DNA from: Skermanella mucosa
Lineage (GTDB): Bacteria; Pseudomonadota; Alphaproteobacteria; Azospirillales; Azospirillaceae
DNA length: 64,000 nt
Direction of reading: 5' to 3'
Assembly (NCBI RefSeq): GCF_016765655.2
Contig: NZ_CP086107.1
Location: forward strand, 248,001 to 312,000
A program made the position numbers and the translations under genes. Under the pieces are notes generated by a model. That model ran no database searches. It was given only the letters and a program-made list of their open reading frames with translations, and had not been told where the DNA came from. Shown here piece by piece: positions 1 through 64,000 of the stretch. Numbering within the stretch: the stretch's first letter is position 1; each line of letters begins with the position of its first letter.

Positions 1-1
1 C

Positions 2-907
2 GTCGCGGCCGTCACCGACGCGGCGACGGAACGGCTGCTCGGGTTGGCGGAGCAGCGGCTGGGCCCGCCGCCGGTGCCCTATCTCTGGATGGCGCTCGGT
101 TCCCAGGCGCGGAACGAGCAGGCGGCGGGCTCGGACCAGGACAACGCCCTCGTCCTTTCCGACGACTATGAGGAAGCGATCCACGGCGACTACTTCAAGG
201 CCCTGGCGGAGTTCGTCTGCGACGGGCTGGCCGATGCCGGCTATCCCCTTTGCCCGGGCGGCATCATGGCCCGGAACCCGCGGTGGCGGATGCCGCTGGC
301 GGCCTGGCGCCGCGCCTTCGAGCGCTGGGTAAGGGAGCCGCTGCCCGAGGCGCTGATGAACGCCAGCATCTTCTTCGACATGCGGCCGGTCGCCGGCCCG
401 CCGCCGCTGTTCCGCGACCTTCAGCGCCACGTCCTGGAACTGACCGGAAGCAACGGCATCTTTCTCGGCCACATGGTCCGCAATGCGCTGACCCACCAGC
501 CGCCGCTGGGACTCTTCCGGAACTTCGTCCTGATCTCCGGCGGGGAACACCACCGGTCGCTGGACCTCAAGCACTCCGTCCTGGCGCCGATCGTCGATCT
601 GGCCCGGATATACGCCCTGGACGCCGGCTCGCCCGTGGTCAATACCCACGACAGGCTGGTGGTCGCCGGCGAGACCGGCAAGGTCAGCCGGGACGGCGCC
701 CGCGATCTGGTGGACGCGCTGGAGTTCCTGGGCCTCGTGAGGATCCGGCACCAGGCGCGGCTCATGGCGGCCGGCAAGGCCCCCGACAACTACCTGTCGC
801 CGCAGGAACTCTCGCCGTTCGAGCGGGGGCACCTCAAGGACGCTTTCGCCGTGGTGAAACTGATGCAATCGGCGGCTCTCGCCGCCTACCGCGGCGGCAT
901 GGCCTGA
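2..907 (+). CDS. DUF294-type putative nucleotidyltransferase signalling protein (5' partial)
   Basis: The frame is open to the window edge at base 2, so only the C-terminal part of the protein is present. The segment GSQARNEQAAGSDQDNALV is the nucleotidyltransferase-like motif of the DUF294 family (GSxxRxEQ...DQDN), followed by the all-helical DUF294 C-terminal region ending at a TGA. Full-length relatives carry cyclic-nucleotide-binding and CBS domains before this part and are thought to be signalling proteins, possibly uridylyltransferase-like. Those domains would lie upstream of the window. The substrate is unknown. Family assignment is confident, function is not. Confidence 0.85.
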   Translation, partial: VAAVTDAATERLLGLAEQRLGPPPVPYLWMALGSQARNEQAAGSDQDNALVLSDDYEEAIHGDYFKALAEFVCDGLADAGYPLCPGGIMARNPRWRMPLAAWRRAFERWVREPLPEALMNASIFFDMRPVAGPPPLFRDLQRHVLELTGSNGIFLGHMVRNALTHQPPLGLFRNFVLISGGEHHRSLDLKHSVLAPIVDLARIYALDAGSPVVNTHDRLVVAGETGKVSRDGARDLVDALEFLGLVRIRHQARLMAAGKAPDNYLSPQELSPFERGHLKDAFAVVKLMQSAALAAYRGGMA

Positions 908-933
908 CCGCGGACCAACCGGGAATTCCACGG

Positions 934-1518
934 ATGCTCCTCGATGTCGTGATCGCCGCCTGCGCGGCCTTTGCAGCCCTCGGCGTCATGCTGATCTGCT
1001 TCAAGGCGCTGCGCGCCAAGCCGCCGCGCTGGCTCGGCCCGGCGGTGGCCGCGGTCGCGGTCGTCGCGGTCACCGCCACGTTGCGTTACCAGTGGGCCGG
1101 CCGCATGGAAGCGATGCTGCCGAAGGAGATGGTCGTCGTCGAGCGTCTCGCCACGCGGTCGCCGTTCGAGCCCTGGTCCTACGTGAAACCGGTCGTCACC
1201 ACGCTGGTGCTGGCCGACAAGGGCACGGCGCGGACCAACTCCGCCCATGCCGACCTCGTGCTCATCAACGTCCTGATCGTGAGGCGCGCCGACGACACCC
1301 TGGTCACGCGCCATCTGGTCGATTGCGCCGGGCGGCGCGAGGCGGTGTTTCCGGCGGACGCCCCGTTCACGTCGGACGGCCTGCCGGAGGACCTTGTCTG
1401 GGCCGCCGACACCCCGCCCGAGCTGATCACCACGGCATGCACTGTCCGGCCTTCCGCCGGCATCGGTTCAAGCAGTCGGGATGAAAGTCATATGCATAAA
1501 ATCAAGGCCGTTATTTAA
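934..1518 (+). CDS. hypothetical membrane-anchored protein
   Basis: This is a 194-residue protein starting at ATG 934 with a GGGAAT-like ribosome site 8-13 bases upstream. Two hydrophobic segments (about residues 3-25 and 33-51) are followed by a mostly soluble domain of about 140 residues with two cysteines (in VDCAG and TTACTV), probably facing the periplasm. It lies 26 bp after the DUF294 gene on the same strand, so co-transcription is likely. I do not recognise a family. The other frames in this stretch have no coherent protein features. Confidence 0.6.
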
Positions 1519-1616
1519 CTAATACTGCAGGAAACCTTGGCCAAGAATGGCGCATCCGGGCGGCTCGCCATGTCGATCGGCACTGCCCCGCAGGAAAGCG
1601 CAACCAAGGATCCGCC

Positions 1617-3731
1617 ATGTCATCCATTTCGTCCGCGACGCGGCATTTTCGCTCCCCCGGTATCGGAGCGTCGCTGAACCTGATCGTCGCAGCACTCTGC
1701 CTGATCCTCGTCGGCATCACCGGCTCGACGCTGATCGGCGCCTTCGGTGCCGTACGTTCCGCGGAGCGCGCGGGCGAATTGGCGCGCGCCGGCCGCGACG
1801 TCTTCACGGCACTCCAGAACGTCCGGATCGAGCGCGGCAGCACCCGCCTCCAGTTGGAAGCGCGGGACGCCGCCGCGGCGACCATGCTGACCGGCCTGGA
1901 AGCCCTCCGCGCCAAGTCCGGCGGGGCGCTGGAAGCGCTGATCGCGGCCTGCGGACGCGCCGACTGCGCCGACCCGGCCGAGATGGCGGAACTCGAGGCG
2001 CGGAGCGGCCGGCTGGCGGCACTGCGTCCGGAGATCGACCGGAGCCTGCGCGAGCCCCTGGCGGCGCGCCGGGACGGGATCGCGAAGGAGGCGAATGCCG
2101 CCATCACCGCCCTGGTCGACCAGCTCGAACTGATTTCCGGGCGGCTGACGGCTCGGCTCGGCGAGGTCGACGCCTTTATCGCCGTCCAGGTGGCCGTCAA
2201 GGACGCGGCCTATCTGGCCCGCGACGCCGCGGGCCTGGAGAAATACCCGGTCGCCGCCATCATCAAGGACAAGGCCGTCTCGGCCGAGAACCGGGCCAGG
2301 ATCGCGGAACTGCGCGGCAAGGCCGATGCGGGCTGGAAACTGGTCAGGGAGATCGTCGGGCGCCCCGGCATGCCGGCATCGGTCGTGACCGCGGCCGACG
2401 CCGCGCAGATCCTTCATTTCGGCACCACCGTCAAGCTGAGCGACGAGATCCAGCAGGCCGTGGCGGCCGGGAACGTACCGCCCGCCGGCGCGGCGGAGTT
2501 CAGCAAGGCGGTCGACGCCGGAACGACCAGCCTGGTCGCCGTCTGCGAGGCGGCCCTGGATGCCATCGTCCTGCATGCCGACGCGAATTCGTCCGAAGCT
2601 TCCGGGAACCTGGTGCTGCATGCCTGCCTGCTGCTGCTGGCCGTCGCGATCGGGATCGGTGCCCTGGCGGTCATCCGCGGACGGGTCGTGCGCCCGATCG
2701 ACGGGATCACCGGGGCGATGCTGCGCGTCGCCGAGGGCGACCTGTCCGGCGAAATCCCCTACGCGCAGCGGGGTGACGAGATCGGCCGCCTGGCCGGCGC
2801 GCTGGGCACCTTCAAGCGCAACGCCGAGGAGACCCGCCGCCTTCAGCGTGAGCAGCACGAGGAGCAGGTCAGCAAGGAGGCTCGCCATCGGGAGATGGAG
2901 ACCGCGCTCGCGGAGTTCGGCTCGGCCGTCGCCCGCGTCCTCCAGAGCTTCAACGTCTCGGCGGAGCGGATGAGCGCCGCGTCGGAGAACCTGACGGAGG
3001 TTGCCGATTCGTCGAAAGCGCGAGCCACCGTGGTCGCGGGCGCGTCCGAGCAGACCTCCGCCAACGTCCAGACCGTCGCCGCCGCCACCGAGGAGTTGGC
3101 CGCCTCGATCGCCGAGATCGGGCGCCAGGTCAGCCACGCCGCCGGCCGCGCCCGCAACGCCGTGTCGGAGGCCCACCAGACCGGCGAGACGGTGCGCGCC
3201 CTGGACGATGCGGCCCAGCGGATCGGCGCCGTGGTCGGACTGATCCAGCAGATCGCCAACCAGACCAACCTGCTGGCGCTGAACGCCACGATCGAGGCGG
3301 CGCGCGCCGGCGAAGCCGGAAAGGGCTTCACGATCGTAGCGCACGAAGTGAAGAACCTGGCCGGCCAGACCGCCAAGGCGACGGAGGAGATCTCCAGCCA
3401 GATCTCCGCGATCCAGGCCTCGACCCGGCAGACCGTGGACGCGATCGTCGGCATCGCGGCGACTGTGGAGGAGATCGACCAGACCTCGGCGGCGATCGCC
3501 TCGGCGGTGGAGCAGCAGGCCGCGGCGACCCGCGAGATCACCCGCAACACCAACGAGGCCGCCCGCGGCACCCAGGAGGTATCCTCCAACATCCTGGGCG
3601 TGACGGAGGACGCGAGCCGGACGGGCGGGGCCGCCGGCGAGGTCCATGCCGCCGCCGAGGAACTGCGCAGCGAGGCCGCCGTGCTGGGCCGGCAGATCGA
3701 CCGCTTCCTCGACCGCATCCGGGCCGCCTGA
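1617..3731 (+). CDS. methyl-accepting chemotaxis protein
   Basis: A 704-residue chemoreceptor. The N-terminal membrane segment is at about residues 17-43 and a long helical sensor region lies between it and the second membrane segment (about 333-355). A HAMP domain follows (starts [22 protein letters not shown]), then the cytoplasmic coiled-coil signalling domain. The conserved hairpin tip [20 protein letters not shown] is near residue 545. The C terminus has no CheR/CheB-binding pentapeptide. An AAGGA site precedes the ATG. The sensor is of the large helical-bundle type and its ligand cannot be read. No che genes are adjacent, so it is a stand-alone receptor. Confidence 0.95.
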
Positions 3732-3830
3732 TCCGGGGCCGGCCGAAGCGCCGGCCATGCATCAGAGCTGGATTCCGGTTCGGATTTCCTCACGGCGATG
3801 CCATGGTTGCCTGTAGCCAGGGAGATCGCC

Positions 3831-4043
3831 GTGACAGCAATCCCGAAACCGTCCAGGGACAAGGTACGCATCCAGCGCGAGCGGCTGCGGGCGATCCAGA
3901 TCTGGGTTCCGGATGTCCGGTCGCCGGAATTCGCCGCCGAGGCCCGCCGGCAGTCGCTCCTCGTCAGCCGGAGCCCGCACGAGGACGAGGAACAGGCGTT
4001 CATCAACGCCGTCTCGATCGAGCCCCGGGATGACGAGGAGTGA
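3831..4043 (+). CDS. orphan MazE-like antitoxin (DUF3018 family)
   Basis: A 70-residue protein of the DUF3018/MazE-like antitoxin family, recognised by IQIWVPDVRSPEFAAEARRQ and the C-terminal DEEQAFINAVS. I chose GTG 3831 because GGAG lies 6 bases upstream; ATG 3798 would add 11 atypical residues. In this family a MazF-type endoribonuclease normally follows within a few bases. Here the next gene is a convergent sigma-54 regulator, so no toxin is present. The motif that usually reads RERLRAQGLRPIQIW reads RERLRAIQIW, as if five residues were lost in frame. It may be a relic or may act in trans. Confidence 0.75.
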   Translation: MTAIPKPSRDKVRIQRERLRAIQIWVPDVRSPEFAAEARRQSLLVSRSPHEDEEQAFINAVSIEPRDDEE

Positions 4044-4064
4044 AGCAGGGCGTGATCCGGACCG

Positions 4065-5393
4065 TCAGCCGATCCCCAGCTCGCGCATGCGCTTCCACAG
4101 GGTCGTGCGCGAGACGCCCAGCAGCCTCGCCGCTTGGCCGCGGTTGCCCCCGGCGCGCCGGAGCGCCTCCTCGACCTTGGCCCGGGTCGCGACGGTAAGC
4201 GCCTCGTCCAGGGTGCCGGTCGCCGCGGCCGCCGGCCCGTCCAGCGCGGATTCCGGGAACAGGTCCGCGGGGCCGATCACGGTTTCGTCCGCGAGCGCCG
4301 CCGCCCGTTCGATCCGGTTGCGCAGCTCGCGCACATTGCCCGGCCAGTCATGCTCGGCCAGGGCCGCCAGTCCCTCGGGGGACAGCGCGCGGGCTTCCAG
4401 GCCGAAGCGCGCCACGGCGTCGTCGAGGAAGCGGTGGGCGAGGGGGGGCACGTCCTCCGGCCGCTCGCGGAGCGGCGGGATGCGGACCTCGACGACGTTG
4501 ATCCGGAAGTAGAGATCCTCCCGGAAGGTCCCGGCGGCGACGCACTCGGCCAGGTCGGCGTGGGTGGCACAGACGAGGCGGGCCTCGAACCGCCGCTCGT
4601 CGCGGGCGCCGACCGGCAGGAAGGCGCGCTCCTGGATCACGCGCAGCAGCTTGGACTGATGCTCGAGCGGCAGCTCGGCGATCTCGTCGAGGAAGAGCGT
4701 CCCGGCTCCGGCCCGCGCCAGCAGGCCGGGACTGGACGCCACGGCCCCTGTGAAGGCCCCCCGTTCGTGGCCGAACAGCGTGCTCTCCACCAGGTCGCGC
4801 GGGATGGCCGCGCAGTTGACGGCGACGAACGGCCGGTCCGCCCGGTCCGCGGCGGCATGGAGCAGCCGGGCCGCGACCTCCTTGCCGACGCCGGTCTCTC
4901 CCGTCAGCAGCACCGGGATATCCACCCGGGCCGCCTTGCGCAGGACCGCCTCGGCCTGCCCCATGGACGGCGGGGCGCGGTCGGGTCGCGCCCCGCCGGG
5001 CGACCCGACCGGCACGCAGGCCCTGCGCAGTTCGGCCACCAGGAAATCCACGTCGACCGGCTTGGTCAGGTAGTCGCGGGCACCCGCCTTGATCAGGCGC
5101 ACGGCCTGGTCGACCTGGCCGTGCGCGGTGATGAAATACACGGGCAGCGCCCCGGCTGTGTCCAGCAGGTGCCTGTAGAGCGCTTCGCCGTCCATGTCGG
5201 GAAGCCGGATGTCGCTGACCACGGCATCGGGCGGGGCGGCGCCCGCGAGAGCCTCGACCGCCGCGGCGCCGGTGGCGGCGAGGCGGGGCCGGAATCCTTC
5301 CAGGCGAAGCCGCTGCATCAGGGCCGGGCCGAGCACCGGATCGTCCTCGATTACCAGGACGGAGGGCACCAGGACTGAGGGAGCGTCGTTCAT
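4065..5393 (-). CDS. sigma-54-dependent response regulator (DctD/NtrC type)
   Basis: A 442-residue activator. The receiver domain has phospho-acceptor D61 (VVSDIRLPDMDG), then comes an AAA+ domain with Walker A GETGVGKE, the sigma-54 contact loop GAFTGA and Walker B TLFLDE. A Fis-type helix-turn-helix ends the protein (GQAARLLGVSRTTLWKR). Its ATG overlaps the stop of the upstream histidine kinase gene as ATGA, so the two are translationally coupled and form one signalling pair. The start region has a short duplication (SVLVPSVLV). Relatives often control C4-dicarboxylate uptake. No target is evident next to it. Confidence 0.93.
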   Translation of the reverse strand: MNDAPSVLVPSVLVIEDDPVLGPALMQRLRLEGFRPRLAATGAAAVEALAGAAPPDAVVSDIRLPDMDGEALYRHLLDTAGALPVYFITAHGQVDQAVRLIKAGARDYLTKPVDVDFLVAELRRACVPVGSPGGARPDRAPPSMGQAEAVLRKAARVDIPVLLTGETGVGKEVAARLLHAAADRADRPFVAVNCAAIPRDLVESTLFGHERGAFTGAVASSPGLLARAGAGTLFLDEIAELPLEHQSKLLRVIQERAFLPVGARDERRFEARLVCATHADLAECVAAGTFREDLYFRINVVEVRIPPLRERPEDVPPLAHRFLDDAVARFGLEARALSPEGLAALAEHDWPGNVRELRNRIERAAALADETVIGPADLFPESALDGPAAAATGTLDEALTVATRAKVEEALRRAGGNRGQAARLLGVSRTTLWKRMRELGIG

Positions 5394-6817
5394 GCCTTGG
5401 CTCCCAGCGGGATGGCGATCCGGATCGAGGTCCCGCGGCCCGGCGCGTCGATCACCGTCGCCCGGCCGTCGAGCGAGCCCAGCAGGGCGACCACCACGTC
5501 GATGCCCAGGCGCCGCCCTCCGTTCCCCCCGGTTCCCGGCCGATCCGCCCCGCCGCCGGCCAGGCGCGACGCGACGGAGCGGTCCAGGCCGGGCCCCTGG
5601 TCGACGATGTCGCACACCAGGTCCGGCCCCTCGGTGCGGGCGGCGAGGCTGACCCTGCCGCCGGCCGGCGTCGCGGCGCAGGCGTTCAGCAGCAGGTTCA
5701 GGAGGAGTTGGCGCACCTCGACGGCACCGAGATCGACGTTGTCCGGCACCTCGACGCGCCATTCCAGGGCCACGCCGCGCCGGACGGCCTCGGGCGCCAC
5801 CAGATGGCGGAGATCCTCGAGGTCCTCGCGGCCCAGCCGGCGGTCCTCCGGCGGCCGGTACAGGTCGAGGGTGCCGGTCACGATGCGGTCGATCGTCCCG
5901 ATGCCGCGGTCCAGCAGTCCCAGCGCCTCGTCCCGCACCTGCCGGTCGTCGCCGAACCGGCGCAGGGTCGATACCGCCGTGGCCAGCCCGCCCAGCGGGT
6001 TGCGCACCTCGTGCGCCATGGTCGCCGCCATCCGGCCGAGCGCCGCCGCCTGTTCCCGGTCGGCGAGCGCCCGGATCAGGCGCTCGCGGTCGCGGACCCC
6101 TTCGGCCAGCCGGTTGTAGGCGTCGAACAGGCGGCGGGTTTCCGGCCCCGCGGACCCGGCGGCTGCGGCCGGCAGGGGTTCCGGCTCGCCGAGCGGCTGG
6201 GAGCCGAGATGATCGACCAGGGTGCGCAAGGGTCGCGACAGGCGCTGCAGGATCGCGAAGGCGAGGATGCCGCACAGGCACGCGATGACGAAGTCCATCA
6301 GGATCACCGCCCAGAGCAGGCGGTCGCGCGCGGCGATGACCTCGGACAGGTCGAGCGCCGCCGCGATCCCCGGCCCGGCGCCGGCCCCCGGATCGCCGAG
6401 CGGGCGGCTCGCCCAGCCGATGTCCCCGACGGGATCGATCCGGAACCCGAGGCGCATCAGCGCGGCCATGTCGGGCGGCTCGATCCGGGGATCGCCCGCG
6501 CGGGCGATCAGCCCGCCGTCGCCGCCGAAGGCGAACAGCGCCTGCTCCGGAATGCCGTGCTGTTCGGCCAGCGCCTGCGCGAAGCGCCGCTCCACCTCGA
6601 CGGCGTCGCCGGCCTCCACGTAGGGACGGACGCTCGCCGCGAGCCCGTCGAGATAGACTTGGCCGATCTGCCTGAGCTGGTCCGTCTGGCGGGAGTTCAT
6701 GACCTGGAGGGCGACCTGGGTCGACCCGACCGCGACCACGAACACCATCGCGGCCGCCAGGGCCGGCAGCTGCAGGGACGGGGGAACCAGGGTCTTCAGT
6801 CCGATCAAGCTCGGCAT
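5390..6817 (-). CDS. sensor histidine kinase, partner of the sigma-54 regulator
   Basis: A 475-residue membrane kinase. Membrane segments at about residues 16-38 and 167-190 enclose a periplasmic sensor of about 125 residues. A HAMP-like linker is followed by the H box MAHEVRNPLGGL (phospho-acceptor H269), an N box (LLLNLLLNACAATPAGG) and ATP-lid glycines (DQGPGLD, GRGTS). The architecture resembles DctB/ZraS-type kinases that work with NtrC-like regulators. It is first in a two-gene minus-strand operon and overlaps the regulator by four bases. The signal sensed is unknown. Confidence 0.92.
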   Translation of the reverse strand: MPSLIGLKTLVPPSLQLPALAAAMVFVVAVGSTQVALQVMNSRQTDQLRQIGQVYLDGLAASVRPYVEAGDAVEVERRFAQALAEQHGIPEQALFAFGGDGGLIARAGDPRIEPPDMAALMRLGFRIDPVGDIGWASRPLGDPGAGAGPGIAAALDLSEVIAARDRLLWAVILMDFVIACLCGILAFAILQRLSRPLRTLVDHLGSQPLGEPEPLPAAAAGSAGPETRRLFDAYNRLAEGVRDRERLIRALADREQAAALGRMAATMAHEVRNPLGGLATAVSTLRRFGDDRQVRDEALGLLDRGIGTIDRIVTGTLDLYRPPEDRRLGREDLEDLRHLVAPEAVRRGVALEWRVEVPDNVDLGAVEVRQLLLNLLLNACAATPAGGRVSLAARTEGPDLVCDIVDQGPGLDRSVASRLAGGGADRPGTGGNGGRRLGIDVVVALLGSLDGRATVIDAPGRGTSIRIAIPLGAKA

Positions 6818-6869
6818 CCGGGGCGCATCGGGAAGTGTCGTCCTGCCCCGTAGTTGGCTTCCCGCGGGC

Positions 6870-7754
6870 TCAGGGCAAGAGCGTCACCGGCATGCGGTCC
6901 GAAACGACCTCGAACGGGCAGGTCCGGACCATGCCGAGCCAGCCGCTCCGATGCGACAGGCAGGACATCGCGGCGGCATCGAACCGCCGGACCTCGCGGT
7001 CGAGCACGTCCGCCTCGGAGTCGGGATCGACCGCAGGCATGACCTCGGCCTTGCGCCCGTGCGCGCGCACCAGCTCGACCTGCTCGTCGAGGGCCGCCTG
7101 GATCCGCTGCCGGTCGCCGGCCACCGGCAGCAGCGTCACCGGGGCATCCGTCCAGAGGCCGGAATGCAGGAACCGCCGGGCCAGCCGGGCGCAGCCGTCC
7201 GTCCCGGACACCACGAGGACGACGTTGCGCACCGCCGCGGGATGATGCCTCACCCGCAGGACGGGAACCGCGGACCGGGCCGCCAGGGTCGTGGCGAGCT
7301 CGTCCGACGGCGGCTGCCCCGACCCGGAAAGGCCCGCGCCGGCGGGGACCACCAGCAGGTCGCAGCCGGCCACCACGGTGGCGAGCCCGTCGAACCCGGT
7401 CTCGTCGTGGCGGCTGGTGATTTCGATCGGATGGCCGCGGGTCGCCTCGTCGAAGTCGCGGAGCGCCGCCGCGGCCGCCTCGCGCCTCCGGGCCCGGCGC
7501 TGGTCGGCCAGCCATCGGGCCCAGTAGGTGCCGCCCGCCGGTATCGCCTGGGCTTCCGGCTCCGGGTCGAAGGCCGATAGGCCGGTCAGCTGCGCGCCCG
7601 AGGCGACCGAGATCCCCACGGCCAGCTCGATCGCGGACCGCTGGGCGTCGCCGCCGCCGAGCCAGACCACCACGCGTTTGGCCGAGGCGGCGGAGGACGC
7701 GGCGGAAGATGGGGCCGCAAGGTGGGCCGGCTTGCGGAACGGGATGGGTTTCAT
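6870..7754 (-). CDS. universal stress protein, tandem UspA domains
   Basis: A 294-residue protein starting at ATG 7754, with a strong GGAGGGAG site directly upstream. The first UspA-like unit begins at KRVVVWLGGGDAQRSAIELAV and ends near VPVLRVRHH. A second, shorter unit begins at VRNVVLVVSGTDGCARLA and ends with PVTLLP. The usual ATP-binding G-x2-G-x9-G(S/T) motif is degenerate in both, so nucleotide binding is doubtful. Proteins like this are normally cytoplasmic stress factors. The 377-bp upstream region holds a pair of direct repeats that could be control sites. Confidence 0.8.
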   Translation of the reverse strand: MKPIPFRKPAHLAAPSSAASSAASAKRVVVWLGGGDAQRSAIELAVGISVASGAQLTGLSAFDPEPEAQAIPAGGTYWARWLADQRRARRREAAAAALRDFDEATRGHPIEITSRHDETGFDGLATVVAGCDLLVVPAGAGLSGSGQPPSDELATTLAARSAVPVLRVRHHPAAVRNVVLVVSGTDGCARLARRFLHSGLWTDAPVTLLPVAGDRQRIQAALDEQVELVRAHGRKAEVMPAVDPDSEADVLDREVRRFDAAAMSCLSHRSGWLGMVRTCPFEVVSDRMPVTLLP

Positions 7755-8131
7755 GGCTCCCTCCGGTGGGGCAGGGGTTTCCTCTCCGTCCGAAGCCTTA
7801 CAAGAGGCGTGCCAGACGGCCATCGGCATGTCCCAGCGGCGTTTCGGGACTTCGGGCGGGCGCCGATGTTTCGCGACGTGAACGCCGGGGCGGCGGCCTG
7901 TTCGCGAACGTGAACAAGCCCTTCCGCCCCGTCGGCTGCGGCCTGAATCATCCGGGGTCTCGAGGATGGCACCATCACCCCATCCGGATAGTTGCCGGAT
8001 CGGGGAAGCGCCTGTACTGTGCCTGTTGACAGAACAAATCATGAACATTCCCGACGCATGATCATGCCGTCTCCCGCGCCGTCCCCATGCCTGGGCGGCC
8101 GCGGCAGGGCCGGCCCGACGACGGAGGTAGA
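7755..8131. other. divergent intergenic region with tandem direct repeats
   Basis: This 377-bp region separates the usp gene from the divergent transglycosylase-like gene. It contains two near-identical boxes, TTCGCGACGTGAAC (7870-7883) and TTCGCGAACGTGAAC (7901-7915), 31 bp apart and thus on one face of the helix. A TTGACA hexamer at 8026-8031 has no convincing -10 partner. I see no gene here. Confidence 0.5.
7870..7915. promoter_or_regulatory. candidate operator: two TTCGCGA(A)CGTGAAC boxes
   Basis: Two 14/15-bp boxes differ by a single inserted A and start 31 bp apart, about three helical turns. They lie 117-162 bp upstream of the usp start. The repetition and phasing suggest a transcription-factor site. 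The regulator is unknown and the sequence does not match the FNR box TTGAT-N4-ATCAA. Confidence 0.4.
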
Positions 8132-9289
8132 ATGATGAAGCGGACCGGCCAAACCATCGGGGAACTCGTCGCGCGCCTGCATGGCACGGGGATGACCCGC
8201 AGGGGAACGGCGGCGCCCGGGACGACCAAGCCCCCGGCATCGGATCTTCTGATGGCATATACCCGGCGGGCCGCCCTGGGCCTGGTCGTCCTGGGCGCCG
8301 CCATAGGTGGGGTCTGCCAGATCGGCGGAGAGGCCCGGCCGTACCAGCATCGGCAGCTCACGACGCCTGCGTCGGCGGAGGGCTCCGGCCAGGCCGGGAC
8401 GCTGGACGACGTTCTGGCGGAAGCGGGCGGACCGGAACCCGGGAATCCCGGATTTGCCGAGGGTCTGGACGCTCCGCCGGCAGGGTTTCGCGCGTCGGAG
8501 GCGGAAGCCGCCGGAACGGACGCGTCCGGCATCGGAAGCCTCGTTGCACGCCTCGACCGGCAAGCCCGGACCCTCGCGGCGATCGACGAGGCCGCCGCCA
8601 GGGTCGGCGCTTCCGCGCGCCTGATGCGCGCCATGGCCAGCCTGGAGTCCAGCCTCGACGCCACGGCCAAGGCGTCGACCAGTTCGGCGACCGGACTTTA
8701 TCAGTTCATCGAGGCGACCTGGCTCTCCAAAGTCCGGAGCCATGGACGCAAATACGGCCTCGGCCATCTCGCCCGGCATGTCCGCGGAGGCCCGCTGGGC
8801 GAACCCGTCGTCGACGATCCCCTGGTCCGCGAGCGGATCCTGGCCCTGCGCAAGGATGCCAGGCTGAGCGCCTTCCTGGCGGCGGAGCTGACGGTCGACA
8901 ATGCGCGGCGCCTCCGGAAGCTGATGGGCCGCCCGGTCACCCAGACCGAGATCTATCTGGCCCACGTCTTCGGCGTGGCCGGGACGGCGCGCTTCCTGAA
9001 AGCTGCCGAAAGCACGCCCGACAGGGTCGGCGCCTCGATGTTTCCGAAGGAAGCCAGGGCAAACCCGGGCCTTTTCCGGATGGGCGATCAGCCGGCGACG
9101 CTCGGTGAGATCCGGAAGCGGTTCATCGCCAAAATGTCCAGGCTCGACCTCCCCGACCGGCTGGCCGCCATCGACCGCATCGCCCCGGCGCGGGATGCCG
9201 CCGCGGACCAGGATGACGAATTTGACCAGTCGGAGGATTGGCGCGGCGGGATGGGCGAACAGCAGGTCGCCGCTTCCGCCATCCGGTGA
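8132..9289 (+). CDS. lytic transglycosylase-like protein, membrane anchored
   Basis: A 385-residue protein. GGAGGT at 8123-8128 precedes two consecutive ATGs (8132 and 8135); either could be used. A hydrophobic segment at about residues 45-65 follows a basic N terminus, and a low-complexity linker leads to a lysozyme-like domain (ASLESSLDATAKASTSSATGLYQFIEATW), where E172 is the expected catalytic glutamate of SLT-type enzymes. The fold is predicted to cleave peptidoglycan in the periplasm. It is a single-gene unit. The small RNA candidate lies about 120 bp downstream. Confidence 0.8.
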   Translation: MMKRTGQTIGELVARLHGTGMTRRGTAAPGTTKPPASDLLMAYTRRAALGLVVLGAAIGGVCQIGGEARPYQHRQLTTPASAEGSGQAGTLDDVLAEAGGPEPGNPGFAEGLDAPPAGFRASEAEAAGTDASGIGSLVARLDRQARTLAAIDEAAARVGASARLMRAMASLESSLDATAKASTSSATGLYQFIEATWLSKVRSHGRKYGLGHLARHVRGGPLGEPVVDDPLVRERILALRKDARLSAFLAAELTVDNARRLRKLMGRPVTQTEIYLAHVFGVAGTARFLKAAESTPDRVGASMFPKEARANPGLFRMGDQPATLGEIRKRFIAKMSRLDLPDRLAAIDRIAPARDAAADQDDEFDQSEDWRGGMGEQQVAASAIR

Positions 9290-9395
9290 CGTGGCACCTT
9301 CGCCGGGAAGCGGACCCGGCCGGCCGGGGAATATAGTGGTATGCGGGAATAACTCATCTGGAATGATTTATTGCCGCTTGCCTCGTGCGGCTCGG

Positions 9396-9401
9396 TATAT
9401 T
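9396..9401 (+). promoter_or_regulatory. -10 box of the small RNA candidate
   Basis: TATATT lies in an AT-rich patch rare in this GC-rich window. A TTGCCG at 9371-9376 could act as -35, but the 19-bp spacing is long. Transcription would begin near 9408, just before the first hairpin of the RNA candidate. Confidence 0.45.
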
Positions 9402-9407
9402 AGTTTT

Positions 9408-9494
9408 TGCACTGCAGCAGCGATGCTGCATACGCCTCTTTGGGCGTTTCCTCCCTAGACTCTAAGGCCACCCCCCGGGGTGGCCGTTTTTTTT
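9408..9494 (+). ncRNA. candidate trans-acting small RNA with anti-Shine-Dalgarno loop
   Basis: Three hairpins follow a TATATT box in a gene-free gap. Hairpin 1 is TGCAGCA (9413-9419) with TGCTGCA (9424-9430). Hairpin 2 is ACGCC (9432-9436) with GGCGT (9443-9447). An unpaired stretch TTCCTCCCTAGACT (from 9448) contains CCTCCC, complementary to Shine-Dalgarno sequences. Then comes a textbook intrinsic terminator (9466-9494). Size (about 87 nt), layout and C-rich single strand match alphaproteobacterial sRNAs that block ribosome binding. No coding frame fits. I cannot name the family with certainty. Confidence 0.65.
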
Positions 9495-9495
9495 T
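9466..9495 (+). terminator. intrinsic terminator of the small RNA candidate
   Basis: GGCCACCCC (9466-9474) pairs perfectly with GGGGTGGCC (9477-9485) around a two-base CC, and is followed by G and a run of ten T. It is the clearest Rho-independent terminator in the window. The long T tail is also what Hfq-dependent sRNAs need. Confidence 0.85.
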
Positions 9496-9552
9496 TCATG
9501 AACAAGCCGCCTGCCAAGGATCGCACGGTCCGGCGACGGCGAAATCCCAGCG

Positions 9553-10692
9553 TCATTTCGGGGCCCGTCGCCATTGGTCGGCCATCAGGAGCAGAAGGGC
9601 CCAGGCATAGGCCGATCCGAAGGTGGCCTGCTGCCATCCCGGGGCGGACATGAACCGGTCGAGCAGCACCGGCACCGGGAGAATCAGCAGGCAGGCCGCC
9701 ACCGCCTGCACCGGAGTCGGCGGCGCCCGGAAAAACAGCGGCAACAGGAACAGGGTGTAGTGGATCCAGGCCAGCGGCGAGGCGACCAGGGCGCCCAGCA
9801 GGCCAAGGGCGCTGGCCCGCAGAGGGTCCGGCCGCTGCCGGAATGCCCAGAGGGCGAGCCCGCCGAGCAGGGCGAGACTCGCCACCAGGCCGGCCGTGCC
9901 GTATCCGAACCTCAGGAACAATCCCGGCAGCGACGCATTGGTCAGGAAGGCCCCGCGGTCCGCGTCCTGCGAGATCACGTCGAGCCAGAGCCGGTAGATG
10001 CCGGGTCCATACAGCACCGCCGGAACGAGGCTCAGCACGGCCGCACAGGCCCCGGCGGCGAAACTGGCCCGCAGATGCCCGGCCAGAAGCAGCAGCCCCG
10101 GCCAGACCAGGAAGTTCGGCTTGACCGCGACCACGACGCCGATCAGCAGCCCGGCCGCCAGCGGCCGGTCGCGCTCCAGCAGCAGCCATGCGCCGGCCGC
10201 CGCGAGCGCCAGGGGCACGTAGATCTGCCCCAGCACCAGCGTGTCCCAGAAGCCCGCCGCCGCAAAGGCCGCCAGCGCCGGTATCAGCGGGGCTTCCGGC
10301 CGGTAACGGCGGACCAGCAGGATGACGAGGGCCGCGTATGCCACAACCGTGACCGCCCACCAGAGCCGGAAGGCTTCCGCCGGGTCAAGGTAAGAGAGCG
10401 GCTGGAACAGAAGCAGCGAGACCGGCGGGTTGAGGTTCTGGTTCCAGCTCTCGAACCCGGGCATCTCGACCCGGAAAGTCAGCCCTGGATAGATCCCGTA
10501 GGGGTCGAGCCCCTCGGTCGCGGCGCGCCCGGCCCCCATGAAGGAACCGAAGTCCCACAGCAGGTGGCCCGGCAGCGACCGCTGGAGCTGCCACACGATC
10601 AGCGCTGCCAGGCCGGCCGCCAGGAGGGCCGCCAGGAGGGCCGGGAGAACGGAATGGGCCGGCCCGTCCATTCTCCCGCGCGGCGATGTCAT
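9553..10692 (-). CDS. GT87-like (DUF2029) polytopic membrane glycosyltransferase
   Basis: A 379-residue membrane protein with about ten hydrophobic segments, resembling GT87/DUF2029 polyprenyl-phosphate-mannose-dependent transferases. Family-typical pieces are WDFGSFMGAGRAATEGLDPYG, the NPPVSLLLFQPL loop and VKPNFLVWPGLLLL. The start ATG (10692-10690) overlaps the stop of the upstream gene as ATGA, so the two are coupled. It would act at the inner membrane, using a lipid-linked sugar donor on the periplasmic side. The acceptor cannot be deduced. Confidence 0.75.
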   Translation of the reverse strand: MTSPRGRMDGPAHSVLPALLAALLAAGLAALIVWQLQRSLPGHLLWDFGSFMGAGRAATEGLDPYGIYPGLTFRVEMPGFESWNQNLNPPVSLLLFQPLSYLDPAEAFRLWWAVTVVAYAALVILLVRRYRPEAPLIPALAAFAAAGFWDTLVLGQIYVPLALAAAGAWLLLERDRPLAAGLLIGVVVAVKPNFLVWPGLLLLAGHLRASFAAGACAAVLSLVPAVLYGPGIYRLWLDVISQDADRGAFLTNASLPGLFLRFGYGTAGLVASLALLGGLALWAFRQRPDPLRASALGLLGALVASPLAWIHYTLFLLPLFFRAPPTPVQAVAACLLILPVPVLLDRFMSAPGWQQATFGSAYAWALLLLMADQWRRAPK

Positions 10693-12323
10693 GAGCTGCT
10701 CCGTACCGTCTCGATTTCCTCGGTGCCGGGCTCGCGCTCCTCCGGCGACAGCAGGCGCATGAGGGCATGGCCGGCCCCGCAGTCCACGGCGTCGACCGGA
10801 AGCCCGTCGGGCCATCCGGCGCAGCCGCGGTTGAAGGCGATGATGTAGATGCGGGTGGCGCCGCTCCTCTTCATCACGCCGTCGACCCGATCGACGAGTG
10901 CCGTCAACTGTTCCGCGGTCTCGGCCCGGGCGACCGGGTTGACGGCCAGGTCCAGCAGCGCCTCGTCGGCCGGGGTGAAGACCAGGGGATTCTGGCCTTC
11001 CCGGGCGAAGATGTTCACGACGACGGAATTCCGCTGCAGGGCGGCATAGGCTGCCGTGTGCTCGTGGGCGGGGTGCACGCTCCGGGTCGTGAACCAGTCG
11101 CCCAGTTCGAACGGGGCCGCCTCCGCCGGGACCAGGATCGCGCCGGGGGGCAGCCGGTCCAGGGACTGCCTCACGGCGGAGAAGCCGCGATCCTGGCGGA
11201 CCCAGTCCTGCGCCATCAATGCGCCGCGTCCGCCTACCACCAGGACAAGCCCAAGGGCGAAGATCACGGCCATCCGGGGAGCGGGGCGGGCGGGTGCCAG
11301 GGCCGCCACCAGGAGCAGCGCGGCGGGAAGCGCTATCCGCGAGTCCAGGAAGAAGGATCCCATGGCCGAGTAGGGGAGGGTCATGACCATCAGGGCATAG
11401 ATCGCCGCCACTCCGCCCAGCCCCCGATGCAGGGTGACGCGCCGGCTCGCCAGCAGGACCAGGATGGCGGCGCAGGCCGCCGCCAGTGTCGCGGTATCCA
11501 GGATCGTGTTGCCGGTGGACAGCAGCCGCGTGAAGGGCGACAGCTTCTGCCACGCGGTGAAGTCGAACCGAAGGTCCAGCGGCAGCCCGTTCGCCGGGCT
11601 TGCGGCCAGGTAGAGCGCGAGGGCGGGAACGAAGATGCCGGCCGACGCCGCGAGGCGGCGTGCGGCCGGCCGTACCGCCCGGGGACGCCCCTTCCAGACA
11701 TGGCCCAGCTCAAGCGCCGCGATGCCGACGGCGAAGAGGCCGAAGGCCACCATGTGCGCCAGTAGCAGCACGAGCGCGAAGACGGCGCCTGCCGCAAGCT
11801 GGCCGACGCGTGACAGGCGTCCCAGATACAGCCAGGCCGCCAAGCCCCATAACAGCAGACCCACTCCCAGCATGTAGTTCAGGAAGCCCCAGAGCATCAC
11901 CTCGTTCCAGACAAGGGCCGCTGCCAGCAGGGGCCAGACCGAGGGGCGCCCGGTGGCAGCGGAACTCAGCGCCAGCGTGCCGGTGACGGTCAGGACCAGC
12001 AGCAGACAAAGCAGCACCTTGCCCGCCGGTTCGATCCCGAGCACCGGCACGAGGGCCAGCAGCACGAGGTCCGAGAGGACGTTGGGCAGCAGCAGGCTGT
12101 CTGCCGTGAAGTTGGCTGAAAAGGCCGGGACCCTGTCCAGGTGGGCGAGGATATGGACCCGCGCCAGGTGGCTCGGATAGTCGAAGATCGGCGGCGTGTC
12201 GGTCACCAGCAAGGGCAGTGCCGCAAGGGCGATGAGGACGAAGGCGAACATCGCCAGCGCGCCGCCCGTCGGCCTGAAGATTCCATGCGGGCAGGATCCC
12301 GCTTCGTGGGCCTGGTCGGTCAC
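10689..12323 (-). CDS. polytopic membrane protein, possible GT-C transferase
   Basis: A 544-residue protein starting at GTG 12323 with GGAGGG about five bases upstream. It has some ten or more hydrophobic segments. An early periplasmic loop carries acidic residues (DTPPIFDYPSHLAR), as in GT-C transferases, and a soluble C-terminal domain of about 130 residues follows (from RQDRGFSAVRQSL), containing PAEAAPFELGDWFTTRSVHP. It is translationally coupled to the GT87-like gene, so both probably act in the same surface-glycan step. I do not recognise the exact family; the glycosyltransferase role is inferred from topology and neighbour. Confidence 0.6.
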   Translation of the reverse strand: MTDQAHEAGSCPHGIFRPTGGALAMFAFVLIALAALPLLVTDTPPIFDYPSHLARVHILAHLDRVPAFSANFTADSLLLPNVLSDLVLLALVPVLGIEPAGKVLLCLLLVLTVTGTLALSSAATGRPSVWPLLAAALVWNEVMLWGFLNYMLGVGLLLWGLAAWLYLGRLSRVGQLAAGAVFALVLLLAHMVAFGLFAVGIAALELGHVWKGRPRAVRPAARRLAASAGIFVPALALYLAASPANGLPLDLRFDFTAWQKLSPFTRLLSTGNTILDTATLAAACAAILVLLASRRVTLHRGLGGVAAIYALMVMTLPYSAMGSFFLDSRIALPAALLLVAALAPARPAPRMAVIFALGLVLVVGGRGALMAQDWVRQDRGFSAVRQSLDRLPPGAILVPAEAAPFELGDWFTTRSVHPAHEHTAAYAALQRNSVVVNIFAREGQNPLVFTPADEALLDLAVNPVARAETAEQLTALVDRVDGVMKRSGATRIYIIAFNRGCAGWPDGLPVDAVDCGAGHALMRLLSPEEREPGTEEIETVRSSS

Positions 12324-12843
12324 CTGCCCTCCGTGGGCTGCTGGGAAGTCACCGCGCAGGACGGCGTACGGCGCGGGTCGGGTAGATCAAGGGGCCGATG
12401 CCGCGAAGGGGGAGTGGGCGGGGCAAAGCCACGGGGAAGCGAGAATGCGCGCGTTCCGATCCTTGATATGCATTGTGAACTCCTTGATGCATCGAAGGTG
12501 AAATACAGGCGGGTGGTCGCCGCGATTGGTCTGCGGTGCCGCTCCTTTGGTAATCCAATGCTCGCTTCTTATTATTCAGCGGGATGAAAGGCCGAACGAA
12601 TCGCCGGGCCTCATCCGCGGAGGGAATCGGCATGCCCTGTCGGCCTGCCGACTGAAAAGACAGTCCGGCCGGAGAAGAAGTTCCAATTTTTTAACAGGAT
12701 GGCGGAAGTTCGCTAAGGTGAGGCTGGAACGTCGCCGCTCCGATCCGGGGGCCGGTCTGCTCGACCTGTCCCCGGACCGGACCCCGGTTCCTGGCCAGTT
12801 CCTGGCCAGTTCCTGGAAGGATGAACCGGAACGGCGCCCGCTG
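12324..12843. other. intergenic region with short repeats
   Basis: These 520 bp lie between the end of the lactate permease gene and the start of the membrane-protein operon, both on the minus strand. Two direct repeats, CCTTGATATGCAT (from 12461) and CCTTGATGCAT (from 12482), are 21 bp apart and could be an operator for the operon. A short tandem repeat lies at 12787-12819. I see no gene and no T-tailed terminator. Confidence 0.4.
12787..12819. repeat. three tandem 11-bp units (GTTCCTGGCCA)
   Basis: GTTCCTGGCCA is present twice exactly (12787-12797, 12798-12808), then a third unit GTTCCTGGAAG differs in the last three bases. It sits just beyond the 3' end of the lactate permease gene. It may be simple slippage or a short binding array. 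Confidence 0.6.
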
Positions 12844-14625
12844 CTACCGGGTGCCGTGTACCACGGCGGCCGGTTTGCCGCCGCCGGAACTGCGCATGGC
12901 CAGCAGGCAGGCTGCCGGCCACACCACGACGCCGGCCCACCAGAGGTTCAGGCCGCCCGCGATCAGGGCCATGCCGATCAGACCGGCCTGGACCACGTAA
13001 TAGATCATCGGCAGCAACGCCATCCGGATCAGGTCGCCCTCCCGGTTGACCAGCCCGACCGTCGCCGACGCCGCCACCACGTTGTGCACGCAGATCATGT
13101 TGCCGGCGGCGCCTCCCACGGCCTGCAGGGTCACGACGAGCGCGGCACCTGCCGACGCCAGCCCGATATTGATCGCCGTGGAGAACTGGAACAGCGAGAA
13201 CATCATGTTGCTGACCGTGTTCGACCCGGCGATGAAGGCACCGAGCGCGCCCACGATCGGCGAGACCAGGGGCCAGAACTCGCCCGACACGGCCGACACG
13301 CCGCCGGCCAGCACCAGCGGCATGCTGGCATGCTCCGCCGACGCGGAGTTGATGAAGACCTGCACCATCGGCACGGCGAGCAGCAGCGCCGGTGCCGCCT
13401 TGATCATGGTGCCGCCCGACAGCGACCAGACGGCGCGGTAGCTGCCGTCCTTGCCCATGCCGTGGAAGAGATAGGTGAACAGCGACACCAGGACGAACAC
13501 CGTCCCCGGCAGGTAGAGCGGCTGCGACGAGGCGGAGATGCCGGACCCGAACAGGTCGGTCAGGCTCAGCGTCATCGCGGGCGAGGTGAGGAACGCCTTG
13601 AGCGGATCGATCACGCGCGTCGCGATCAGCAGCGCGGCCACCAGCAGGTAAGGCGTCCAGGCCTTCAGCAGCGACATGGGCTGCTCATGCTCGACCGTCT
13701 CCTGGGACTGCTCCAGGGTCCCGATCCAGCGCTCCTCCCAGTTCTCCCGCGGCCCGAAATCGAAGACCTCGCGCGGCAGGAACAGCCCGCGCCGGGCGGC
13801 GGGTATGACGATCCCCAACCCGATCATGGCGCCGATCAGCGACGGGAATTCCGGCCCGAACGCGGCCGCGACCAGGTAGTAGGGCAGGGTGAAGGCGATG
13901 CCGGCGAACAGCGCGAACTTCCAGGCGGCGAAACCTTCCGCGAAGGAACGCCTCGGCCCGAAGAACCGGGTGATCATCGAGATCATGATCAACGGGATCA
14001 GGAAGCCGACCAGCGCATGGACCATCGCGACATTGACCGCGATATGGACCAGGTAATCGCCGAAGGCCATCGGCGCGATCGTGCTGTTGACGATCTCCTG
14101 GTTGGCCAGGCCGGTGTTGACGCCCAGCAGGATCGGCGTCCCGACCGCGCCGAACGAGACCGGCGTGCTCTGGATGATCAGGGCCGCCAGCACCGCCGCC
14201 ATGGCCGGAAAGCCGATGGCGACCAGCAGCGGTGCCGCGATCGCCGCCGGCGTGCCGAAGCCCGAGGCGCCCTCCACCAGGGACCCGAACAGCCAGGCGA
14301 TCAGGATCGCCTGCACGCGGCGGTCGGGCGAGATCGAGGTGAAGCCCTGCCGGATCCGGGCGATGGCCCCGCTCTCCTCGAGCGTGTACAGCAGCAGGAT
14401 GGCTCCGAACACGATGTAGAGGACGTTGATCGCCGTCACCAGCCCGTTGACCGAGGCGCCCATGACCTTCTCGATCGGGGTGCCCCACAGGGTCAGGGCG
14501 ATCAGGGCGGTGGCGGCATAGGCGACCGCCATGGTCAGCTTGGCCGACCGGCGAAGCGCCACCAGCAGGACGAACACGATGCAGATCGGCATCAATGCTA
14601 AAAGAAATTGCAGACTTTGAGGCAT
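12844..14625 (-). CDS. L-lactate permease (LctP family)
   Basis: A 593-residue polytopic inner-membrane permease of the LctP family, which imports L-lactate, D-lactate and glycolate with protons. Family signatures are [33 protein letters not shown] and [19 protein letters not shown]. The length is within the family's 550-600 residue range. The ATG has a GGAG about six bases upstream. It stands alone: no lactate dehydrogenase or lutABC genes are next to it. The promoter lies in 14626-14835, where CATAA-N6-TTATG forms an AT-rich inverted repeat. Confidence 0.93.
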
Positions 14626-14763
14626 GTAGGCTCCGGTGTTTCCTCGGCTTCTTCATTGTTCTGGCGGCCGGGATCCTGCATGGGTCCCTGGCAAGCCAGT
14701 TCAGCCGCCGCATGGGAAACGCGGCCGGGGCAGGGATGGGCAATAAATGACCCGTATGAACTT

Positions 14764-14779
14764 CATAATGTTTGTTATG
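14764..14779. promoter_or_regulatory. inverted repeat upstream of the lactate permease
   Basis: CATAA (14764-14768) and TTATG (14775-14779) form a 5-bp inverted repeat with a 6-bp spacer inside the only AT-rich stretch of the 210-bp gap. The position, about 140 bp upstream of the permease start, suits an operator. The arms are short, so this may be chance. Confidence 0.3.
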
Positions 14780-14835
14780 GAAATTACCTTCTTCGGCATC
14801 CCGTCACTCGGTCTCGGACCCGAAGTCGGCCGCCG

Positions 14836-16107
14836 TCAGATCAGCGGCTCCAGGATATCCAGCCCGCGGTTCCGGTCGATCACATAGACCAGCTCCCGGT
14901 CATCGACGAAGACATCGTTGCTCTGGGCGCAGGGCTGGCCCTTCGGGGGCTCCGGGATGAACCAGCCGGTCTCCCGGGGAGCCGTGGGGTCCGCGATGTC
15001 CAGCATCCGCAGGCCGCCGGAGAACCAGGTGCAGTAGAGCCGGTCGCCGGTCACCCGCTCCTGGAACTGGTGCGCGCCGAAGCGGGCGCCGGCGCGGGCG
15101 AAGGGCGAATCCAGCTCGCTGAGGTGGAACATGCCGATCGGCCGGATGTCGGCGCGGTCCTCCACGTCGAAGAACCACAATCCGCCATGGAGCTGGCCAT
15201 GGGTATGGTCGTGCTCCTCGTCCACCGCGGCCGCGACCTGGCGGCCCTGCCAGCGCACCGGCACCGGGGCCACGGTGTGGGTCGGTTCCGGGAACGGCGG
15301 GTGGTAATCGTACGATCCGACCGTGCGCAGGTCGGTGATGTCGGAAGCGTCGATCACCCGCAGGCCGGCATACCAGACCGACGCCCACAGTTCGTCGCCG
15401 AAGCGGAGCGCGTGGTGCAACCGGTTGCGCTGGCCGGTCCAGTGAGGCGTCTCCCCGCCGGCGACGTGCTGGCCGGGCATCCACCAGCGCGAGACCTCGG
15501 CCGGCCGGGCCGGGTCGGCGATGTCGTAGACCACCAGGATGTTGCCGACATAGCCTGTCATCTCGGTCGAGATATAGGCATAGCGGTCGTCCATGTCGAA
15601 GCGGTGGACTCCGACCCCATGGGTCCGGACATGGGCGATCTCGCGCGGGCGGGACCGGTCGGCGATGTCGTACAGCTTGAATCCGCCGTCCCGGTAGCCG
15701 TGCTCCAGCACGTGGCGCAGGCGGGGCAGCAGGTCTTCGGGGATCTTCAATGCCAGGGCCAGCTCGGCGTCGGACGGCGGGCGGCCGAGCCGGGCGGCCA
15801 GGTCGGACGTCGCCTCCGCCAGCCTGGCTCCGCGCCGCAGGGCGTGGCGGTCGTTCTGCTCGACGTTGGTGATCATCAGGTCGCCGACGACCCGGACCTT
15901 GTGGGTGTGGGAATCCTCGTTCGGCAGCTCGATGGCGGAGGCGATGCGGGGATTGGCCGGGTCCCGCACGTCCACGATGGTGGTTCCGAAAGGCGGTTTC
16001 ATGTGGCCGACGAAGGCATGGCCGCCGGACACCGTCACCTGGCCCCCGCCGGGCAGGTCGAGGTGGCCGACCAGGCGGAGGTTCTTCGCGAGGGGCATGT
16101 CGGTCAT
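14836..16107 (-). CDS. LVIVD-repeat beta-propeller protein
   Basis: A 423-residue soluble protein built of LVIVD-type beta-propeller repeats. Examples are TTIVDVRDPANPRIAS, FKLYDIADRSRPREIA, LVVYDIADPARPAEVS, LRVIDASDITDLRTV and LRMLDIADPTAPRETG. It lacks a signal peptide. Many His/Asp residues (HTHKV, EEHDHTHGQLHGG) could bind metal. Its ATG overlaps the TctA stop as ATGA, so it is the last gene of the TTT transporter operon. Its role there is unknown; it could be an enzyme or a scaffold acting on the imported acid. Confidence 0.75.
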   Translation of the reverse strand: MTDMPLAKNLRLVGHLDLPGGGQVTVSGGHAFVGHMKPPFGTTIVDVRDPANPRIASAIELPNEDSHTHKVRVVGDLMITNVEQNDRHALRRGARLAEATSDLAARLGRPPSDAELALALKIPEDLLPRLRHVLEHGYRDGGFKLYDIADRSRPREIAHVRTHGVGVHRFDMDDRYAYISTEMTGYVGNILVVYDIADPARPAEVSRWWMPGQHVAGGETPHWTGQRNRLHHALRFGDELWASVWYAGLRVIDASDITDLRTVGSYDYHPPFPEPTHTVAPVPVRWQGRQVAAAVDEEHDHTHGQLHGGLWFFDVEDRADIRPIGMFHLSELDSPFARAGARFGAHQFQERVTGDRLYCTWFSGGLRMLDIADPTAPRETGWFIPEPPKGQPCAQSNDVFVDDRELVYVIDRNRGLDILEPLI

Positions 16108-17651
16108 CGGGGCTGGTCTCCGGTCAGGGCCGCCGGGTTTTCGCGCTCGGCCCGCCTATGGCGTTCCTGCTGCCGGCTGCGCAGCCAGGGCAGCAGCACC
16201 GAGAGCACCACGAAGGCCCACAGCACGTTGCCGATGGTGGAGGAGAACAGGATCGTCAGGTCGCCCTGCCCGATCCGCAGCGAGCGCAGCAGATATTGCT
16301 CGAACAGCGGTCCCAGGATGATGCCGATCAGGATCGCCGTGACATGGTAGTTGGTCTTGCGGGCGATATAGCCGATCACCCCGAAGACCAGGGCCAGGCC
16401 CATGTCGAACACGTATTCGCGGTTGGCGAAGGCGCCGACGATGGTCAGCGACAGGATCAGCGGCACCAGGATCCTGGTCGGGATCAACACCACCTGGCTC
16501 ATGTAGCGGGCCAGCGGCAGGATCGTGAAGAGCATCACGATGTAGGACAGCGTCATCGAGAAGAAGATGCCGTAGGCGATCTCCGGCGATTCGATGAACA
16601 GCCGGGGACCGAGCACGATGCCGTGGTACTGCAGGACCACCATCATCACCGCGGCGGTGCTGCCTCCCGGCACGCCGATCGCCATCAGCGGAACCAGCGT
16701 GCCCGACGTGACGCCGTTGTTGGCGGCTTCGGGCGCCACCACGCCGGGGGCGAAGCCCTTGCCGAACTCGTCGGGCGTCTTGGAGAACATCCGCGCCTGC
16801 TGGTAGGCCACGAACGACGCGATGCTGGCGCCGGCGCCCGGCACGACGCCGATCAGCAGCCCGACGAAGCTGGTCCAGATCGTCAGCCACCAGTATTTGA
16901 GGCTGAGCCGCAGGCCCTCCAGCGTGTCCGCCCAGTGCGCGCGGGAGTCCACGACGGCGGAGCGCGGCACGATGGTCGACCGCTCCATCATGCTGAAGGC
17001 TTCCGAAATCGCGAACAGGCCGATCAGGGCCGGCACCAGCGGCACGCCGTCATAAAGTTCCAGGAAGCCGAACGCCGCGCGCGGGGTGCCGTAGATGTGG
17101 TCGGTCCCGATCGCCCCGATCATCAGGCCGAAGAAGCCGGCGATGATCCCCTTCAAGGGATCGTCGGCGGCGATGGCGGCGATCAGCACCAGGCCGAACA
17201 CCATCACGGCCACCATCTCGACGCTGCGCAGGTACATGCCGACCTGCGCCAGGAACGGCAGCAGGGCGACGGTCGCGATGCTGGTGACCAAGCCGCCGAT
17301 GGTGGAGGCCACGAAACAGAGCACGAGCGCCTGCTGCGCCTTCCCCTTCAGGGTCATCTGGTAGCCGTCCAGCGTGGTCGCCGCCGCCCCGCCGGTGCCG
17401 GGCATGTTCACCAGGATCGCGGGGATGCCGCCGCCCAGATGGGTCGCGCAATAGAGCGACACCATGAAGGCCAGGGCCATGTTGATGTCCATGGCCAGCG
17501 TCAGCGGCAGCAGGATGATCAGGGTGTTCTGGGCGCTGAAGCCGGGGATCGCGCCGACCAGGATGCCGAGCAGCACCGCCGGCACCACGATCCAGGTGAG
17601 CATGACCGCATCGACCGCGAGCGAGAGGAGAAGTGCGCTGTCCCATCCCAT
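16104..17651 (-). CDS. tctA: tripartite tricarboxylate transporter, large permease TctA
   Basis: A 515-residue TctA-family permease. It begins with the motif-bearing GILVGAIPGFSAQNTLIILLPL and carries the second typical block LLIGVVPGAGASIASFVAYQQARMFSK. About twelve membrane segments are expected. In TTT systems it forms the channel with TctB and receives a carboxylate from periplasmic TctC. It starts two bases after the TctB stop and overlaps the propeller gene downstream, so the order is tctC-tctB-tctA-propeller. The gene symbol reflects the family; the substrate is not known. Confidence 0.93.
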   Translation of the reverse strand: MGWDSALLLSLAVDAVMLTWIVVPAVLLGILVGAIPGFSAQNTLIILLPLTLAMDINMALAFMVSLYCATHLGGGIPAILVNMPGTGGAAATTLDGYQMTLKGKAQQALVLCFVASTIGGLVTSIATVALLPFLAQVGMYLRSVEMVAVMVFGLVLIAAIAADDPLKGIIAGFFGLMIGAIGTDHIYGTPRAAFGFLELYDGVPLVPALIGLFAISEAFSMMERSTIVPRSAVVDSRAHWADTLEGLRLSLKYWWLTIWTSFVGLLIGVVPGAGASIASFVAYQQARMFSKTPDEFGKGFAPGVVAPEAANNGVTSGTLVPLMAIGVPGGSTAAVMMVVLQYHGIVLGPRLFIESPEIAYGIFFSMTLSYIVMLFTILPLARYMSQVVLIPTRILVPLILSLTIVGAFANREYVFDMGLALVFGVIGYIARKTNYHVTAILIGIILGPLFEQYLLRSLRIGQGDLTILFSSTIGNVLWAFVVLSVLLPWLRSRQQERHRRAERENPAALTGDQPR

Positions 17652-17653
17652 GC

Positions 17654-18181
17654 TCAGACCCCTCCGCCGAGCAGCGGGACCAGGAAGCGTTCGACCGGGC
17701 CCGGCGGGAAGCGCGCCCCCAGCAGCATGATGAAGACCAGGAACACCGCCGCCGCGACGCCGCCGGCGACGGCGAACAGGGTGGCCGGCTCCCGCAGTCC
17801 GAGGATCCACATGGCCGCGAGCATGACCAGGAACAGGCCGAGCGTCGTTCCGAGCCACGGTATCGTGACGATGAACAGGATCAGGACGCCGATCAGGGCC
17901 AGCCGCTGGCCCTGCGCCGACGTCCATCGGCCAAGGTCGCCGAAACCGAGCGATCCGGTGCCGTTGCGCAGGCGCAGGACGATGCGGGCGACCTGCACCG
18001 CGATCAGGGCCAGCAGCACGACGCCGACCACCGTCCCGTTCGCCCGCGCCTCCCACACCAGGTTGGACGAGGAGATCAGGTAGTAGAGGGTGAAGCCGGC
18101 GGCGAGAACCGGGATGATCAGGTCGGCGCCGAGCTGCGCGTTCCGGCGCTGCCGCAGCGATTGCGCCACTTTCTGGCTCAT
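17654..18181 (-). CDS. tctB: tripartite tricarboxylate transporter, small permease TctB
   Basis: A 175-residue small membrane subunit of the TTT transporter. Four hydrophobic segments are visible (for example LIIPVLAAGFTLYYLISS, NGTVVGVVLLALIAVQVARI, LALIGVLILFIVTIPWLG and LFAVAGGVAAAVFLVFIML). It fits the TctB family in size and topology. It lies 24 bp downstream of tctC and two bases before tctA. Confidence 0.9.
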   Translation of the reverse strand: MSQKVAQSLRQRRNAQLGADLIIPVLAAGFTLYYLISSSNLVWEARANGTVVGVVLLALIAVQVARIVLRLRNGTGSLGFGDLGRWTSAQGQRLALIGVLILFIVTIPWLGTTLGLFLVMLAAMWILGLREPATLFAVAGGVAAAVFLVFIMLLGARFPPGPVERFLVPLLGGGV

Positions 18182-18205
18182 GACGTTGCTCCTTGGCCCC
18201 CGGGG

Positions 18206-19228
18206 CTATCGCTGCGCGCTGAGCACCGGTTCGTAGCGCTTCGCCAGGTCGAGCATCGCCAGGGCGTATTCGGTGCAGACTTGGCGGTCGCCGTATTTCA
18301 GGGATTCGACCGGGGATCCCGTCTTGACGAAGGCGTCGCGGAACGCGTCCGAGGCGTGGGCCTCCCGCGACGTGCGCTCCAGCAGGGCGAAATCCTCAGG
18401 GTTGGCATCGGCCCAACTGGAATGCACCGCCCAGGCCCGCGACGAATAGAGGTCCGGGATCGAGGTGCCGAAGGCCCCGTTGACCGTCGGCGCGTTGTCG
18501 GTGATTCCGGCGAAGATGTTCTCGCGGTTGAAGACGCCGAGCACCCTGAACTGGCTGGACAGCGACAGCACGCCCGTGATGGGCAGCGCACCCACGTCGG
18601 CCTCGCCGTTCATGACGGCGACATAGGTCGGGTTGCCACCGCCATAGGGGATCAGGTTGTAGGTCGAGCCGGTCGCCTCGCCCAGGGCCAGCATGCCGAT
18701 CGAGGCCGGGTGCGGAATCCGGCTGACCGCCACGTTCACCGGGTTCTTCTTGGCCGCCTCGACCACCGACTTCAGGTCCTTGTAGGGGGAGTCGTTCCGC
18801 ACGAAGATGCAGCTGTCGTCGATGTCGGTCCGGCTGAAATAGACGAAGTCCTCGGGGAACCTGTAGTCGGGCTTCTGGACCGCGTACATGATCATCTCCG
18901 GCCCCATGTTGCCGAACAGCAGGTTGTAGCCATCGGCCTCGCGCTGCTTGACGAACAGCTCGTAGCCGATCTGCCCCGCGGCGCCGGGATGGAAGGTGTA
19001 CTCGAACTGCTGGTTGAGCAGCTTCGACCAGGCGTCGTCGAAGGCGCGGGCCAGCCTTTCGGCGCCGCCGCCCTGCCCCGTCGGGATGATCACGCGGAAG
19101 TTCCGCTGGGGATAGGACTGCGCGGCGGCGCGCGACACGGGCAGTCCGGGCACGAGCCCGGCCAGCAGTCCGGCGGCGGCCATGCCGCCGCACAGCGCCC
19201 GGCGGGTGATGCGCGTTGAGTGGTCCAT
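18206..19228 (-). CDS. tctC: TTT-family periplasmic substrate-binding protein TctC
   Basis: A 340-residue Bug/TctC-type binding protein. ATG 19228 is preceded by GGAGGGAAAACC. The N terminus (TRITRRALCGGMAAAGLL) has a twin arginine and a hydrophobic stretch ending near SRAAAQ, so export is likely by Tat. The mature part begins with the typical YPQRNFRVIIPTGQGGGAERLAR and contains the TTT-family fold segments (HPGAAGQIGYELF, NVAVSRIPHP). It captures a carboxylic acid for the TctBA permease encoded just downstream. The hydrolase gene upstream suggests an ester or amide as the source of the substrate. Confidence 0.92.
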   Translation of the reverse strand: MDHSTRITRRALCGGMAAAGLLAGLVPGLPVSRAAAQSYPQRNFRVIIPTGQGGGAERLARAFDDAWSKLLNQQFEYTFHPGAAGQIGYELFVKQREADGYNLLFGNMGPEMIMYAVQKPDYRFPEDFVYFSRTDIDDSCIFVRNDSPYKDLKSVVEAAKKNPVNVAVSRIPHPASIGMLALGEATGSTYNLIPYGGGNPTYVAVMNGEADVGALPITGVLSLSSQFRVLGVFNRENIFAGITDNAPTVNGAFGTSIPDLYSSRAWAVHSSWADANPEDFALLERTSREAHASDAFRDAFVKTGSPVESLKYGDRQVCTEYALAMLDLAKRYEPVLSAQR

Positions 19229-19311
19229 GGTTTTCCCTCCCAGGTTATTTTTCGTCGGGCCGCCCTCATTGGGACAGCCCTTGCCAAGGCGGCCCTTCGG
19301 GCCGGTGCCGG

Positions 19312-20256
19312 TCACCCGCGGTAGACGGGAGCCGGCTGCTCGAAGAAGGAGCTCAGGATGTGGTAGACGATCGCGTAGTTCTTCTGCTGGAAGCTGGCAT
19401 GGGCGATGCCCGGCATCACTGCGAACTGCTTGTCGGGGTTGGGCAGCAGCGCGAAGAACTTGAGCAGGTCGTCGAAGCCGGCGATCCCGTCATATTCGCC
19501 GCGCATCACCAGGGTCGGCATCGTGATGCGGGCCGGGTCGACCAGCGGCAGGTTCTCGCACATGTCGATATAGGTCCCGACCGGCATGGAATCGTCCAAG
19601 GCCAGGATCGCGTCGGCGAAGGCGTCCACCACCGTCTCGTTGGCGGTGCCGGGGTGGTCGCGGGTGAAGATCGAATGGACGAAGGCCCGGTCGATCGGCC
19701 GCCGCTTCCCGGACTTGAACTGGGGCAGCTTCTTGCGCCGCTCGGCCAGCGTCGGGCTTCCCTCCCCGGTCCACACCATGGCGTCGAGGGCCAGGCGCGC
19801 CACGCGGTCGGGATGGCGCTCGGCGAACAGCGCGGCGCGCAGGGCACCCGACGATATGCCGTAGACCAGCAGCGGGCCGCAGCCGCGTTCGGCCTCGATA
19901 TAGGCGGACGCCGCGGCGAGGTCGTCGGCGCCGTCCGAGATGTTCGACGTGACGCCCCGGTGCTTGTCCGACCGGCCGTAGCCCTCCATGTCGACGCACC
20001 AGGTATCGAACCCGCGCCGGGCGAAGAAGTCCATGACCGAGGAGTCGTCCCGGCCGGGAACCTGGAGATCGAAGGTCGGGGTCGAGGCCATGGACGAGCC
20101 GTGGACGAACAGGATCGTGCCCCGCTTCCCGGAGCGGGCGACCGCGGGCTTTTCCCAGAGGAACAGCCGCACGTCGCCCTTGGTGGTCCAGTGTTCCCTG
20201 CCGCTGGGTGAAACGCCGCCGGGCGATGTTTCGTGGGAGGCTTGAGCTTGCGTCAT
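19312..20256 (-). CDS. alpha/beta hydrolase, first gene of the TTT operon
   Basis: A 314-residue alpha/beta hydrolase starting at ATG 20256. The HGSS oxyanion region is at about residues 52-55, the nucleophile elbow GISSG places the catalytic serine at S135, and the acid and base are probably the aspartate in RGEYDG and the histidine in PGIAHAS. No signal peptide. It sits 83 bp upstream of tctC on the same strand, so it is probably co-expressed with the transporter. Esterase, lactonase or C-C hydrolase activity are all possible. Confidence 0.85.
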   Translation of the reverse strand: MTQAQASHETSPGGVSPSGREHWTTKGDVRLFLWEKPAVARSGKRGTILFVHGSSMASTPTFDLQVPGRDDSSVMDFFARRGFDTWCVDMEGYGRSDKHRGVTSNISDGADDLAAASAYIEAERGCGPLLVYGISSGALRAALFAERHPDRVARLALDAMVWTGEGSPTLAERRKKLPQFKSGKRRPIDRAFVHSIFTRDHPGTANETVVDAFADAILALDDSMPVGTYIDMCENLPLVDPARITMPTLVMRGEYDGIAGFDDLLKFFALLPNPDKQFAVMPGIAHASFQQKNYAIVYHILSSFFEQPAPVYRG

Positions 20257-20441
20257 CGGATCCTTTCCCGTCTGGCGGTGCAAGTCACGATCACGGATCG
20301 GCGGTGCGGCGGCCCCATCGTCGAGCCCTCAGTCGTTGAGCCATTAAATGGCCAATCCGCGATAGGTTCACATTGGGCGGCAATGGTGCAGCATTGTCAA
20401 GCCGGTGTTTTGCCTTCCCAGACTATTGCTGCGATGCGATA

Positions 20442-20458
20442 ACCAATTGCAGATTGGT
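20442..20458. promoter_or_regulatory. candidate operator ACCAAT-N5-ATTGGT
   Basis: ACCAAT (20442-20447) and ATTGGT (20453-20458) form a perfect inverted repeat with a 5-bp spacer, in the 213-bp gap between the aldo/keto reductase stop and the hydrolase-TTT operon. It may control that operon. The half-site ACCA/TGGT also occurs in the operator candidates near the GntR regulator, in the opposite orientation. Confidence 0.4.
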
Positions 20459-20469
20459 CAAGACAGGCT

Positions 20470-21456
<987 letters not shown>

Positions 21457-21493
21457 TGTCCTTCCTCCCTGTTCGCTTGTTCAGCGTTGTCGT

Positions 21494-22240
21494 TCAGCCC
21501 CCCGCGTAAGCCGCGATGCCCTGCACCAGGTAGACGAGGCCGACGCCGAGCACGATGCGCTGGGTCCAGCTGCGGAACTGGACGTCGGTCAGGCGTTCCA
21601 GCGCCGCCCGGCTGAGGCTGGTTCCCGCCATGGCCAGCGCCACTGAGATCACCAGGACCGGCCAGTCGAGGGACTCCCCGGCCCCGCCGATGATCTGCCC
21701 GAAATACACGAGCTTGAGCAGATGGGTCGCGACCTGGCACGCCGCCTTGGTCGCCACGACCGCCCGGCGGTCGAGCGGGCAACGCACGAAGAAAACGTCG
21801 AGCAGCGGGCCGGAAACACCGGACAGGAGCTGGAAGGCGGTCCCGACGAAGCCGCACAGCTCGGCTCCGCCCGTCCGGTCGGCGCGCGGCGCCAGCCGGT
21901 CCGGCACGGTCCAGGCCAGGAACGGCGTCAGCCCGAGCGTCACCAGCACCAGCGCCGGATCGGGCACGAAGCGCACCAGCGAGAAGGCGGCGAAAGCCAG
22001 CAGGGAGCCGATCAGGTAGCGCAGCAGGATCGGCCAGGCGATGTAGCCGCGCCACAGGAAGGCGCGCCAGCCGTTGGATGCCGTCTGGGTCACGCCGTGA
22101 AGCACCATGGCGGCGGGGACCGGCAGCAGGAGCAGCAGCGCCCCCATGTAGATCATGCCGCCGGCCATCCCGAAGATCCCGGACAGGAAGGAGGTCGCGA
22201 GCACGATCGCGGCGATGACGAGGATCGTGCCGGCGCTCAC
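21494..22240 (-). CDS. TauE/SafE-family anion permease
   Basis: A 248-residue membrane protein with about eight hydrophobic segments, starting at GTG 22240. The two family motifs are visible as FLSGIFGMAGGMIYMGALLLL near the N terminus and ELCGFVGTAFQLLSGVSGPLLDVFF in the middle. TauE/SafE proteins move sulfite, sulfoacetate or related organic anions across the inner membrane. It is upstream of the aldo/keto reductase in the same direction with a 37-bp gap. The ribosome site is weak, so the exact start is less certain. Confidence 0.85.
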   Translation of the reverse strand: MSAGTILVIAAIVLATSFLSGIFGMAGGMIYMGALLLLLPVPAAMVLHGVTQTASNGWRAFLWRGYIAWPILLRYLIGSLLAFAAFSLVRFVPDPALVLVTLGLTPFLAWTVPDRLAPRADRTGGAELCGFVGTAFQLLSGVSGPLLDVFFVRCPLDRRAVVATKAACQVATHLLKLVYFGQIIGGAGESLDWPVLVISVALAMAGTSLSRAALERLTDVQFRSWTQRIVLGVGLVYLVQGIAAYAGG

Positions 22241-22418
22241 GGGGTTTCCCTGGAGCCGTTTTCGGGCAGGCCGGGGCCGGAAGTCTCGATGCTGGGGGTT
22301 CGGCGGAACATGGTCCGCAGCTTAACGCCGGAGGCCGATCCCCACCAAGAAGAATCGGCTTAATACGCATGCCAAAAGTTCACCATTCAGCCACCCGAGG
22401 AGACAGGGCGCGGCCCCC

Positions 22419-23159
22419 TCAGGAGCTTGTCGGGCCCATCAGGTTGGACCGCACCATGAGCAGATGGTCGAGCAATTCCAGACGGGCGGCCTGGGCATCC
22501 CGGTCGGTCAGGGCCTCCACGATGCGCCGGTGCTGCTCCTGATAGGTCCGGCGCCGCTCCGGCGTCAGGGAGCGGCGCTTCAGCCTGAGCCATTCCGGCT
22601 GGTTGCGGGTCTCGTTCATCGTCCGGTAGAGGTCGATCAGCAGGCTGTTCTTGGACGCGGTCACGATCGAGACGTGGAGCTGGCCGTCCCAATGCTCGAA
22701 ATCCCCGATATCCTCCGCCGTTTCCGACCGCGCGAGACACTCCCGGATGCGCTGGAAATCCTCGGCGTTGGCGCGGACCGCCGCCAGTTCGACCGCCGCG
22801 GGCTCGATCACCAGGCGGACCTCCATGATCTCCGCGGGGCTGGCGCCATGGATGCGCCGGACAAGGCTGTCGGTCGGGGCGGGCTCTTCGGCACCGGCGT
22901 CGGGTTGCGGCGGAGCGACGAACGACCCCCTCCCCACATGGCGGATGATGCTGCCCTTGTCCTGAAGCAGCTTCAGGCTCTTGCGCAGCGTGTTGCGCGA
23001 CACGCCGAACTGCTTCTCCAGGTCGCGCTCGGCGGGGAGCTTGAAGCCCGCGCTCCAGACGCCCTCCGCGATGTTGCTTTCGATCAGCTGGACCAGGGCG
23101 CTGGCTCCCATCGCAGCCTTCGTGCGGATATTCTGGGTGCGAATGTCTTGCGTGCTCAT
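22419..23159 (-). CDS. GntR/FadR (FCD)-family transcriptional regulator
   Basis: A 246-residue regulator. The winged helix is at about residues 15-80 (KLPAERDLEKQFGVSRNTLRKSLKLLQDKG), followed by the all-helical FCD effector domain with histidines expected to bind a metal and a carboxylate ligand (FHW-like EHWDGQLHVSI). It is divergent from the FAH-lyase-TRAP operon, the usual place for the local repressor. TGGTGAACCA lies 23 bp upstream of its start and recurs as TGGTCGACCA at the TRAP promoter, suggesting autoregulation and operon control. Confidence 0.92.
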   Translation of the reverse strand: MSTQDIRTQNIRTKAAMGASALVQLIESNIAEGVWSAGFKLPAERDLEKQFGVSRNTLRKSLKLLQDKGSIIRHVGRGSFVAPPQPDAGAEEPAPTDSLVRRIHGASPAEIMEVRLVIEPAAVELAAVRANAEDFQRIRECLARSETAEDIGDFEHWDGQLHVSIVTASKNSLLIDLYRTMNETRNQPEWLRLKRRSLTPERRRTYQEQHRRIVEALTDRDAQAARLELLDHLLMVRSNLMGPTSS

Positions 23160-23181
23160 CGGCCGTTCCCGCAGTCCGCGA

Positions 23182-23191
23182 TGGTGAACCA
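23182..23191. promoter_or_regulatory. candidate GntR operator TGGT-N2-ACCA
   Basis: TGGTGAACCA is a TGGT/ACCA inverted repeat with a two-base spacer, directly upstream of the GntR/FCD gene and in the divergent promoter region. FCD regulators commonly bind TGGT...ACCA palindromes. The matching site at 25196 strengthens the case. Confidence 0.55.
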
Positions 23192-23386
23192 AACAGCGCC
23201 CATTTCTAACCGGCAAACGGGTCGTCGGCAATAACCAGAAAAGCCCTAACCACCGGGAGAATCACATGTGGCGGCAGGCGGATCGCATGCGCCTCGCTCC
23301 CGCCACGCTGATCCAATGTTGCGCAATCCAGGGCAGCCGGTGATAATGGCCCCGATATTGGCACCATAATGGATCAGGAGAGCTCG

Positions 23387-24268
23387 ATGAAATTCGCCAC
23401 GTTCCAGATGGATGGCCGCACCGCGGTCGGCCTGGTCGAACCGGAGAATGGCAGGATCTGGCCGCTGGAAGCCCTCCTGGGCGAGCCCGTGGACGACATG
23501 GTCGACCTGATCCGGCGCTACGACCAGGTGAAGGAGCGCATCCGCCCGGCCGGCAGGGCCGTCGATCTCGCGTCGGTGAGGATCATGGCGCCGATCCCGC
23601 GCCCCGCGCGGAACGTCATGTGCGTGGGCAAGAACTATCACGACCATGCGCACGAGTTCGCCCGCAGCGGGTTCGACAGCAGCGCCAGGGGCAAGGCGGA
23701 CGCGGTGCCCGAGTTCCCGATCATCTTTACCAAGGTTCCGGAGTCCGTGATCGCCGACGGCGAGCCGATCCGGTACCCCGACGGCATCAGCGACAGCATC
23801 GACTACGAAGCCGAGGTGACGGTGATCATCGGCAAGGGCGGCCGCGGCATCACCAGGGAGCAGGCTTACCGGCACGTCTGGGGCTACACCATCATCAACG
23901 ACGTGACGGCCCGCGACATCCAGGGCCGTCACAAGCAGTGGTTCCTGGGCAAGTCCTTCGACACCTTCTGCCCCATGGGACCCTGGGTCGTCACGGCCGA
24001 CGAGATCGATCCGGCATCCCTCGCCGTGCGCTGCTGGGTGAACGACGAGCTGCGGCAGGACGCCAACACCCGGGACCTGATCTTCGACATCCCGACGTTG
24101 ATCGAAACCATCTCCGCCGGCATCACCCTCGTGCCCGGCGACGTCATCGCGACCGGAACGCCGGCCGGCGTCGGCATCGGCTTCGACCCGCCGAAATACC
24201 TGAAGCGCGGCGACCGCGTCGCCATCGAGGTCGAGGGCATCGGCCGCCTCGCCAATACCCTGGGATGA
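23387..24268 (+). CDS. fumarylacetoacetate hydrolase-family protein
   Basis: A 293-residue FAH-fold enzyme. ATG 23387 has AGGAG six bases upstream. The metal ligands are visible: E141, E143 (DYEAEVTVIIG) and D172 (INDVTARD). The catalytic-lid block GKNYHDHAHE and the C-terminal GDVIATGTPAGVG are typical. Members hydrolyse or decarboxylate 2,4-diketo acids or lyse ureidoglycolate. As first gene of an operon with a CitE-like lyase and a TRAP transporter, it probably helps break down an imported organic acid. The exact substrate is not deducible. Confidence 0.92.
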   Translation: MKFATFQMDGRTAVGLVEPENGRIWPLEALLGEPVDDMVDLIRRYDQVKERIRPAGRAVDLASVRIMAPIPRPARNVMCVGKNYHDHAHEFARSGFDSSARGKADAVPEFPIIFTKVPESVIADGEPIRYPDGISDSIDYEAEVTVIIGKGGRGITREQAYRHVWGYTIINDVTARDIQGRHKQWFLGKSFDTFCPMGPWVVTADEIDPASLAVRCWVNDELRQDANTRDLIFDIPTLIETISAGITLVPGDVIATGTPAGVGIGFDPPKYLKRGDRVAIEVEGIGRLANTLG

Positions 24269-24298
24269 ACCGCCTCCGGGCGACGACAAGGACGGAAC

Positions 24299-25165
24299 AT
24301 GATCAAGACTGACGGAATCGGCTGGCGGAGCCTGCTTTTCGTTCCGGGAACGCGGCCGGACCGGTTCGGCAAGGCGGCGGCCAGCGGTGCCGACGCGGTC
24401 TGCGTCGATCTCGAGGACGCGGTGCCGCCAAGCCGGAAGGACGAGGCCCGCGGCGAGGCCCTGGGCTTCCTCGCCGGTCCCGGCGGCACCGCATGCGACC
24501 GGGTGGTCCGCATCAACAGCGTTCGCACCGAACCCGGGCTGCGCGATCTGCTGGCCGTGATCGAGGCTCGACCGGAACAGGGAACGATCGCCGTTCCCAA
24601 GATCGAGTCCGCGGAAGAGGTCTGCTGGATCGACCAGCTGCTGGCCGCCGCCGGGTCCGGCCTCCGGGTCGTGGCTCAGATCGAAACCCTGCGCGGGGTC
24701 GAGCACGCGACCGCCATCGCCGGCGCCTCGCCGCGCCTTTCCGGCATAATGTTCGGCGGCCTGGACCTGGCGGCGGAACTGGGCGCGCCGGCGTCATGGG
24801 ACGCCCTGCTCCACGGCCGGTCGCGCGTGATACACGCGGCGGCGCTCGCGGGAATCCCGGCGATCGACATGCCCTTCGTGGATGTCGGCGACCCGGACGG
24901 TTGCGGGCGGGAGGCACACCGCGCCCTGGGGCTGGGATTCTCGGCCAAGATGGTGATCCATCCGACCCAGGTGGACGTGGTCAACACGATCTTCTCGCCG
25001 ACCGAGGAGGAGATCGGCCAGGCCCGCCGCGTCATCGCGGCCCTGGAGGAGGCCAGCGGAACCGCCGCGGGAGGCGTCGTCCTGCTCGACGGCCGGATGG
25101 TCGAACGGCCGGTCGTGCTCGCCATGCAGCGCATACTGGCCCGCGCGGGGGTCAGGGCATCCTGA
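24299..25165 (+). CDS. CitE-like HpcH/HpaI-family CoA-ester or aldol lyase
   Basis: A 288-residue lyase of the CitE/MclA-like branch. It has the family start RSLLFVPGTRPDRFGKAAASGADAVCVDLEDAV, magnesium-site residues in AVPKIESAEE and VAQIETLRG, and the C-terminal KMVIHPTQVDVVN. Relatives cleave citryl-, malyl- or methylmalyl-CoA or related aldols. It follows the FAH gene by 30 bp, so an aldol-type split would come next to the FAH step. No CoA ligase is nearby, which leaves the activated form of the substrate unclear. Confidence 0.9.
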   Translation: MIKTDGIGWRSLLFVPGTRPDRFGKAAASGADAVCVDLEDAVPPSRKDEARGEALGFLAGPGGTACDRVVRINSVRTEPGLRDLLAVIEARPEQGTIAVPKIESAEEVCWIDQLLAAAGSGLRVVAQIETLRGVEHATAIAGASPRLSGIMFGGLDLAAELGAPASWDALLHGRSRVIHAAALAGIPAIDMPFVDVGDPDGCGREAHRALGLGFSAKMVIHPTQVDVVNTIFSPTEEEIGQARRVIAALEEASGTAAGGVVLLDGRMVERPVVLAMQRILARAGVRAS

Positions 25166-25195
25166 GCGCGGGGACCTTGGGGGCGGCATCGCCAT

Positions 25196-25205
25196 TGGTC
25201 GACCA
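25196..25205. promoter_or_regulatory. candidate GntR operator TGGT-N2-ACCA at the TRAP genes
   Basis: TGGTCGACCA is a perfect 10-bp palindrome with the same TGGT-N2-ACCA plan as the site at the GntR gene. It lies in the 243-bp gap between the lyase and the TRAP genes, and a further half-site ATTGGTCG begins at 25217. The gap is long enough for an internal promoter, so the TRAP genes may have their own GntR-controlled start. Confidence 0.55.
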
Positions 25206-25408
25206 TATGCCAAACGATTGGTCGTCCGGTCCCAAAAAGCAGGCAGACTTGTTTGTCCGTCCGCCGCACTCCTGAGCAAGCGCCCGGCGGACGCTTTTGG
25301 CACGCCCTTTGCTGTTTTCCCCGACGATACGGTTTTTCTTCGGCGGAAATGACAGGGGGAGCGGGCGATGGGGGGAAGCGGGTTCGCTGACGATCGGGAT
25401 GGTGCCCG

Positions 25409-25954
25409 ATGACGGGGGCGGGGGCGATCCGCGCCTGCGAACTTTTGGTCGAAGGGATCGGCAGGGCCGTCTCGTGGGTGTCGCTGGCGCTGGTCCTGGT
25501 GATGGCCGGCAACGTGCTGCTGCGCTACGGCTTCAGCACCGGATCGGTCGCCATGCAGGAGCTGGAATGGCACCTGATGTCGCCCCTGGCGCTGCTCGGC
25601 ATGTCCTACGCGATCCAGCACGAGGGGCATGTCAGGGTCGATGTCCTCTACGGCCGGATGCCGGCGCTCGCGCAGAGGATCATCGAGGCGCTCAGCTTCC
25701 TGCTCGTGGCGGTCGTCGCGGCGCTGCTGGTCAAGCTGTCGATCCCCTATGTCATGCTGGCCTACAGGCTGGGCGAAGGATCGGCCAACCCGGGCGGCCT
25801 GCCCTGGCGCTTCCTGTTGAAGAGCTTCATCCCGCTGGGCTTCGCGCTGCTCTTCATCCAGAGCCTGGCGGGCATGGCGCGGGCCGTCGCCCTGCCCCGC
25901 CCGCGGTCCCTGCCCCACTCCGCCGCCATGGCGGGCCACGGGACGCCGGCATGA
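25409..25954 (+). CDS. dctQ: TRAP transporter small permease (DctQ family)
   Basis: A 181-residue four-helix membrane subunit of a TRAP transporter. Typical features are VMAGNVLLRYGFSTGSVAMQELEWHL and the AIQHEGHVRVDVLYGRMP loop. Its stop overlaps the next gene's ATG as ATGA, so it is coupled to the large permease. The ribosome site is weak (GGGATGGTGCCCG before the ATG). Confidence 0.92.
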   Translation: MTGAGAIRACELLVEGIGRAVSWVSLALVLVMAGNVLLRYGFSTGSVAMQELEWHLMSPLALLGMSYAIQHEGHVRVDVLYGRMPALAQRIIEALSFLLVAVVAALLVKLSIPYVMLAYRLGEGSANPGGLPWRFLLKSFIPLGFALLFIQSLAGMARAVALPRPRSLPHSAAMAGHGTPA

Positions 25955-27276
25955 CGCCGAACGAGATCCTGGCGCTCGCGACCCTCGGCTCGTTCTTCGT
26001 GCTGCTGCTGGTCGGCGTGCCCGTCGCCTTGACGCTGGCGGTCACGGGCTTCTTCTTCGGTTACCTCGGCTTCGGGATGACCCTGTTCAACCTGCTGCCG
26101 GCCCGCATCTTCGGCGTGGTTTCCAACTACACGCTGATCGCGATCCCGCTGTTCGTCTTCATGGGCGTGATGCTGGAGAAATCCCGCATCGCCGAGGAAC
26201 TGATGGACGTGATCGGCCATCTCGCCGGCAGCGTGCGGGGCGGCATGGGGGTCGGGATCATCCTGGTCGGGGTGCTGATGGGCGCCACGACCGGGATCGT
26301 CGGCGCCACCGTCGTCACGCTGGGCCTGCTCACCCTCCCGGCCTTGCTCCGGCGCGGCTATGACCGGGGCATCGCGTGCGGCGCCATCTGCGCGTCCGGC
26401 ACGCTGGGCCAGATCATTCCGCCCAGCCTCGTCCTGATCCTGCTGTCCGACATCCTGGGGGAATCCGTCGGCACGCTGTTCGCGGCGGCCGTCATCCCCG
26501 GGCTGCTGCTGGCCGGCATCTACTGCCTCTACATCTTCGGCCTCGGCATGCTGCGGCCGGACAAGGTGCCCGCGGTCCCGGCCGACGAGCGCGCCGCGAT
26601 GGAGCGGCGCACGCTGCTGGTCAAGGTCCTCAAGGTCGGGCTACCGCCGGTGGCGCTGGTGGTCGCCGTGCTCGGCTCCATCATCGGGGGCGTCGCGGCC
26701 CCGACGGAAGCGGCGTCCATGGGGGCGCTCGGCAGCATCGTGGTCGCGGCGACGGCCCGGCGGCTGACCTGGGACGTCCTGCGCGAGACCGTCCGGTCCA
26801 CCACCAGGACGACCGCCGCGATGATCTTCATCCTGGTCTGCTCCCAGGTGTTCGCGCTGGCGTTCCGCGGGCTGCAGGGCGAGGCGCTGGTCCACGACCT
26901 GTTCGCCTTCCTGCCGGGCGGCGTGCCGGCCGAGGTGGTCTTCATGCTGGTGATCATCTTCCTGCTGGGGTTCTTCATCGAGTGGATCGAGATCTCCTAC
27001 ATCGTCGTCCCGATGTTCATGCCGATCCTGGTCCAGGGCGGCGTCGACCTGGTCTGGGCGGCGACGCTGATCGCGGTGGTGATGCAGACCTCGTTCCTGA
27101 CCCCGCCCTTCGGCTGGGCGCTGTTCTTCCTGCGCGGCGTGGCGCCGCCCCAGGTCAGCACCATGGACATCTACCGGGGCGTGGTCCCGTTCATCGGCAT
27201 GCAGGTTCTCGCGGTCGCCCTGGTCTTCGTCTGGCCCGGCCTGGCGCTGTGGCTGCCGGCCGCGATCGGCTGGTGA
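25951..27276 (+). CDS. dctM: TRAP transporter large permease (DctM family)
   Basis: A 441-residue polytopic permease with the DctM hallmarks PLFVFMGVMLEKSRIAEELMD, GATTGIVGATVVTLGLLTLP and the second-half FFIEWIEISYIVVPMFMPI. It drives sodium-coupled import of the acid delivered by the binding protein encoded 63 bp downstream. It overlaps dctQ by four bases. Confidence 0.95.
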   Translation: MTPNEILALATLGSFFVLLLVGVPVALTLAVTGFFFGYLGFGMTLFNLLPARIFGVVSNYTLIAIPLFVFMGVMLEKSRIAEELMDVIGHLAGSVRGGMGVGIILVGVLMGATTGIVGATVVTLGLLTLPALLRRGYDRGIACGAICASGTLGQIIPPSLVLILLSDILGESVGTLFAAAVIPGLLLAGIYCLYIFGLGMLRPDKVPAVPADERAAMERRTLLVKVLKVGLPPVALVVAVLGSIIGGVAAPTEAASMGALGSIVVAATARRLTWDVLRETVRSTTRTTAAMIFILVCSQVFALAFRGLQGEALVHDLFAFLPGGVPAEVVFMLVIIFLLGFFIEWIEISYIVVPMFMPILVQGGVDLVWAATLIAVVMQTSFLTPPFGWALFFLRGVAPPQVSTMDIYRGVVPFIGMQVLAVALVFVWPGLALWLPAAIGW

Positions 27277-27339
27277 CCGCGTCAGGCCCCGGAAACCAGG
27301 AATCCCGGAAAACAAGAATATCGAACAGTGGAGTGTCCT

Positions 27340-28404
27340 ATGAAACGTCGCGACTTCATGAAGGCCGGCGCCGTCGGCGCCACGGCGGGGCTGGTATCGG
27401 CTCCCTCGGTGGTCCGGGCGCAGGAAAGCTTCGCCTGGAAAATGACCAACGCCTACGGGCCGGGCGCCCCGATGACCACCGTCGGCCCCGGCAGCCCGAC
27501 GCGCTTCGCCGAGCTGGTCGCCGGCATGTCCAAGGGCCGGCTGACCTTCCAGCATTTCGCGGCCGGCGAGCTGATCCCGGCCTTCGAGGGTTTCGACGCC
27601 GTCGTGGCGGGCACGGTCGAGGCGAACGCGGCCAACTCCTATTTCTGGTCGGGACGGTCCTTCGCCGCCCAGTATTTCACCAACGTCCCGTTCGGCATGA
27701 GCTTCCCCGGGCACATGGCCTGGCTCTACCATGGCGGCGGGATGCAGCTGTGGGAGGAGGTCTACCAGCCGTTCGGACTGGTGGCGTTCCCGTTCAACAA
27801 TACCGGCACCCAGATGACGGGGTGGTTCCGCAAGGAGCTGGGCACGGTCGAGGATCTGAAGGGCATGAAGATGCGGATCCCCGGGCTGTCGGGCAAGGTC
27901 TACGCGGCCCTGGGCGTCGATGTCCGGCTGCTCTCCGGGCCGGAGATCTTCCCCGCCCTGGAACGCGGCGTGATCGACGCGGCCGAGTTCGTCGGCCCCT
28001 ATTCCGATCGGCGGCTGGGGCTGCACAAGGCGGCGAAGAACTATTACACGACCGGCTGGCACGAACCCAACAATGCCGGCGAGCTGCTGATCAACAAGGC
28101 GATGTGGGACAGCCTGCCCGACGACCTGAAGACCATGGTGCGGACCGCCGCCATGACCTGCCTGCTGGAAAGCTATACCTGGTGCGAGTCCGTCAACGGC
28201 GAGGCGCTGGTCGACCTGGTCGAGAACGAAGGCGTGACCGCGCGGCCGCTGCCGACCGCGATCGTCGACCGGCTCCGCGAGGCGACGGCGGACACGCTGG
28301 AGACCGAGGCCGCCAAGGATCCGCTGGTCAGGAAGGTCCATGACCATTACATGGCCTTCAAGGCGAAGCACGACCGCTGGACGGGCATCGCCAGGATCGC
28401 CTGA
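27340..28404 (+). CDS. dctP: TRAP transporter substrate-binding protein (DctP family), Tat-type leader
   Basis: A 354-residue DctP protein. ATG 27340 has GGAG about six bases upstream; the GTG four codons earlier overlaps the ribosome site and is unlikely. The leader KRRDFMKAGAVGATAG has a twin arginine and suggests Tat export, with cleavage near VRAQ. The conserved ligand-arginine region (MKMRIPGLSGKVYAALG) and FPALERGVIDAAEFVGPYSD are present. This arginine usually pairs with the substrate carboxylate. The YSD/WHEPNN context is like the lactate/pyruvate or mannitol-type subgroup, which points to an alpha-keto or hydroxy acid. Confidence 0.93.
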   Translation: MKRRDFMKAGAVGATAGLVSAPSVVRAQESFAWKMTNAYGPGAPMTTVGPGSPTRFAELVAGMSKGRLTFQHFAAGELIPAFEGFDAVVAGTVEANAANSYFWSGRSFAAQYFTNVPFGMSFPGHMAWLYHGGGMQLWEEVYQPFGLVAFPFNNTGTQMTGWFRKELGTVEDLKGMKMRIPGLSGKVYAALGVDVRLLSGPEIFPALERGVIDAAEFVGPYSDRRLGLHKAAKNYYTTGWHEPNNAGELLINKAMWDSLPDDLKTMVRTAAMTCLLESYTWCESVNGEALVDLVENEGVTARPLPTAIVDRLREATADTLETEAAKDPLVRKVHDHYMAFKAKHDRWTGIARIA

Positions 28405-28427
28405 GCACGCTGCAAAGACAGGATGAC

Positions 28428-30218
28428 ATGACAAGCGAACGGTCGTTCAGGATCACCCCCAACGATGACGTCACCTTCTACCCGCGGGTCTTCGGCCGGC
28501 GCGGGGTGGTCGCCTCCCACCACTACCTGTCGGCCGGCGCCGGCCTGGACGCCCTGAAGGCGGGCGGCAACGCGGTGGATGCCGCCGTCGCCGCGACCTT
28601 CGTCGAGGGCGTGCTGAACCCGAACATGCACACCATCGGCGGCGAATGCCCGATCCTGATCGCGCCGGCGGACGGCAGCGGGATCATCTGCATCAACGGC
28701 AACGCCACGGCCCCGGCCGCTGCGACCCCCGAAGCCTTTCGGGCGCTCGGGCACGAGGCGATCCCGTCCGAGGGCGTCCTGGCGGCCGGGGTGCCGGGCG
28801 CCTTCGGCGCGCTGATCGTGGCGGCCCTGCGCTACGGCAGGCTGAGCTTCGCGGACCTGGTCCGGCCGGCGCTGGAGCTGGCGCGCGACGGCTTCCCGGT
28901 CCATGCCGGACTGCTGCGCCAGCACAAGTTCGGCATCGTCCCGAACGCGGAGAGATTCCTGAACCACTGGCCTTCGACCGGCGACGTCTACATGCCGGGA
29001 GGAGTCCCGCCGGCCGAGGGCGCCCTCCTGACCAACCCGGCGCTGGCCGGCATGTTCGACCACCTGGCGGCGGTCGAGGCCGCGGCCGGGGGATCGCGCG
29101 AACACGGACTTCAGGCGGTGTTCGACGGCTTCTACCGGGGCGACGTCGCCCGCGAGATCGTCGCCTTCTCCAAGGAGCAGGGCGGACTGTTGGAGCGGTC
29201 GGATTTCGACGCCTTCGAGATCCCGCTGGAGCAGCCGGTCTCCATCGAGTTCGCCGGCACCCGCATCTACAAATGCTCGGCCTGGAACCAGGGCACCGCC
29301 CTCCTCCAGAGCCTGTCCATCCTGAAGGCGCGCGACGTGGCCGCCATGGGGCACAACAGCGCCGACTACGTGCATACCGTCACGGAGGCGATGAAGCTCG
29401 CCTTCGCCGACCGGGAACAATATTACGGCGACACCCGCCACGTGAACATCCCGGTCGACGAGCTGCTGGACGACGCCTATGGCCGCCTCCGCGCCGGCCT
29501 GATCGATCCCGCCGCGGCGAACGCGGAGCTGCGCCCGGGCGACCCGACCCGGCCCGCGGCCCTGCTAGACCCCGCCGAGCGGTTCGGCGGCGCGTCCTGG
29601 GGAGCGGGGACCGTGCATGTCGACGCGGCGGACGCGGCGGGGAACCTGTGCTCCTTCACGCCGAGCGGCGCCTGGATCAAGTCGTCGCCGGTGATGCCGG
29701 CGCTGGGCTTCCCGCTGGGGAACCGGATCTCCAACTTCCACCTGGGGCCGGCACACCATCCCAACGTGGTGGCGCCGGGCAAGCGGCCCCGCACCACCAT
29801 CAGCCCGACGATCGTGACCCGGAACGACGAGCCCTGGATCGCCTGCGGCAGCATGGGCGGCGACCAGCAGGACCAGTGGCAGCTCCAGTTCCTGCTGAAC
29901 CGCCTGCTGTTCGACATGCCGATCCAGCAGGCGATCGAAGCCCCGAAATTCTCCAGCGAGCATTTCCCCGGCTTCTTCGCGCCGCACAGTTTCTTCACGA
30001 ACCGCCTGCGCGCCGAGGAGACCCTGGGCGCGGCCGTGCTGGAGGAATTGGCCCGGCGCGGCCATGAGGTTTCGGTCGGCCCGGCCTGGTCGGAGGGTTT
30101 CATGCTCGCGACCGAGCGCCACTCCGCGGCATCCGGCCCCGCCGGGACCCTGGAAGCCGGCTGCGATCCGCGCGGCGCCAAGTCCGAGGTGTTCCCCGCG
30201 GCGGCGGTCGCCTGGTAA
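28428..30218 (+). CDS. gamma-glutamyltransferase-family Ntn hydrolase
   Basis: A 596-residue protein of the GGT family, which cleaves itself so that an internal threonine becomes the N-terminal nucleophile. That residue is probably T395 (GAGTVHVDAAD, aligned with the TTH motif of classical GGT). Flanking blocks GGNAVDAAVAATF, ACGSMGGDQQDQWQLQ and PRTTISPTIV are family-typical. No signal peptide is visible, so unlike E. coli GGT it appears cytoplasmic. It starts 23 bp after dctP and is the last gene of the TRAP operon. It may hydrolyse a gamma-glutamyl or other acyl amide. Confidence 0.9.
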   Translation: MTSERSFRITPNDDVTFYPRVFGRRGVVASHHYLSAGAGLDALKAGGNAVDAAVAATFVEGVLNPNMHTIGGECPILIAPADGSGIICINGNATAPAAATPEAFRALGHEAIPSEGVLAAGVPGAFGALIVAALRYGRLSFADLVRPALELARDGFPVHAGLLRQHKFGIVPNAERFLNHWPSTGDVYMPGGVPPAEGALLTNPALAGMFDHLAAVEAAAGGSREHGLQAVFDGFYRGDVAREIVAFSKEQGGLLERSDFDAFEIPLEQPVSIEFAGTRIYKCSAWNQGTALLQSLSILKARDVAAMGHNSADYVHTVTEAMKLAFADREQYYGDTRHVNIPVDELLDDAYGRLRAGLIDPAAANAELRPGDPTRPAALLDPAERFGGASWGAGTVHVDAADAAGNLCSFTPSGAWIKSSPVMPALGFPLGNRISNFHLGPAHHPNVVAPGKRPRTTISPTIVTRNDEPWIACGSMGGDQQDQWQLQFLLNRLLFDMPIQQAIEAPKFSSEHFPGFFAPHSFFTNRLRAEETLGAAVLEELARRGHEVSVGPAWSEGFMLATERHSAASGPAGTLEAGCDPRGAKSEVFPAAAVAW

Positions 30219-30299
30219 CGAAGCCTGCGGCGGCGGGCGGACACGCCCGGCTCCTCCGGCCTGCGGCCGGTTTCCGGTTCTTATTGTTTAGGGAACATG

Positions 30300-30318
30300 A
30301 ACCGATCTTCCGTCGGTT
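30300..30318. promoter_or_regulatory. inverted repeat upstream of the FucP-like gene
   Basis: AACCGA (30300-30305) and TCGGTT (30313-30318) form a perfect 6-bp inverted repeat with a 7-bp spacer in the 148-bp gap before the permease. It could be an operator or the end of the preceding transcript. There is no T tract directly after it. Confidence 0.35.
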
Positions 30319-30366
30319 TCGGTGCCGTGAACAAAAAATAATCGGAAAATGAGGAGGGGAAGGAAC

Positions 30367-31665
30367 GTGGAAGGAAAGCCGCCGCTGGTATACCGGGACA
30401 AGGTCGTTCCGTTCGTCCTGCTGGTCACGTGCTTTGCCGCCTGGGGCGTGGCGGCGAACATGACCGACCCGTTGGTCAAGGTCTTCAGCAAGATCTTCAC
30501 CATGAGCACGCTGCAAGGGGCGCTGGTCCAGTTCAGCTACTATGGAGCCTATTTCTGCCTGGCTCTTCCGGCCGCCTTCATCAACAGAAGATACTCCTAC
30601 AAGGCAGGGGTTCTGACCGGTCTCGGCCTGGCGGCGGTCGGCGCCTTCATGTTCTATCCGGCCAGTCAGGCGATGGTCTACGGCTATTTCCTGGCGGCCC
30701 TGTTCCTCCTGGCGGCGGGACTCTCCATCCTGGAAACGTCGGCCAACCCCTTCGCCATAGCCATGGGGCCGGAGGCGAACGCGACCCAGCGGCTGAACCT
30801 GGCGCAGGCCTTCAATCCGGTCGGCACCAATCTCGGCGTCTTCCTGGCAACGGTGCTGATCCTGCCCAACCTGAACCCGGCGACCGGCCCCGAACGGGCG
30901 GCCATGGCGCCTGATCAGCTCCGGGCGGTCCAGGCGGGAGAGCTCGATGCGGTGATGACGCCCTATGTCGGCATGGCGTTCGTGCTTCTGGTCATCTGGG
31001 TCTGCATCGCCCTGGTCCGGATGCCCACGTCGCCGGAGGAGGAGACGGACGATGCCCGGGATGTCAATCTCCGCGCGACCGTCGGGCGGCTGTTCCGGAA
31101 TCAGCACTATCGCTATGGGGTCATCGCCCAGTTCTTCAACGTCGCGGCGCAGACCTGCGTCTGGACCTTCACGATCCAATATGTCCAGGAGGCGCTTGCC
31201 GTCGATGAGGCCGAGGCGGGAACCTACCTGCAATACAGCTTGATCCTGTTCCTTGTCTCGCGGTTCGTCATGACCTGGATCATGGGGTTCGTGCGTCCCT
31301 CGGCGTTGCTGACCGCGACCGCGCTTCTTGGTTCCCTGCTCTGCGCCTACATGATCGTCAGCCCGGATGTCTCGGGCGTGTGGGCGCTGGTCGGGATTTC
31401 CGCCTGCCTGTCGCTGATGTTCCCTACCATCTACGGCGTCGCCCTGCATGGGCTGGGCGAGGATACCAAGATCGGCGCGGCGGGGCTCGTCATGGCGATC
31501 CTGGGAGGGGCGCTGATGCCCATGGTGCAGGGTGCGCTGATCGACGGCTACGGCGCCGCGGTCTCCTACGTGACGCCGGCGATCTGCTTCCTGGTGGTCG
31601 CGGCATACGGCGTGTTCGACCTGAAGCAGAAGTCCCGCCTTGCCGTCACGCCCCACGCGGCGTGA
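30367..31665 (+). CDS. FucP-like MFS sugar:H+ symporter
   Basis: A 432-residue major-facilitator permease of the FucP branch with about twelve membrane segments. Diagnostic blocks are LVQFSYYGAYFCLALPAAFI, ETSANPFAIAMGPE, RLNLAQAFNPVGTNLG and the C-terminal KIGAAGLVMAILGGALMP. I chose GTG 30367 because AGGAGG lies about nine bases upstream; ATG 30349 overlaps that site. FucP imports L-fucose, and relatives take other hexoses. A possible deoxy-sugar-acid catabolic unit lies at the right end of this window, but far away. Confidence 0.88.
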   Translation: MEGKPPLVYRDKVVPFVLLVTCFAAWGVAANMTDPLVKVFSKIFTMSTLQGALVQFSYYGAYFCLALPAAFINRRYSYKAGVLTGLGLAAVGAFMFYPASQAMVYGYFLAALFLLAAGLSILETSANPFAIAMGPEANATQRLNLAQAFNPVGTNLGVFLATVLILPNLNPATGPERAAMAPDQLRAVQAGELDAVMTPYVGMAFVLLVIWVCIALVRMPTSPEEETDDARDVNLRATVGRLFRNQHYRYGVIAQFFNVAAQTCVWTFTIQYVQEALAVDEAEAGTYLQYSLILFLVSRFVMTWIMGFVRPSALLTATALLGSLLCAYMIVSPDVSGVWALVGISACLSLMFPTIYGVALHGLGEDTKIGAAGLVMAILGGALMPMVQGALIDGYGAAVSYVTPAICFLVVAAYGVFDLKQKSRLAVTPHAA

Positions 31666-32128
31666 CCGGCATCGGGCATCGGGGAAATCGCAGCCGGCGG
31701 AGCGCGCCATGCATGGTCCGCACGCCGGCTTGGCATATTGTGCACTGCGATATGCCGGCCGGGGCGACCATATGTCTGTCCAGGCAACCCTGAAACAGAG
31801 TTTTGATCATGACCAGCTATCTGGTTCTCTACACGACGAAATGGAGCAAGCTCCTGGCTCGGACCGGCGGGAGCAAGCGTACCTTCCGCCTGTTTCGCTT
31901 CGGTCTCCAGCCCCACGAGATCGCGGCGATGAACGCCAGGTAAGTTGGCGGGAGCAGTAAACCACGGAATAGGCCTGAAGTCCATAGTCCGGATCGTATT
32001 CTTATGATTCGAGCGCTTCAACGTCCTGCCGCGACCAGCCGTTCCACCCGCCGGGGCCGAAGCGCGCTACCATGGGGTATCGGCCGGGCGTCCGCCGAGC
32101 AGGCCGCGATCGGGTTGGAGAGCACGAC
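31666..32128. other. intergenic region with one small possible gene
   Basis: 463 bp between the FucP-like gene and the cyclase. The only coding candidate is the 44-codon frame at 31809-31943. No terminator with a T tract or repeat was found. Confidence 0.4.
31809..31943 (+). CDS. small hypothetical basic protein
   Basis: A 44-residue frame (starts MTSYLVLYTTKWSKLLART, ends HEIAAMNAR) rich in Arg and Lys with pI clearly basic. The ribosome site (ACAGAG, 11 bases upstream) is weak. Codon use resembles the neighbours. No family is recognised, and it may not be expressed. Confidence 0.3.
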   Translation: MTSYLVLYTTKWSKLLARTGGSKRTFRLFRFGLQPHEIAAMNAR

Positions 32129-33346
32129 ATGTCGACCATGGCCCCAGAAATCCAGGAATGGGCACTTGCCGCCGGGCTGGAGGGCCTGCCCCAGGCGGAA
32201 CTGGTGACCGGCTACTGCGAGCGGCTCGTCGCCGCCGGCCTTCCCGTCTGGCGCGCCTCGGTGGGCGCCGATACCTTGCACCCGCTGAACGACGCCCAGG
32301 GGCATCGCTGGATCGCCGGCAGGGGCCTGCATGTCGAATTCTTCCCGCGCCTCACCCTGCGCGAACAGAACGACGAATGGCGGTACAGCACCTGGAAATG
32401 GATGCTGGACAGCGGCGCCGTCGAGAACCGCTGGAGCCTGTCGCGCGGGGAAGGCGCCGACCGGTTCCCGCTGCTGGCCAGCCTCGCGGCATCGGGCGGA
32501 ACGGATTACTGGACAATGATCGTCCGCTACGGCGAGAAGGCTTGCCTGGGCGAGACGCGCGGCCTCGCGACGTCCTGGGCGACCCGCGAGCCGGGCGGGT
32601 TCAGGGAGAGCGACCTGGCCCTGATCAGGGCGACGCTTCCGGCATTCACCCTCGCCTTCAAGGCCACCATGACCATCGACACGGCTCGCACCGTGGTTTC
32701 CACATATCTGGGCAGGAACGTCGCCGAGCGTATCCTTCGCGGCGACATCGAGCGCGGCAAGGTCATGGCGGTCCGCAAGGTCCTGTGGTTCAGCGACCTT
32801 GTCGGCTTCACCCGGCTGGCCGACACGCTGCCCCACGAACAGCTGATCGACCTGCTCAACGCCTATGCCGATTGCCTCGTCGGCGTGGTGCATGACCATG
32901 GCGGCCAGGTCCTGAAGTTCCTCGGCGACGGCATTCTGGCCGCCATTCCCGGGGAGGGCCGCGTCGCCTGCGGGCGCGCGCTGGACGCCGCCGCCGCGGC
33001 CCGGGCGGCCGTCGCCGATCTCAACCGGGCGCGGACGGCGGCCGGGCTGCCGACGACGGGATTTACCCTGGCGCTCCACGAGGGCGAGGTGCTGTACGGC
33101 AATGTCGGCAGCCGGGACAGGCTCGACTTCACGGTGGTCGGCCCGTCGGTCAACGAGGCGAGCCGGATCCAGGCGCTGTGCCGGTCGCTCGACCAGCCGA
33201 TCCTGGTCTCGGAAAGCTTCGCCAGGGCCTGCGGACCCGGCCGGGCGCGTCTGGTATCGGTCGGCCGCTACGCCCTGCGGGGGGTGGAGCGGCCCCAGGA
33301 ACTCTTCACGCCGGATCTCGGCGACGACGGACAATCCCCGGGGTGA
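32129..33346 (+). CDS. class III adenylate/guanylate cyclase
   Basis: A 405-residue protein from ATG 32129 (GGAG nine bases upstream). An N-terminal region of about 205 residues, with no membrane segments, precedes the cyclase domain. The two metal aspartates are in WFSDLVGFT and KFLGDGILA, the adenine-specifying lysine is in QVLKFLGDG, and LDFTVVGPSVNEASRI supplies the purine-binding D/T and the transition-state asparagine and arginine. All key residues are present, so it should make cAMP. The architecture is common in rhizobia and azospirilla. The N-terminal domain is of unknown sensing function. Confidence 0.9.
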   Translation: MSTMAPEIQEWALAAGLEGLPQAELVTGYCERLVAAGLPVWRASVGADTLHPLNDAQGHRWIAGRGLHVEFFPRLTLREQNDEWRYSTWKWMLDSGAVENRWSLSRGEGADRFPLLASLAASGGTDYWTMIVRYGEKACLGETRGLATSWATREPGGFRESDLALIRATLPAFTLAFKATMTIDTARTVVSTYLGRNVAERILRGDIERGKVMAVRKVLWFSDLVGFTRLADTLPHEQLIDLLNAYADCLVGVVHDHGGQVLKFLGDGILAAIPGEGRVACGRALDAAAAARAAVADLNRARTAAGLPTTGFTLALHEGEVLYGNVGSRDRLDFTVVGPSVNEASRIQALCRSLDQPILVSESFARACGPGRARLVSVGRYALRGVERPQELFTPDLGDDGQSPG

Positions 33347-33478
33347 ACCGCCGTTATCCACAGATTCGGGGGATATGTCTGTGGGTTCCCGGCTTTCCGC
33401 CGCCGGATCGTTGACGTTTCGTTCCAACCAAGGGCCGGTATCCCCCCTGCCCCGCCGCGAGGCGGGAACGGCGCGCGC

Positions 33479-34285
33479 CTAGATCCCCCCGAGAAACCGG
33501 CGGATCGCCGCGACCAGGCCTTCCGGGTTCTCCCGATGCGGCACGTGGCCGGTCTCCGGAAGGATGTGGGCGGTTCCGCGCCCCGCGGCGATGCGCCTGG
33601 GGTGTTCGCCGGACCCGTATTCATCCCCGTCGCCATGGACGGCGAGCACGGGGCAGCGGACCGCCGGCAGGACCCCGTCCAGGTTCCAGTCAGCGAACCC
33701 GGGCGCGAGCCACGTCCCGATCCAGGCGTCCACGACCCATTCGGCCTTGCCGCCGTGGTATCTCGCCAGCCTCGCGAGGTTGGCGGGGTCCTGGAACCCC
33801 CGCCGGGCGGCGCGTATCCCGGCGAGCGTCCTGTCCTCGACGAAAGCCTGGGCCGCGATCGTCACGAGCGCGCGGCACCGCGTCGGGAACCGGGCCGCCG
33901 TTTCGACGGCCATGCCACCGCCGACGCTGTGTCCGCAAGCGACGAAGTCCGTCGCCCCGACCTGCTCGCACAGCGCCGGGACCACCTGCCGCGCCTCCCT
34001 GGAGATGAAGTCGGATTCCAGCCGTCCCGGATGAGGGTCCGAGCGACCGAAGCCGAGGCGGTCGTAGGCGACCACGCGCCGGCCCGTCGCCGAGGCGAGC
34101 AGGCGGGGAAAATCGCGCCACAGGTCGACGCACCCCAGGGAATCGTGGAACAGCAGGATCGGCGCCGGCCGGTCGGCCTCCGGGCCTTCCGGCGTCCAGA
34201 TCTTGGCGAAGAGGCTCCCGTCCCCGATCCGGATCCGGCGTTCGGCCTCCACGACGTCGCAGGACGGGGTTTCTGGTGCGGTCAT
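33479..34285 (-). CDS. alpha/beta hydrolase
   Basis: A 268-residue hydrolase. The nucleophile elbow is GHSVGGG, the acid is probably the aspartate in HGDGDEYG and the base the histidine in PETGHVPHRENP. Cap-domain residues lie in between. I chose ATG 34285, where GGAAGAAGAA lies upstream. ATG 34321 in the same frame would add 12 residues and cannot be excluded. It is convergent with the cyclase gene and divergent from the next hydrolase. Substrate unknown. Confidence 0.85.
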   Translation of the reverse strand: MTAPETPSCDVVEAERRIRIGDGSLFAKIWTPEGPEADRPAPILLFHDSLGCVDLWRDFPRLLASATGRRVVAYDRLGFGRSDPHPGRLESDFISREARQVVPALCEQVGATDFVACGHSVGGGMAVETAARFPTRCRALVTIAAQAFVEDRTLAGIRAARRGFQDPANLARLARYHGGKAEWVVDAWIGTWLAPGFADWNLDGVLPAVRCPVLAVHGDGDEYGSGEHPRRIAAGRGTAHILPETGHVPHRENPEGLVAAIRRFLGGI

Positions 34286-34534
34286 GTCTGATTCTTCTTC
34301 CAGGTTGGCGGACGCCGTCATCGTCCCATGGCGCCGGGGCGCGGGGCCCCGCCTGCGATTGTAGGAGATTCCGGCGTGATGGGAAAACGCCGCGCCGTTC
34401 CGGAAAAGGTGAAACCGAGTCGTTGTGATATCCTGGTATGCAGCCTCGGCGCCGCGGTGCCGGCGACCGTTCGGCCTTCCTCGCAAACCAGGTTCAGCCA
34501 TCACCTACATCCATCACCTAAAGGGGGCAGAGAC

Positions 34535-35359
34535 ATGGGCATGATCACCACCAGGGACGGCACGGGGATCTTCTACAAGGACTGGGGCTCCGGACAGCCG
34601 ATCGTCTTCCACCACGGCTGGCCGCTGAGCTCGGACGACTGGGACGCGCAGATGCTCTACTTCCTCGACCAGGGCTATCGCGTCGTCGCCCATGACCGGC
34701 GCGGGCACGGCCGGTCGAGCCAGGTCTGGGAAGGCCATGACATGGACAACTACGCCGCCGACGTCGCGGAACTCGTGGCGCATCTCGACCTGCGCGACGC
34801 GATCCATGTCGGCCATTCGACCGGCGGCGGCGAGGCTGCCCGCTATACCGCCCTGCACGGCCAGGGCCGCGTCGCGAAGCTCGTGCTGATCGGCGCCGTG
34901 CCGCCGATCATGGTGAAGACGCCGGCTAATCCGGGCGGCCTGCCGATCGAGGTGTTCGACGGGTTCCGGCAGCAGCTGGCCGCCAACCGGGCGCAGTTCT
35001 ACCTCGACATCGCGGGCGGCCCCTTCTACGGCTTCAACCGGCCGGATGCGAAACCGTCCCAGGGCGTGATCGAGAACTGGTGGCGGCAGGGCATGATGGG
35101 CGGCGCCAAGGCGCATTACGACGGCATCAAGGCCTTCTCGGAGACGGACTTCACCGAGGACCTCAAGGCCATCGACGTGCCGACGCTGGTGATGCATGGC
35201 GACGACGACCAGATCGTGCCGATCGCCGATTCCGCGTTGCTTTCGGCGAAGCTGCTGAGGAACGGCACGCTGAAGGTCTACGAGAAGCTTTCGCACGGCA
35301 TGTGCACGACGAACGCCGACATCATCAACCCCGACCTTCTCGCGTTCATCCAGGCATGA
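34535..35359 (+). CDS. alpha/beta hydrolase of the cofactor-free haloperoxidase type
   Basis: A 274-residue enzyme closely matching non-heme chloroperoxidases/aryl esterases. It has the start [20 protein letters not shown], the nucleophile S95 (GHSTGGGE), the acid aspartate in [10 protein letters not shown] and the histidine in KLSHGMC. ATG 34535 is preceded by AAGGGGG eight bases upstream. It is likely a perhydrolase or esterase in the cytoplasm, maybe under oxidative stress. Single-gene unit. Confidence 0.93.
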
Positions 35360-35418
35360 GGCGGCGGACGGCCCCGTGCCGGGGCCGTCCTTCCGATGCG
35401 TACCGCCGGCCCGGTGCC

Positions 35419-35723
35419 GCCCCCCCGGGGGTATGTCAACGAACGACAGCGGATGTCATCAATCGTGCGCATCGGCTCGCGGTCGGACAGGCCATTCTCT
35501 GAAAGGCAGGCGGGCGGAAAGCCGGCGGATGGTCAATCAGGGTCATCCCCGGCCGCCCCGGGTCATCCTCCGCCCGGGACGGCGCCCGGCTTGGGCAAGC
35601 CGATCCATATCGGGCACCGTGTGATTCGTCTGTCAAAGACCCCGCGCGAACGCAAGCGGCACTGTAGCGGAAGCGTAGTAGGATTTCCATCCCAATGAAG
35701 CGCCCGTCGAGCGGGACTCCCCG
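35419..35723. repeat. dispersed intergenic repeat, copy R1
   Basis: Copy one of three. It begins near a C-run and AACGACAGCGGATGTCAT (from 35440), passes through GCCGGCGGATGGTCAATCA, and ends with TGTCAAAGACCCCGCGCGA and AGGATTTCCATCCCAA. Relative to the other copies it lacks roughly 60 bp in the middle. It lies directly upstream of the secreted-protein gene. Confidence 0.8.
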
Positions 35724-35737
35724 TCGAGCCTGATCAG

Positions 35738-35762
35738 GGAACCGGGGGTCCCGGGTCCTGTT
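35738..35762 (+). promoter_or_regulatory. EcfG-like promoter candidate
   Basis: GGAAC (35738-35742), 16 bases, then TGTT (35759-35762) closely fits the general-stress EcfG sigma consensus GGAAC-N16/17-CGTT with one mismatch. It lies about 31 bp upstream of the secreted-protein start. The GGAAC element is retained, but its partner is lost, in the decayed copy near 38650. Confidence 0.45.
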
Positions 35763-35792
35763 GTCCCTGGTAGCATCACAGGGAGAGGCTCG

Positions 35793-36305
35793 ATGATCCG
35801 CTGGCGGACGGTTCTACAGGTCACGGCCTTCGCGCTGTCGGTTTCCGCGGCGGGTTCAGGCGGAGCGGTTGCCCAGCAGCCGGAACAGCCGTCGTGCGCC
35901 GGAGTCATGACGGAGCAGCTGAGACGTTTCAGCGAGCAATGCTTGTCCGACCTCGCGACTTTCGTCGCGTCACAGCCCGAGATGGCGGCGAAGGTCTACA
36001 TCGAGAAGGACAAGTCCTATGTGACCCTGACCCGCACCCAGGATGGCCTTCTCGCCGAGGCAGTCAGCAAGTTCAATCATCCTCTCATGAAGGCGGACAC
36101 TCCCGACATTCTCAAACGCCTCGGGTGGGCGGCTCCGGAGAACGAATCCGACAACTGGAAGAAGGACATCGACAGCGCCGGCCTGGCCGACGGCAGCGCG
36201 GCGCGAGAACTGGGCAAGGCGCTGGAAGCTTACGGCGCGCAGCAGGGAGAGGCGATCTCCCTGACGGTCGGACCGAAACTCTCCGACCAGCCTACAAGCG
36301 GATAG
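35793..36305 (+). CDS. secreted hypothetical protein, possibly TY-Chap-like
   Basis: A 170-residue protein with GGGAGAGG upstream of ATG 35793. A signal peptide is clear, with cleavage after about residue 27 (SGGAVAQQ). The mature part has two cysteines (CAGV, QCLSD), then YVTLTRTQDGLLAEAVSKF and LKRLGWAAPENESDNWKKDI. The last two blocks resemble TY-Chap/YbjN-type peptide-binding domains, but only loosely. It is probably periplasmic. A decayed copy of residues 35-67 lies at 38663-38760, showing that this locus was duplicated. Confidence 0.65.
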   Translation: MIRWRTVLQVTAFALSVSAAGSGGAVAQQPEQPSCAGVMTEQLRRFSEQCLSDLATFVASQPEMAAKVYIEKDKSYVTLTRTQDGLLAEAVSKFNHPLMKADTPDILKRLGWAAPENESDNWKKDIDSAGLADGSAARELGKALEAYGAQQGEAISLTVGPKLSDQPTSG

Positions 36306-36446
36306 CGCGATTTCCGTCCGGGCCGACCCGTTCCCGCGGCCTGCCGTTCCACTCGTCGCGACGCGTCGGGCCGTGACCCAACGCATCGACCAGCCTGTTC
36401 CGGCCGGGTCAAGCTGATCGGGCACCGCCGAACCTGTGAAGACGCC

Positions 36447-36950
36447 ATGCCTCAACCCCTCTTCCGGATCGGACCGGCCAGGACGGCCGCCGACTTCGAG
36501 ACCGCGGCCCGCCTGTTCGAGCGATACGCATCCTCCCTGGAGATCGACCTTGCCTACCAGGGTTTCGCCGAGGAACTGGCGACCCTCCCGGGCAATTACG
36601 CGCCGCCGGCCGGCGAACTGCTCCTGGCGCACGGCACCGGGGGAGAACCGCTGGGCTGCGTGGCGCTCCGGCCCATGGCGCCCGCCGGCTGCCCTGAGGG
36701 CGGCTGCTGCGAGATGAAGCGGCTCTACGTCCTGCCGCAGGGGCGCGGCCTCGGCCTTGGCCGGGCGCTGGTGGACGCCATCGTCGCGGAGGCGGTGCGG
36801 ATCGGATACCGCGAGATGCGGCTGGACACGCTGCCGACCCTGACCGAGGCGATCGCGCTGTACCGGAAGGCGGGATTCACGCCGATCGCCGCCTACTACG
36901 ACACGCCTGTGCCGGGGACGATCTTCCTGGGACGGTCGCTCGCCGGCTGA
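36447..36950 (+). CDS. GNAT-family N-acetyltransferase
   Basis: A 167-residue acetyltransferase. The acetyl-CoA-binding motif A is CEMKRLYVLPQGRGLGLGRALVDAIVAEA, with the pyrophosphate loop QGRGLG. Motif B follows (EAIALYRKAGFTPIAAYYDTPVPG). Such proteins acetylate small amines or peptides in the cytoplasm. It lies 141 bp after the secreted-protein gene. A pseudogene of it occurs at 40595-41068, part of the same segmental duplication. Confidence 0.92.
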   Translation: MPQPLFRIGPARTAADFETAARLFERYASSLEIDLAYQGFAEELATLPGNYAPPAGELLLAHGTGGEPLGCVALRPMAPAGCPEGGCCEMKRLYVLPQGRGLGLGRALVDAIVAEAVRIGYREMRLDTLPTLTEAIALYRKAGFTPIAAYYDTPVPGTIFLGRSLAG

Positions 36951-36962
36951 CCCGGAGCCTGC

Positions 36963-37091
36963 CGCCCCCCCTCCGGAGCGTGTCGACAAACGACAGCGGA
37001 TGTCATGATGCGTCCGCATCGGCGTTGCGGACGGGAGGGTTACCGTGCGAAAAAACCGGCGGACGGTCAACCAAGGTCATCCCCAAGGTAA
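36963..37091. repeat. dispersed intergenic repeat, copy R2, left part
   Basis: Left third of the second repeat copy: AAACGACAGCGGATGTCATG (from 36989), then GCCGGCGGA-like sequence and GGTCAACCAAGGTCATCCCC. It is cut by the insertion sequence at the TAA of 37089-37091. The rest of the copy continues at 38415. Confidence 0.85.
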
Positions 37092-38414
37092 GGAGACACG
37101 CATAAATAACTGGATCAGTTGTGAGGTATGTGGCGCGGCGCGATGGTGTAGTTCCATTCCGGATGAAAGCCATCGCGCTCAATGTTGAGGGTGGCCATTT
37201 CAGCGGCGGTGACCTTGACACCCTTCTGGTAAGTGTTGGTGTCCAGTTCGCACTCGACCGTCAGGCCGGTCGTTGTGGTGGTAGCGGCGATCAGTTCGAT
37301 CACGGCCAGGCGGCTGGTCAAGGGATAGCCACGCCAATTTTGCGTGATATGACAGAAAAGGCGATGCTCGATCCTGTTCCACTTCGAGGTTCCGGGCGGG
37401 AAGTGGCACACCGAGATCGTCAGCCCGGTCTGGTCGGCCAGGTCCTGAAGCTCACGCTTCCACAGCCGCACGCGAGCTCCATTGGAGCCGCCGCAGTCGG
37501 CCGTGATCATCAGCCGGGAGGCCGCGGGATAGAGGTCGCGACCTTTGTTGTCGAACCAGGAGCGGATGGCGTTGACCGCGAACTCGGCGGTGTCGCTGGT
37601 CACGCCGAGGCTGACCCAGCCGCTGTTGTCGGCCAGATCGTAGACGCCGTAGGGCACGACCTTGCCGAGGTCCTTGTTCTCGAAGTCATGAACTTCGGTC
37701 CGCCGTGGCTGGCCTTCGGGGCGGTACTCGGTGCCCTTGCTGGTGTAGTTGCCAACCAGCTCCTTCTTCTTAGTGTCGACCGAGATTACCGGCTGATCCT
37801 CGGCCTGAAAGGCCAGGACCCGGGCATTGATGTGCTCGAACTGAGCGTCACGGTCGGCATGCTGGCGTCCATCATTGGCCTTGCGATTGGCCCGGCGGCC
37901 ATAGCCGAGCTGGTGCAACAGCTTGCGCACCGTATTCGGGCTGACCGCATGACCCATCTTCTGCAGTGCTTTGGCCAGCTTGACGTGGCTCTTGGAGACC
38001 CACAGCAGCGGTCTCATCGGGTCTCCGAGCGTGACCGGCTCGACCAGGCGACGCAGGTCCTCCAGCAGCGTTGGATCCTTGGCTGGCAGGCGCCGCCGCC
38101 CGCTCCCGGCCCGGCGGACACGCCCGCCGGGCGGCGCTGGCTGATCAAGATCCTTCAGCCCTCGCTCGACGGTGCCGCGCGCCAGACCGGTTGCCCGCGA
38201 CACGGCCACCACCCCACCGCGTCCCGCAGACCTTGCCTCAGCCGCCGCAAACAGGCGTCGTCCGCGCTCGTCCAACTGGTCCCGGATCGCCTCGTACCGC
38301 TCTCGTATCGCACGCTCATCAATCATGCCGCCCGATATGGCAATCACCAGCGAAGATCATAGCCTACACCGGAAACATCACACTAATATGTCTTAATTAT
38401 TCCTGCGCGTCTCC
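37092..38414. mobile_element. ISAzo13-family insertion sequence, 1323 bp, with TAA target duplication
   Basis: Terminal inverted repeats are 37092-37111 (GGAGACACGCATAAATAACT) and 38395-38414, whose complement is GGAGACGCGCAGGAATAATT: 16 of 20 positions match. TAA flanks both sides (37089-37091, 38415-38417). Removing the element and one TAA gives AAGGTAACTCCCTTG, which matches AAGGTCACTCCCTTG in the uninterrupted repeat copy at 41241-41256. The element therefore inserted in an existing repeat. It carries one transposase gene. Confidence 0.9.
37115..38326 (-). CDS. ISAzo13-type transposase
   Basis: A 403-residue DDE transposase. The three acidic blocks are ISVDTKKKELVGN, MITADCGGSNGARVRLWK and FPPGTSKWNRIEHRLFCHI, all intact. 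The N terminus (MIDERAIRERYEAIRDQLDE) and the helix-turn-helix region (RATGLARGTVERGL) match the ISAzo13 family. I chose ATG 38326; GTG 38347 would add seven residues. The frame has no disruptions, so the element may still move. Confidence 0.92.
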   Translation of the reverse strand: MIDERAIRERYEAIRDQLDERGRRLFAAAEARSAGRGGVVAVSRATGLARGTVERGLKDLDQPAPPGGRVRRAGSGRRRLPAKDPTLLEDLRRLVEPVTLGDPMRPLLWVSKSHVKLAKALQKMGHAVSPNTVRKLLHQLGYGRRANRKANDGRQHADRDAQFEHINARVLAFQAEDQPVISVDTKKKELVGNYTSKGTEYRPEGQPRRTEVHDFENKDLGKVVPYGVYDLADNSGWVSLGVTSDTAEFAVNAIRSWFDNKGRDLYPAASRLMITADCGGSNGARVRLWKRELQDLADQTGLTISVCHFPPGTSKWNRIEHRLFCHITQNWRGYPLTSRLAVIELIAATTTTTGLTVECELDTNTYQKGVKVTAAEMATLNIERDGFHPEWNYTIAPRHIPHN

Positions 38415-38655
38415 TAACTCCCTTGTGGGGAATTCCCCGCTGGAGGTCATTCCGGGTCATCCTCCGCCAAGTCATACCCGGTCATCCCGACCGATCCTGG
38501 TTTCCGGCCCGCCTAACGGCTTTGGCGAACCTGTCAGCACCGGGAAAACCATGATTCGGTTGTCAAAGACCCCGCGCGAGCGCGGGCAGCACAGTAGCAG
38601 AAGCGCGCTAGGATTTCCATCCCAACGAGATGCCCGTCGAGCGGGACCATGGAAC
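38415..38655. repeat. dispersed intergenic repeat, copy R2, right part
   Basis: Continuation of R2 after the insertion sequence: ACTCCCTTGTGGGGAA, CTGGAGGTCATTCCGGGTC, then ATTCGGTTGTCAAAGACCCC, GTAGCAGAAGCGCGCTAGG and ATTTCCATCCCAACG, and TGCCCGTCGAGCGGGAC. The last segment continues into sequence matching the upstream flank of the secreted-protein gene (GGAACCGGGGGTC). Confidence 0.85.
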
Positions 38656-38662
38656 CGGGGGT

Positions 38663-38760
38663 CGCACGCCGGAGTCATGACGGAGGAGCCGAGAAGCTTC
38701 AGCGAGAAATGCCTGTCCGACCTTGCGACCGTCGCCGCGTCGCAGCCCGAGACGGCGGCC
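38663..38760 (+). pseudogene. remnant of a duplicated secreted-protein gene
   Basis: About 98 bp match codons 35-67 of the gene at 35793: the translated fragment HAGVMTEEPRSFSEKCLSDL aligns with CAGVMTEQLRRFSEQCLSDL. Its 5' end is fused to the sequence normally 150 bp upstream of codon 35, so promoter, start and signal peptide were deleted in one event. The 3' part is absent and the phasin gene follows on the other strand. It cannot be functional. Confidence 0.85.
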
Positions 38761-38798
38761 GGAGTTGCCCGCCCGTTCCCGGGGAATGCCCCCGGGGC

Positions 38799-39461
38799 TT
38801 ACTGGTCCCGCGGCTGCGCCCGCCCGCTGATGCTCTGGGAAGCCTCTTTGGCAACCTTGGCCGTCGCCTCGGCAATCCTGATCCTGCTGTTCAGCATCAC
38901 GTGCATTTCCTGATTCAGCAAGGCGCTTTGCGCTGCCACGAGGTCCTGCGGGGTTCGTGCGCGCAGGATGCTGTTCATGCCGTCGATGTTGCATTGCATG
39001 GCCTGGCGCGTGTAGTCGGCCCATTCGCGCATCACCATCTGGAAACCGTCGGCCAGCATGACGCCGGTCTGCATCATGACCCCCAGGTTCTGCTGGGTGC
39101 GGCCCGCCACCTGCTTGAATGCCTTGTCCTGCATCGCCGGCATCCGGCCGAGTTGGCCGGCCATCGTCGATTCGACCGCCCGGCCGCCTGCCTGATGGAC
39201 CGCATCGGCGGCATCGCGGGCCGGTTCATCCGAGCGCTCCATGGTGCCGCGCAGTTCCTGGGCGGCGTTCTGGAGGTTCTGTCCGGCGGCCTCGGCATTC
39301 TTCCGGATCTCGGCGCGGCCGGTGGCTTCGACGACTTTCCGGACCGGTTGGGCAGCCGGCTGGGTATCCGGGTTGGACGCGTCGTGAGCGCTTTTCGCCA
39401 TCTCGGCGCCGGCATCGCGAACGGTCTTGCCGGCATCGGCAGTCTTCACTACGGCTGACAT
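38799..39461 (-). CDS. phasin-family protein
   Basis: A 220-residue protein from ATG 39461, with GAGGAAC upstream. The C-terminal part (ADGFQMVMREWADYTRQAMQCNI, RTPQDLVAAQSALLNQEMHVML) is a phasin domain, which coats polyhydroxyalkanoate granules. The first 110 residues are an Ala/Glu/Lys-rich helical region with amphipathic repeats (EMAKSAHDAS, NAEAAGQNLQNAAQELRG) like stress-protein CsbD/LEA-like segments. It is downstream of ysnF on the same strand with a strong hairpin between them. Confidence 0.88.
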   Translation of the reverse strand: MSAVVKTADAGKTVRDAGAEMAKSAHDASNPDTQPAAQPVRKVVEATGRAEIRKNAEAAGQNLQNAAQELRGTMERSDEPARDAADAVHQAGGRAVESTMAGQLGRMPAMQDKAFKQVAGRTQQNLGVMMQTGVMLADGFQMVMREWADYTRQAMQCNIDGMNSILRARTPQDLVAAQSALLNQEMHVMLNSRIRIAEATAKVAKEASQSISGRAQPRDQ

Positions 39462-39535
39462 GGATTGTTCCTCGGTTTGAAGTCTCTGCATCGCAAGCCC
39501 TTGAAGGGGAATGCGGGAGACAGGCGGCGCCGACC

Positions 39536-39568
39536 GCCGGACATCGGATCGACGACCCGATGTCCGGC
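39536..39568. repeat. 12-bp perfect inverted repeat between the ysnF-like and phasin genes
   Basis: GCCGGACATCGG (39536-39547) pairs perfectly with CCGATGTCCGGC (39557-39568) around a nine-base loop. Neither side has a T tract. It lies after the ysnF-like stop and before the phasin start in the minus direction, so it may end or stabilise the first transcript. Confidence 0.65.
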
Positions 39569-39604
39569 AAGACGAAATGCACCGCCCGGGTTCAGCATCC
39601 CGGT

Positions 39605-40315
39605 TTAGGAAGCCTTGGAACCGGCCGGCTTACGGTCGATTTCCTCAACGGTCACATCCTGACGGCGAACAGTGCCGCTGACAGTGACGTCACGCTCGCC
39701 CGAGTGCTTGCTCAGCGCCACTTCCTCGACCACATGGGCCTGCTTGGTGACGACCGGCTTTTCCGAAACCTCGGTCATTTCGATCGTGCCCTCCTGGAAC
39801 GCCTTGGCGGCTTCTTCCGGCTTCAGGACCCGATCGACCTTGGTATGCTCGACCTCGACGTTTTCCTCATGGAGGGTCACGGTCTCCTGGACTTCGCGCT
39901 CGCTGACCTCGGTCTTCAGGCGCTTTCCGCCGGTCGTGCGGGAGACGCCGACTTCCAGTTCCTCCTCGATCACCTGGGCGCTTCCGGTCGCCTCGTCGGT
40001 CCGATTGCCAAGCTTCTCCAACAGCGCTTCCGGCGTCAGGGCCTTGAAGCTGCGCATCGTGCTCAAGGCATCGTCGGCCTTGTCGTCGTCGGCTTCCGCC
40101 ACGACCAGGGCGCCGCCCTTCTGCATCGCATTGCCGTAGCTGTCGGCCTTGTCCTTTTCATAACCGGCTTCGACCAGCCGGCTGGAGATCTTGGAAACGG
40201 CGACGTCCTGCAGGATCTCGACCGCACTCTTCTGGAAGCCGGCCTTGGTCAGTTCGCCAAGAACCTTGTTCGCAATGCTGCTGTTCTCGAAAAGGCCAAT
40301 GATGGAAGTGGTCAT
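39605..40315 (-). CDS. YsnF/AvaK-domain stress protein
   Basis: A 236-residue protein from ATG 40315, with AAGGAAT seven bases upstream. The N-terminal 70 residues form a small alpha/beta domain (SIIGLFENSSIANKVLGELTKAGF) of the general-stress-protein 17M type. The C-terminal part from about residue 115 is the YsnF/AvaK domain: charged beta repeats such as VIEEELEVGVSRTTGGKRLK and ETVTLHEENVEVEHTKVDR. No signal peptide. Such proteins are linked to desiccation and general stress. A weak promoter TTGGGC-N16-TATGTT can be read upstream on the minus strand. Confidence 0.9.
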   Translation of the reverse strand: MTTSIIGLFENSSIANKVLGELTKAGFQKSAVEILQDVAVSKISSRLVEAGYEKDKADSYGNAMQKGGALVVAEADDDKADDALSTMRSFKALTPEALLEKLGNRTDEATGSAQVIEEELEVGVSRTTGGKRLKTEVSEREVQETVTLHEENVEVEHTKVDRVLKPEEAAKAFQEGTIEMTEVSEKPVVTKQAHVVEEVALSKHSGERDVTVSGTVRRQDVTVEEIDRKPAGSKAS

Positions 40316-40594
40316 GCTAAATTCCTTGATGATCTGTGCTTGGGAAACTGGGTTATCAGCGCCCATCTCGCAACTGCAATGTAGTATGCTGCGGTGCGAT
40401 AACATAGTAAAATATCTGTTCAGCCCAAAGTTTATTTATTGCTTACAAAAAAGTATGGCGTTGGATTTCTATGAGTTTCCTGTACATCGGAATTAATAGA
40501 AGAGAATTCACTGCATTCACTATATCAATCATGCGGCTCAGAAGGCGCTATTATTTCTCCTTCCGCATCGCAGAGCTGGACAGCATGACTCCGC
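40316..40594. other. AT-rich intergenic stretch
   Basis: 279 bp of markedly lower GC content than the neighbours, between the ysnF-like start and the acetyltransferase pseudogene. The minus-strand promoter for ysnF probably lies at 40395-40435. No gene is recognised. Confidence 0.4.
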
Positions 40595-41068
40595 GTGCCT
40601 CAAGACCTCTTCCGGATCGAACCGGCCAGGGCGGCCGCCGACTTCGAGGCCACGGCCCGCCTGTTCGGGCGATACGCATCCTCCCTCGGGATCGACCTCG
40701 CCTACCGGGGCTTCGCCGAGGAATTGGCGACCCTCCCGGGCAACTACGCGGCGCCGCGGGAGAACCGCTGGGCTGCGTGGCGCTCCGGCCCATGGCACCC
40801 GCCGGCGGCCCTGAGGGCGGCTGCTGCGAGATGAAGCGGCTCTACGTCCTGCCGCGGGGGCGCAACCTCGGTCTTGGCCGGGCGCTGGTGGACGCCATCG
40901 TCGCGGAGGCGGTGCGGATCGGATACCGCGAGACGAGGCTGGACACGCTGCCGAACCTGACCGAGGCGATCGCGCTCTACGAAAAGACGGGGTTCACGCC
41001 CGTCGCCCCCTATTACGACACGCCGGTGCCGGGCACGATCTTTTTTGGGGCGGTTGCTTACGGGCTGA
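40595..41068 (+). pseudogene. decayed copy of the GNAT acetyltransferase gene
   Basis: The sequence aligns with the gene at 36447-36950 along nearly its full length. The ATG has become GTG, 31 bases are missing between codons for NYA and GEPLGC (near 40755), shifting the frame, and one extra base near the end shifts it again so the original TGA is out of frame. The acetyl-CoA motif itself (CEMKRLYVLPRGRNLGLGRA) is still readable in the second frame. It is a pseudogene from the segmental duplication. Confidence 0.9.
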
Positions 41069-41118
41069 CCCGGCCTGCCGGCCATTGGGGCGGCGACGGG
41101 ACGCCGGTCCGGTGTTGA

Positions 41119-41437
41119 CACCCCCGGGCTATATCAGCAAACGACAGCGGGTGTCATGATTCGTCTACCTCGGCGTCGCGGGTTGGCGGGGCACCGTGCG
41201 AAAAGCCGGAGGATGGTCAGTCAAGGTCATCCCGGGCCGTTCCAAGGTCACTCCCTTGAGGGGAGTTTCCCTCTGGAGGTCATTCCGGGTCATCCTCCGC
41301 CAGAACACCTCTCGGTCATCCGGATCGGCCATGAACATCGATCCGCACAGGCGGCTGTGTGATTCAATTGTCAAAGATCCCGCGCACGAGGGTGCGAGCG
41401 GCACAATAGCAGAAGCAGGATAAGATTACTATCCTAG
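41119..41437. repeat. dispersed intergenic repeat, copy R3
   Basis: Third and most complete copy: AAACGACAGCGGGTGTCATG (from 41139), GCCGGAGGATGGTCAGTCA, AAGGTCACTCCCTTGAGGGG, CTGGAGGTCATTCCGGGTC, then ATTGTCAAAGATCCCGCGC and GCACAATAGCAGAAGCAGG. It follows the GNAT pseudogene just as R2 follows the intact gene. It shows the empty target site of the insertion sequence. Confidence 0.85.
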
Positions 41438-41563
41438 CAATAATTCCGATAATCGGGACACACCCACCCATTGGCATTCTCCATTCGCCCGACATGCGCC
41501 TGCATCGGCGTATCGGAACCGGGCACTACAGGCGAGCTTTCATCCCGGCCCATCATCACCTGC
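41438..41563. other. intergenic stretch of lower GC
   Basis: No gene or repeat recognised between R3 and the fragment on the minus strand. Confidence 0.3.
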
Positions 41564-41793
41564 TCATTTTGTCCATATCAGGTCAGCGATTCTGAACTGA
41601 GCGGCTGGCTGATGGCGACGGATATCTGGGAAATACTCGACGCGGTACCAATCCTTGGTCTTGGGATCACGAGTAACCATCACTGCGGAACCATAGCGGG
41701 AATGTTCTGTCCGAACCTTATCGGAGTTGCCACTGGAATTGAGACGGCCAGTCTCCTCATCGTCCTTAACCTCAACCAGGCCGATCCTGTCTA
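41564..41793 (-). pseudogene. possible 3' fragment of an unknown gene
   Basis: A minus-strand frame ends in MVTRDPKTKDWYRVEYFPD and IRRHQPAAQFRIADLIWTK, with protein-like composition and lower GC than the neighbours. No credible start or ribosome site is found; the frame runs upstream into the BIME-like palindrome. I read it as the tail of a gene truncated by rearrangement. It could also be chance. No family recognised. Confidence 0.3.
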
Positions 41794-41839
41794 GTGGTCC
41801 TGCACAGTGATTTTGATGAGTTCTGCGGAGCGGAGTGGC

Positions 41840-41928
41840 GTAGGTCGGCCTTCGCCCGTCAGGGCGAACGCCGACACCCCGCATCAACGCTCCGGCCACG
41901 CTGTCGGCGTCGGCCGAGGCCGACCTAC
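41840..41928. repeat. REP/BIME-like palindromic element with GTAG heads
   Basis: Two inverted units start with GTAGGTCGGC. The left unit is GTAGGTCGGCC (41840-41850), the hairpin TTCGCCC-GTCA-GGGCGAA (41851-41868) and CGCCGACA (41869-41876). The right unit is its mirror: TGTCGGCG (41902-41909) and GGCCGACCTAC (41918-41928). The GTAG tetranucleotide before a palindrome is the mark of REP sequences mobilised by REP-associated tyrosine transposases (RAYT). No RAYT gene is in the window. Confidence 0.7.
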
Positions 41929-42003
41929 GGCAAACCGATCAAGTGCAGGCTTCCTAGGCATACATCCCCGTGCCGTAGCTACAAAAACCGCTTTCCCGTC
42001 CAT

Positions 42004-42023
42004 GTTATCGTAGCTACGATAAC
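42004..42023. promoter_or_regulatory. 20-bp perfect palindrome, brnTA operator candidate
   Basis: GTTATCGTAGCTACGATAAC is fully palindromic and ends five bases before the brnT ATG. Its core GTAGCTAC occurs again at 41975-41982, exactly 35 bp away. BrnA antitoxins repress their own promoter through a ribbon-helix-helix domain, so this is the likely binding site. Confidence 0.75.
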
Positions 42024-42027
42024 CGGG

Positions 42028-42297
42028 ATGAACACCTGGGACGAAGCCAAACGCGTGGCGAACCTTGCCAAGCATGGGCTGGACTTCGCCGCTGCCGAAG
42101 GGTTCGACTGGGATACCGCGCTGACCGCCGTGGACGAGCGCCGGGATTACGGCGAGGGCCGCTTCATATCCATCGGCTATATCGGGCCCCGCCTGCACGT
42201 GATGGCATGGACGCCGCGCGGTGACGACACGCGCATCATCGGATCGGGGAAGGCCAATGACCGGGAAGAACGCCGCTACCACGCCGCCCAAGCCTGA
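42028..42297 (+). CDS. brnT: BrnT-family toxin
   Basis: An 89-residue BrnT ribonuclease toxin, RelE-fold. The family plan is visible: [74 protein letters not shown]. Catalytic-type Arg/His residues ([22 protein letters not shown]) are kept. When free, such toxins cleave RNA and stop growth. brnA begins within its last 41 bases. Confidence 0.93.
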   Translation: MNTWDEAKRVANLAKHGLDFAAAEGFDWDTALTAVDERRDYGEGRFISIGYIGPRLHVMAWTPRGDDTRIIGSGKANDREERRYHAAQA

Positions 42298-42520
42298 CCA
42301 TGTCAGCCAGGAGGATTGGGACGCCGTCGATGTGCCGGAGCTGACGGACGAATGGTTCGCCAAGGCGCGGCGGGGCGGCCGACCGAAGGCAGCGGCGCCC
42401 AAGGAGTTGACGACGCTTCGCCTCGACCCCGACGTGCTGGCACATTTCCGCGCGACGGGTCCGGGGTGGCAGACCAGGATCAATGAGGCGCTGCGCAAGG
42501 CAGCCGGCCTGCGCCCCTGA
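42257..42520 (+). CDS. brnA: BrnA-family antitoxin
   Basis: An 87-residue antitoxin. The N-terminal half ([27 protein letters not shown]) wraps the toxin. The C-terminal half ([36 protein letters not shown]) is a ribbon-helix-helix DNA-binding domain. ATG 42257 has GGGGAAGG upstream and overlaps brnT by 41 bases, so the two are translationally linked. It should neutralise BrnT and, with it, bind the palindrome at 42004-42023. Confidence 0.93.
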
Positions 42521-42890
42521 CCGGTCTTCGGGCCGCGCAGGACGGGCTGGCCGCGATTACGGCGCGGAGCGGCCTGCCGATGCCGCTGGACCGGGGCCGG
42601 GCGCAACATGGATTGCATTGCCACATCGCCACATCGCCACGGAGCGCCGGCCGGCAAGCCCTCCTGGTCCGCGGCTCCCGCCCGGCGGGCCGGCGACTCC
42701 CGCGGTCCCGGTGCCCGGACAAGGAGCCTTGCCCCCCTTCCCGCCGCCTTCTATGATCGCGCCGAATTGGGGACGGAACGTTCCGGGACCAGGGGTTCGA
42801 CGACGAGTTCCGCCGGCCTCGCGCGGTTCCGTCCGCAGCCCCCGACGATTACAGGCCGCCCGCGACCCGGGCGGCTGCGCAGAGGACCCG
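42521..42890. other. intergenic region before ilvD
   Basis: 370 bp. A short run of CACATCGC repeats lies near 42621-42640 and a 12-bp palindrome CGGAACGTTCCG at 42774-42785. No leader peptide rich in branched-chain codons or riboswitch could be recognised. Confidence 0.4.
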
Positions 42891-44753
42891 ATGCCCCATC
42901 TCCGTTCCAGGACTTCCACCCACGGCCGCAACATGGCGGGAGCGCGCGGCCTGTGGCGCGCGACCGGCATGAAGGACGGCGATTTCGGCAAGCCGATCGT
43001 CGCGATCGCCAACTCCTTCACCCAGTTCGTGCCCGGCCACGTCCATCTGAAGGACCTGGGCCAGCTGGTCGCGCGGGAGATCGAGGCGGCGGGCGCCGTC
43101 GCGAAGGAGTTCAACACCATCGCGGTGGACGACGGCATCGCCATGGGCCATTCCGGCATGCTCTACAGCCTGCCCTCGCGCGAGATCATCGCCGACAGCG
43201 TCGAGTACATGGTCAACGCGCACTGCGCCGACGCGCTGGTCTGCATCTCCAACTGCGACAAGATCACGCCGGGCATGCTGATGGCGGCCCTGCGGCTGAA
43301 CATCCCCACCGTCTTCGTCTCCGGCGGCCCGATGGAGGCCGGCAAGGTCAAGCTGCACAACAAGACCCGGGCGGTCGATCTGGTCGACGCCATGGTCGCG
43401 GCGGCCGATCCCAGCCTGGACGACGCCGAGGTGCTGGAGATGGAGCGGTCCGCCTGCCCGACCTGCGGGTCGTGCTCGGGCATGTTCACCGCCAACTCCA
43501 TGAACTGCCTGACCGAGGCGCTGGGGCTGGCGCTGCCGGGCAACGGCTCCGTGCTGGCGACCCATGCCGACCGCAAGGGCCTGTTTCTCCAGGCGGCCCG
43601 GACGGTGGTCGAGATCGCGCGCCGCTACTATGAGCAGGACGACGCCAGCGTCCTGCCCCGCTCGGTCGCGAGCTTCGAGGCGTTCGAGAACGCGATGATG
43701 CTCGACATCGCCATGGGCGGCTCGACCAACACCGTGCTGCACCTGCTGGCCGCCGCCCACGAGGCGGAGGTGGACTTCACGATGAAGGACATCGACCGGC
43801 TGTCCCGCCGCATCCCGCAGCTCTGCAAGGTCGCCCCCTCGGTCCCCGATGTCCACATGGAGGACGTCCACCGCGCCGGCGGCATCATGGCGATCCTGGG
43901 CGAGCTGGACCGGGCCGGCCACCTGCACCGCGACCTTCCCGTGGTCCACGCCCCGACCCTGGGCGCCGCGCTCGACCGCTGGGACGTCAAGCGCACCGAC
44001 GACCATGACGTCCTGCGCTTCTACTCCGCGGCTCCCGGCGGCATCCCGACGGTGGTCGCCTTCAGCCAGGAGCGGCGCTATCAGACGATCGACGTGGACC
44101 GGGCCGGCGGCGTGATCCGCGACGCCGAGCACGCCTTCAGCAAGGACGGCGGCCTGGCGGTCCTCTACGGCAACCTGGCGGAGGACGGCTGCATCGTGAA
44201 GACGGCCGGGGTCGATGCCTCGATCCTCAAGTTCTCCGGCCCGGCGCGCATCTTCGAGAGCCAGGACGCGGCGGTCGAGGCGATCCTGAACGGCGGCATC
44301 CAGGCCGGCGACGTGGTGCTGATCCGCTACGAGGGACCGCGCGGCGGGCCCGGCATGCAGGAGATGCTGTACCCGACCAGCTACCTGAAGTCCAAGGGCC
44401 TGGGCAAGGCGTGCGCCCTGATCACCGACGGGCGGTTCTCCGGGGGCACTTCCGGCCTGTCGATCGGCCATGTCTCGCCGGAAGCGGCCGAGGGCGGGGC
44501 GATCGGGCTGGTCGAGGAAGGCGACCTGATCGAGATCGACATCCCGAACCGCTCGATCCGCGTCGCCCTGACCGACCAGGAACTGGCCTCCCGCCGCGCC
44601 GCCATGGAGGTGCTGGGCGCCGACGCCTGGAAGCCGCGCGACCGCCACCGGCCCGTTTCCGTCGCATTGCAGGCCTATGCCGCGCTGACCACCAGCGCCG
44701 CCCGCGGCGCCGTCAGGGACGTGTCGGCGGCGACGCGAGCGCCTCGGCCGTAG
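42891..44753 (+). CDS. ilvD: dihydroxy-acid dehydratase
   Basis: A 620-residue Fe-S dehydratase that converts 2,3-dihydroxy-acids to 2-keto acids in isoleucine and valine synthesis. The cluster cysteines C122 ([10 protein letters not shown]) and C195 ([11 protein letters not shown]) fall at the same numbers as in the E. coli enzyme, which supports ATG 42891 (AGAGGA six bases upstream). Other blocks are [22 protein letters not shown] and [20 protein letters not shown]. Length and domain order are those of IlvD rather than of the sugar-acid dehydratases. It is monocistronic. Confidence 0.96.
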
Positions 44754-44769
44754 GTTCCGCATTCCCGGA

Positions 44770-44803
44770 CCGCCCCGCCGGACCGCCGTGTCCGGCGGGG
44801 CGG
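44770..44803 (+). terminator. 14-bp hairpin after ilvD, no T tract
   Basis: CCGCCCCGCCGGAC (44770-44783) pairs perfectly with GTCCGGCGGGGCGG (44790-44803) around a six-base loop, 17 bp after the ilvD stop. It lacks a T run, so it may stabilise the 3' end or act with Rho rather than terminate alone. Confidence 0.6.
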
Positions 44804-44971
44804 GCGGTTCCGGCGTCCAGGTGAACGGAAGACCGGTGCCCCATCTGGCGCCATGGTTCGATGGCGCATCGCTCCCGCATCGGTCGAGTGATGCATGGGG
44901 ACCAGATTGTTCGCGGCGGCGCCGCGACAGCGGCGATCCGTCGAGCGATACAGCATAGCCACGAGAACCTG

Positions 44972-44999
44972 GGCGGGAGGCCCTGAAGGGCCTCCCGCC
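44972..44999. repeat. 12-bp hairpin with TGAA loop
   Basis: GGCGGGAGGCCC (44972-44983), TGAA, GGGCCTCCCGCC (44988-44999). It is perfect and symmetric, so it would form in RNA from either strand. No T tract follows on either side. It may be a transcript end or processing site. Confidence 0.6.
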
Positions 45000-45299
45000 T
45001 GCGACCACGGCTGCCGGGCGTGGATGAACGGGTTCCCGACGGTTCAACCTCGATCCATTCCACGGAACAGGGGACCCGAAGACTCATCAAGTGTCCGAAA
45101 GGCCACCCCGGGGCCATGGGCGATCACCAGATCGAGTGATCGCGCTTCCCGACATACTCTATTTGAGATGATCCAAAGGCAATTATGAAACATACGCTTC
45201 AATTTGTTGTAAGCAGACTAGAAAAGAGCGAAAACCAGCATGGTCAATGCAAAGTTTGAAAAGAAACATAAGAAACGAAACGAATGAAGGAGATGCAAA

Positions 45300-46844
45300 A
45301 TGCATGTTCTTGTCGCCTCTTTCATCCTGGCATTCGCAGTCTTTGTTCCTCCCTCGATGGCTCAGCAACAACAGCAGGACAGGCAACCGAATATCCTCGT
45401 GATATGGGGCGACGATATCGGCTGGTACAATATCAGCGCGTTCAACTTGGGCGTGATGGGGTACAAGACGCCCAACATCGACCGGATCGCCCGTGAAGGT
45501 GCGCTGTTCACCGACTGGTACGGACAGCAGAGCTGCACGGCCGGGCGCGCGGCGTTCATCACGGGGCAAGCGCCGGTTCGCACGGGGTTGACCAAGGTCG
45601 GCCTCCCCGGTGCGGAGATCGGGCTGAGGATGGAAGATCCAACGCTTGCCGGGCTGCTCAAGAGCCGCGGCTACATGACCGCCCAGTACGGCAAGAACCA
45701 CCTGGGCGACCGTGACGAACACATGCCGACGAACCACGGTTTCGACGAGTTCTTCGGCAATCTCTACCACCTCAACGCCGAGGAGGAACCGGAGAACGAG
45801 GACTATCCCAAGGATCCGGCTTTCAAGAAACAATACGGGCCGCGCGGCGTCATCAGGGCGACCGCGGGCGGCACCATCGAGGATACCGGCCCGCTGACGC
45901 GCAAGCGGATGGAAACCGTGGACGAGGAAGTGACGGCTGGCGCCCTGGACTTCCTGGATCGGGCGACCACGGCGGGCAAGCCCTTTTTCCTCTGGTGGAA
46001 TTCCACGCGGATGCACGTCTTTACCCGTCTGAAGCCTGAATCCCGTGGCAGGACGGGGATCGGCATCTATCCGGACGGCATGGTCGAGCATGACGGGCAC
46101 GTCGGGCAGTTGCTGAAGAAGCTCGACGATCTGGGCATCGCCGACAACACCATCGTGATGTATTCGACCGACAACGGCGCCGAGGTCATGAGCTGGCCTG
46201 ACGGCGGCACGACGCCGTTCCGCGGCGAGAAGAACACCCAGTGGGAAGGCGGCTATCGCGTACCGACCCTGATCCGGTGGCCCGGCGTGATCGAGCCCGG
46301 CACCATCCACAACGATGTCTTTTCCCACGAGGACATGCTGCCCACGCTTGTGGCGGCTGCCGGCAATCCGAACATCAAGGAAGAACTGCTGAGGGGGTAT
46401 TCGGCGATCGGGCGCGATTACAAGGTGCATCTCGACGGCTACAACCTGCTGCCCTACTTGCGGGGCGAGGTCCGGGAAGCGCCGCGCAAGGAGTTCCTGT
46501 ACTGGACCGACGGCGGGGATCTGGCGGCGCTTCGCTACGATCAGTGGAAGTTGCACTTCCTGGAACAGCGAGCCGAGGGTTTCGATGTGTGGCAGGAACC
46601 GTTCGTCCAGCTCCGCGTACCGAAGCTGTTCACGCTGCGCGGCGACCCGTTCGAGCGGGCCGATGAGGAGGGCATGGACTATGTCCGCTGGAGGTTCGAG
46701 CGCATCTTCGCGCTGGTGCCGGCCCAGGCCTACGTCGCGAACTGGCTCCAGAGCTTCAAGGAATTCCCGCCCCGGCAGAAGGCGGCGAGCTTCAGCATCG
46801 ATCAGGTCATGGCCCGATTGGTCACCAACACATCCGGAAACTGA
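45300..46844 (+). CDS. exported arylsulfatase (Cys-type)
   Basis: A 514-residue sulfatase. AAGGAG lies seven bases before ATG 45300. A signal peptide ends near residue 21 (PPSMAQQQQQ). The modification motif is SCTAGRAAFITG with C79, which must be converted to formylglycine. Metal and sulfate ligands are in VIWGDDIGW, KNHLGDR and STDNGAE. The closest type is the arylsulfatase A group (TPNIDRIAREG). It is the first gene of an operon that also encodes a formylglycine-generating enzyme with its own signal peptide. Organic sulfate esters are the expected substrate. Confidence 0.94.
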   Translation: MHVLVASFILAFAVFVPPSMAQQQQQDRQPNILVIWGDDIGWYNISAFNLGVMGYKTPNIDRIAREGALFTDWYGQQSCTAGRAAFITGQAPVRTGLTKVGLPGAEIGLRMEDPTLAGLLKSRGYMTAQYGKNHLGDRDEHMPTNHGFDEFFGNLYHLNAEEEPENEDYPKDPAFKKQYGPRGVIRATAGGTIEDTGPLTRKRMETVDEEVTAGALDFLDRATTAGKPFFLWWNSTRMHVFTRLKPESRGRTGIGIYPDGMVEHDGHVGQLLKKLDDLGIADNTIVMYSTDNGAEVMSWPDGGTTPFRGEKNTQWEGGYRVPTLIRWPGVIEPGTIHNDVFSHEDMLPTLVAAAGNPNIKEELLRGYSAIGRDYKVHLDGYNLLPYLRGEVREAPRKEFLYWTDGGDLAALRYDQWKLHFLEQRAEGFDVWQEPFVQLRVPKLFTLRGDPFERADEEGMDYVRWRFERIFALVPAQAYVANWLQSFKEFPPRQKAASFSIDQVMARLVTNTSGN

Positions 46845-46915
46845 TCTTGCCGCCGGTGGGCGGCTCCGGCCGTCCATCGAGCTGGATCGATCCGTTCCAC
46901 GGGAGAGAAACGGCT

Positions 46916-47920
46916 ATGCGTGCCGAGACGCGTGATTCATCCGGCCTTCGGCTGATCGCGGTGGTCGCGATCCTGTGCCTGTTTCAGGTTGGCCATGCCT
47001 CGGCCGACCCTCTTCCATCCTGGAGGGATGGCGCCGGCAAGTCGGCGATCCTCGAGTTCGTTGCCGCCGTCACCGCCGAGGGCGGACCGGATTTCGTGGC
47101 GCCGGCCGAGCGGGTCGCGGTGTTCGACAATGACGGGACGCTGTGGGTGGAGCAGCCCTACTATGCCCAACTTCAGTTCGCCCTTGACCGCGTCGGCATC
47201 CTGGCCCCGGAGCATCCGGAGTGGAAAACGGATCAACCCTTCAAGGCTGTTCTTGAGAACGATACCGCGGCCCTCCTGGCGGCTGGAGAGAGGGGACTGC
47301 TCGATCTCCTCATGGCGACGCATGCCGGAAACACCACCGACGAGTTCGCCGCTCTCGTGGCCGATTGGATTTCACGGGCGCGGCACGGGCGCTTCGATCG
47401 GCGCTTCACCGAACTGGTCTATCAGCCGATGCTGGAGGTGCTGAGGCTGCTCGAGGAGAACGGCTTCCAGAGCTTCATCGTTTCCGGAGGCGGCATCGAG
47501 TTCATGAGGCCCTGGGTCGAGCATGTCTATGGTCTGCCCCGCGAGCGTGTCATCGGGTCGAGTATCGTCACGGAATTCCGCGTGCGGGACGGCAAGCCTG
47601 TCCTGGTGCGGCTGCCGCAGGTGGACTTCATCGACGACAAGGCGGGCAAGCCGGTGGCCATCCAGAAGTTCATCGGCCGCCGGCCGATCGCCGTGTTCGG
47701 GAATTCCGACGGCGATCTCCAGATGCTGCAATGGGGCACGTCGGGAGATGGCCGCCGGCTCGGCGTGATCATCCGCCATGACGACGCCGGACGGGAATAC
47801 AGCTACGATCGCGACAGCCATGTGGGTCGCCTCGACAAGGCGCTGGATGCCGCGGGTCCGGCGAACTGGCTGGTCGTCTCCATGCGGCGCGACTGGGAGC
47901 GCGTGTTTCCATGGGAGTAA
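46916..47920 (+). CDS. exported HAD-superfamily phosphatase
   Basis: A 334-residue haloacid-dehalogenase-type enzyme starting at ATG 46916 (GGGAGA nine bases upstream). The leader (LRLIAVVAILCLFQVGHASADP) directs export. Motif I is VFDNDGTLW (nucleophile aspartate), motif II is FIVSGGG and motif IV is FGNSDGDLQML. The lysine of motif III is probably in DDKAGKPVAIQKF. It overlaps the next gene by ten bases and follows the sulfatase by 71 bp. A phosphatase between a sulfatase and its activator suggests joint scavenging of organic sulfate and phosphate, but its substrate is unknown. Confidence 0.88.
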   Translation: MRAETRDSSGLRLIAVVAILCLFQVGHASADPLPSWRDGAGKSAILEFVAAVTAEGGPDFVAPAERVAVFDNDGTLWVEQPYYAQLQFALDRVGILAPEHPEWKTDQPFKAVLENDTAALLAAGERGLLDLLMATHAGNTTDEFAALVADWISRARHGRFDRRFTELVYQPMLEVLRLLEENGFQSFIVSGGGIEFMRPWVEHVYGLPRERVIGSSIVTEFRVRDGKPVLVRLPQVDFIDDKAGKPVAIQKFIGRRPIAVFGNSDGDLQMLQWGTSGDGRRLGVIIRHDDAGREYSYDRDSHVGRLDKALDAAGPANWLVVSMRRDWERVFPWE

Positions 47921-48945
47921 GCAAGGCGATCCGGCACGCGGCCGTCGCTCTTGGCTCGATCCTCGCCAGTGCCGCAGCGCAGGCTGATCGGCTCTGCGAC
48001 GGCTACGGCGGCCTGCCGCCCGGTCCGGACTCCCTGGCGGGAATGGTCCGCATCGAAGGTGGCGCCTTCACCATGGGTGACGACGATGAACGGCCGGAGG
48101 AGCGCAGGGCGCATCCGGTGACCGTATCGAGTTTCTGGATCGACCGGCATGAAGTGACGAACGCGCAGTTCCGGCGGTTCGTCGCCGCGACCGGCTACGT
48201 CACGATGGCGGAGCGGGGGCTCGATCCGAAGGACAGCCCGGGGATCCCGGCGGAGCTTCTGGAGCCCGGATCGATCGTGTTCCACAGCCCGGAAGACTTG
48301 CGCGATCTGGCGGATGTCAGGCAGTGGTGGCGCTATGCGCGCGGGGCGAACTGGCGCGCGCCCTTGGGGCCGGGAAGCGAGATCGTCGGCAAGAACAATC
48401 ATCCCGTCATACATGTCGCCTATCAGGATGCCTTGGCCTATGCGCACTGGTTGGGCCACGACCTGCCGACTGAGGCGGAGTGGGAATTCGCGGCCCGCGG
48501 CGGGCTCGACGGCGCCACCTACAGCTGGGGGGACCGGTACTTCGACCCGGCGTCGGGATGGAAAGCCAATACGTGGCAGGGCCTGTTCCCGGTCAAGGAC
48601 AGTGCGGACGACGGCTATCACGGTACCGCGCCCGTCGGATGCTTCGGTCCCAACGGGTACGGCTTGTTCGACATGGCCGGCAATGTCTGGGAGTATACGA
48701 AGGACTGGTATGTCCCGGGCCATCCGGCCGACGCGGCGACCGATCCGGGCGGCCCGAGCGAGTCCGCTGCGGCACGGCATGCCGGAGCGGCCGGTCCTTC
48801 GGTGGTCATCAAAGGCGGATCATGGCTGTGCGCGCAGAATTTCTGCGCCCGCTACCGGCCGAGCGCCCGCCAGCCGCAGGAGTTGAGCCTGGGGGCAAGC
48901 CATCTGGGCTTCCGCACCGTGCACCACGCCCCGGATCGCCCCTGA
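47911..48945 (+). CDS. formylglycine-generating enzyme family protein with signal peptide
   Basis: A 344-residue FGE/SUMF1-domain protein. The leader ends near residue 25 (SAAAQAD). The FGE fold begins at MVRIEGGAFTMGDDDE and includes HEVTNAQFRRFV, WRAPLGPGSE, NHPVIHVAYQDALAYAHWLG and LPTEAEWEFAARGG. The paired active-site cysteines are both present as C307 and C312 in KGGSWLCAQNFCARYR, so it should be a true copper-dependent sulfatase activator. Export to the periplasm is unusual, and it matches the exported, cysteine-type sulfatase at the head of the operon. Confidence 0.93.
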   Translation: MGVSKAIRHAAVALGSILASAAAQADRLCDGYGGLPPGPDSLAGMVRIEGGAFTMGDDDERPEERRAHPVTVSSFWIDRHEVTNAQFRRFVAATGYVTMAERGLDPKDSPGIPAELLEPGSIVFHSPEDLRDLADVRQWWRYARGANWRAPLGPGSEIVGKNNHPVIHVAYQDALAYAHWLGHDLPTEAEWEFAARGGLDGATYSWGDRYFDPASGWKANTWQGLFPVKDSADDGYHGTAPVGCFGPNGYGLFDMAGNVWEYTKDWYVPGHPADAATDPGGPSESAAARHAGAAGPSVVIKGGSWLCAQNFCARYRPSARQPQELSLGASHLGFRTVHHAPDRP

Positions 48946-49005
48946 AGTCCGAGGCTGCGCGATCCGGAGGCGTTCGGGCCGGGTGGCCCCGGGCGGAAGG
49001 CGCCT

Positions 49006-49782
49006 TCAGAAACGCATGACCAATCCCACCAGCGGACCGTACTGGCTGACATCGACATCGACCCGATCCGCCGAATAGCGGATGGAAAGATAGCGGAACC
49101 CCGCATTGGCGCTGATCCGCTCGGAGATCGCGTATTCCACGCCGGCGAAGATCTGCCAGGTGAACTCCGATCCGATCCCGAACCCGCCGATTTCGGCGAT
49201 TCCGCTCACCGTCCACGTCTCGGACAAGGGCAGCCGCCCGCGCACGCCGATCACCGGATCCCACCAGCTGACGTCGAGATCGGCCCCGGCCGTCGCTCCC
49301 TCCAGGGCGCTGCTCGTCGCCGTCACGTCGGTGCTCATCCACACGTACCTGACGCCGGCGAAAGGCTCGATCAGCCTGCCCCGGTCCACATAGGCATGGT
49401 ATCCGAACGCCGTCGTGGTGAGCAGCATCTTCGTATCGACATCGACCGACACCGACGGGTTGCCGCGGACCGAGCCGTCGTTGCCCAGTTTCGAATAGAC
49501 GGTGTCGTTGAGCAGCGCGAAGCGTCCGTAAGTGATTTCCCCGGCCCCCATCACGCCGAAATCCAGGGATTCGAGAAGGTCTCCCCGGCTGATCGAGGTC
49601 TCGACGGTCCGCCCGCCGGCCGCCGAAGAGAACTCGCCGTCGATCCTCGGCAGCCAGACATACAGGGCCGCGGAGCCGCCGAACTCCTCCGCCCGGGCGC
49701 CGCCGGTTCCCGACAGGAGGGCGGCGGCCGCGGCGGTCGCTATGGCAAGGACACGTGCCGAACTTAAGGCGGCTGATCGCAT
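49006..49782 (-). CDS. outer-membrane beta-barrel protein
   Basis: A 258-residue protein from ATG 49782, with GGGAGAAG upstream. A signal peptide ends near residue 32 (GGARAEEF). The rest alternates hydrophobic and polar residues in beta-hairpin spacing (GSAALYVWLPRIDGEF, AFGYHAYVDRGRLIEPFAG, VRYVWMSTDVTA) and ends in F (VGLVMRF), the outer-membrane insertion signal. It lies between the two sulfatase loci and 53 bp downstream of the second sulfatase, on the same strand. It may be a pore for sulfated compounds. Confidence 0.82.
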   Translation of the reverse strand: MRSAALSSARVLAIATAAAAALLSGTGGARAEEFGGSAALYVWLPRIDGEFSSAAGGRTVETSISRGDLLESLDFGVMGAGEITYGRFALLNDTVYSKLGNDGSVRGNPSVSVDVDTKMLLTTTAFGYHAYVDRGRLIEPFAGVRYVWMSTDVTATSSALEGATAGADLDVSWWDPVIGVRGRLPLSETWTVSGIAEIGGFGIGSEFTWQIFAGVEYAISERISANAGFRYLSIRYSADRVDVDVSQYGPLVGLVMRF

Positions 49783-49835
49783 TGGCTTCTCCCGTCGGGC
49801 TCCGATTGCACGGGGCGCTGCCGTCGCGTCCATTC

Positions 49836-51626
49836 TTACATGTCCACGCGGTCGATGGCCCAGTCCACCAGCGGAATGTTCGGCAGCTCCCTTCCGTCAT
49901 CGACGCCGATCTCGGTCCGGATGATCGTGTTCAGCCTGGCATTCATCGCGAGGATGAGATCCTTGTTCGCCGCCCTGTCCCTGGCGAGATTGTCGGTCTC
50001 GGAAGGATCCCGTTCCAGGTCGAACAGCTCGACATCGTTGTGGTCGTAGAGCTGGTCGACGGTGGTCGGCTCGTTGTGCTCGGTCGGCGCGAAATAGCGG
50101 CTGAACTTGTAGCGGCCGTCGAAGACGGTGCGCAGGCTGCCCCGTTTCTTCAAGTCGGGCAGGTATCGCTGGCGGGCCAGTTCGATGAGCACGTTCTTGC
50201 CGGCGGCCCTGGCCGCGGCGTTGCGCTCCATGATGCCCGCGTCGTTGAGGGCGAGGCCGCTGTAGGTGAACAGGACGGCATCCCGGACGGCGTGGACTCC
50301 AGCCGAAGCCGGACCGGCCAGGAGAGGCGAAAGATCCTTGCCCGGCAGGTCGCGCCCGGCCAGTTCCCCCACGCCTCCGGACGGAACGCCGGCCATGGAA
50401 AGCAGCGTCGGCACCATGTCGATGTGCGACGACAGCGCGCGGCAGTCCTGCCCGCCGCCGACGTCGGGGTGGATCAGGTAGAACGGCAGGTGGATGGCCT
50501 CCTGGTAGGCGAAGGGACCCTTTCCGCGCATCCCGTGCGCGCCCGCCGCCTCGCCATGGTCGGTGGTGTAGATGACGATCGTGCGGTCCGCCAGACCAAG
50601 ATCGTCAAGCTCGCCGAGCACCCGCGCGAGCTGGGCATCCACGCCGCGCGTGCAGTTGACGTAGTAGTCGTTGAACCGGTGCCAGCGCTCCTCTTCCATG
50701 GGCACCTCGCCCAGGATATGGCGCCAGGCTTTCATGAACTCCCCATGGGCCTTCGGACGGCCCGGCGCGTCGAGCGGCTCCCTGAGGCTCGCCGGCAGCG
50801 GCTGATCCCAGCTTTTCCTGTAGAGGGGGTGGTCGGGCGCCCGCGCCGCCCGCATCATCAGGCCGCCGGGGTCCTGGACCCGCTCGCCCGGCAGGTCGGT
50901 ATTGAAATACATGACGTCGTGGGGGTTGACCAGGCTGACGAACAGGCACCACGGCTTTCCGTCGTCCGACAGCGGGCGGCCGTTGCGGCGCAGCCAGGTC
51001 ACCGCGCTCCCGGAAATCAGGTGGTCGAACTGGTATCCGCCGAGCGTGTGCCCGATGATGTCGCCGGGGCCGTTGTAGTCGGCGAAGCCGTACCGCTCCA
51101 TTTCGCCGGTGAAAAGAAGGTCCGGATCCTTGCTGTCGAATTCCTTGTTGAGATGCCATTTGCCCTTGTAGGCGGTGTAGTACCCGGCCTTGCGCAGCAT
51201 ATGGCCGATGGTCTGGACGCCAGGCGGAAACCCTTTGATCCAGGGCACGTCGCAATTCTCGAACATGCCGTTGTTCGGGGTCGTGAGACCGGTCATGAGA
51301 ACGCTGCGCGACGAGGTGCACATGGTCGCCGGGCAGTAATGGGCGTGGAACGTGACTCCCTTGCGCCGCAGCGTTTCCTGTCCGGGCAGGCTCAGCCCGG
51401 CCGGCCACGAGGAACGGTACCGCTCCTGGTCCGAAAACAGGAAGAGCATGTTCGGCCGGCTCCCGGCGGGGCCCCGCGCCGGGCGCGGCGCTTCGTCGGC
51501 CAGCGCGACCCGCGCCGGCCCCAACCCCGAGGAAGCCGCCGCGGCACCCGCCGCCAAGCCGAAGAAGCCGCGCCTGGAAACCGGGACGGCGCTTGCCGGG
51601 GCCGAGGCGTCTGGATGTCGCGTCAC
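49836..51626 (-). CDS. Tat-exported sulfatase, coupled to an AraC regulator
   Basis: A 596-residue sulfatase from GTG 51626 (GGAGGG six bases upstream). The leader has a twin arginine (SRRGFFGLAAGAAAAS) and points to Tat export. The modification cysteine is C103 in YCPATMCTSSRSVLMTG; the third position is serine instead of the usual proline or alanine. Metal ligands are in LFSDQER, KGKWHLN and YTTDHGEAAGAHG. The start overlaps the stop of the upstream araC-type gene as GTGA. Because Tat substrates fold in the cytoplasm, it needs formylglycine made before export. Confidence 0.92.
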   Translation of the reverse strand: MTRHPDASAPASAVPVSRRGFFGLAAGAAAASSGLGPARVALADEAPRPARGPAGSRPNMLFLFSDQERYRSSWPAGLSLPGQETLRRKGVTFHAHYCPATMCTSSRSVLMTGLTTPNNGMFENCDVPWIKGFPPGVQTIGHMLRKAGYYTAYKGKWHLNKEFDSKDPDLLFTGEMERYGFADYNGPGDIIGHTLGGYQFDHLISGSAVTWLRRNGRPLSDDGKPWCLFVSLVNPHDVMYFNTDLPGERVQDPGGLMMRAARAPDHPLYRKSWDQPLPASLREPLDAPGRPKAHGEFMKAWRHILGEVPMEEERWHRFNDYYVNCTRGVDAQLARVLGELDDLGLADRTIVIYTTDHGEAAGAHGMRGKGPFAYQEAIHLPFYLIHPDVGGGQDCRALSSHIDMVPTLLSMAGVPSGGVGELAGRDLPGKDLSPLLAGPASAGVHAVRDAVLFTYSGLALNDAGIMERNAAARAAGKNVLIELARQRYLPDLKKRGSLRTVFDGRYKFSRYFAPTEHNEPTTVDQLYDHNDVELFDLERDPSETDNLARDRAANKDLILAMNARLNTIIRTEIGVDDGRELPNIPLVDWAIDRVDM

Positions 51627-52732
51627 GTCGTTCCCTCCGTCGTATCGGCGTCGTCGGCCGATCTTCGTTTGGAAACAATCATATCCAGGCGCCGACTCTG
51701 CCGGCTGTGCGGAATTGGCACGTCGTTCGACCGGCCGGAGCCGTCGGCATCCCGGCTTCCGGTCTTCCGTTTCCACAAGGTATCGCTGGGTTTCTCTCCG
51801 AACAGCCTGCGGTACTCGACGGCGAAGCGGCCGAGCTGGAAGAATCCCCAGGATACGGCTATGTCGGTCACGGTGCGGTCGGCCGGATCGGCGGCGGACA
51901 GGGCGCGCCTGACATGGTGCAGCCGCGCGACGCGCATGTAGGCCTTCGGCGTCACGCCGTACAGTTCCAGGAAGCCCTGGTCGAGGGTTCGCCAGTTGAC
52001 GTCCAGCAGCTCGCACAGTCGCCTGATGCTCACCGGCTGGTCCGTCACGGCCCGCAAGTAGGCCGCCGCGTCCCGGGCCAGGTGATGGCGGTGCGGAAGG
52101 ACGACGCGCTGCGGATCCATCACAGCCGAAGCCAGCAGTTCCGACAGGATCTTGTCGGTCGCCAGGGCCGCGATCCGCGGTGACGCGAGGTAACACGACT
52201 GCTCATGCAGGACCGCGAGCATGGCCTTCAGCCGCTGCACGAGGACGAGGCCCTGATCGATGCCGGACAGGGCCAGCATGTAGGCCGCGCCGGGTGCCAG
52301 CTCCCGTCCCCACATGGCGTTCGCGTGGCGCTGAAAGACCGTCCGATCGATAGTCAGCACCAGGGCCGCCGTCGGCATCACCGAGGCGAACTCGAACTCC
52401 ACCGCGGACTGGACCAGCGGAATGCGGGCGGGCGCCACCGGACGTCCGCGGAACCGGACCGGGGCGGGATCGCCGTCGACCAAGCCGATACAGACGCTTT
52501 CCGGGGCTCCCTCTCCCCGGATCAGCACTCCCGTCGACCAGTGGCTCGCGTCCAGCCTCAGCCCTTCGGTCTCCACGAAGAGGTGCTGCCCGCTTCCGGG
52601 GCCGGGCGAGATCTGGAAGCATTCCTGCGTCCAATCGCGCAGCACCCTGTCCATCATCGACTGCGCGTCGTCGAACCGTGCCCGGCCCGTCCGGCCGGCA
52701 AGGATCTTCGCATCACCGGGCGTTCTTCGCAT
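51623..52732 (-). CDS. AraC-family transcriptional regulator
   Basis: A 369-residue regulator. The first 240 residues form a ligand/dimer domain of the AraC-ligand-binding-like type. The two helix-turn-helix motifs of the AraC domain follow (SIRRLCELLDVNWRTLDQGFLELYGVTP, then TVTDIAVSWGFFQLGRFAVEYRRLFGEKPS). The last 60 residues are basic and low-complexity. Its stop overlaps the sulfatase start (GTGA), so it is probably the local activator of the sulfatase-barrel unit. Confidence 0.92.
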   Translation of the reverse strand: MRRTPGDAKILAGRTGRARFDDAQSMMDRVLRDWTQECFQISPGPGSGQHLFVETEGLRLDASHWSTGVLIRGEGAPESVCIGLVDGDPAPVRFRGRPVAPARIPLVQSAVEFEFASVMPTAALVLTIDRTVFQRHANAMWGRELAPGAAYMLALSGIDQGLVLVQRLKAMLAVLHEQSCYLASPRIAALATDKILSELLASAVMDPQRVVLPHRHHLARDAAAYLRAVTDQPVSIRRLCELLDVNWRTLDQGFLELYGVTPKAYMRVARLHHVRRALSAADPADRTVTDIAVSWGFFQLGRFAVEYRRLFGEKPSDTLWKRKTGSRDADGSGRSNDVPIPHSRQSRRLDMIVSKRRSADDADTTEGTT

Positions 52733-52928
52733 CTTCCGGCCTCAAGAAAGATGTCCAGGCCCAAGGATGCATCCAGACGCTTCCCCTGCACACGATCCTT
52801 TCGGCGAATAGACCGTGTCCCGCCCCGTGACGCAGGGGAGCCCGGTGCGAAGCCGGTGCTCCGATCCCGCGTGGCATGATGATCAAAGGATGAGGTATGG
52901 GAGGTCCCCAGCTTCTTCCCTTTCGTGT

Positions 52929-53120
52929 CTAGGCTGATCCGGTGGACCGCCCGACCGGGAGGAGAGCCGCCAGCAGGAACGGCAGGAAGAAGGCCTTCTG
53001 GTCGATATCCACCGGGATTTCCGGGATCATCTCCAGCGGAATCAGCGACAGGAAAAATATCACCGCCGTGACTCCGGTAATGACAATGAACTGCGAAAAG
53101 GACAGGTGATCCCGCCGCAT
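52929..53120 (-). CDS. small two-helix membrane protein
   Basis: A 63-residue frame: basic N terminus (MRRDHLSFSQF), a hydrophobic helix (IVITGVTAVIFFLSLIPL), a short acidic loop (EMIPEIPVDIDQK) and a second helix (FFLPFLLAALLPV). GGGAAAC precedes the ATG. Composition and topology look like a real small membrane protein. No family recognised. Confidence 0.5.
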   Translation of the reverse strand: MRRDHLSFSQFIVITGVTAVIFFLSLIPLEMIPEIPVDIDQKAFFLPFLLAALLPVGRSTGSA

Positions 53121-53211
53121 GGATGTTTCCCAATTCGTCCAGGTATTTGATTGTGGATCGCTTCAGCAATTCGACATCGGACGAGGCTTGCGGTTCCATG
53201 ATGCTTTTATG

Positions 53212-53229
53212 ACGCCAAATACTTGGCGT
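53212..53229. promoter_or_regulatory. perfect hairpin ACGCCAA-N4-TTGGCGT
   Basis: Seven-base arms with an ATAC loop, in a low-GC patch between the small membrane protein and the fasciclin gene. It may be an operator for the divergent genes or an RNA hairpin. Confidence 0.4.
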
Positions 53230-53366
53230 GAAGAAGTAAATAAACTGCGGAGGCACCGGCGCGGATGGGTGCGCCGATCCGGCATGAAGGTATCGGGGAA
53301 CCGACCGGGCCGACCATGGTTGCCAAGGCACAGGCATTCCCAAGAGGTCGAAGCGACCGGCAGCCG

Positions 53367-54419
53367 ATGGAGCACGAACTGCGTTATCCCGCCATCGCCA
53401 TGATCATCCTCGCACCGGTGCAGGCCTTCGCCGCGGATCTGACGGCGACGGCGGCCGAGGCCGGCCGGTTCGACCATTTCATGACCCTCGTGAGGGGCGC
53501 CGGGCTGGAAGGCGAGCTGAACGCCCCGGGACCCCGGACCGTGTTCATGCCGACGGACGCGGCCTTCGCCCGGCTTCCTCCCCAGAGCTTCCGCGACCTC
53601 ATGGCGGCCGGACCGGAGGCGTTGCGCCGGATCGTCAGGCATCACGTCGTCGAAGGCGCGGCGCTGCCCTCAGACGATCTTCCGCGCACGCTGCATACCG
53701 CGGACGGCGGGGTCCTGCGCGTGACGTGGCAACGCGGTGACTTGACCCTGTTCAGCGATCCCCGCCCCATCGCGGGTGAAGCCGCCCGCGTGGTCCTGGG
53801 CGACCTGGAGGCCGGAAACGCCGTGGTCCACGGGGTGGACGCGGTGATGCTCCCGATGGCCGCCCTCGACGTGGATCCTCCGGCGCCGGACGCCGCCGGA
53901 ACCGGGCAGGCGACGGCCGAGCCGGAGGTGACGGTCTTCGAGCCCGAGGTGACGGTGATCGAGCCGGGAGCCACGGCGATCCAGCCGGCCGAGACCACGG
54001 GGGGCGGGAGCGTTTCCCCGGACGAGGGGAGCGCGGAGACGGAGTTCCTGACCGAGCTGCCGTCGCGCCCCGAACCGGTAAGCCGGCAGGAGGCACCGTC
54101 CGAACCGCCGCCGCGGGAGGTCGCCGCGGCCGACGCCGCCCGGCTCACGGTGGACCGGCTCAAGGACATGGCCGTGACGAGCAGCGACGGACAAAGCGAA
54201 GGCGTCGTCGAGCATGTCGTGTTCTCCCCCGAAACCGGGGAGATCAGGCTGATCCTCGCGCGGTTCCCGGGTTTCTTCGGCCTGTTCGGCAAGACGGTCG
54301 CGATCCCCTGGGAGCGGGTGCGGGTCGCCGTGGGGAAGCCGCTCCTGATCGCCGACCTGAGTGCCGACGAGATCGGGTCCGCCGAAGAGGCGAGCCTGGA
54401 CTCCCTCGGCTTGAATTGA
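53367..54419 (+). CDS. exported fasciclin-domain protein with PRC-barrel-like C terminus
   Basis: A 350-residue protein starting at ATG 53367; the signal peptide (RYPAIAMIILAPVQAFAADL) supports this start, though the ribosome site is poor and ATG 53316 is an alternative. A fasciclin domain (TVFMPTDAAFARLP, RRIVRHHVVEGAAL, VVHGVDAVMLP) is followed by a 90-residue Pro/Glu-rich linker and a PRC-barrel-like segment (SDGQSEGVVEHVVFSPETGEIRLI). It lies 36 bp before the RND efflux genes in the same direction, so it may help attach or sense at the envelope. The link to efflux is inferred from position only. Confidence 0.82.
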   Translation: MEHELRYPAIAMIILAPVQAFAADLTATAAEAGRFDHFMTLVRGAGLEGELNAPGPRTVFMPTDAAFARLPPQSFRDLMAAGPEALRRIVRHHVVEGAALPSDDLPRTLHTADGGVLRVTWQRGDLTLFSDPRPIAGEAARVVLGDLEAGNAVVHGVDAVMLPMAALDVDPPAPDAAGTGQATAEPEVTVFEPEVTVIEPGATAIQPAETTGGGSVSPDEGSAETEFLTELPSRPEPVSRQEAPSEPPPREVAAADAARLTVDRLKDMAVTSSDGQSEGVVEHVVFSPETGEIRLILARFPGFFGLFGKTVAIPWERVRVAVGKPLLIADLSADEIGSAEEASLDSLGLN

Positions 54420-54455
54420 CGGCGCATGGGAAGCGGGAGCCAAGGCGGGTCGGGA

Positions 54456-56015
54456 ATGCGCGCGATCCTGAACGGAAGCCTATTCTGGCTGTGCGCGGCG
54501 GGCGCCCTGGGAACTGCCGGGTGCTCCCTGGCGCCGGACGCCGTCGTGCCGGTCACGGTGGCCGCCCTGCCGGCCGAGTTCGAGCAGGCGGACGTCGCCG
54601 CCGCCTACCGTCCGCTGGGCTGGTGGGAGACCTTCGACGATCCGGCGCTGGACGCGCTGGTGCGGCAGGCGGTCGACCGGAACCTGGACCTGGCGCAGGC
54701 GGTCGCCCGGGTCGAGCAGGCCCGCGCGCAGGCCCGGATCGCCGGCGCTCCCCTGTCGCCGGAGGTCGGCGCCAGCGTCGGCGCGAGCCGGCGGGATCAG
54801 CCGGCAAGCGGCTTCGGGTCGGGTGAATTCGACGGCGGCGGCCTAGGCTCTGACGGGGAGGTGCCGGCCTCCGTAACCGGCGGCCCCGAGGAGCGCACCC
54901 GGAGCGAACGCTTCTCGGCGAGCCTGGACCTGTCCTACGAACTGGACTTCTGGGGGCGGGTGCGCAACGCCGAGAACGCGGCGGAGGCGCGCCTGGGCGC
55001 CACGGTCGGCGACCTCCAGACCGTGGTTCTCTCCGTCATCGCCGAGACGATACGGGCCTATTTCGACATTCTGGCCACCCGGCGCCGCCTGGACCTCGTC
55101 CGTCCCGACGTCGACCTGCTGCGCGAGCGGGCGGCACTGACCGAGCGGCGATACCTGCGCGGCCTGGTGGACAGTTTCGAATTCTACGCGATCCAGGGCG
55201 AACTGCGCGGCGCGCAGGCCGAGATCCCCCGGCTCGAAAGCCGGCTCTACGCCGCCAGGGCGCGGCTGGCCACCCTGCTGGGGCGGTATCCGGGCGAGCT
55301 CGGGGACGTCGTGGGCGCCCGGTCGGACCGCGCGCCGCTTTCGCCGCCGGACCCGATCCCGGCCGGCCTTCCGTCGGCCCTGCTGATCCAGCGGCCGGAC
55401 GTGCGGGCGGCCTGGCTTCGGCTGGAAGCCCAGCGTTACGAGGTGGGGGCCGCGCGGGCGGCCCTGTTCCCGCGCTTCACCATCTCGGCCGGCGCGGGCC
55501 TGCGGGCCGGCACGGCCGGCGGCCTGTTCGACCTGTCGAACTGGTTCACCAGCCTGACCGCCGGACTGACCGCGCCGATCTTCCAGGGCGGCCGGCTCCG
55601 GGGCGAGGTGGACGCGGCGGAGGCGGCCCTGGCCGAGGCGGCGGGCAACTACGCCTCGTCCGTGCTGACGGCGGTCCGCGAGGTGGAGACCGCGCTGAAG
55701 GACCACGAGACCACGGCCGAGCGCTACCGGCTGCTGGCGCGGGAACTGGAGACCGCCCGCTCCCGCGCGGACCTGCAACTGCGCCGCTACACGCAGGGGA
55801 TCGGCGATTATCTGGGTTTCCTCGATTCCCGCCGGAACGTGGTGGCCGCCCGCGAAGCCGTGCTCCAGGCGGAACGCGACCTAGTCGAGGCGCGGCTGGC
55901 CGTCCACCGGTCGCTCGGCGGGGTCTGGATCGAGGAGGATCTGAGCGACCGCATCAAGGCTCTGGTGGCGGCCGCGACGGGGGAAAGCCGGACGGAAAGG
56001 GACCGCGATGCCTGA
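54456..56015 (+). CDS. RND efflux outer-membrane factor (NodT/OprM type), lipoprotein
   Basis: A 519-residue TolC-like outer-membrane factor. ATG 54456 gives a lipoprotein leader with lipobox near LGTAGC, preceded by AAGGCGGG; ATG 54426 would add ten residues. The paired OEP domains start at WWETFDDPALDALVRQAVDRNLDLA and the second repeat at VREVETALKDHETTAERYRL. The insertion SGFGSGEFDGGGLGSDGEV (near residue 120) is Gly-rich and not typical. It is the first of three overlapping efflux genes. Confidence 0.92.
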   Translation: MRAILNGSLFWLCAAGALGTAGCSLAPDAVVPVTVAALPAEFEQADVAAAYRPLGWWETFDDPALDALVRQAVDRNLDLAQAVARVEQARAQARIAGAPLSPEVGASVGASRRDQPASGFGSGEFDGGGLGSDGEVPASVTGGPEERTRSERFSASLDLSYELDFWGRVRNAENAAEARLGATVGDLQTVVLSVIAETIRAYFDILATRRRLDLVRPDVDLLRERAALTERRYLRGLVDSFEFYAIQGELRGAQAEIPRLESRLYAARARLATLLGRYPGELGDVVGARSDRAPLSPPDPIPAGLPSALLIQRPDVRAAWLRLEAQRYEVGAARAALFPRFTISAGAGLRAGTAGGLFDLSNWFTSLTAGLTAPIFQGGRLRGEVDAAEAALAEAAGNYASSVLTAVREVETALKDHETTAERYRLLARELETARSRADLQLRRYTQGIGDYLGFLDSRRNVVAAREAVLQAERDLVEARLAVHRSLGGVWIEEDLSDRIKALVAAATGESRTERDRDA

Positions 56016-57633
56016 GGCGAGAGATCCCGAGGCGAGAAGCCGGCGCGGCAAGGCGCGCGCCCAGGCCCGCGATGCCGGGGAGAAGCGCCCGGCCGGCGGC
56101 GCGCCCGAGCCGGACACGCCGGCCGCCGGGGGCGGTGTCCGGACCGGCTGGATGACGGTCCTGCGCCTTCCCCGGTTCCTGCGGACCGAGGGCAAGCCGG
56201 TGAACCGGCACGGCCCCCGGCTGCTGACCGTGACCTCGGCGCCCGACACGCCCGGCGGGGATCGGTGGGGATCGGCGGAGGGCGGCCGGGACGATGGATC
56301 GGGGGACGGCCGGCACACGCCCTGGAAATGGTGGCTGCTGGCCGCCGCGATCCTGCTGGCGGGCATCGGCGCCGCGACCCTGATCTATCTCCTGCGCTCC
56401 CGGCCGGAGCCGCAACCCCCGCCGCCCGAAGCCCCTTATGTGGAGACGGTCAAGGCGCGCCCCGGCCGGTCGGCGATCACCATCACGGGCAGCGGAATCG
56501 TGATGCCGCGGGCGGAGGTGGGGCTGTCCGCCCAGGTCGGCGGAAGGGTCGACCATGTCCATCCCGAGCTGGTCAGCGGCGGCGAGTTCGATCGCGGCGA
56601 GGTGCTGGTCCGGCTGGAGGACGCCGACTACCGCAACCAGGCGCAGCGGGCCCAGGCGACGGTGGCCCGGCGCCAGGTCGAGTTGCGGCAGGCCCAGGAG
56701 GAGGCGCGGATCGCCCGGCAGGAGTACCGCCTGCTGCGCGACCGCCTTGGCTCCGAAGGGGGGACGGCGGGCGGCGCCCCCGACGTCAGCCCGCTGACCC
56801 TCGGGCGCCCGCAGCTCCAGGCCGCGCAGGCCGCGCTCCAGGCCGCCCGGGCCGAGCTTGCGGATGCCGAGCTGGCCCTGGCCCGGACCACGGTCGAGGC
56901 GCCGTTCGACGGCTATGTGCGGAGCGAGGACGTGGATGTCGGCCAGTTCGTCCAGCCGGCCCAGGAACTCGCCCGGATCTACAGCGCCGGCGAGGTCGAG
57001 GTGACGGTGCCGCTGCTGAGCGACAAGGCGTCGCTGATACCGAACCTCTGGGAGATGCCGGCCGGAGACCCTGGCGGCGCTGGGGGCGGCGGCGGACGGG
57101 TCCCGGCGCTCGTCGCCATCGACTATGGCGGCCTTCGGTTCGGCTGGGACGGCTATGTGGACCGTACGAGGGCCTTCATAGACGAGCGGACGCGGACGAT
57201 CGACGTGGTGGTGCGGGTGCCCGATCCGCGCCGGCCGGGCCGGCCGATCGGTACCGATGGGTCTGAACCGCTGGTCAGCCCGCCGCCCCTGCTGGTCGGC
57301 AGCTATGCGACGGTCGAGATCGAGGGGCGGCCACCCGAACGGTACCTGACCATACCGGCGTCCGCTCTGCGCCGCGGCGATTCCGTCTGGGCGCTGGCCC
57401 GTGCGGACCAGCCCGACCGCGCCAGACTCAGGATCGTCGAGGTCGACGTGATTCTCCGCGACGGCGATACCGTCCAGGTAAAGGCGGACCGGCTGCCCGA
57501 CGGCGTGCTGTTGGTGACCAGCACCGTCGAGGCGCCCACGGACGGCATGCTGGTGCGCACGAGCGCCGAAGCCGACTCCGCGCCCCGGGACGATGCTCCC
57601 GGAACCGGAACAGATACCGGAACCGCCGAATGA
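56008..57633 (+). CDS. RND efflux periplasmic adaptor (HlyD/MFP) with long N-terminal extension
   Basis: A 541-residue membrane fusion protein overlapping the previous gene by eight bases. The first 105 residues are charged and disordered, and only then comes the membrane anchor (residues 106-129, WKWWLLAAAILLAGIGAATLIYLL). The biotinyl-lipoyl and coiled-coil parts (VGGRVDHVHPELVSGGEF, QAQEEARIARQEYRLLRDRL) and the beta-barrel follow. A normal adaptor begins at the anchor. The extension would lie in the cytoplasm and has no recognised fold. It may mediate regulation or assembly. Confidence 0.9.
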   Translation: MPEARDPEARSRRGKARAQARDAGEKRPAGGAPEPDTPAAGGGVRTGWMTVLRLPRFLRTEGKPVNRHGPRLLTVTSAPDTPGGDRWGSAEGGRDDGSGDGRHTPWKWWLLAAAILLAGIGAATLIYLLRSRPEPQPPPPEAPYVETVKARPGRSAITITGSGIVMPRAEVGLSAQVGGRVDHVHPELVSGGEFDRGEVLVRLEDADYRNQAQRAQATVARRQVELRQAQEEARIARQEYRLLRDRLGSEGGTAGGAPDVSPLTLGRPQLQAAQAALQAARAELADAELALARTTVEAPFDGYVRSEDVDVGQFVQPAQELARIYSAGEVEVTVPLLSDKASLIPNLWEMPAGDPGGAGGGGGRVPALVAIDYGGLRFGWDGYVDRTRAFIDERTRTIDVVVRVPDPRRPGRPIGTDGSEPLVSPPPLLVGSYATVEIEGRPPERYLTIPASALRRGDSVWALARADQPDRARLRIVEVDVILRDGDTVQVKADRLPDGVLLVTSTVEAPTDGMLVRTSAEADSAPRDDAPGTGTDTGTAE

Positions 57634-60600
57634 ACTCGCTGATCCAGCGCATGGCCGGCAACGGCGTCGCGGCGAACCTGCTGATGCTGCTGATCCTGTT
57701 CGCCGGCGGCCTGAGCGCGCTCAACATCACCCAGAAGCCCTTTCCGGAATTCACCCTCGGCCGCATCCAGGTGAGCGTCGAATACCGCGGCGCCTCGCCG
57801 GAGGAGGTCGAGCGCTCCATCGTCCGGCCGATCGAGGAGCAGATCGAGTCCGTCGAGGGCGTGCGCGAGGTCACGGCCACCGCGTCGGAGGGCCTCGGCA
57901 TCGTCACCGCCGAACTCCAGCAAGGCGTCGACGTCAATCAGAAGCTCGACGCCGTCAAGTCGCGCATCGACCGCATCACCAACTTCCCCGATCGGGCGGA
58001 GGAGCCGGAGGTCCGTGAGCTGACCAGCCGCCGCCGGGTGATCGAGCTGGTGATCCACGGCGACGTGCCCGAGCGCACCCTGAAGGAGCTGGCCTACCGG
58101 GTGGAGGACGACCTGGCGGCGGAGGAGGCGATCTCGTTCGTGCAGACCGCCGGGGTGCGCGACTACGAGATCTCCATCGAGGTCCCCAAGGACGTCCTGC
58201 GCACCTATGGCCTGTCGCTGCCGGAGATCGCGGGGATCATCGCGGCCAACAGCCTCGACCGGCCGGCCGGCGACATCGAGACGGAGGGGAGCCGCATCCT
58301 GCTGCGCGTCGAGGGGGAGAACCTGACCCGGCGCGACTTCGCGGACATCATCCTGATCGCCGGCCCCGACGGCGGGCAGATCCGCCTGGGCGACATCGCC
58401 CGGATCGACGACGGCTTCCGCGACACCGGCCTGACCACCCGCTACGACGGGAAGCCCGCCGCGATCGTGGAAGTCTTCCGCACCGGCGACGAGCAGGTGC
58501 TCGCCATCGCCGAGGCGGTGGACGCGTACCTGGATGAGCTGCGGCCGACGCTGCCGGCGGGGGTCGATGCCGCGATCTGGCAGAGCGAGGCCGAGCAGCT
58601 GCGGAGCCGGCTGGACCTGCTGATCGAGAACGCCCTGATCGGCGCGGTGCTGGTGATGCTGGCGCTGGCCGTCTTCCTGCACCTGAAGGTCGCGTTCTGG
58701 GTCGGCTTCGGCATCGTCGTCGCCTTCGTCGGCACCTTCGCGGTGATGTCCCTGCTGGGCGTCTCGGTCAACCAGATGAGCCTGTTCGGCTTCATCCTCG
58801 CCGTGGGCATCGTGGTGGACGACGCGATCGTGGTCGGCGAGAGCATCCATTCCGGCACCGAGCAGGGGCACGAAGGCGTCGAGGCCGCCGTCCGCAGTAC
58901 GCAGCGCGTCGCGGTCCCGGTCCTGTTCGCCGTCGCCACCACCGTGATCGCCTTCACCCCGCTGCTGTTCCTGCCCGGCACCGCCGGCAAGTTCCTGGCC
59001 GACATCCCGATCGTCGTGATCGCGGTGCTGTGCCTGTCCCTGGTCGAGAGCCTGTTCATCCTGCCCCACCACCTGTCGGGCCTGAAGGCGGGGGACCAGC
59101 CGAAGAGCGCCCCGATGCGCGCGATCCGGCGCGGCAAGGACGGGATCGACCGGGCGTTCAAGCGCTTCGTGGACGGGCCGCTGGACCGGGCGGTGCGCTT
59201 CTCCGCCGCGCATTACGGCATCGTCATGGCCGGCGCCGCCGCGGTGCTGATCATCGTCTCCAGCCTGTTCCTCGGCGGCTATCTCCGCTTCGTCTTCTTC
59301 CCCGAGATCCAGGGCCGCATCGTCACCGCGCAGTTCGGCATGCCGGTCGGCACCACCGAGGACGTGACGCTGAGGATCGCCGAGCGCCTGGCCGAGACAG
59401 GCCGGCGCGCGGCGGCCGGGCTGGAGGGCGACGGCGGCGGTTCGGAGCCACTGGTCGAGGGCGTCTATCTGACGGTCGGGCGCACCCCCGCGGACGGGGG
59501 ACCGGGGGGCGCCTCGGCCCGCCAGCCGATCGTGCCCGAGAACGGCGCAGTCCGCTTCAGGCTGAGCGATCCCGGCACCCGCGAGATCACGGCCCGGCAG
59601 TTCGAGGAAGCCTGGCGCGACGCCACCGGGCCGCTGCCCACGACCGACTATGTCAGCTTCTCGTCGAGCACGGTCGATGTCGGCAATCCGGTATCGGTCG
59701 AGCTGTCCCACTCGGACCCGGAGACCCTGGACCGCATCGTGGAGCGGGTAAAGGGCGAACTGGGGCGCCTGGGCGGCGTCAACGACATCTACGATACCGA
59801 CGAGGAAGGCCAGCGGGAGCTGGAGTTCCGCCTGGAGGACCAGGCCCGCACCTTTGGCCTGACGCTGGAGGACCTGGCAGAACAGGTCCGCGCTGCCTTC
59901 TTCGGGGTCGAGGCGGTGCGCGTGCAGCGCGGCCGCGAGGAGGTGCGAGTCTATGTCCGCCTGCCCGAGCGGGAACGCGACAGCCTCTCCACCCTGGACG
60001 ATTACCGCATCCGCGCCTCCGGGAGCGACGGGCAGGAGCTGTCGATCCCCCTGCGGCAGGCTGCCTCGATCAGCTACGGCACCGGCCCCAGCAGCATCGA
60101 GCGGCGGAACGGCCGGCGGATCACCACGGTGAACGCCGACGTGCAGCAGGGCGTCACCACCGGGCAGGAGGTCACGGCCCGGCTGCGCACCGATATCCTG
60201 CCCGACATCCAGTCCGAGTTTCCCCGGCTGCGCTATGCCTTCGGCGGCGAGCAGCGCGAGCAGGGCCGCACCCTGCCCGCCCTGTTCACCAACTTCGCCA
60301 TCGCGCTGTTCTCGATCTACGCGCTGCTGGCGGTCAGCTTCCGCTCCTATACCCAGCCGCTGATCATCCTGGCCGTGGTGCCGTTCGGACTGGTCGGGGC
60401 GGCGCTGGGACATCTGGCGCTGGGGCTGGACGTGACGTTCCTGAGCCTGTTCGGCCTCGTCGGGCTGTCCGGCGTGATCATCAACGACGCGCTGATCCTG
60501 ATCGATTTCGTCAATGCCCGCCGGCTGAAGGGCGAGGAAATGTTCGACGCCGTGGTCGCCGCAGCCAAGAACCGGTTCCGCCCGATCATGCTGACCAGCC

Positions 60601-60929
60601 TGACAACGGCGCTGGGCGTCGCCCCGATCATCGTCAGCCAGAGCGTCCAGGCACAGTTCCTGGTGCCGCTGGCCGCCAGCATCGCCTTCGGCATCCTGTT
60701 CGCCACGGTCCTTCAGATGCTTCTGGTCCCTGCCCTCGCCATGCTCCAGTTCGACGCGGCGCGCGGCGCGGCGAAGCGCTTCCTCGGGCATGACGTGCAG
60801 GTGGTCCGCGGATCGCCCGGCGCCGCCGGCGAGCAGGCCGCCGCCGGCGGGGAGGACGGCAAGGATGACGGCGCCGGGAAGGAGGAGGAAGGGACCCGGC
60901 GACGCGGGCGGGGCCGGAACCGGCGTTGA
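57630..60929 (+). CDS. RND-family inner-membrane efflux permease
   Basis: A 1099-residue permease coupled by ATGA to the adaptor gene. It begins MNSLIQRMAGNGVAANLLMLL and has the RND plan of two porter regions and twelve membrane helices. The proton-relay aspartates lie in AVGIVVDDAIVVGES, and the second half carries LFGLVGLSGVIINDALILIDF. A hydrophilic C-terminal tail (residues about 1060-1099) is Gly/Glu/Arg-rich. It should export hydrophobic compounds through the outer-membrane factor. The type resembles the AcrB/MexF-like family of HME/HAE1 sort, but the substrate is not known. Confidence 0.94.
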   Translation: MNSLIQRMAGNGVAANLLMLLILFAGGLSALNITQKPFPEFTLGRIQVSVEYRGASPEEVERSIVRPIEEQIESVEGVREVTATASEGLGIVTAELQQGVDVNQKLDAVKSRIDRITNFPDRAEEPEVRELTSRRRVIELVIHGDVPERTLKELAYRVEDDLAAEEAISFVQTAGVRDYEISIEVPKDVLRTYGLSLPEIAGIIAANSLDRPAGDIETEGSRILLRVEGENLTRRDFADIILIAGPDGGQIRLGDIARIDDGFRDTGLTTRYDGKPAAIVEVFRTGDEQVLAIAEAVDAYLDELRPTLPAGVDAAIWQSEAEQLRSRLDLLIENALIGAVLVMLALAVFLHLKVAFWVGFGIVVAFVGTFAVMSLLGVSVNQMSLFGFILAVGIVVDDAIVVGESIHSGTEQGHEGVEAAVRSTQRVAVPVLFAVATTVIAFTPLLFLPGTAGKFLADIPIVVIAVLCLSLVESLFILPHHLSGLKAGDQPKSAPMRAIRRGKDGIDRAFKRFVDGPLDRAVRFSAAHYGIVMAGAAAVLIIVSSLFLGGYLRFVFFPEIQGRIVTAQFGMPVGTTEDVTLRIAERLAETGRRAAAGLEGDGGGSEPLVEGVYLTVGRTPADGGPGGASARQPIVPENGAVRFRLSDPGTREITARQFEEAWRDATGPLPTTDYVSFSSSTVDVGNPVSVELSHSDPETLDRIVERVKGELGRLGGVNDIYDTDEEGQRELEFRLEDQARTFGLTLEDLAEQVRAAFFGVEAVRVQRGREEVRVYVRLPERERDSLSTLDDYRIRASGSDGQELSIPLRQAASISYGTGPSSIERRNGRRITTVNADVQQGVTTGQEVTARLRTDILPDIQSEFPRLRYAFGGEQREQGRTLPALFTNFAIALFSIYALLAVSFRSYTQPLIILAVVPFGLVGAALGHLALGLDVTFLSLFGLVGLSGVIINDALILIDFVNARRLKGEEMFDAVVAAAKNRFRPIMLTSLTTALGVAPIIVSQSVQAQFLVPLAASIAFGILFATVLQMLLVPALAMLQFDAARGAAKRFLGHDVQVVRGSPGAAGEQAAAGGEDGKDDGAGKEEEGTRRRGRGRNRR

Positions 60930-60974
60930 AGCCTTGCGGCGGGACCGTCGCGAACTTGCGCCGGTTTTTCCGTG

Positions 60975-61364
60975 TCAAACCTCCCGGACTTCCGCGTGTC
61001 CTGCGGCCCGCGCCGCTTTCACGAATTTCCGGTCGATGGTGGCGAAGCCCTCGCAGTGGGTGGATTTCCCGAGATGCAGCGCATCGGCGAAATCCATTCC
61101 CCGTTCCGCATGGTCGAGCGCTTCTGCGACCGTTTCCGCATCCTCGACGGTGACCGTCGGCAGACCGCCGAAGGCCCGCAACGCCCGCGCGACGTCGGCG
61201 GGGCGATAACCATAGGCGCTGCGCAGCACCCATTCGACTTCGAGCATCACGGTCACGGCGGCGAAGACGCCCCCTCCGTCGACAAGCGCCCGGGCACGGG
61301 CGGATTGCTCCGGGTGGTCGCCGGTCAGGTACCGGACGATCACATTGGCATCAATCGCGATCAT
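60975..61364 (-). CDS. vapC: VapC-type PIN-domain toxin
   Basis: A 129-residue PIN-domain ribonuclease. The acidic site is visible: D5 (IDANVIVRYL), E43 (VTVMLEVEWVL), and the aspartates in GMDFADALHLG. Length and layout match VapC. Its ATG lies within the last 14 bases of the AbrB-type antitoxin gene, so it is the second gene of a minus-strand toxin-antitoxin pair. Confidence 0.92.
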   Translation of the reverse strand: MIAIDANVIVRYLTGDHPEQSARARALVDGGGVFAAVTVMLEVEWVLRSAYGYRPADVARALRAFGGLPTVTVEDAETVAEALDHAERGMDFADALHLGKSTHCEGFATIDRKFVKAARAAGHAEVREV

Positions 61365-61638
61365 GACGGCGACGGGCCTCGGACAGCACGCCGGCCTCCA
61401 TGTCTTCCAGGGATTTCGGCTCGCCGCCAAAGGGCAGGAGGCCGAACACCTCATCTGGCCGCGTCGCCGCGAAAGCCGGGGCACGCTTCAGCAGGACGCC
61501 GTCCGGTGTTTCCTCGACGATCAGCCGGGTGCCCACATCCCATTCCCGCCGCTGGCGGATGGCTTTCGGGAGGATGACTTGTCCTTTGGTCGAGACGGTG
61601 GTGATCAGCTTTTCAGCTTGCTGACTCCATTCGGGCAA
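61351..61638 (-). CDS. vapB: AbrB/SpoVT-type antitoxin of the VapBC pair
   Basis: A 95-residue antitoxin with an AbrB swapped-hairpin DNA-binding domain (LITTVSTKGQVILPKAIRQRREWDVGTRL) and a toxin-binding C terminus (PKSLEDMEAGVLSEARRRHDRD). The only in-frame start is TTG 61638, since no ATG or GTG exists upstream before the frame becomes unlikely. GGAG directly abuts the TTG, which is too close, so initiation may be weak. It should neutralise VapC and repress the operon. Confidence 0.85.
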   Translation of the reverse strand: MPEWSQQAEKLITTVSTKGQVILPKAIRQRREWDVGTRLIVEETPDGVLLKRAPAFAATRPDEVFGLLPFGGEPKSLEDMEAGVLSEARRRHDRD

Positions 61639-61704
61639 CTCCGACGGAAGGTTCCGGTTCCGAAAAGCCGGGACGGCAAAGCCGATCCGCTGTCCGGGCG
61701 CGCA

Positions 61705-61737
61705 GCGGGATCCCCGGAGACGATCCGGGGATCCCGC
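61705..61737 (-). terminator. 14-bp hairpin after the TRAP binding-protein gene
   Basis: GCGGGATCCCCGGA (61705-61718) and TCCGGGGATCCCGC (61724-61737) form a perfect stem with a GACGA loop, 38 bp after the dctP stop in the minus direction. There is no T tract, so Rho or stability roles are possible. Confidence 0.6.
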
Positions 61738-61775
61738 GCGAAGCCACCGTTTTTCGGACGCCGGTTACCGCCGCG

Positions 61776-62798
61776 CTACTGGGCCGCGCGGATCTTCTCC
61801 AACTGCGCGTTGATGTCCCGCACCAGCGCCTCGTCGGTCTCCTTGGTGAATTTCTCGATGACCGGCTTCAGCTTCTCGGCCATGCGGGCCCTCTCTTCGT
61901 CCGACACCTCGGTCACGGTCATGCCGCCCGCCTTCAGCTCTTCCAGGGCCGCCGCGTTCATGTCGCGGGACACCTTGCGTTGGTAGGGCTTCACCTCCTC
62001 GGCCGCGTCGAGCAGCAGCTTCCGCTCGTCTTCCGTCAGCTTGTCCCAGAACTTCCCGCTGCTCAGGACGATCAGCGGATTGTAGGTGTGGTTGGTGGTG
62101 GAGACGTGCTTCTGCACCTCGTTGAACTTGGAGGAGAGGATCGAGGCGAGCGGGTTCTCCTGCCCGTCCACGGTCCCCGTTTCCAGCGCCGTGTAAAGCT
62201 CCGGCAGGGGCAGCGGCACGGCGTTGGCGCCCATGGCGTTGAACGCCTCGATGTAGAGCGGGACCTGGATCACCCGGATCTTGAGGCCCTGGATGTCCTC
62301 CCACTTGGACACCGGATGCCGGTCGTTGGTCAGGTTCCGGAAGCCGTGCTCCCAGTAGGTCAGGCCGACGATCCCCTTGGCCTGCAGCTTGTCGATCAGC
62401 GCCTTGCCGGCCGGCCCGTCCAGGATCGCGTCGCTCTCCTGGGCGTTGCGGAACAGGAAGGGGAAGTCGAACACGGAGAATTCCTTGACCAGGCCGACCA
62501 GCAGGGACGGCCCCATCATGGCCATCTCGACCGTGCCGCCCTGCAGCGCGGAGACGGTCTGGACGTCGCCGCCCAGGACGCCGCCCGGGAAGAGCTTGAT
62601 CCTGATCTTGCCGCCGCTCTTCTCCTTGACGATCTCGGCGAACTTCTCGGCCCCGGCGCCCCAGTGGTTGTCGATGTTCTGCACGAAGGCGAACTTGACG
62701 GTGCGCTCGCGGATGTCGGCGGCGTTGCCCGTGCCGGCGGTCAGCAGGGCTCCGGTCGCGAGCAGTCCCGCGCACAGGCTTCTCAGCGTGTTCCTCAT
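61776..62798 (-). CDS. dctP: TRAP transporter substrate-binding protein (DctP family)
   Basis: A 340-residue binding protein with a Sec signal peptide (LRSLCAGLLATGALLTAGTGNAA). Family blocks are NHWGAGAEKFAEIVKEKSGGKIRIKLFPGG, WEDIQGLKIRVIQVPLYIEAF (substrate arginine) and GTVDGQENPLASILSSKF. It is of the DctP/UctT type that binds sugar acids or C4 acids. It is 60 bp downstream of the SDR gene. The partner dctQ and dctM genes are not visible in the window on this side. Confidence 0.93.
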   Translation of the reverse strand: MRNTLRSLCAGLLATGALLTAGTGNAADIRERTVKFAFVQNIDNHWGAGAEKFAEIVKEKSGGKIRIKLFPGGVLGGDVQTVSALQGGTVEMAMMGPSLLVGLVKEFSVFDFPFLFRNAQESDAILDGPAGKALIDKLQAKGIVGLTYWEHGFRNLTNDRHPVSKWEDIQGLKIRVIQVPLYIEAFNAMGANAVPLPLPELYTALETGTVDGQENPLASILSSKFNEVQKHVSTTNHTYNPLIVLSSGKFWDKLTEDERKLLLDAAEEVKPYQRKVSRDMNAAALEELKAGGMTVTEVSDEERARMAEKLKPVIEKFTKETDEALVRDINAQLEKIRAAQ

Positions 62799-62858
62799 CT
62801 CTCACCCGGTTTGTTCTGAAAGGGGTGACGGCTCCGAAAGGGGCTTGCGCCCGGGCCG

Positions 62859-63605
62859 TCAGTAGGTCGTGCGGCCGCCGCTCAGGTCGAAGACCGCGGC
62901 GGTCGTGAAGGAGTTCTCCTCCGAGAGCAGCCAGGCCACCATGGCGGCGATCTCGGTCAGCTCGACGAAGCGGTCGCGCGGGATGCGGACGCGCATGTAC
63001 TCGATGAATTCCGCTGTCAGCTGGTCCAGGATCGGCGTCTTGGCGGTCGTCGGCGTGATGCAGTTGACGGCGATGCCGGTCTTGGCCAGCTCCTTGCCGA
63101 GCGACTTGGTCAGGCCGATGATGCCCGCCTTCGCCGCGCTGTAGGCGGCGAGGTTCGGGTTGCCTTCCTTGCCGGCGACCGAGGCGATGTTGACGATCCG
63201 GCCGTAATCGTTCTCCTGCATGATCGGCACGACCGACCGGCAGCAGTTGAAGGTGCCGGTCAGGTTCACCTCGACCACGACGCGCCACTCCTCGGCGGAG
63301 TAGTCGGCCAGCGGCTTGACCGGGCCGGTGACGCCGGCGCCGTTCACCAGGCCGTCGATGCGCCCGAACGCCTCGCGGGTACGCTTGGCCGCCGCCTCGA
63401 CCGAGGCGGCGTCGGCGACGTCCACGGCGCAGGCGATCGTGCCGTTCGCCAGGGCATGGGCGCTCGCCTCGGCCTCCTCGGCGAGCCGGTCCCACAGGGC
63501 GACCCTGGCGCCCGACTGCACGAGGCGGTCGGCGATGGCGTAGCCGATGCCGCGGGCACCTCCGGTGACGACCATGTTCCTGCCGGCCAGATCGATCTTG
63601 TTCAT
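62859..63605 (-). CDS. SDR-family dehydrogenase
   Basis: A 248-residue short-chain dehydrogenase. The NAD(P)-binding TGGARGIG, structural NGAG (VNGAGVTG), catalytic serine (NIASVAG) and YxxxK (AAYSAAKAG) are all present. The acidic residue at the end of strand two (VALWDRLAEE) favours NAD. With an FAH hydrolase and a TRAP binding protein it fits a 2-keto-3-deoxy-sugar-acid dehydrogenase of the L-rhamnonate or L-fuconate diketo pathway, but other hydroxy acids remain possible. Confidence 0.93.
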   Translation of the reverse strand: MNKIDLAGRNMVVTGGARGIGYAIADRLVQSGARVALWDRLAEEAEASAHALANGTIACAVDVADAASVEAAAKRTREAFGRIDGLVNGAGVTGPVKPLADYSAEEWRVVVEVNLTGTFNCCRSVVPIMQENDYGRIVNIASVAGKEGNPNLAAYSAAKAGIIGLTKSLGKELAKTGIAVNCITPTTAKTPILDQLTAEFIEYMRVRIPRDRFVELTEIAAMVAWLLSEENSFTTAAVFDLSGGRTTY

Positions 63606-63671
63606 CGTTTCGCTCCCAGTTTCTTTCGCGGGTTCATCTTCCGGCCTGCCCGGGGCCGGAAGGCCATGCGG

Positions 63672-64000
63672 TCAGGAGGCCGCGACCTTCTGCTGCTGCA
63701 CGCCGAGGCCCTGGATCTCGACGCGCATGGTGTCGCCGTGCTTCAGGTAGCGCGGCGGCTTCATGCCCAGCCCGACGCCCGGCGGCGTGCCGGTGGTGAT
63801 GACGTCGCCCGGCATCAGGGTCATGAACTGCGAGATGTAGGACACCAGGAAGGGGACCTTGAAGACCATGGTCCGGGTGGAGCCGTCCTGGACCACCTCG
63901 CCGTTGACGGCCAGCGTCATGGCGAGATCGTCGACGTTCTCCACCTCGTCCCGGGTCACCATCCAGGGCCCCAGCGGGCCGAAGGTCGGGCAGCCCTTGC
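63672..64000 (-). CDS. fumarylacetoacetate hydrolase-family protein (5' part beyond window)
   Basis: The last 109 codons are visible and the frame is open through base 64000. It reads KGCPTFGPLGPWMVTRDEVE and ends in LMPGDVITTGTPPGVGLGMK, PPRYLKHGDTMRVEIQGLG: the C-terminal half of the FAH fold. It is 66 bp upstream of the SDR gene on the same strand. Members of this pathway group hydrolyse 2,4-diketo-3-deoxy acids. The metal-binding half is outside the window. Confidence 0.9.
   Translation of the reverse strand, partial: KGCPTFGPLGPWMVTRDEVENVDDLAMTLAVNGEVVQDGSTRTMVFKVPFLVSYISQFMTLMPGDVITTGTPPGVGLGMKPPRYLKHGDTMRVEIQGLGVQQQKVAAS

Follow-up and report, generated by a model that had tools for sequence, protein, structure and literature searches.

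An alpha-r8 (MmgR-type) small RNA locus of Skermanella mucosa with a PhaR-like operator sequence overlapping its predicted first stem

In Skermanella mucosa, a contig of 668,738 bases carries the window analysed here (the whole stretch of 64,000 nucleotides), in which a gap of 263 nt separates an ORF at 8087-9289 (+), which has no Pfam match, from a GT87 glycosyltransferase gene on the minus strand ending at 9553. A sequence-only reading had proposed that this gap is gene-free and holds a small RNA with an anti-Shine-Dalgarno (anti-SD) single strand, composed of a TATATT box, two hairpins, CCTCCC and a terminator with ten T. This raises the question of which RNA the locus encodes, how it may be controlled and on what it may act. 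We found all of these elements in the sequence, and convincing genes were absent between 9289 and the gene end at 9553. The features of the locus are as follows.

9378..9383, + strand: TTGCCT, putative -35-like element; its TTG is shared in aligned Skermanella copies
9396..9401, + strand: TATATT, possible -10 box; a TANNNT-type hexamer stands at the same offset in 6 of 28 copies
9401..9406, + strand: TAGTTT, alternative -10, from its spacing to the TTG
9402..9422, + strand: PhaR/AniA-like operator sequence AGTTTTTGCACTGCAGCAGCG, matrix score 18.1
9413..9430, + strand: 5' stem-loop TGCAGCA-GCGA-TGCTGCA, 7 bp with a GCGA loop (fold, covariation, GNRA loop)
9427..9501, + strand: match to RF00519, model positions 1-77, 59.4 bits against a cut-off of 41
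9432..9447, + strand: second stem-loop, corresponding to the weak hairpin in the alpha-r8 model (Rfam alignment, fold)
9447..9456, + strand: anti-SD core UUUCCUCCCU (TTTCCTCCCT as DNA letters; Rfam alignment)
9466..9496, + strand: intrinsic terminator with a stem at 9466-9485 and ten T at 9487-9496 (sequence, fold)

Family membership and copies in Skermanella

A covariance-model search, a check proposed with the sequence-only reading, matched the locus to RF00519 (suhB/MmgR, alpha-r8). The match covers the full model with E = 1e-9 for the 64-kb window, and the RNA was therefore assigned to alpha-r8. RF00519 was the sole Rfam family to reach the gathering score within the 64-kb window, and no second small RNA family model was found there at that score. 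Folding of 9408-9495 gave -36.6 kcal/mol with z = -4.05, and none of 200 shuffles was equally stable. In the predicted fold the core at 9447-9456 is unpaired except for its first U, and a Rho-independent terminator is present at 9466-9496. The core, stems and terminator are kept in relatives, the conservation that the same reading had put forward as a check; together with the covariance-model match, this supports a small RNA with an anti-SD single strand. The likeness to anti-SD small RNAs of α-proteobacteria is thereby confirmed, and the family that had been left unnamed is alpha-r8/MmgR.

The motif CUCCUCCC is characteristic of the AbcR, alpha-r14 and cuckoo-CcsR anti-SD small RNAs. Membership in these groups was rejected, since no model of such a family reached its gathering score in the window and CUCCUCCC was not found in 9396-9501. 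The window copy resembles AbcR (alpha-r15) and cuckoo/CcsR-type RNAs in carrying CU-rich anti-SD sequence in a single strand, but unlike them it is a full-length RF00519 match without that motif. AbcR RNAs are described as partially homologous to RF00519 (PMC7143759), but alpha-r8 is what fits the window copy, given its match over the full model and its UUUCCUCCCU core. Linkage to an N-formylglutamate amidohydrolase gene, which is usual but not defining for alpha-r8, is absent at the window copy, whose neighbours are the GT87 gene and the ORF without a Pfam match.

In the S. mucosa genome, 7 RF00519 matches exceed the cut-off and 12 reach E<=1e-4, a count that omits matches below 30 bits. Among these weaker matches, L049 (29.3 bits) has the core and terminator and was counted with the Skermanella copies; the core is also present in L138 and L140, and L139 was rejected as the ribosome-binding site of a gene. 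Four other Skermanella genomes carry 9, 13, 13 and 12 copies, and 18 further genomes of the family that were searched carry 1 to 7 copies each. A sample of the class, 387 genomes searched with stricter filters and with 11 candidates scored in each, gave matches in 202; two Skermanella genomes had 10 and 9 copies, and every other listed genome had at most 5.

The Skermanella set comprised 60 copies from five genomes, including S. stibiiresistens SB22 (G004) and S. rosea (G002), and the core UUUCCUCCCU was exact in 53 of them. According to flanking DNA, five copy groups are common to all five genomes. The window copy has an ortholog in S. rosea only (L063, on plasmid NZ_CP086113.1; 84.8% identity over 301 nt); the copies retrieved from G001, G003 and G004 included none. 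Within one genome, some copies have common flanks with LuxR-type response-regulator genes nearby, so that duplication of larger stretches is visible. Paralogous LuxR-type response-regulator genes are neighbours of L039, L043, L046 and L044; a distance of 3 kb separates L044 from L046, and L044 adjoins a resolvase gene. This neighbourhood is a hint as to how the copies spread.

A covarying 5' stem and an operator-like sequence

The hairpin at 9413-9430 is located mostly outside the RF00519 model, whose start at 9427 falls inside it. We aligned, by sequence only, 33 of the 60 Skermanella copies, picked for carrying the element, and RNAalifold predicted the stem on this alignment. Pairing was kept in 96.4% of 224 cells, while arms slid by 1-3 columns reached at most 57%. 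Both bases had changed in 17 of the 224 cells versus 5.6 in shuffles, and none of 500 shuffles had as many; such covariation counts are inflated by the kinship of the copies and by the selection of rows carrying the stem. Among these 33 copies neither the number of pairs with a double change (3 versus 2.7 in shuffles) nor that of further pair types (7 versus 7.7) was in excess. A GNRA loop was present in 32 of the 33.

For the operator, a matrix was built from the 19 S. meliloti sites of promoters efficiently bound by PhaR that are given in Table 3 of PMC12542648, with the mmgR site held out; the held-out site scored 21.9. The sequence at 9402-9422 is the top PhaR-like site of the 64-kb window, and its TGCACTGCA fits the YGCRNYGCR palindrome flanked by AT-rich arms in the promoter region. 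The next-best sites in the window are at 31735-31755 (17.7), 20424-20444 (14.9) and 40384-40404 (14.8). Within 100 nt before the model start, and with a threshold of 12.8 chosen after the scores were known, PhaR-like sites were detected in 32 of the 60 Skermanella copies versus 8 of 2040 background segments, and in 19 of 25 non-Skermanella loci versus 3 of 566, the tested segments being 110 nt and the background segments 100 nt long. Matches had been obtained in 27 non-Skermanella genomes, and 25 of them contributed one locus each. The Fisher p-values for this enrichment are tiny, for copies that are related by ancestry and not independent. No site was found in 28 of the Skermanella copies or in six non-Skermanella loci (L020, L027, L029, L030, L036 and L037), of which L037 also lacks the core.

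The genome of S. mucosa has one phaR match (PF07879, 109.5 bits). A phaR gene was found in each of the 29 relatives tested, also where the locus has no site, so the gene alone does not predict the site. Nine phasin matches were found in the same genome. When eight phasin loci were scanned using rough start calls, L102 had a site scoring 20.9, L100 (11.7) and L104 (11.4) had weaker ones, and no clear PhaR-like site was found at the others or at phaR itself. The window contains a phasin gene at 38823-39113 (-) (PF09361, 54.1 bits), 29 kb from the small RNA, and no PhaR-like site was seen upstream of it.

The 5' arm of the stem coincides with the second half of the operator-like sequence. We analysed this overlap in the 19 operator-bearing non-Skermanella loci, allowing G-U pairs, and found in 15 that the six bases of the second half-site (GCRRCA or similar) had a full complement upstream of the family's next stem, versus 1.4 in shuffles; these 15 are not independent, as several of the genomes come from one genus. 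The overlap is lacking in L015, L017, L026 and L034. The 5' arms vary (GCAGCA, GCGGCA, GCGACA), and their pairing partners vary to match. The Rfam consensus opens with UGCUG, a potential complement of GCAGCA in the S. meliloti operator, although transcription in S. meliloti has been mapped to begin further downstream. In a different copy class, L040:2001-2108 (-), a PhaR-like site lies 45 nt before the model start, and a long 5' hairpin (z = -5.77) begins at the second half of the operator.

Upstream of the operator, at a distance of 24 or 23 nt from its start, a TTG is shared by 20 of 28 operator-aligned Skermanella copies. The TATATT that had been read as a -10 box has some backing from the alignment: a TANNNT hexamer at this place, 6 nt ahead of the operator, is present in 6 of the 28 copies (two orthologous groups; at most 5 in 300 shuffles). 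The TTG, however, precedes it by only 12 nt, and the usual 17-nt spacing fits instead TAGTTT at 9401-9406 in the AT arm of the operator, where few copies match the consensus. With either choice of -10, the start would be at about 9407-9414 and the RNA would be about 83-90 nt long and retain the 5' stem, unlike S. meliloti MmgR, whose mapped start is downstream of the operator.

Other copies have another upstream element. The 8-mer TTAACCAT, described as a CtrA half-site (PMC3692519, PMC6180460), was found upstream of 14 of the 60 Skermanella copies (L044, L045, L047, L056, L057, L067, L069, L070, L081, L082, L083, L093, L094 and L096) versus 1 of 2444 background segments. None of the 60 has both this 8-mer and a PhaR-like site, and 14 have neither. 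CtrA control of the TTAACCAT copies would be a guess from the motif. Of these 14 copies, 13 stay under the Rfam cut-off, so that the class is under-counted by the model. Each of the five Skermanella genomes also carries one orthologous copy (L048, L058, L071, L084, L095) whose core begins differently, with GATTCCTCCCT, and which is preceded by a well-conserved sequence, AATTTTT-ATCGCTGAGAGGGTTTATCCCTCT. In L083, L096 and L141 the core is changed, with TTCTTCC replacing TTCCTCC, and these copies may have a different target set.

Because the Rfam model begins at 9427, and the S. meliloti MmgR described in the source is an RNA of 77 nt starting 13 nt after the PhaR site, the hairpin could be DNA-level sequence only, an operator or double palindrome, with the RNA beginning near 9427. 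We consider this unlikely: the 3' arm at 9424-9430, outside the PhaR motif but for its border, changes together with the 5' arm, the GNRA loop is nearly invariant, complementary arms (with loops of 4-21 nt) recur in the 15 other loci, and a start at 9427 would need a -10 near GCAGCA. An RNA stem is the simplest reading, since the 3' arm is almost wholly outside the motif, and the 5' stem is probably transcribed as part of the RNA. The operator-like sequence might, for its part, not be a PhaR site in Skermanella, its resemblance arising from the conserved stem together with an AT-rich promoter, or it might be bound by another regulator. The stem by itself requires TGCAGCA-like letters, and several phasin loci, that in the window included, have no clear site with rough start calls; yet the first half-site TGCA and its AT arm are conserved outside the stem, sites occur in loci with very different stems, and the phasin locus L102 has a high-scoring one, which makes this reading improbable to a similar degree.

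The window copy could also be a recent or decaying duplicate, unexpressed or without a role of its own, as its single ortholog in S. rosea and its at least 11 siblings in the genome would allow. The S. rosea copy, however, keeps the operator, stem, core and terminator pairing at its 84.8% identity, and we regard this possibility as very unlikely. The reading that we prefer, and hold to be quite probable, is a stand-alone alpha-r8 gene for a trans-acting small RNA that represses by anti-SD pairing and is controlled by PhaR through the operator overlapping its first stem.

Candidate targets and proposed function

The sequence-only reading had pointed to GGAGGG sites at nearby genes. Such sites are present within at most 20 nt of the start in 6 of 47 heuristically called window genes, but regulation of these genes was not supported: the duplex energy of the core correlates (0.50) with that of the 16S anti-SD tail, and ordinary Shine-Dalgarno sites suffice. 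The neighbouring genes were thus rejected as targets. Genome-wide, AGGGAGGAAA occurs 35 times in the S. mucosa genome and the reversed pattern twice. Of the 35 sites, 14 were judged antisense to small RNA copies, of which L138 and L140 are weak, and 21 remained. Fifteen of these 21 complements are at ribosome-binding sites versus 29 of 80 controls (p = 0.006), the controls being 80 of the 83 HVGGAGGAAA sites without the AG prefix among the first 100 of 176 places listed. Compared with controls of the closest prefix, CG, alone (7 of 15 at ribosome-binding sites), p was 0.18; a set of 40 controls under looser rules gave 14 of 40. No enrichment of solute-binding proteins was shown between the candidates (5 of 15) and the controls (at least 5 of 29, scanned for the ten that looked promising by eye; p = 0.27). 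Three AGGGAGGAAA sites, at genes for an enoyl-CoA hydratase, a DctP protein and an epoxide hydrolase, are kept in three Skermanella genomes, which says little because the proteins are 93-99% identical.

PHB releases PhaR from DNA. In the proposed mechanism, the PHB-sensing PhaR/AniA would probably repress transcription through the operator at the promoter and start site, and the second half of this operator would double as the 5' arm of the first stem of the RNA. Once made, the RNA would reduce the translation of mRNAs by pairing its single-stranded UUUCCUCCCU to their Shine-Dalgarno regions, probably with the help of Hfq. By analogy with the studied systems, the likeliest function would be repression of mRNAs with strong Shine-Dalgarno sites, the small RNA being made once PhaR repression is relieved. 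In S. meliloti, PhaR is described as binding and repressing mmgR (PMC12542648), and MmgR as limiting PHB (PMC12542648, PMC7143759, PMC8401924). For Caulobacter SisA, pairing of the 10-mer core with target mRNA is reported to cause repression with the involvement of Hfq, and the sponge CrfA to titrate SisA (PMC12559287).

The window copy resembles S. meliloti MmgR, as described in these sources, in its family model, core and terminator, in having a PhaR site close to the promoter and in being a stand-alone, trans-encoded gene. MmgR is given there as one copy of 77 nt with the operator upstream of the start, whereas S. mucosa has 12 copies at E<=1e-4, an extra GNRA-capped 5' stem and an operator sequence overlapping this stem. 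Like SisA-D of Caulobacter crescentus (alpha-r8), the Skermanella copies are several siblings with the common 10-mer UUUCCUCCCU; the account of the four SisA-D copies in PMC12559287 reports no shared upstream motif, whereas at least two classes of promoter recur among the Skermanella copies. A single PhaR site, ATATTGTGCAGTGCAGCAACA, between the -10 and the start is described for the S. meliloti PHB depolymerase gene SMa1961, a layout near that proposed here, but this site belongs to a protein gene, while the window site precedes a small RNA.

The family, its core, its multi-copy state in some genera and PhaR control of S. meliloti mmgR are already known. Among the titles and abstract openings listed on mmgR, RF00519, Skermanella small RNAs and anti-SD RNAs, none describes an expansion in Skermanella, a class with TTAACCAT or an overlap of operator and stem, part of which may be in print. 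Somewhat short of an even chance, in our estimate, is the broader reading that Skermanella amplified an anti-SD small RNA to 9-13 copies in promoter classes, one tied to carbon storage through PhaR and one of CtrA type, and that the PhaR-class operator also serves as the 5' arm of a stem, as it also would in many α-proteobacteria. If true, operator evolution would be tied to RNA structure, and the 5' end of the family would have been cut off by the 77-nt model. Such dual use would account for the conserved sequence immediately before the published model, and longer RNAs would then be expected in many species. The locus is now a testable circuit, in which a polymer-sensing repressor would stand over a family of near-identical ribosome-site blockers. 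With its 9-13 copies, Skermanella offers a good setting for asking why many sibling small RNAs with one seed persist, and whether timing is all that distinguishes them, an issue carried over from the Caulobacter study (PMC12559287).
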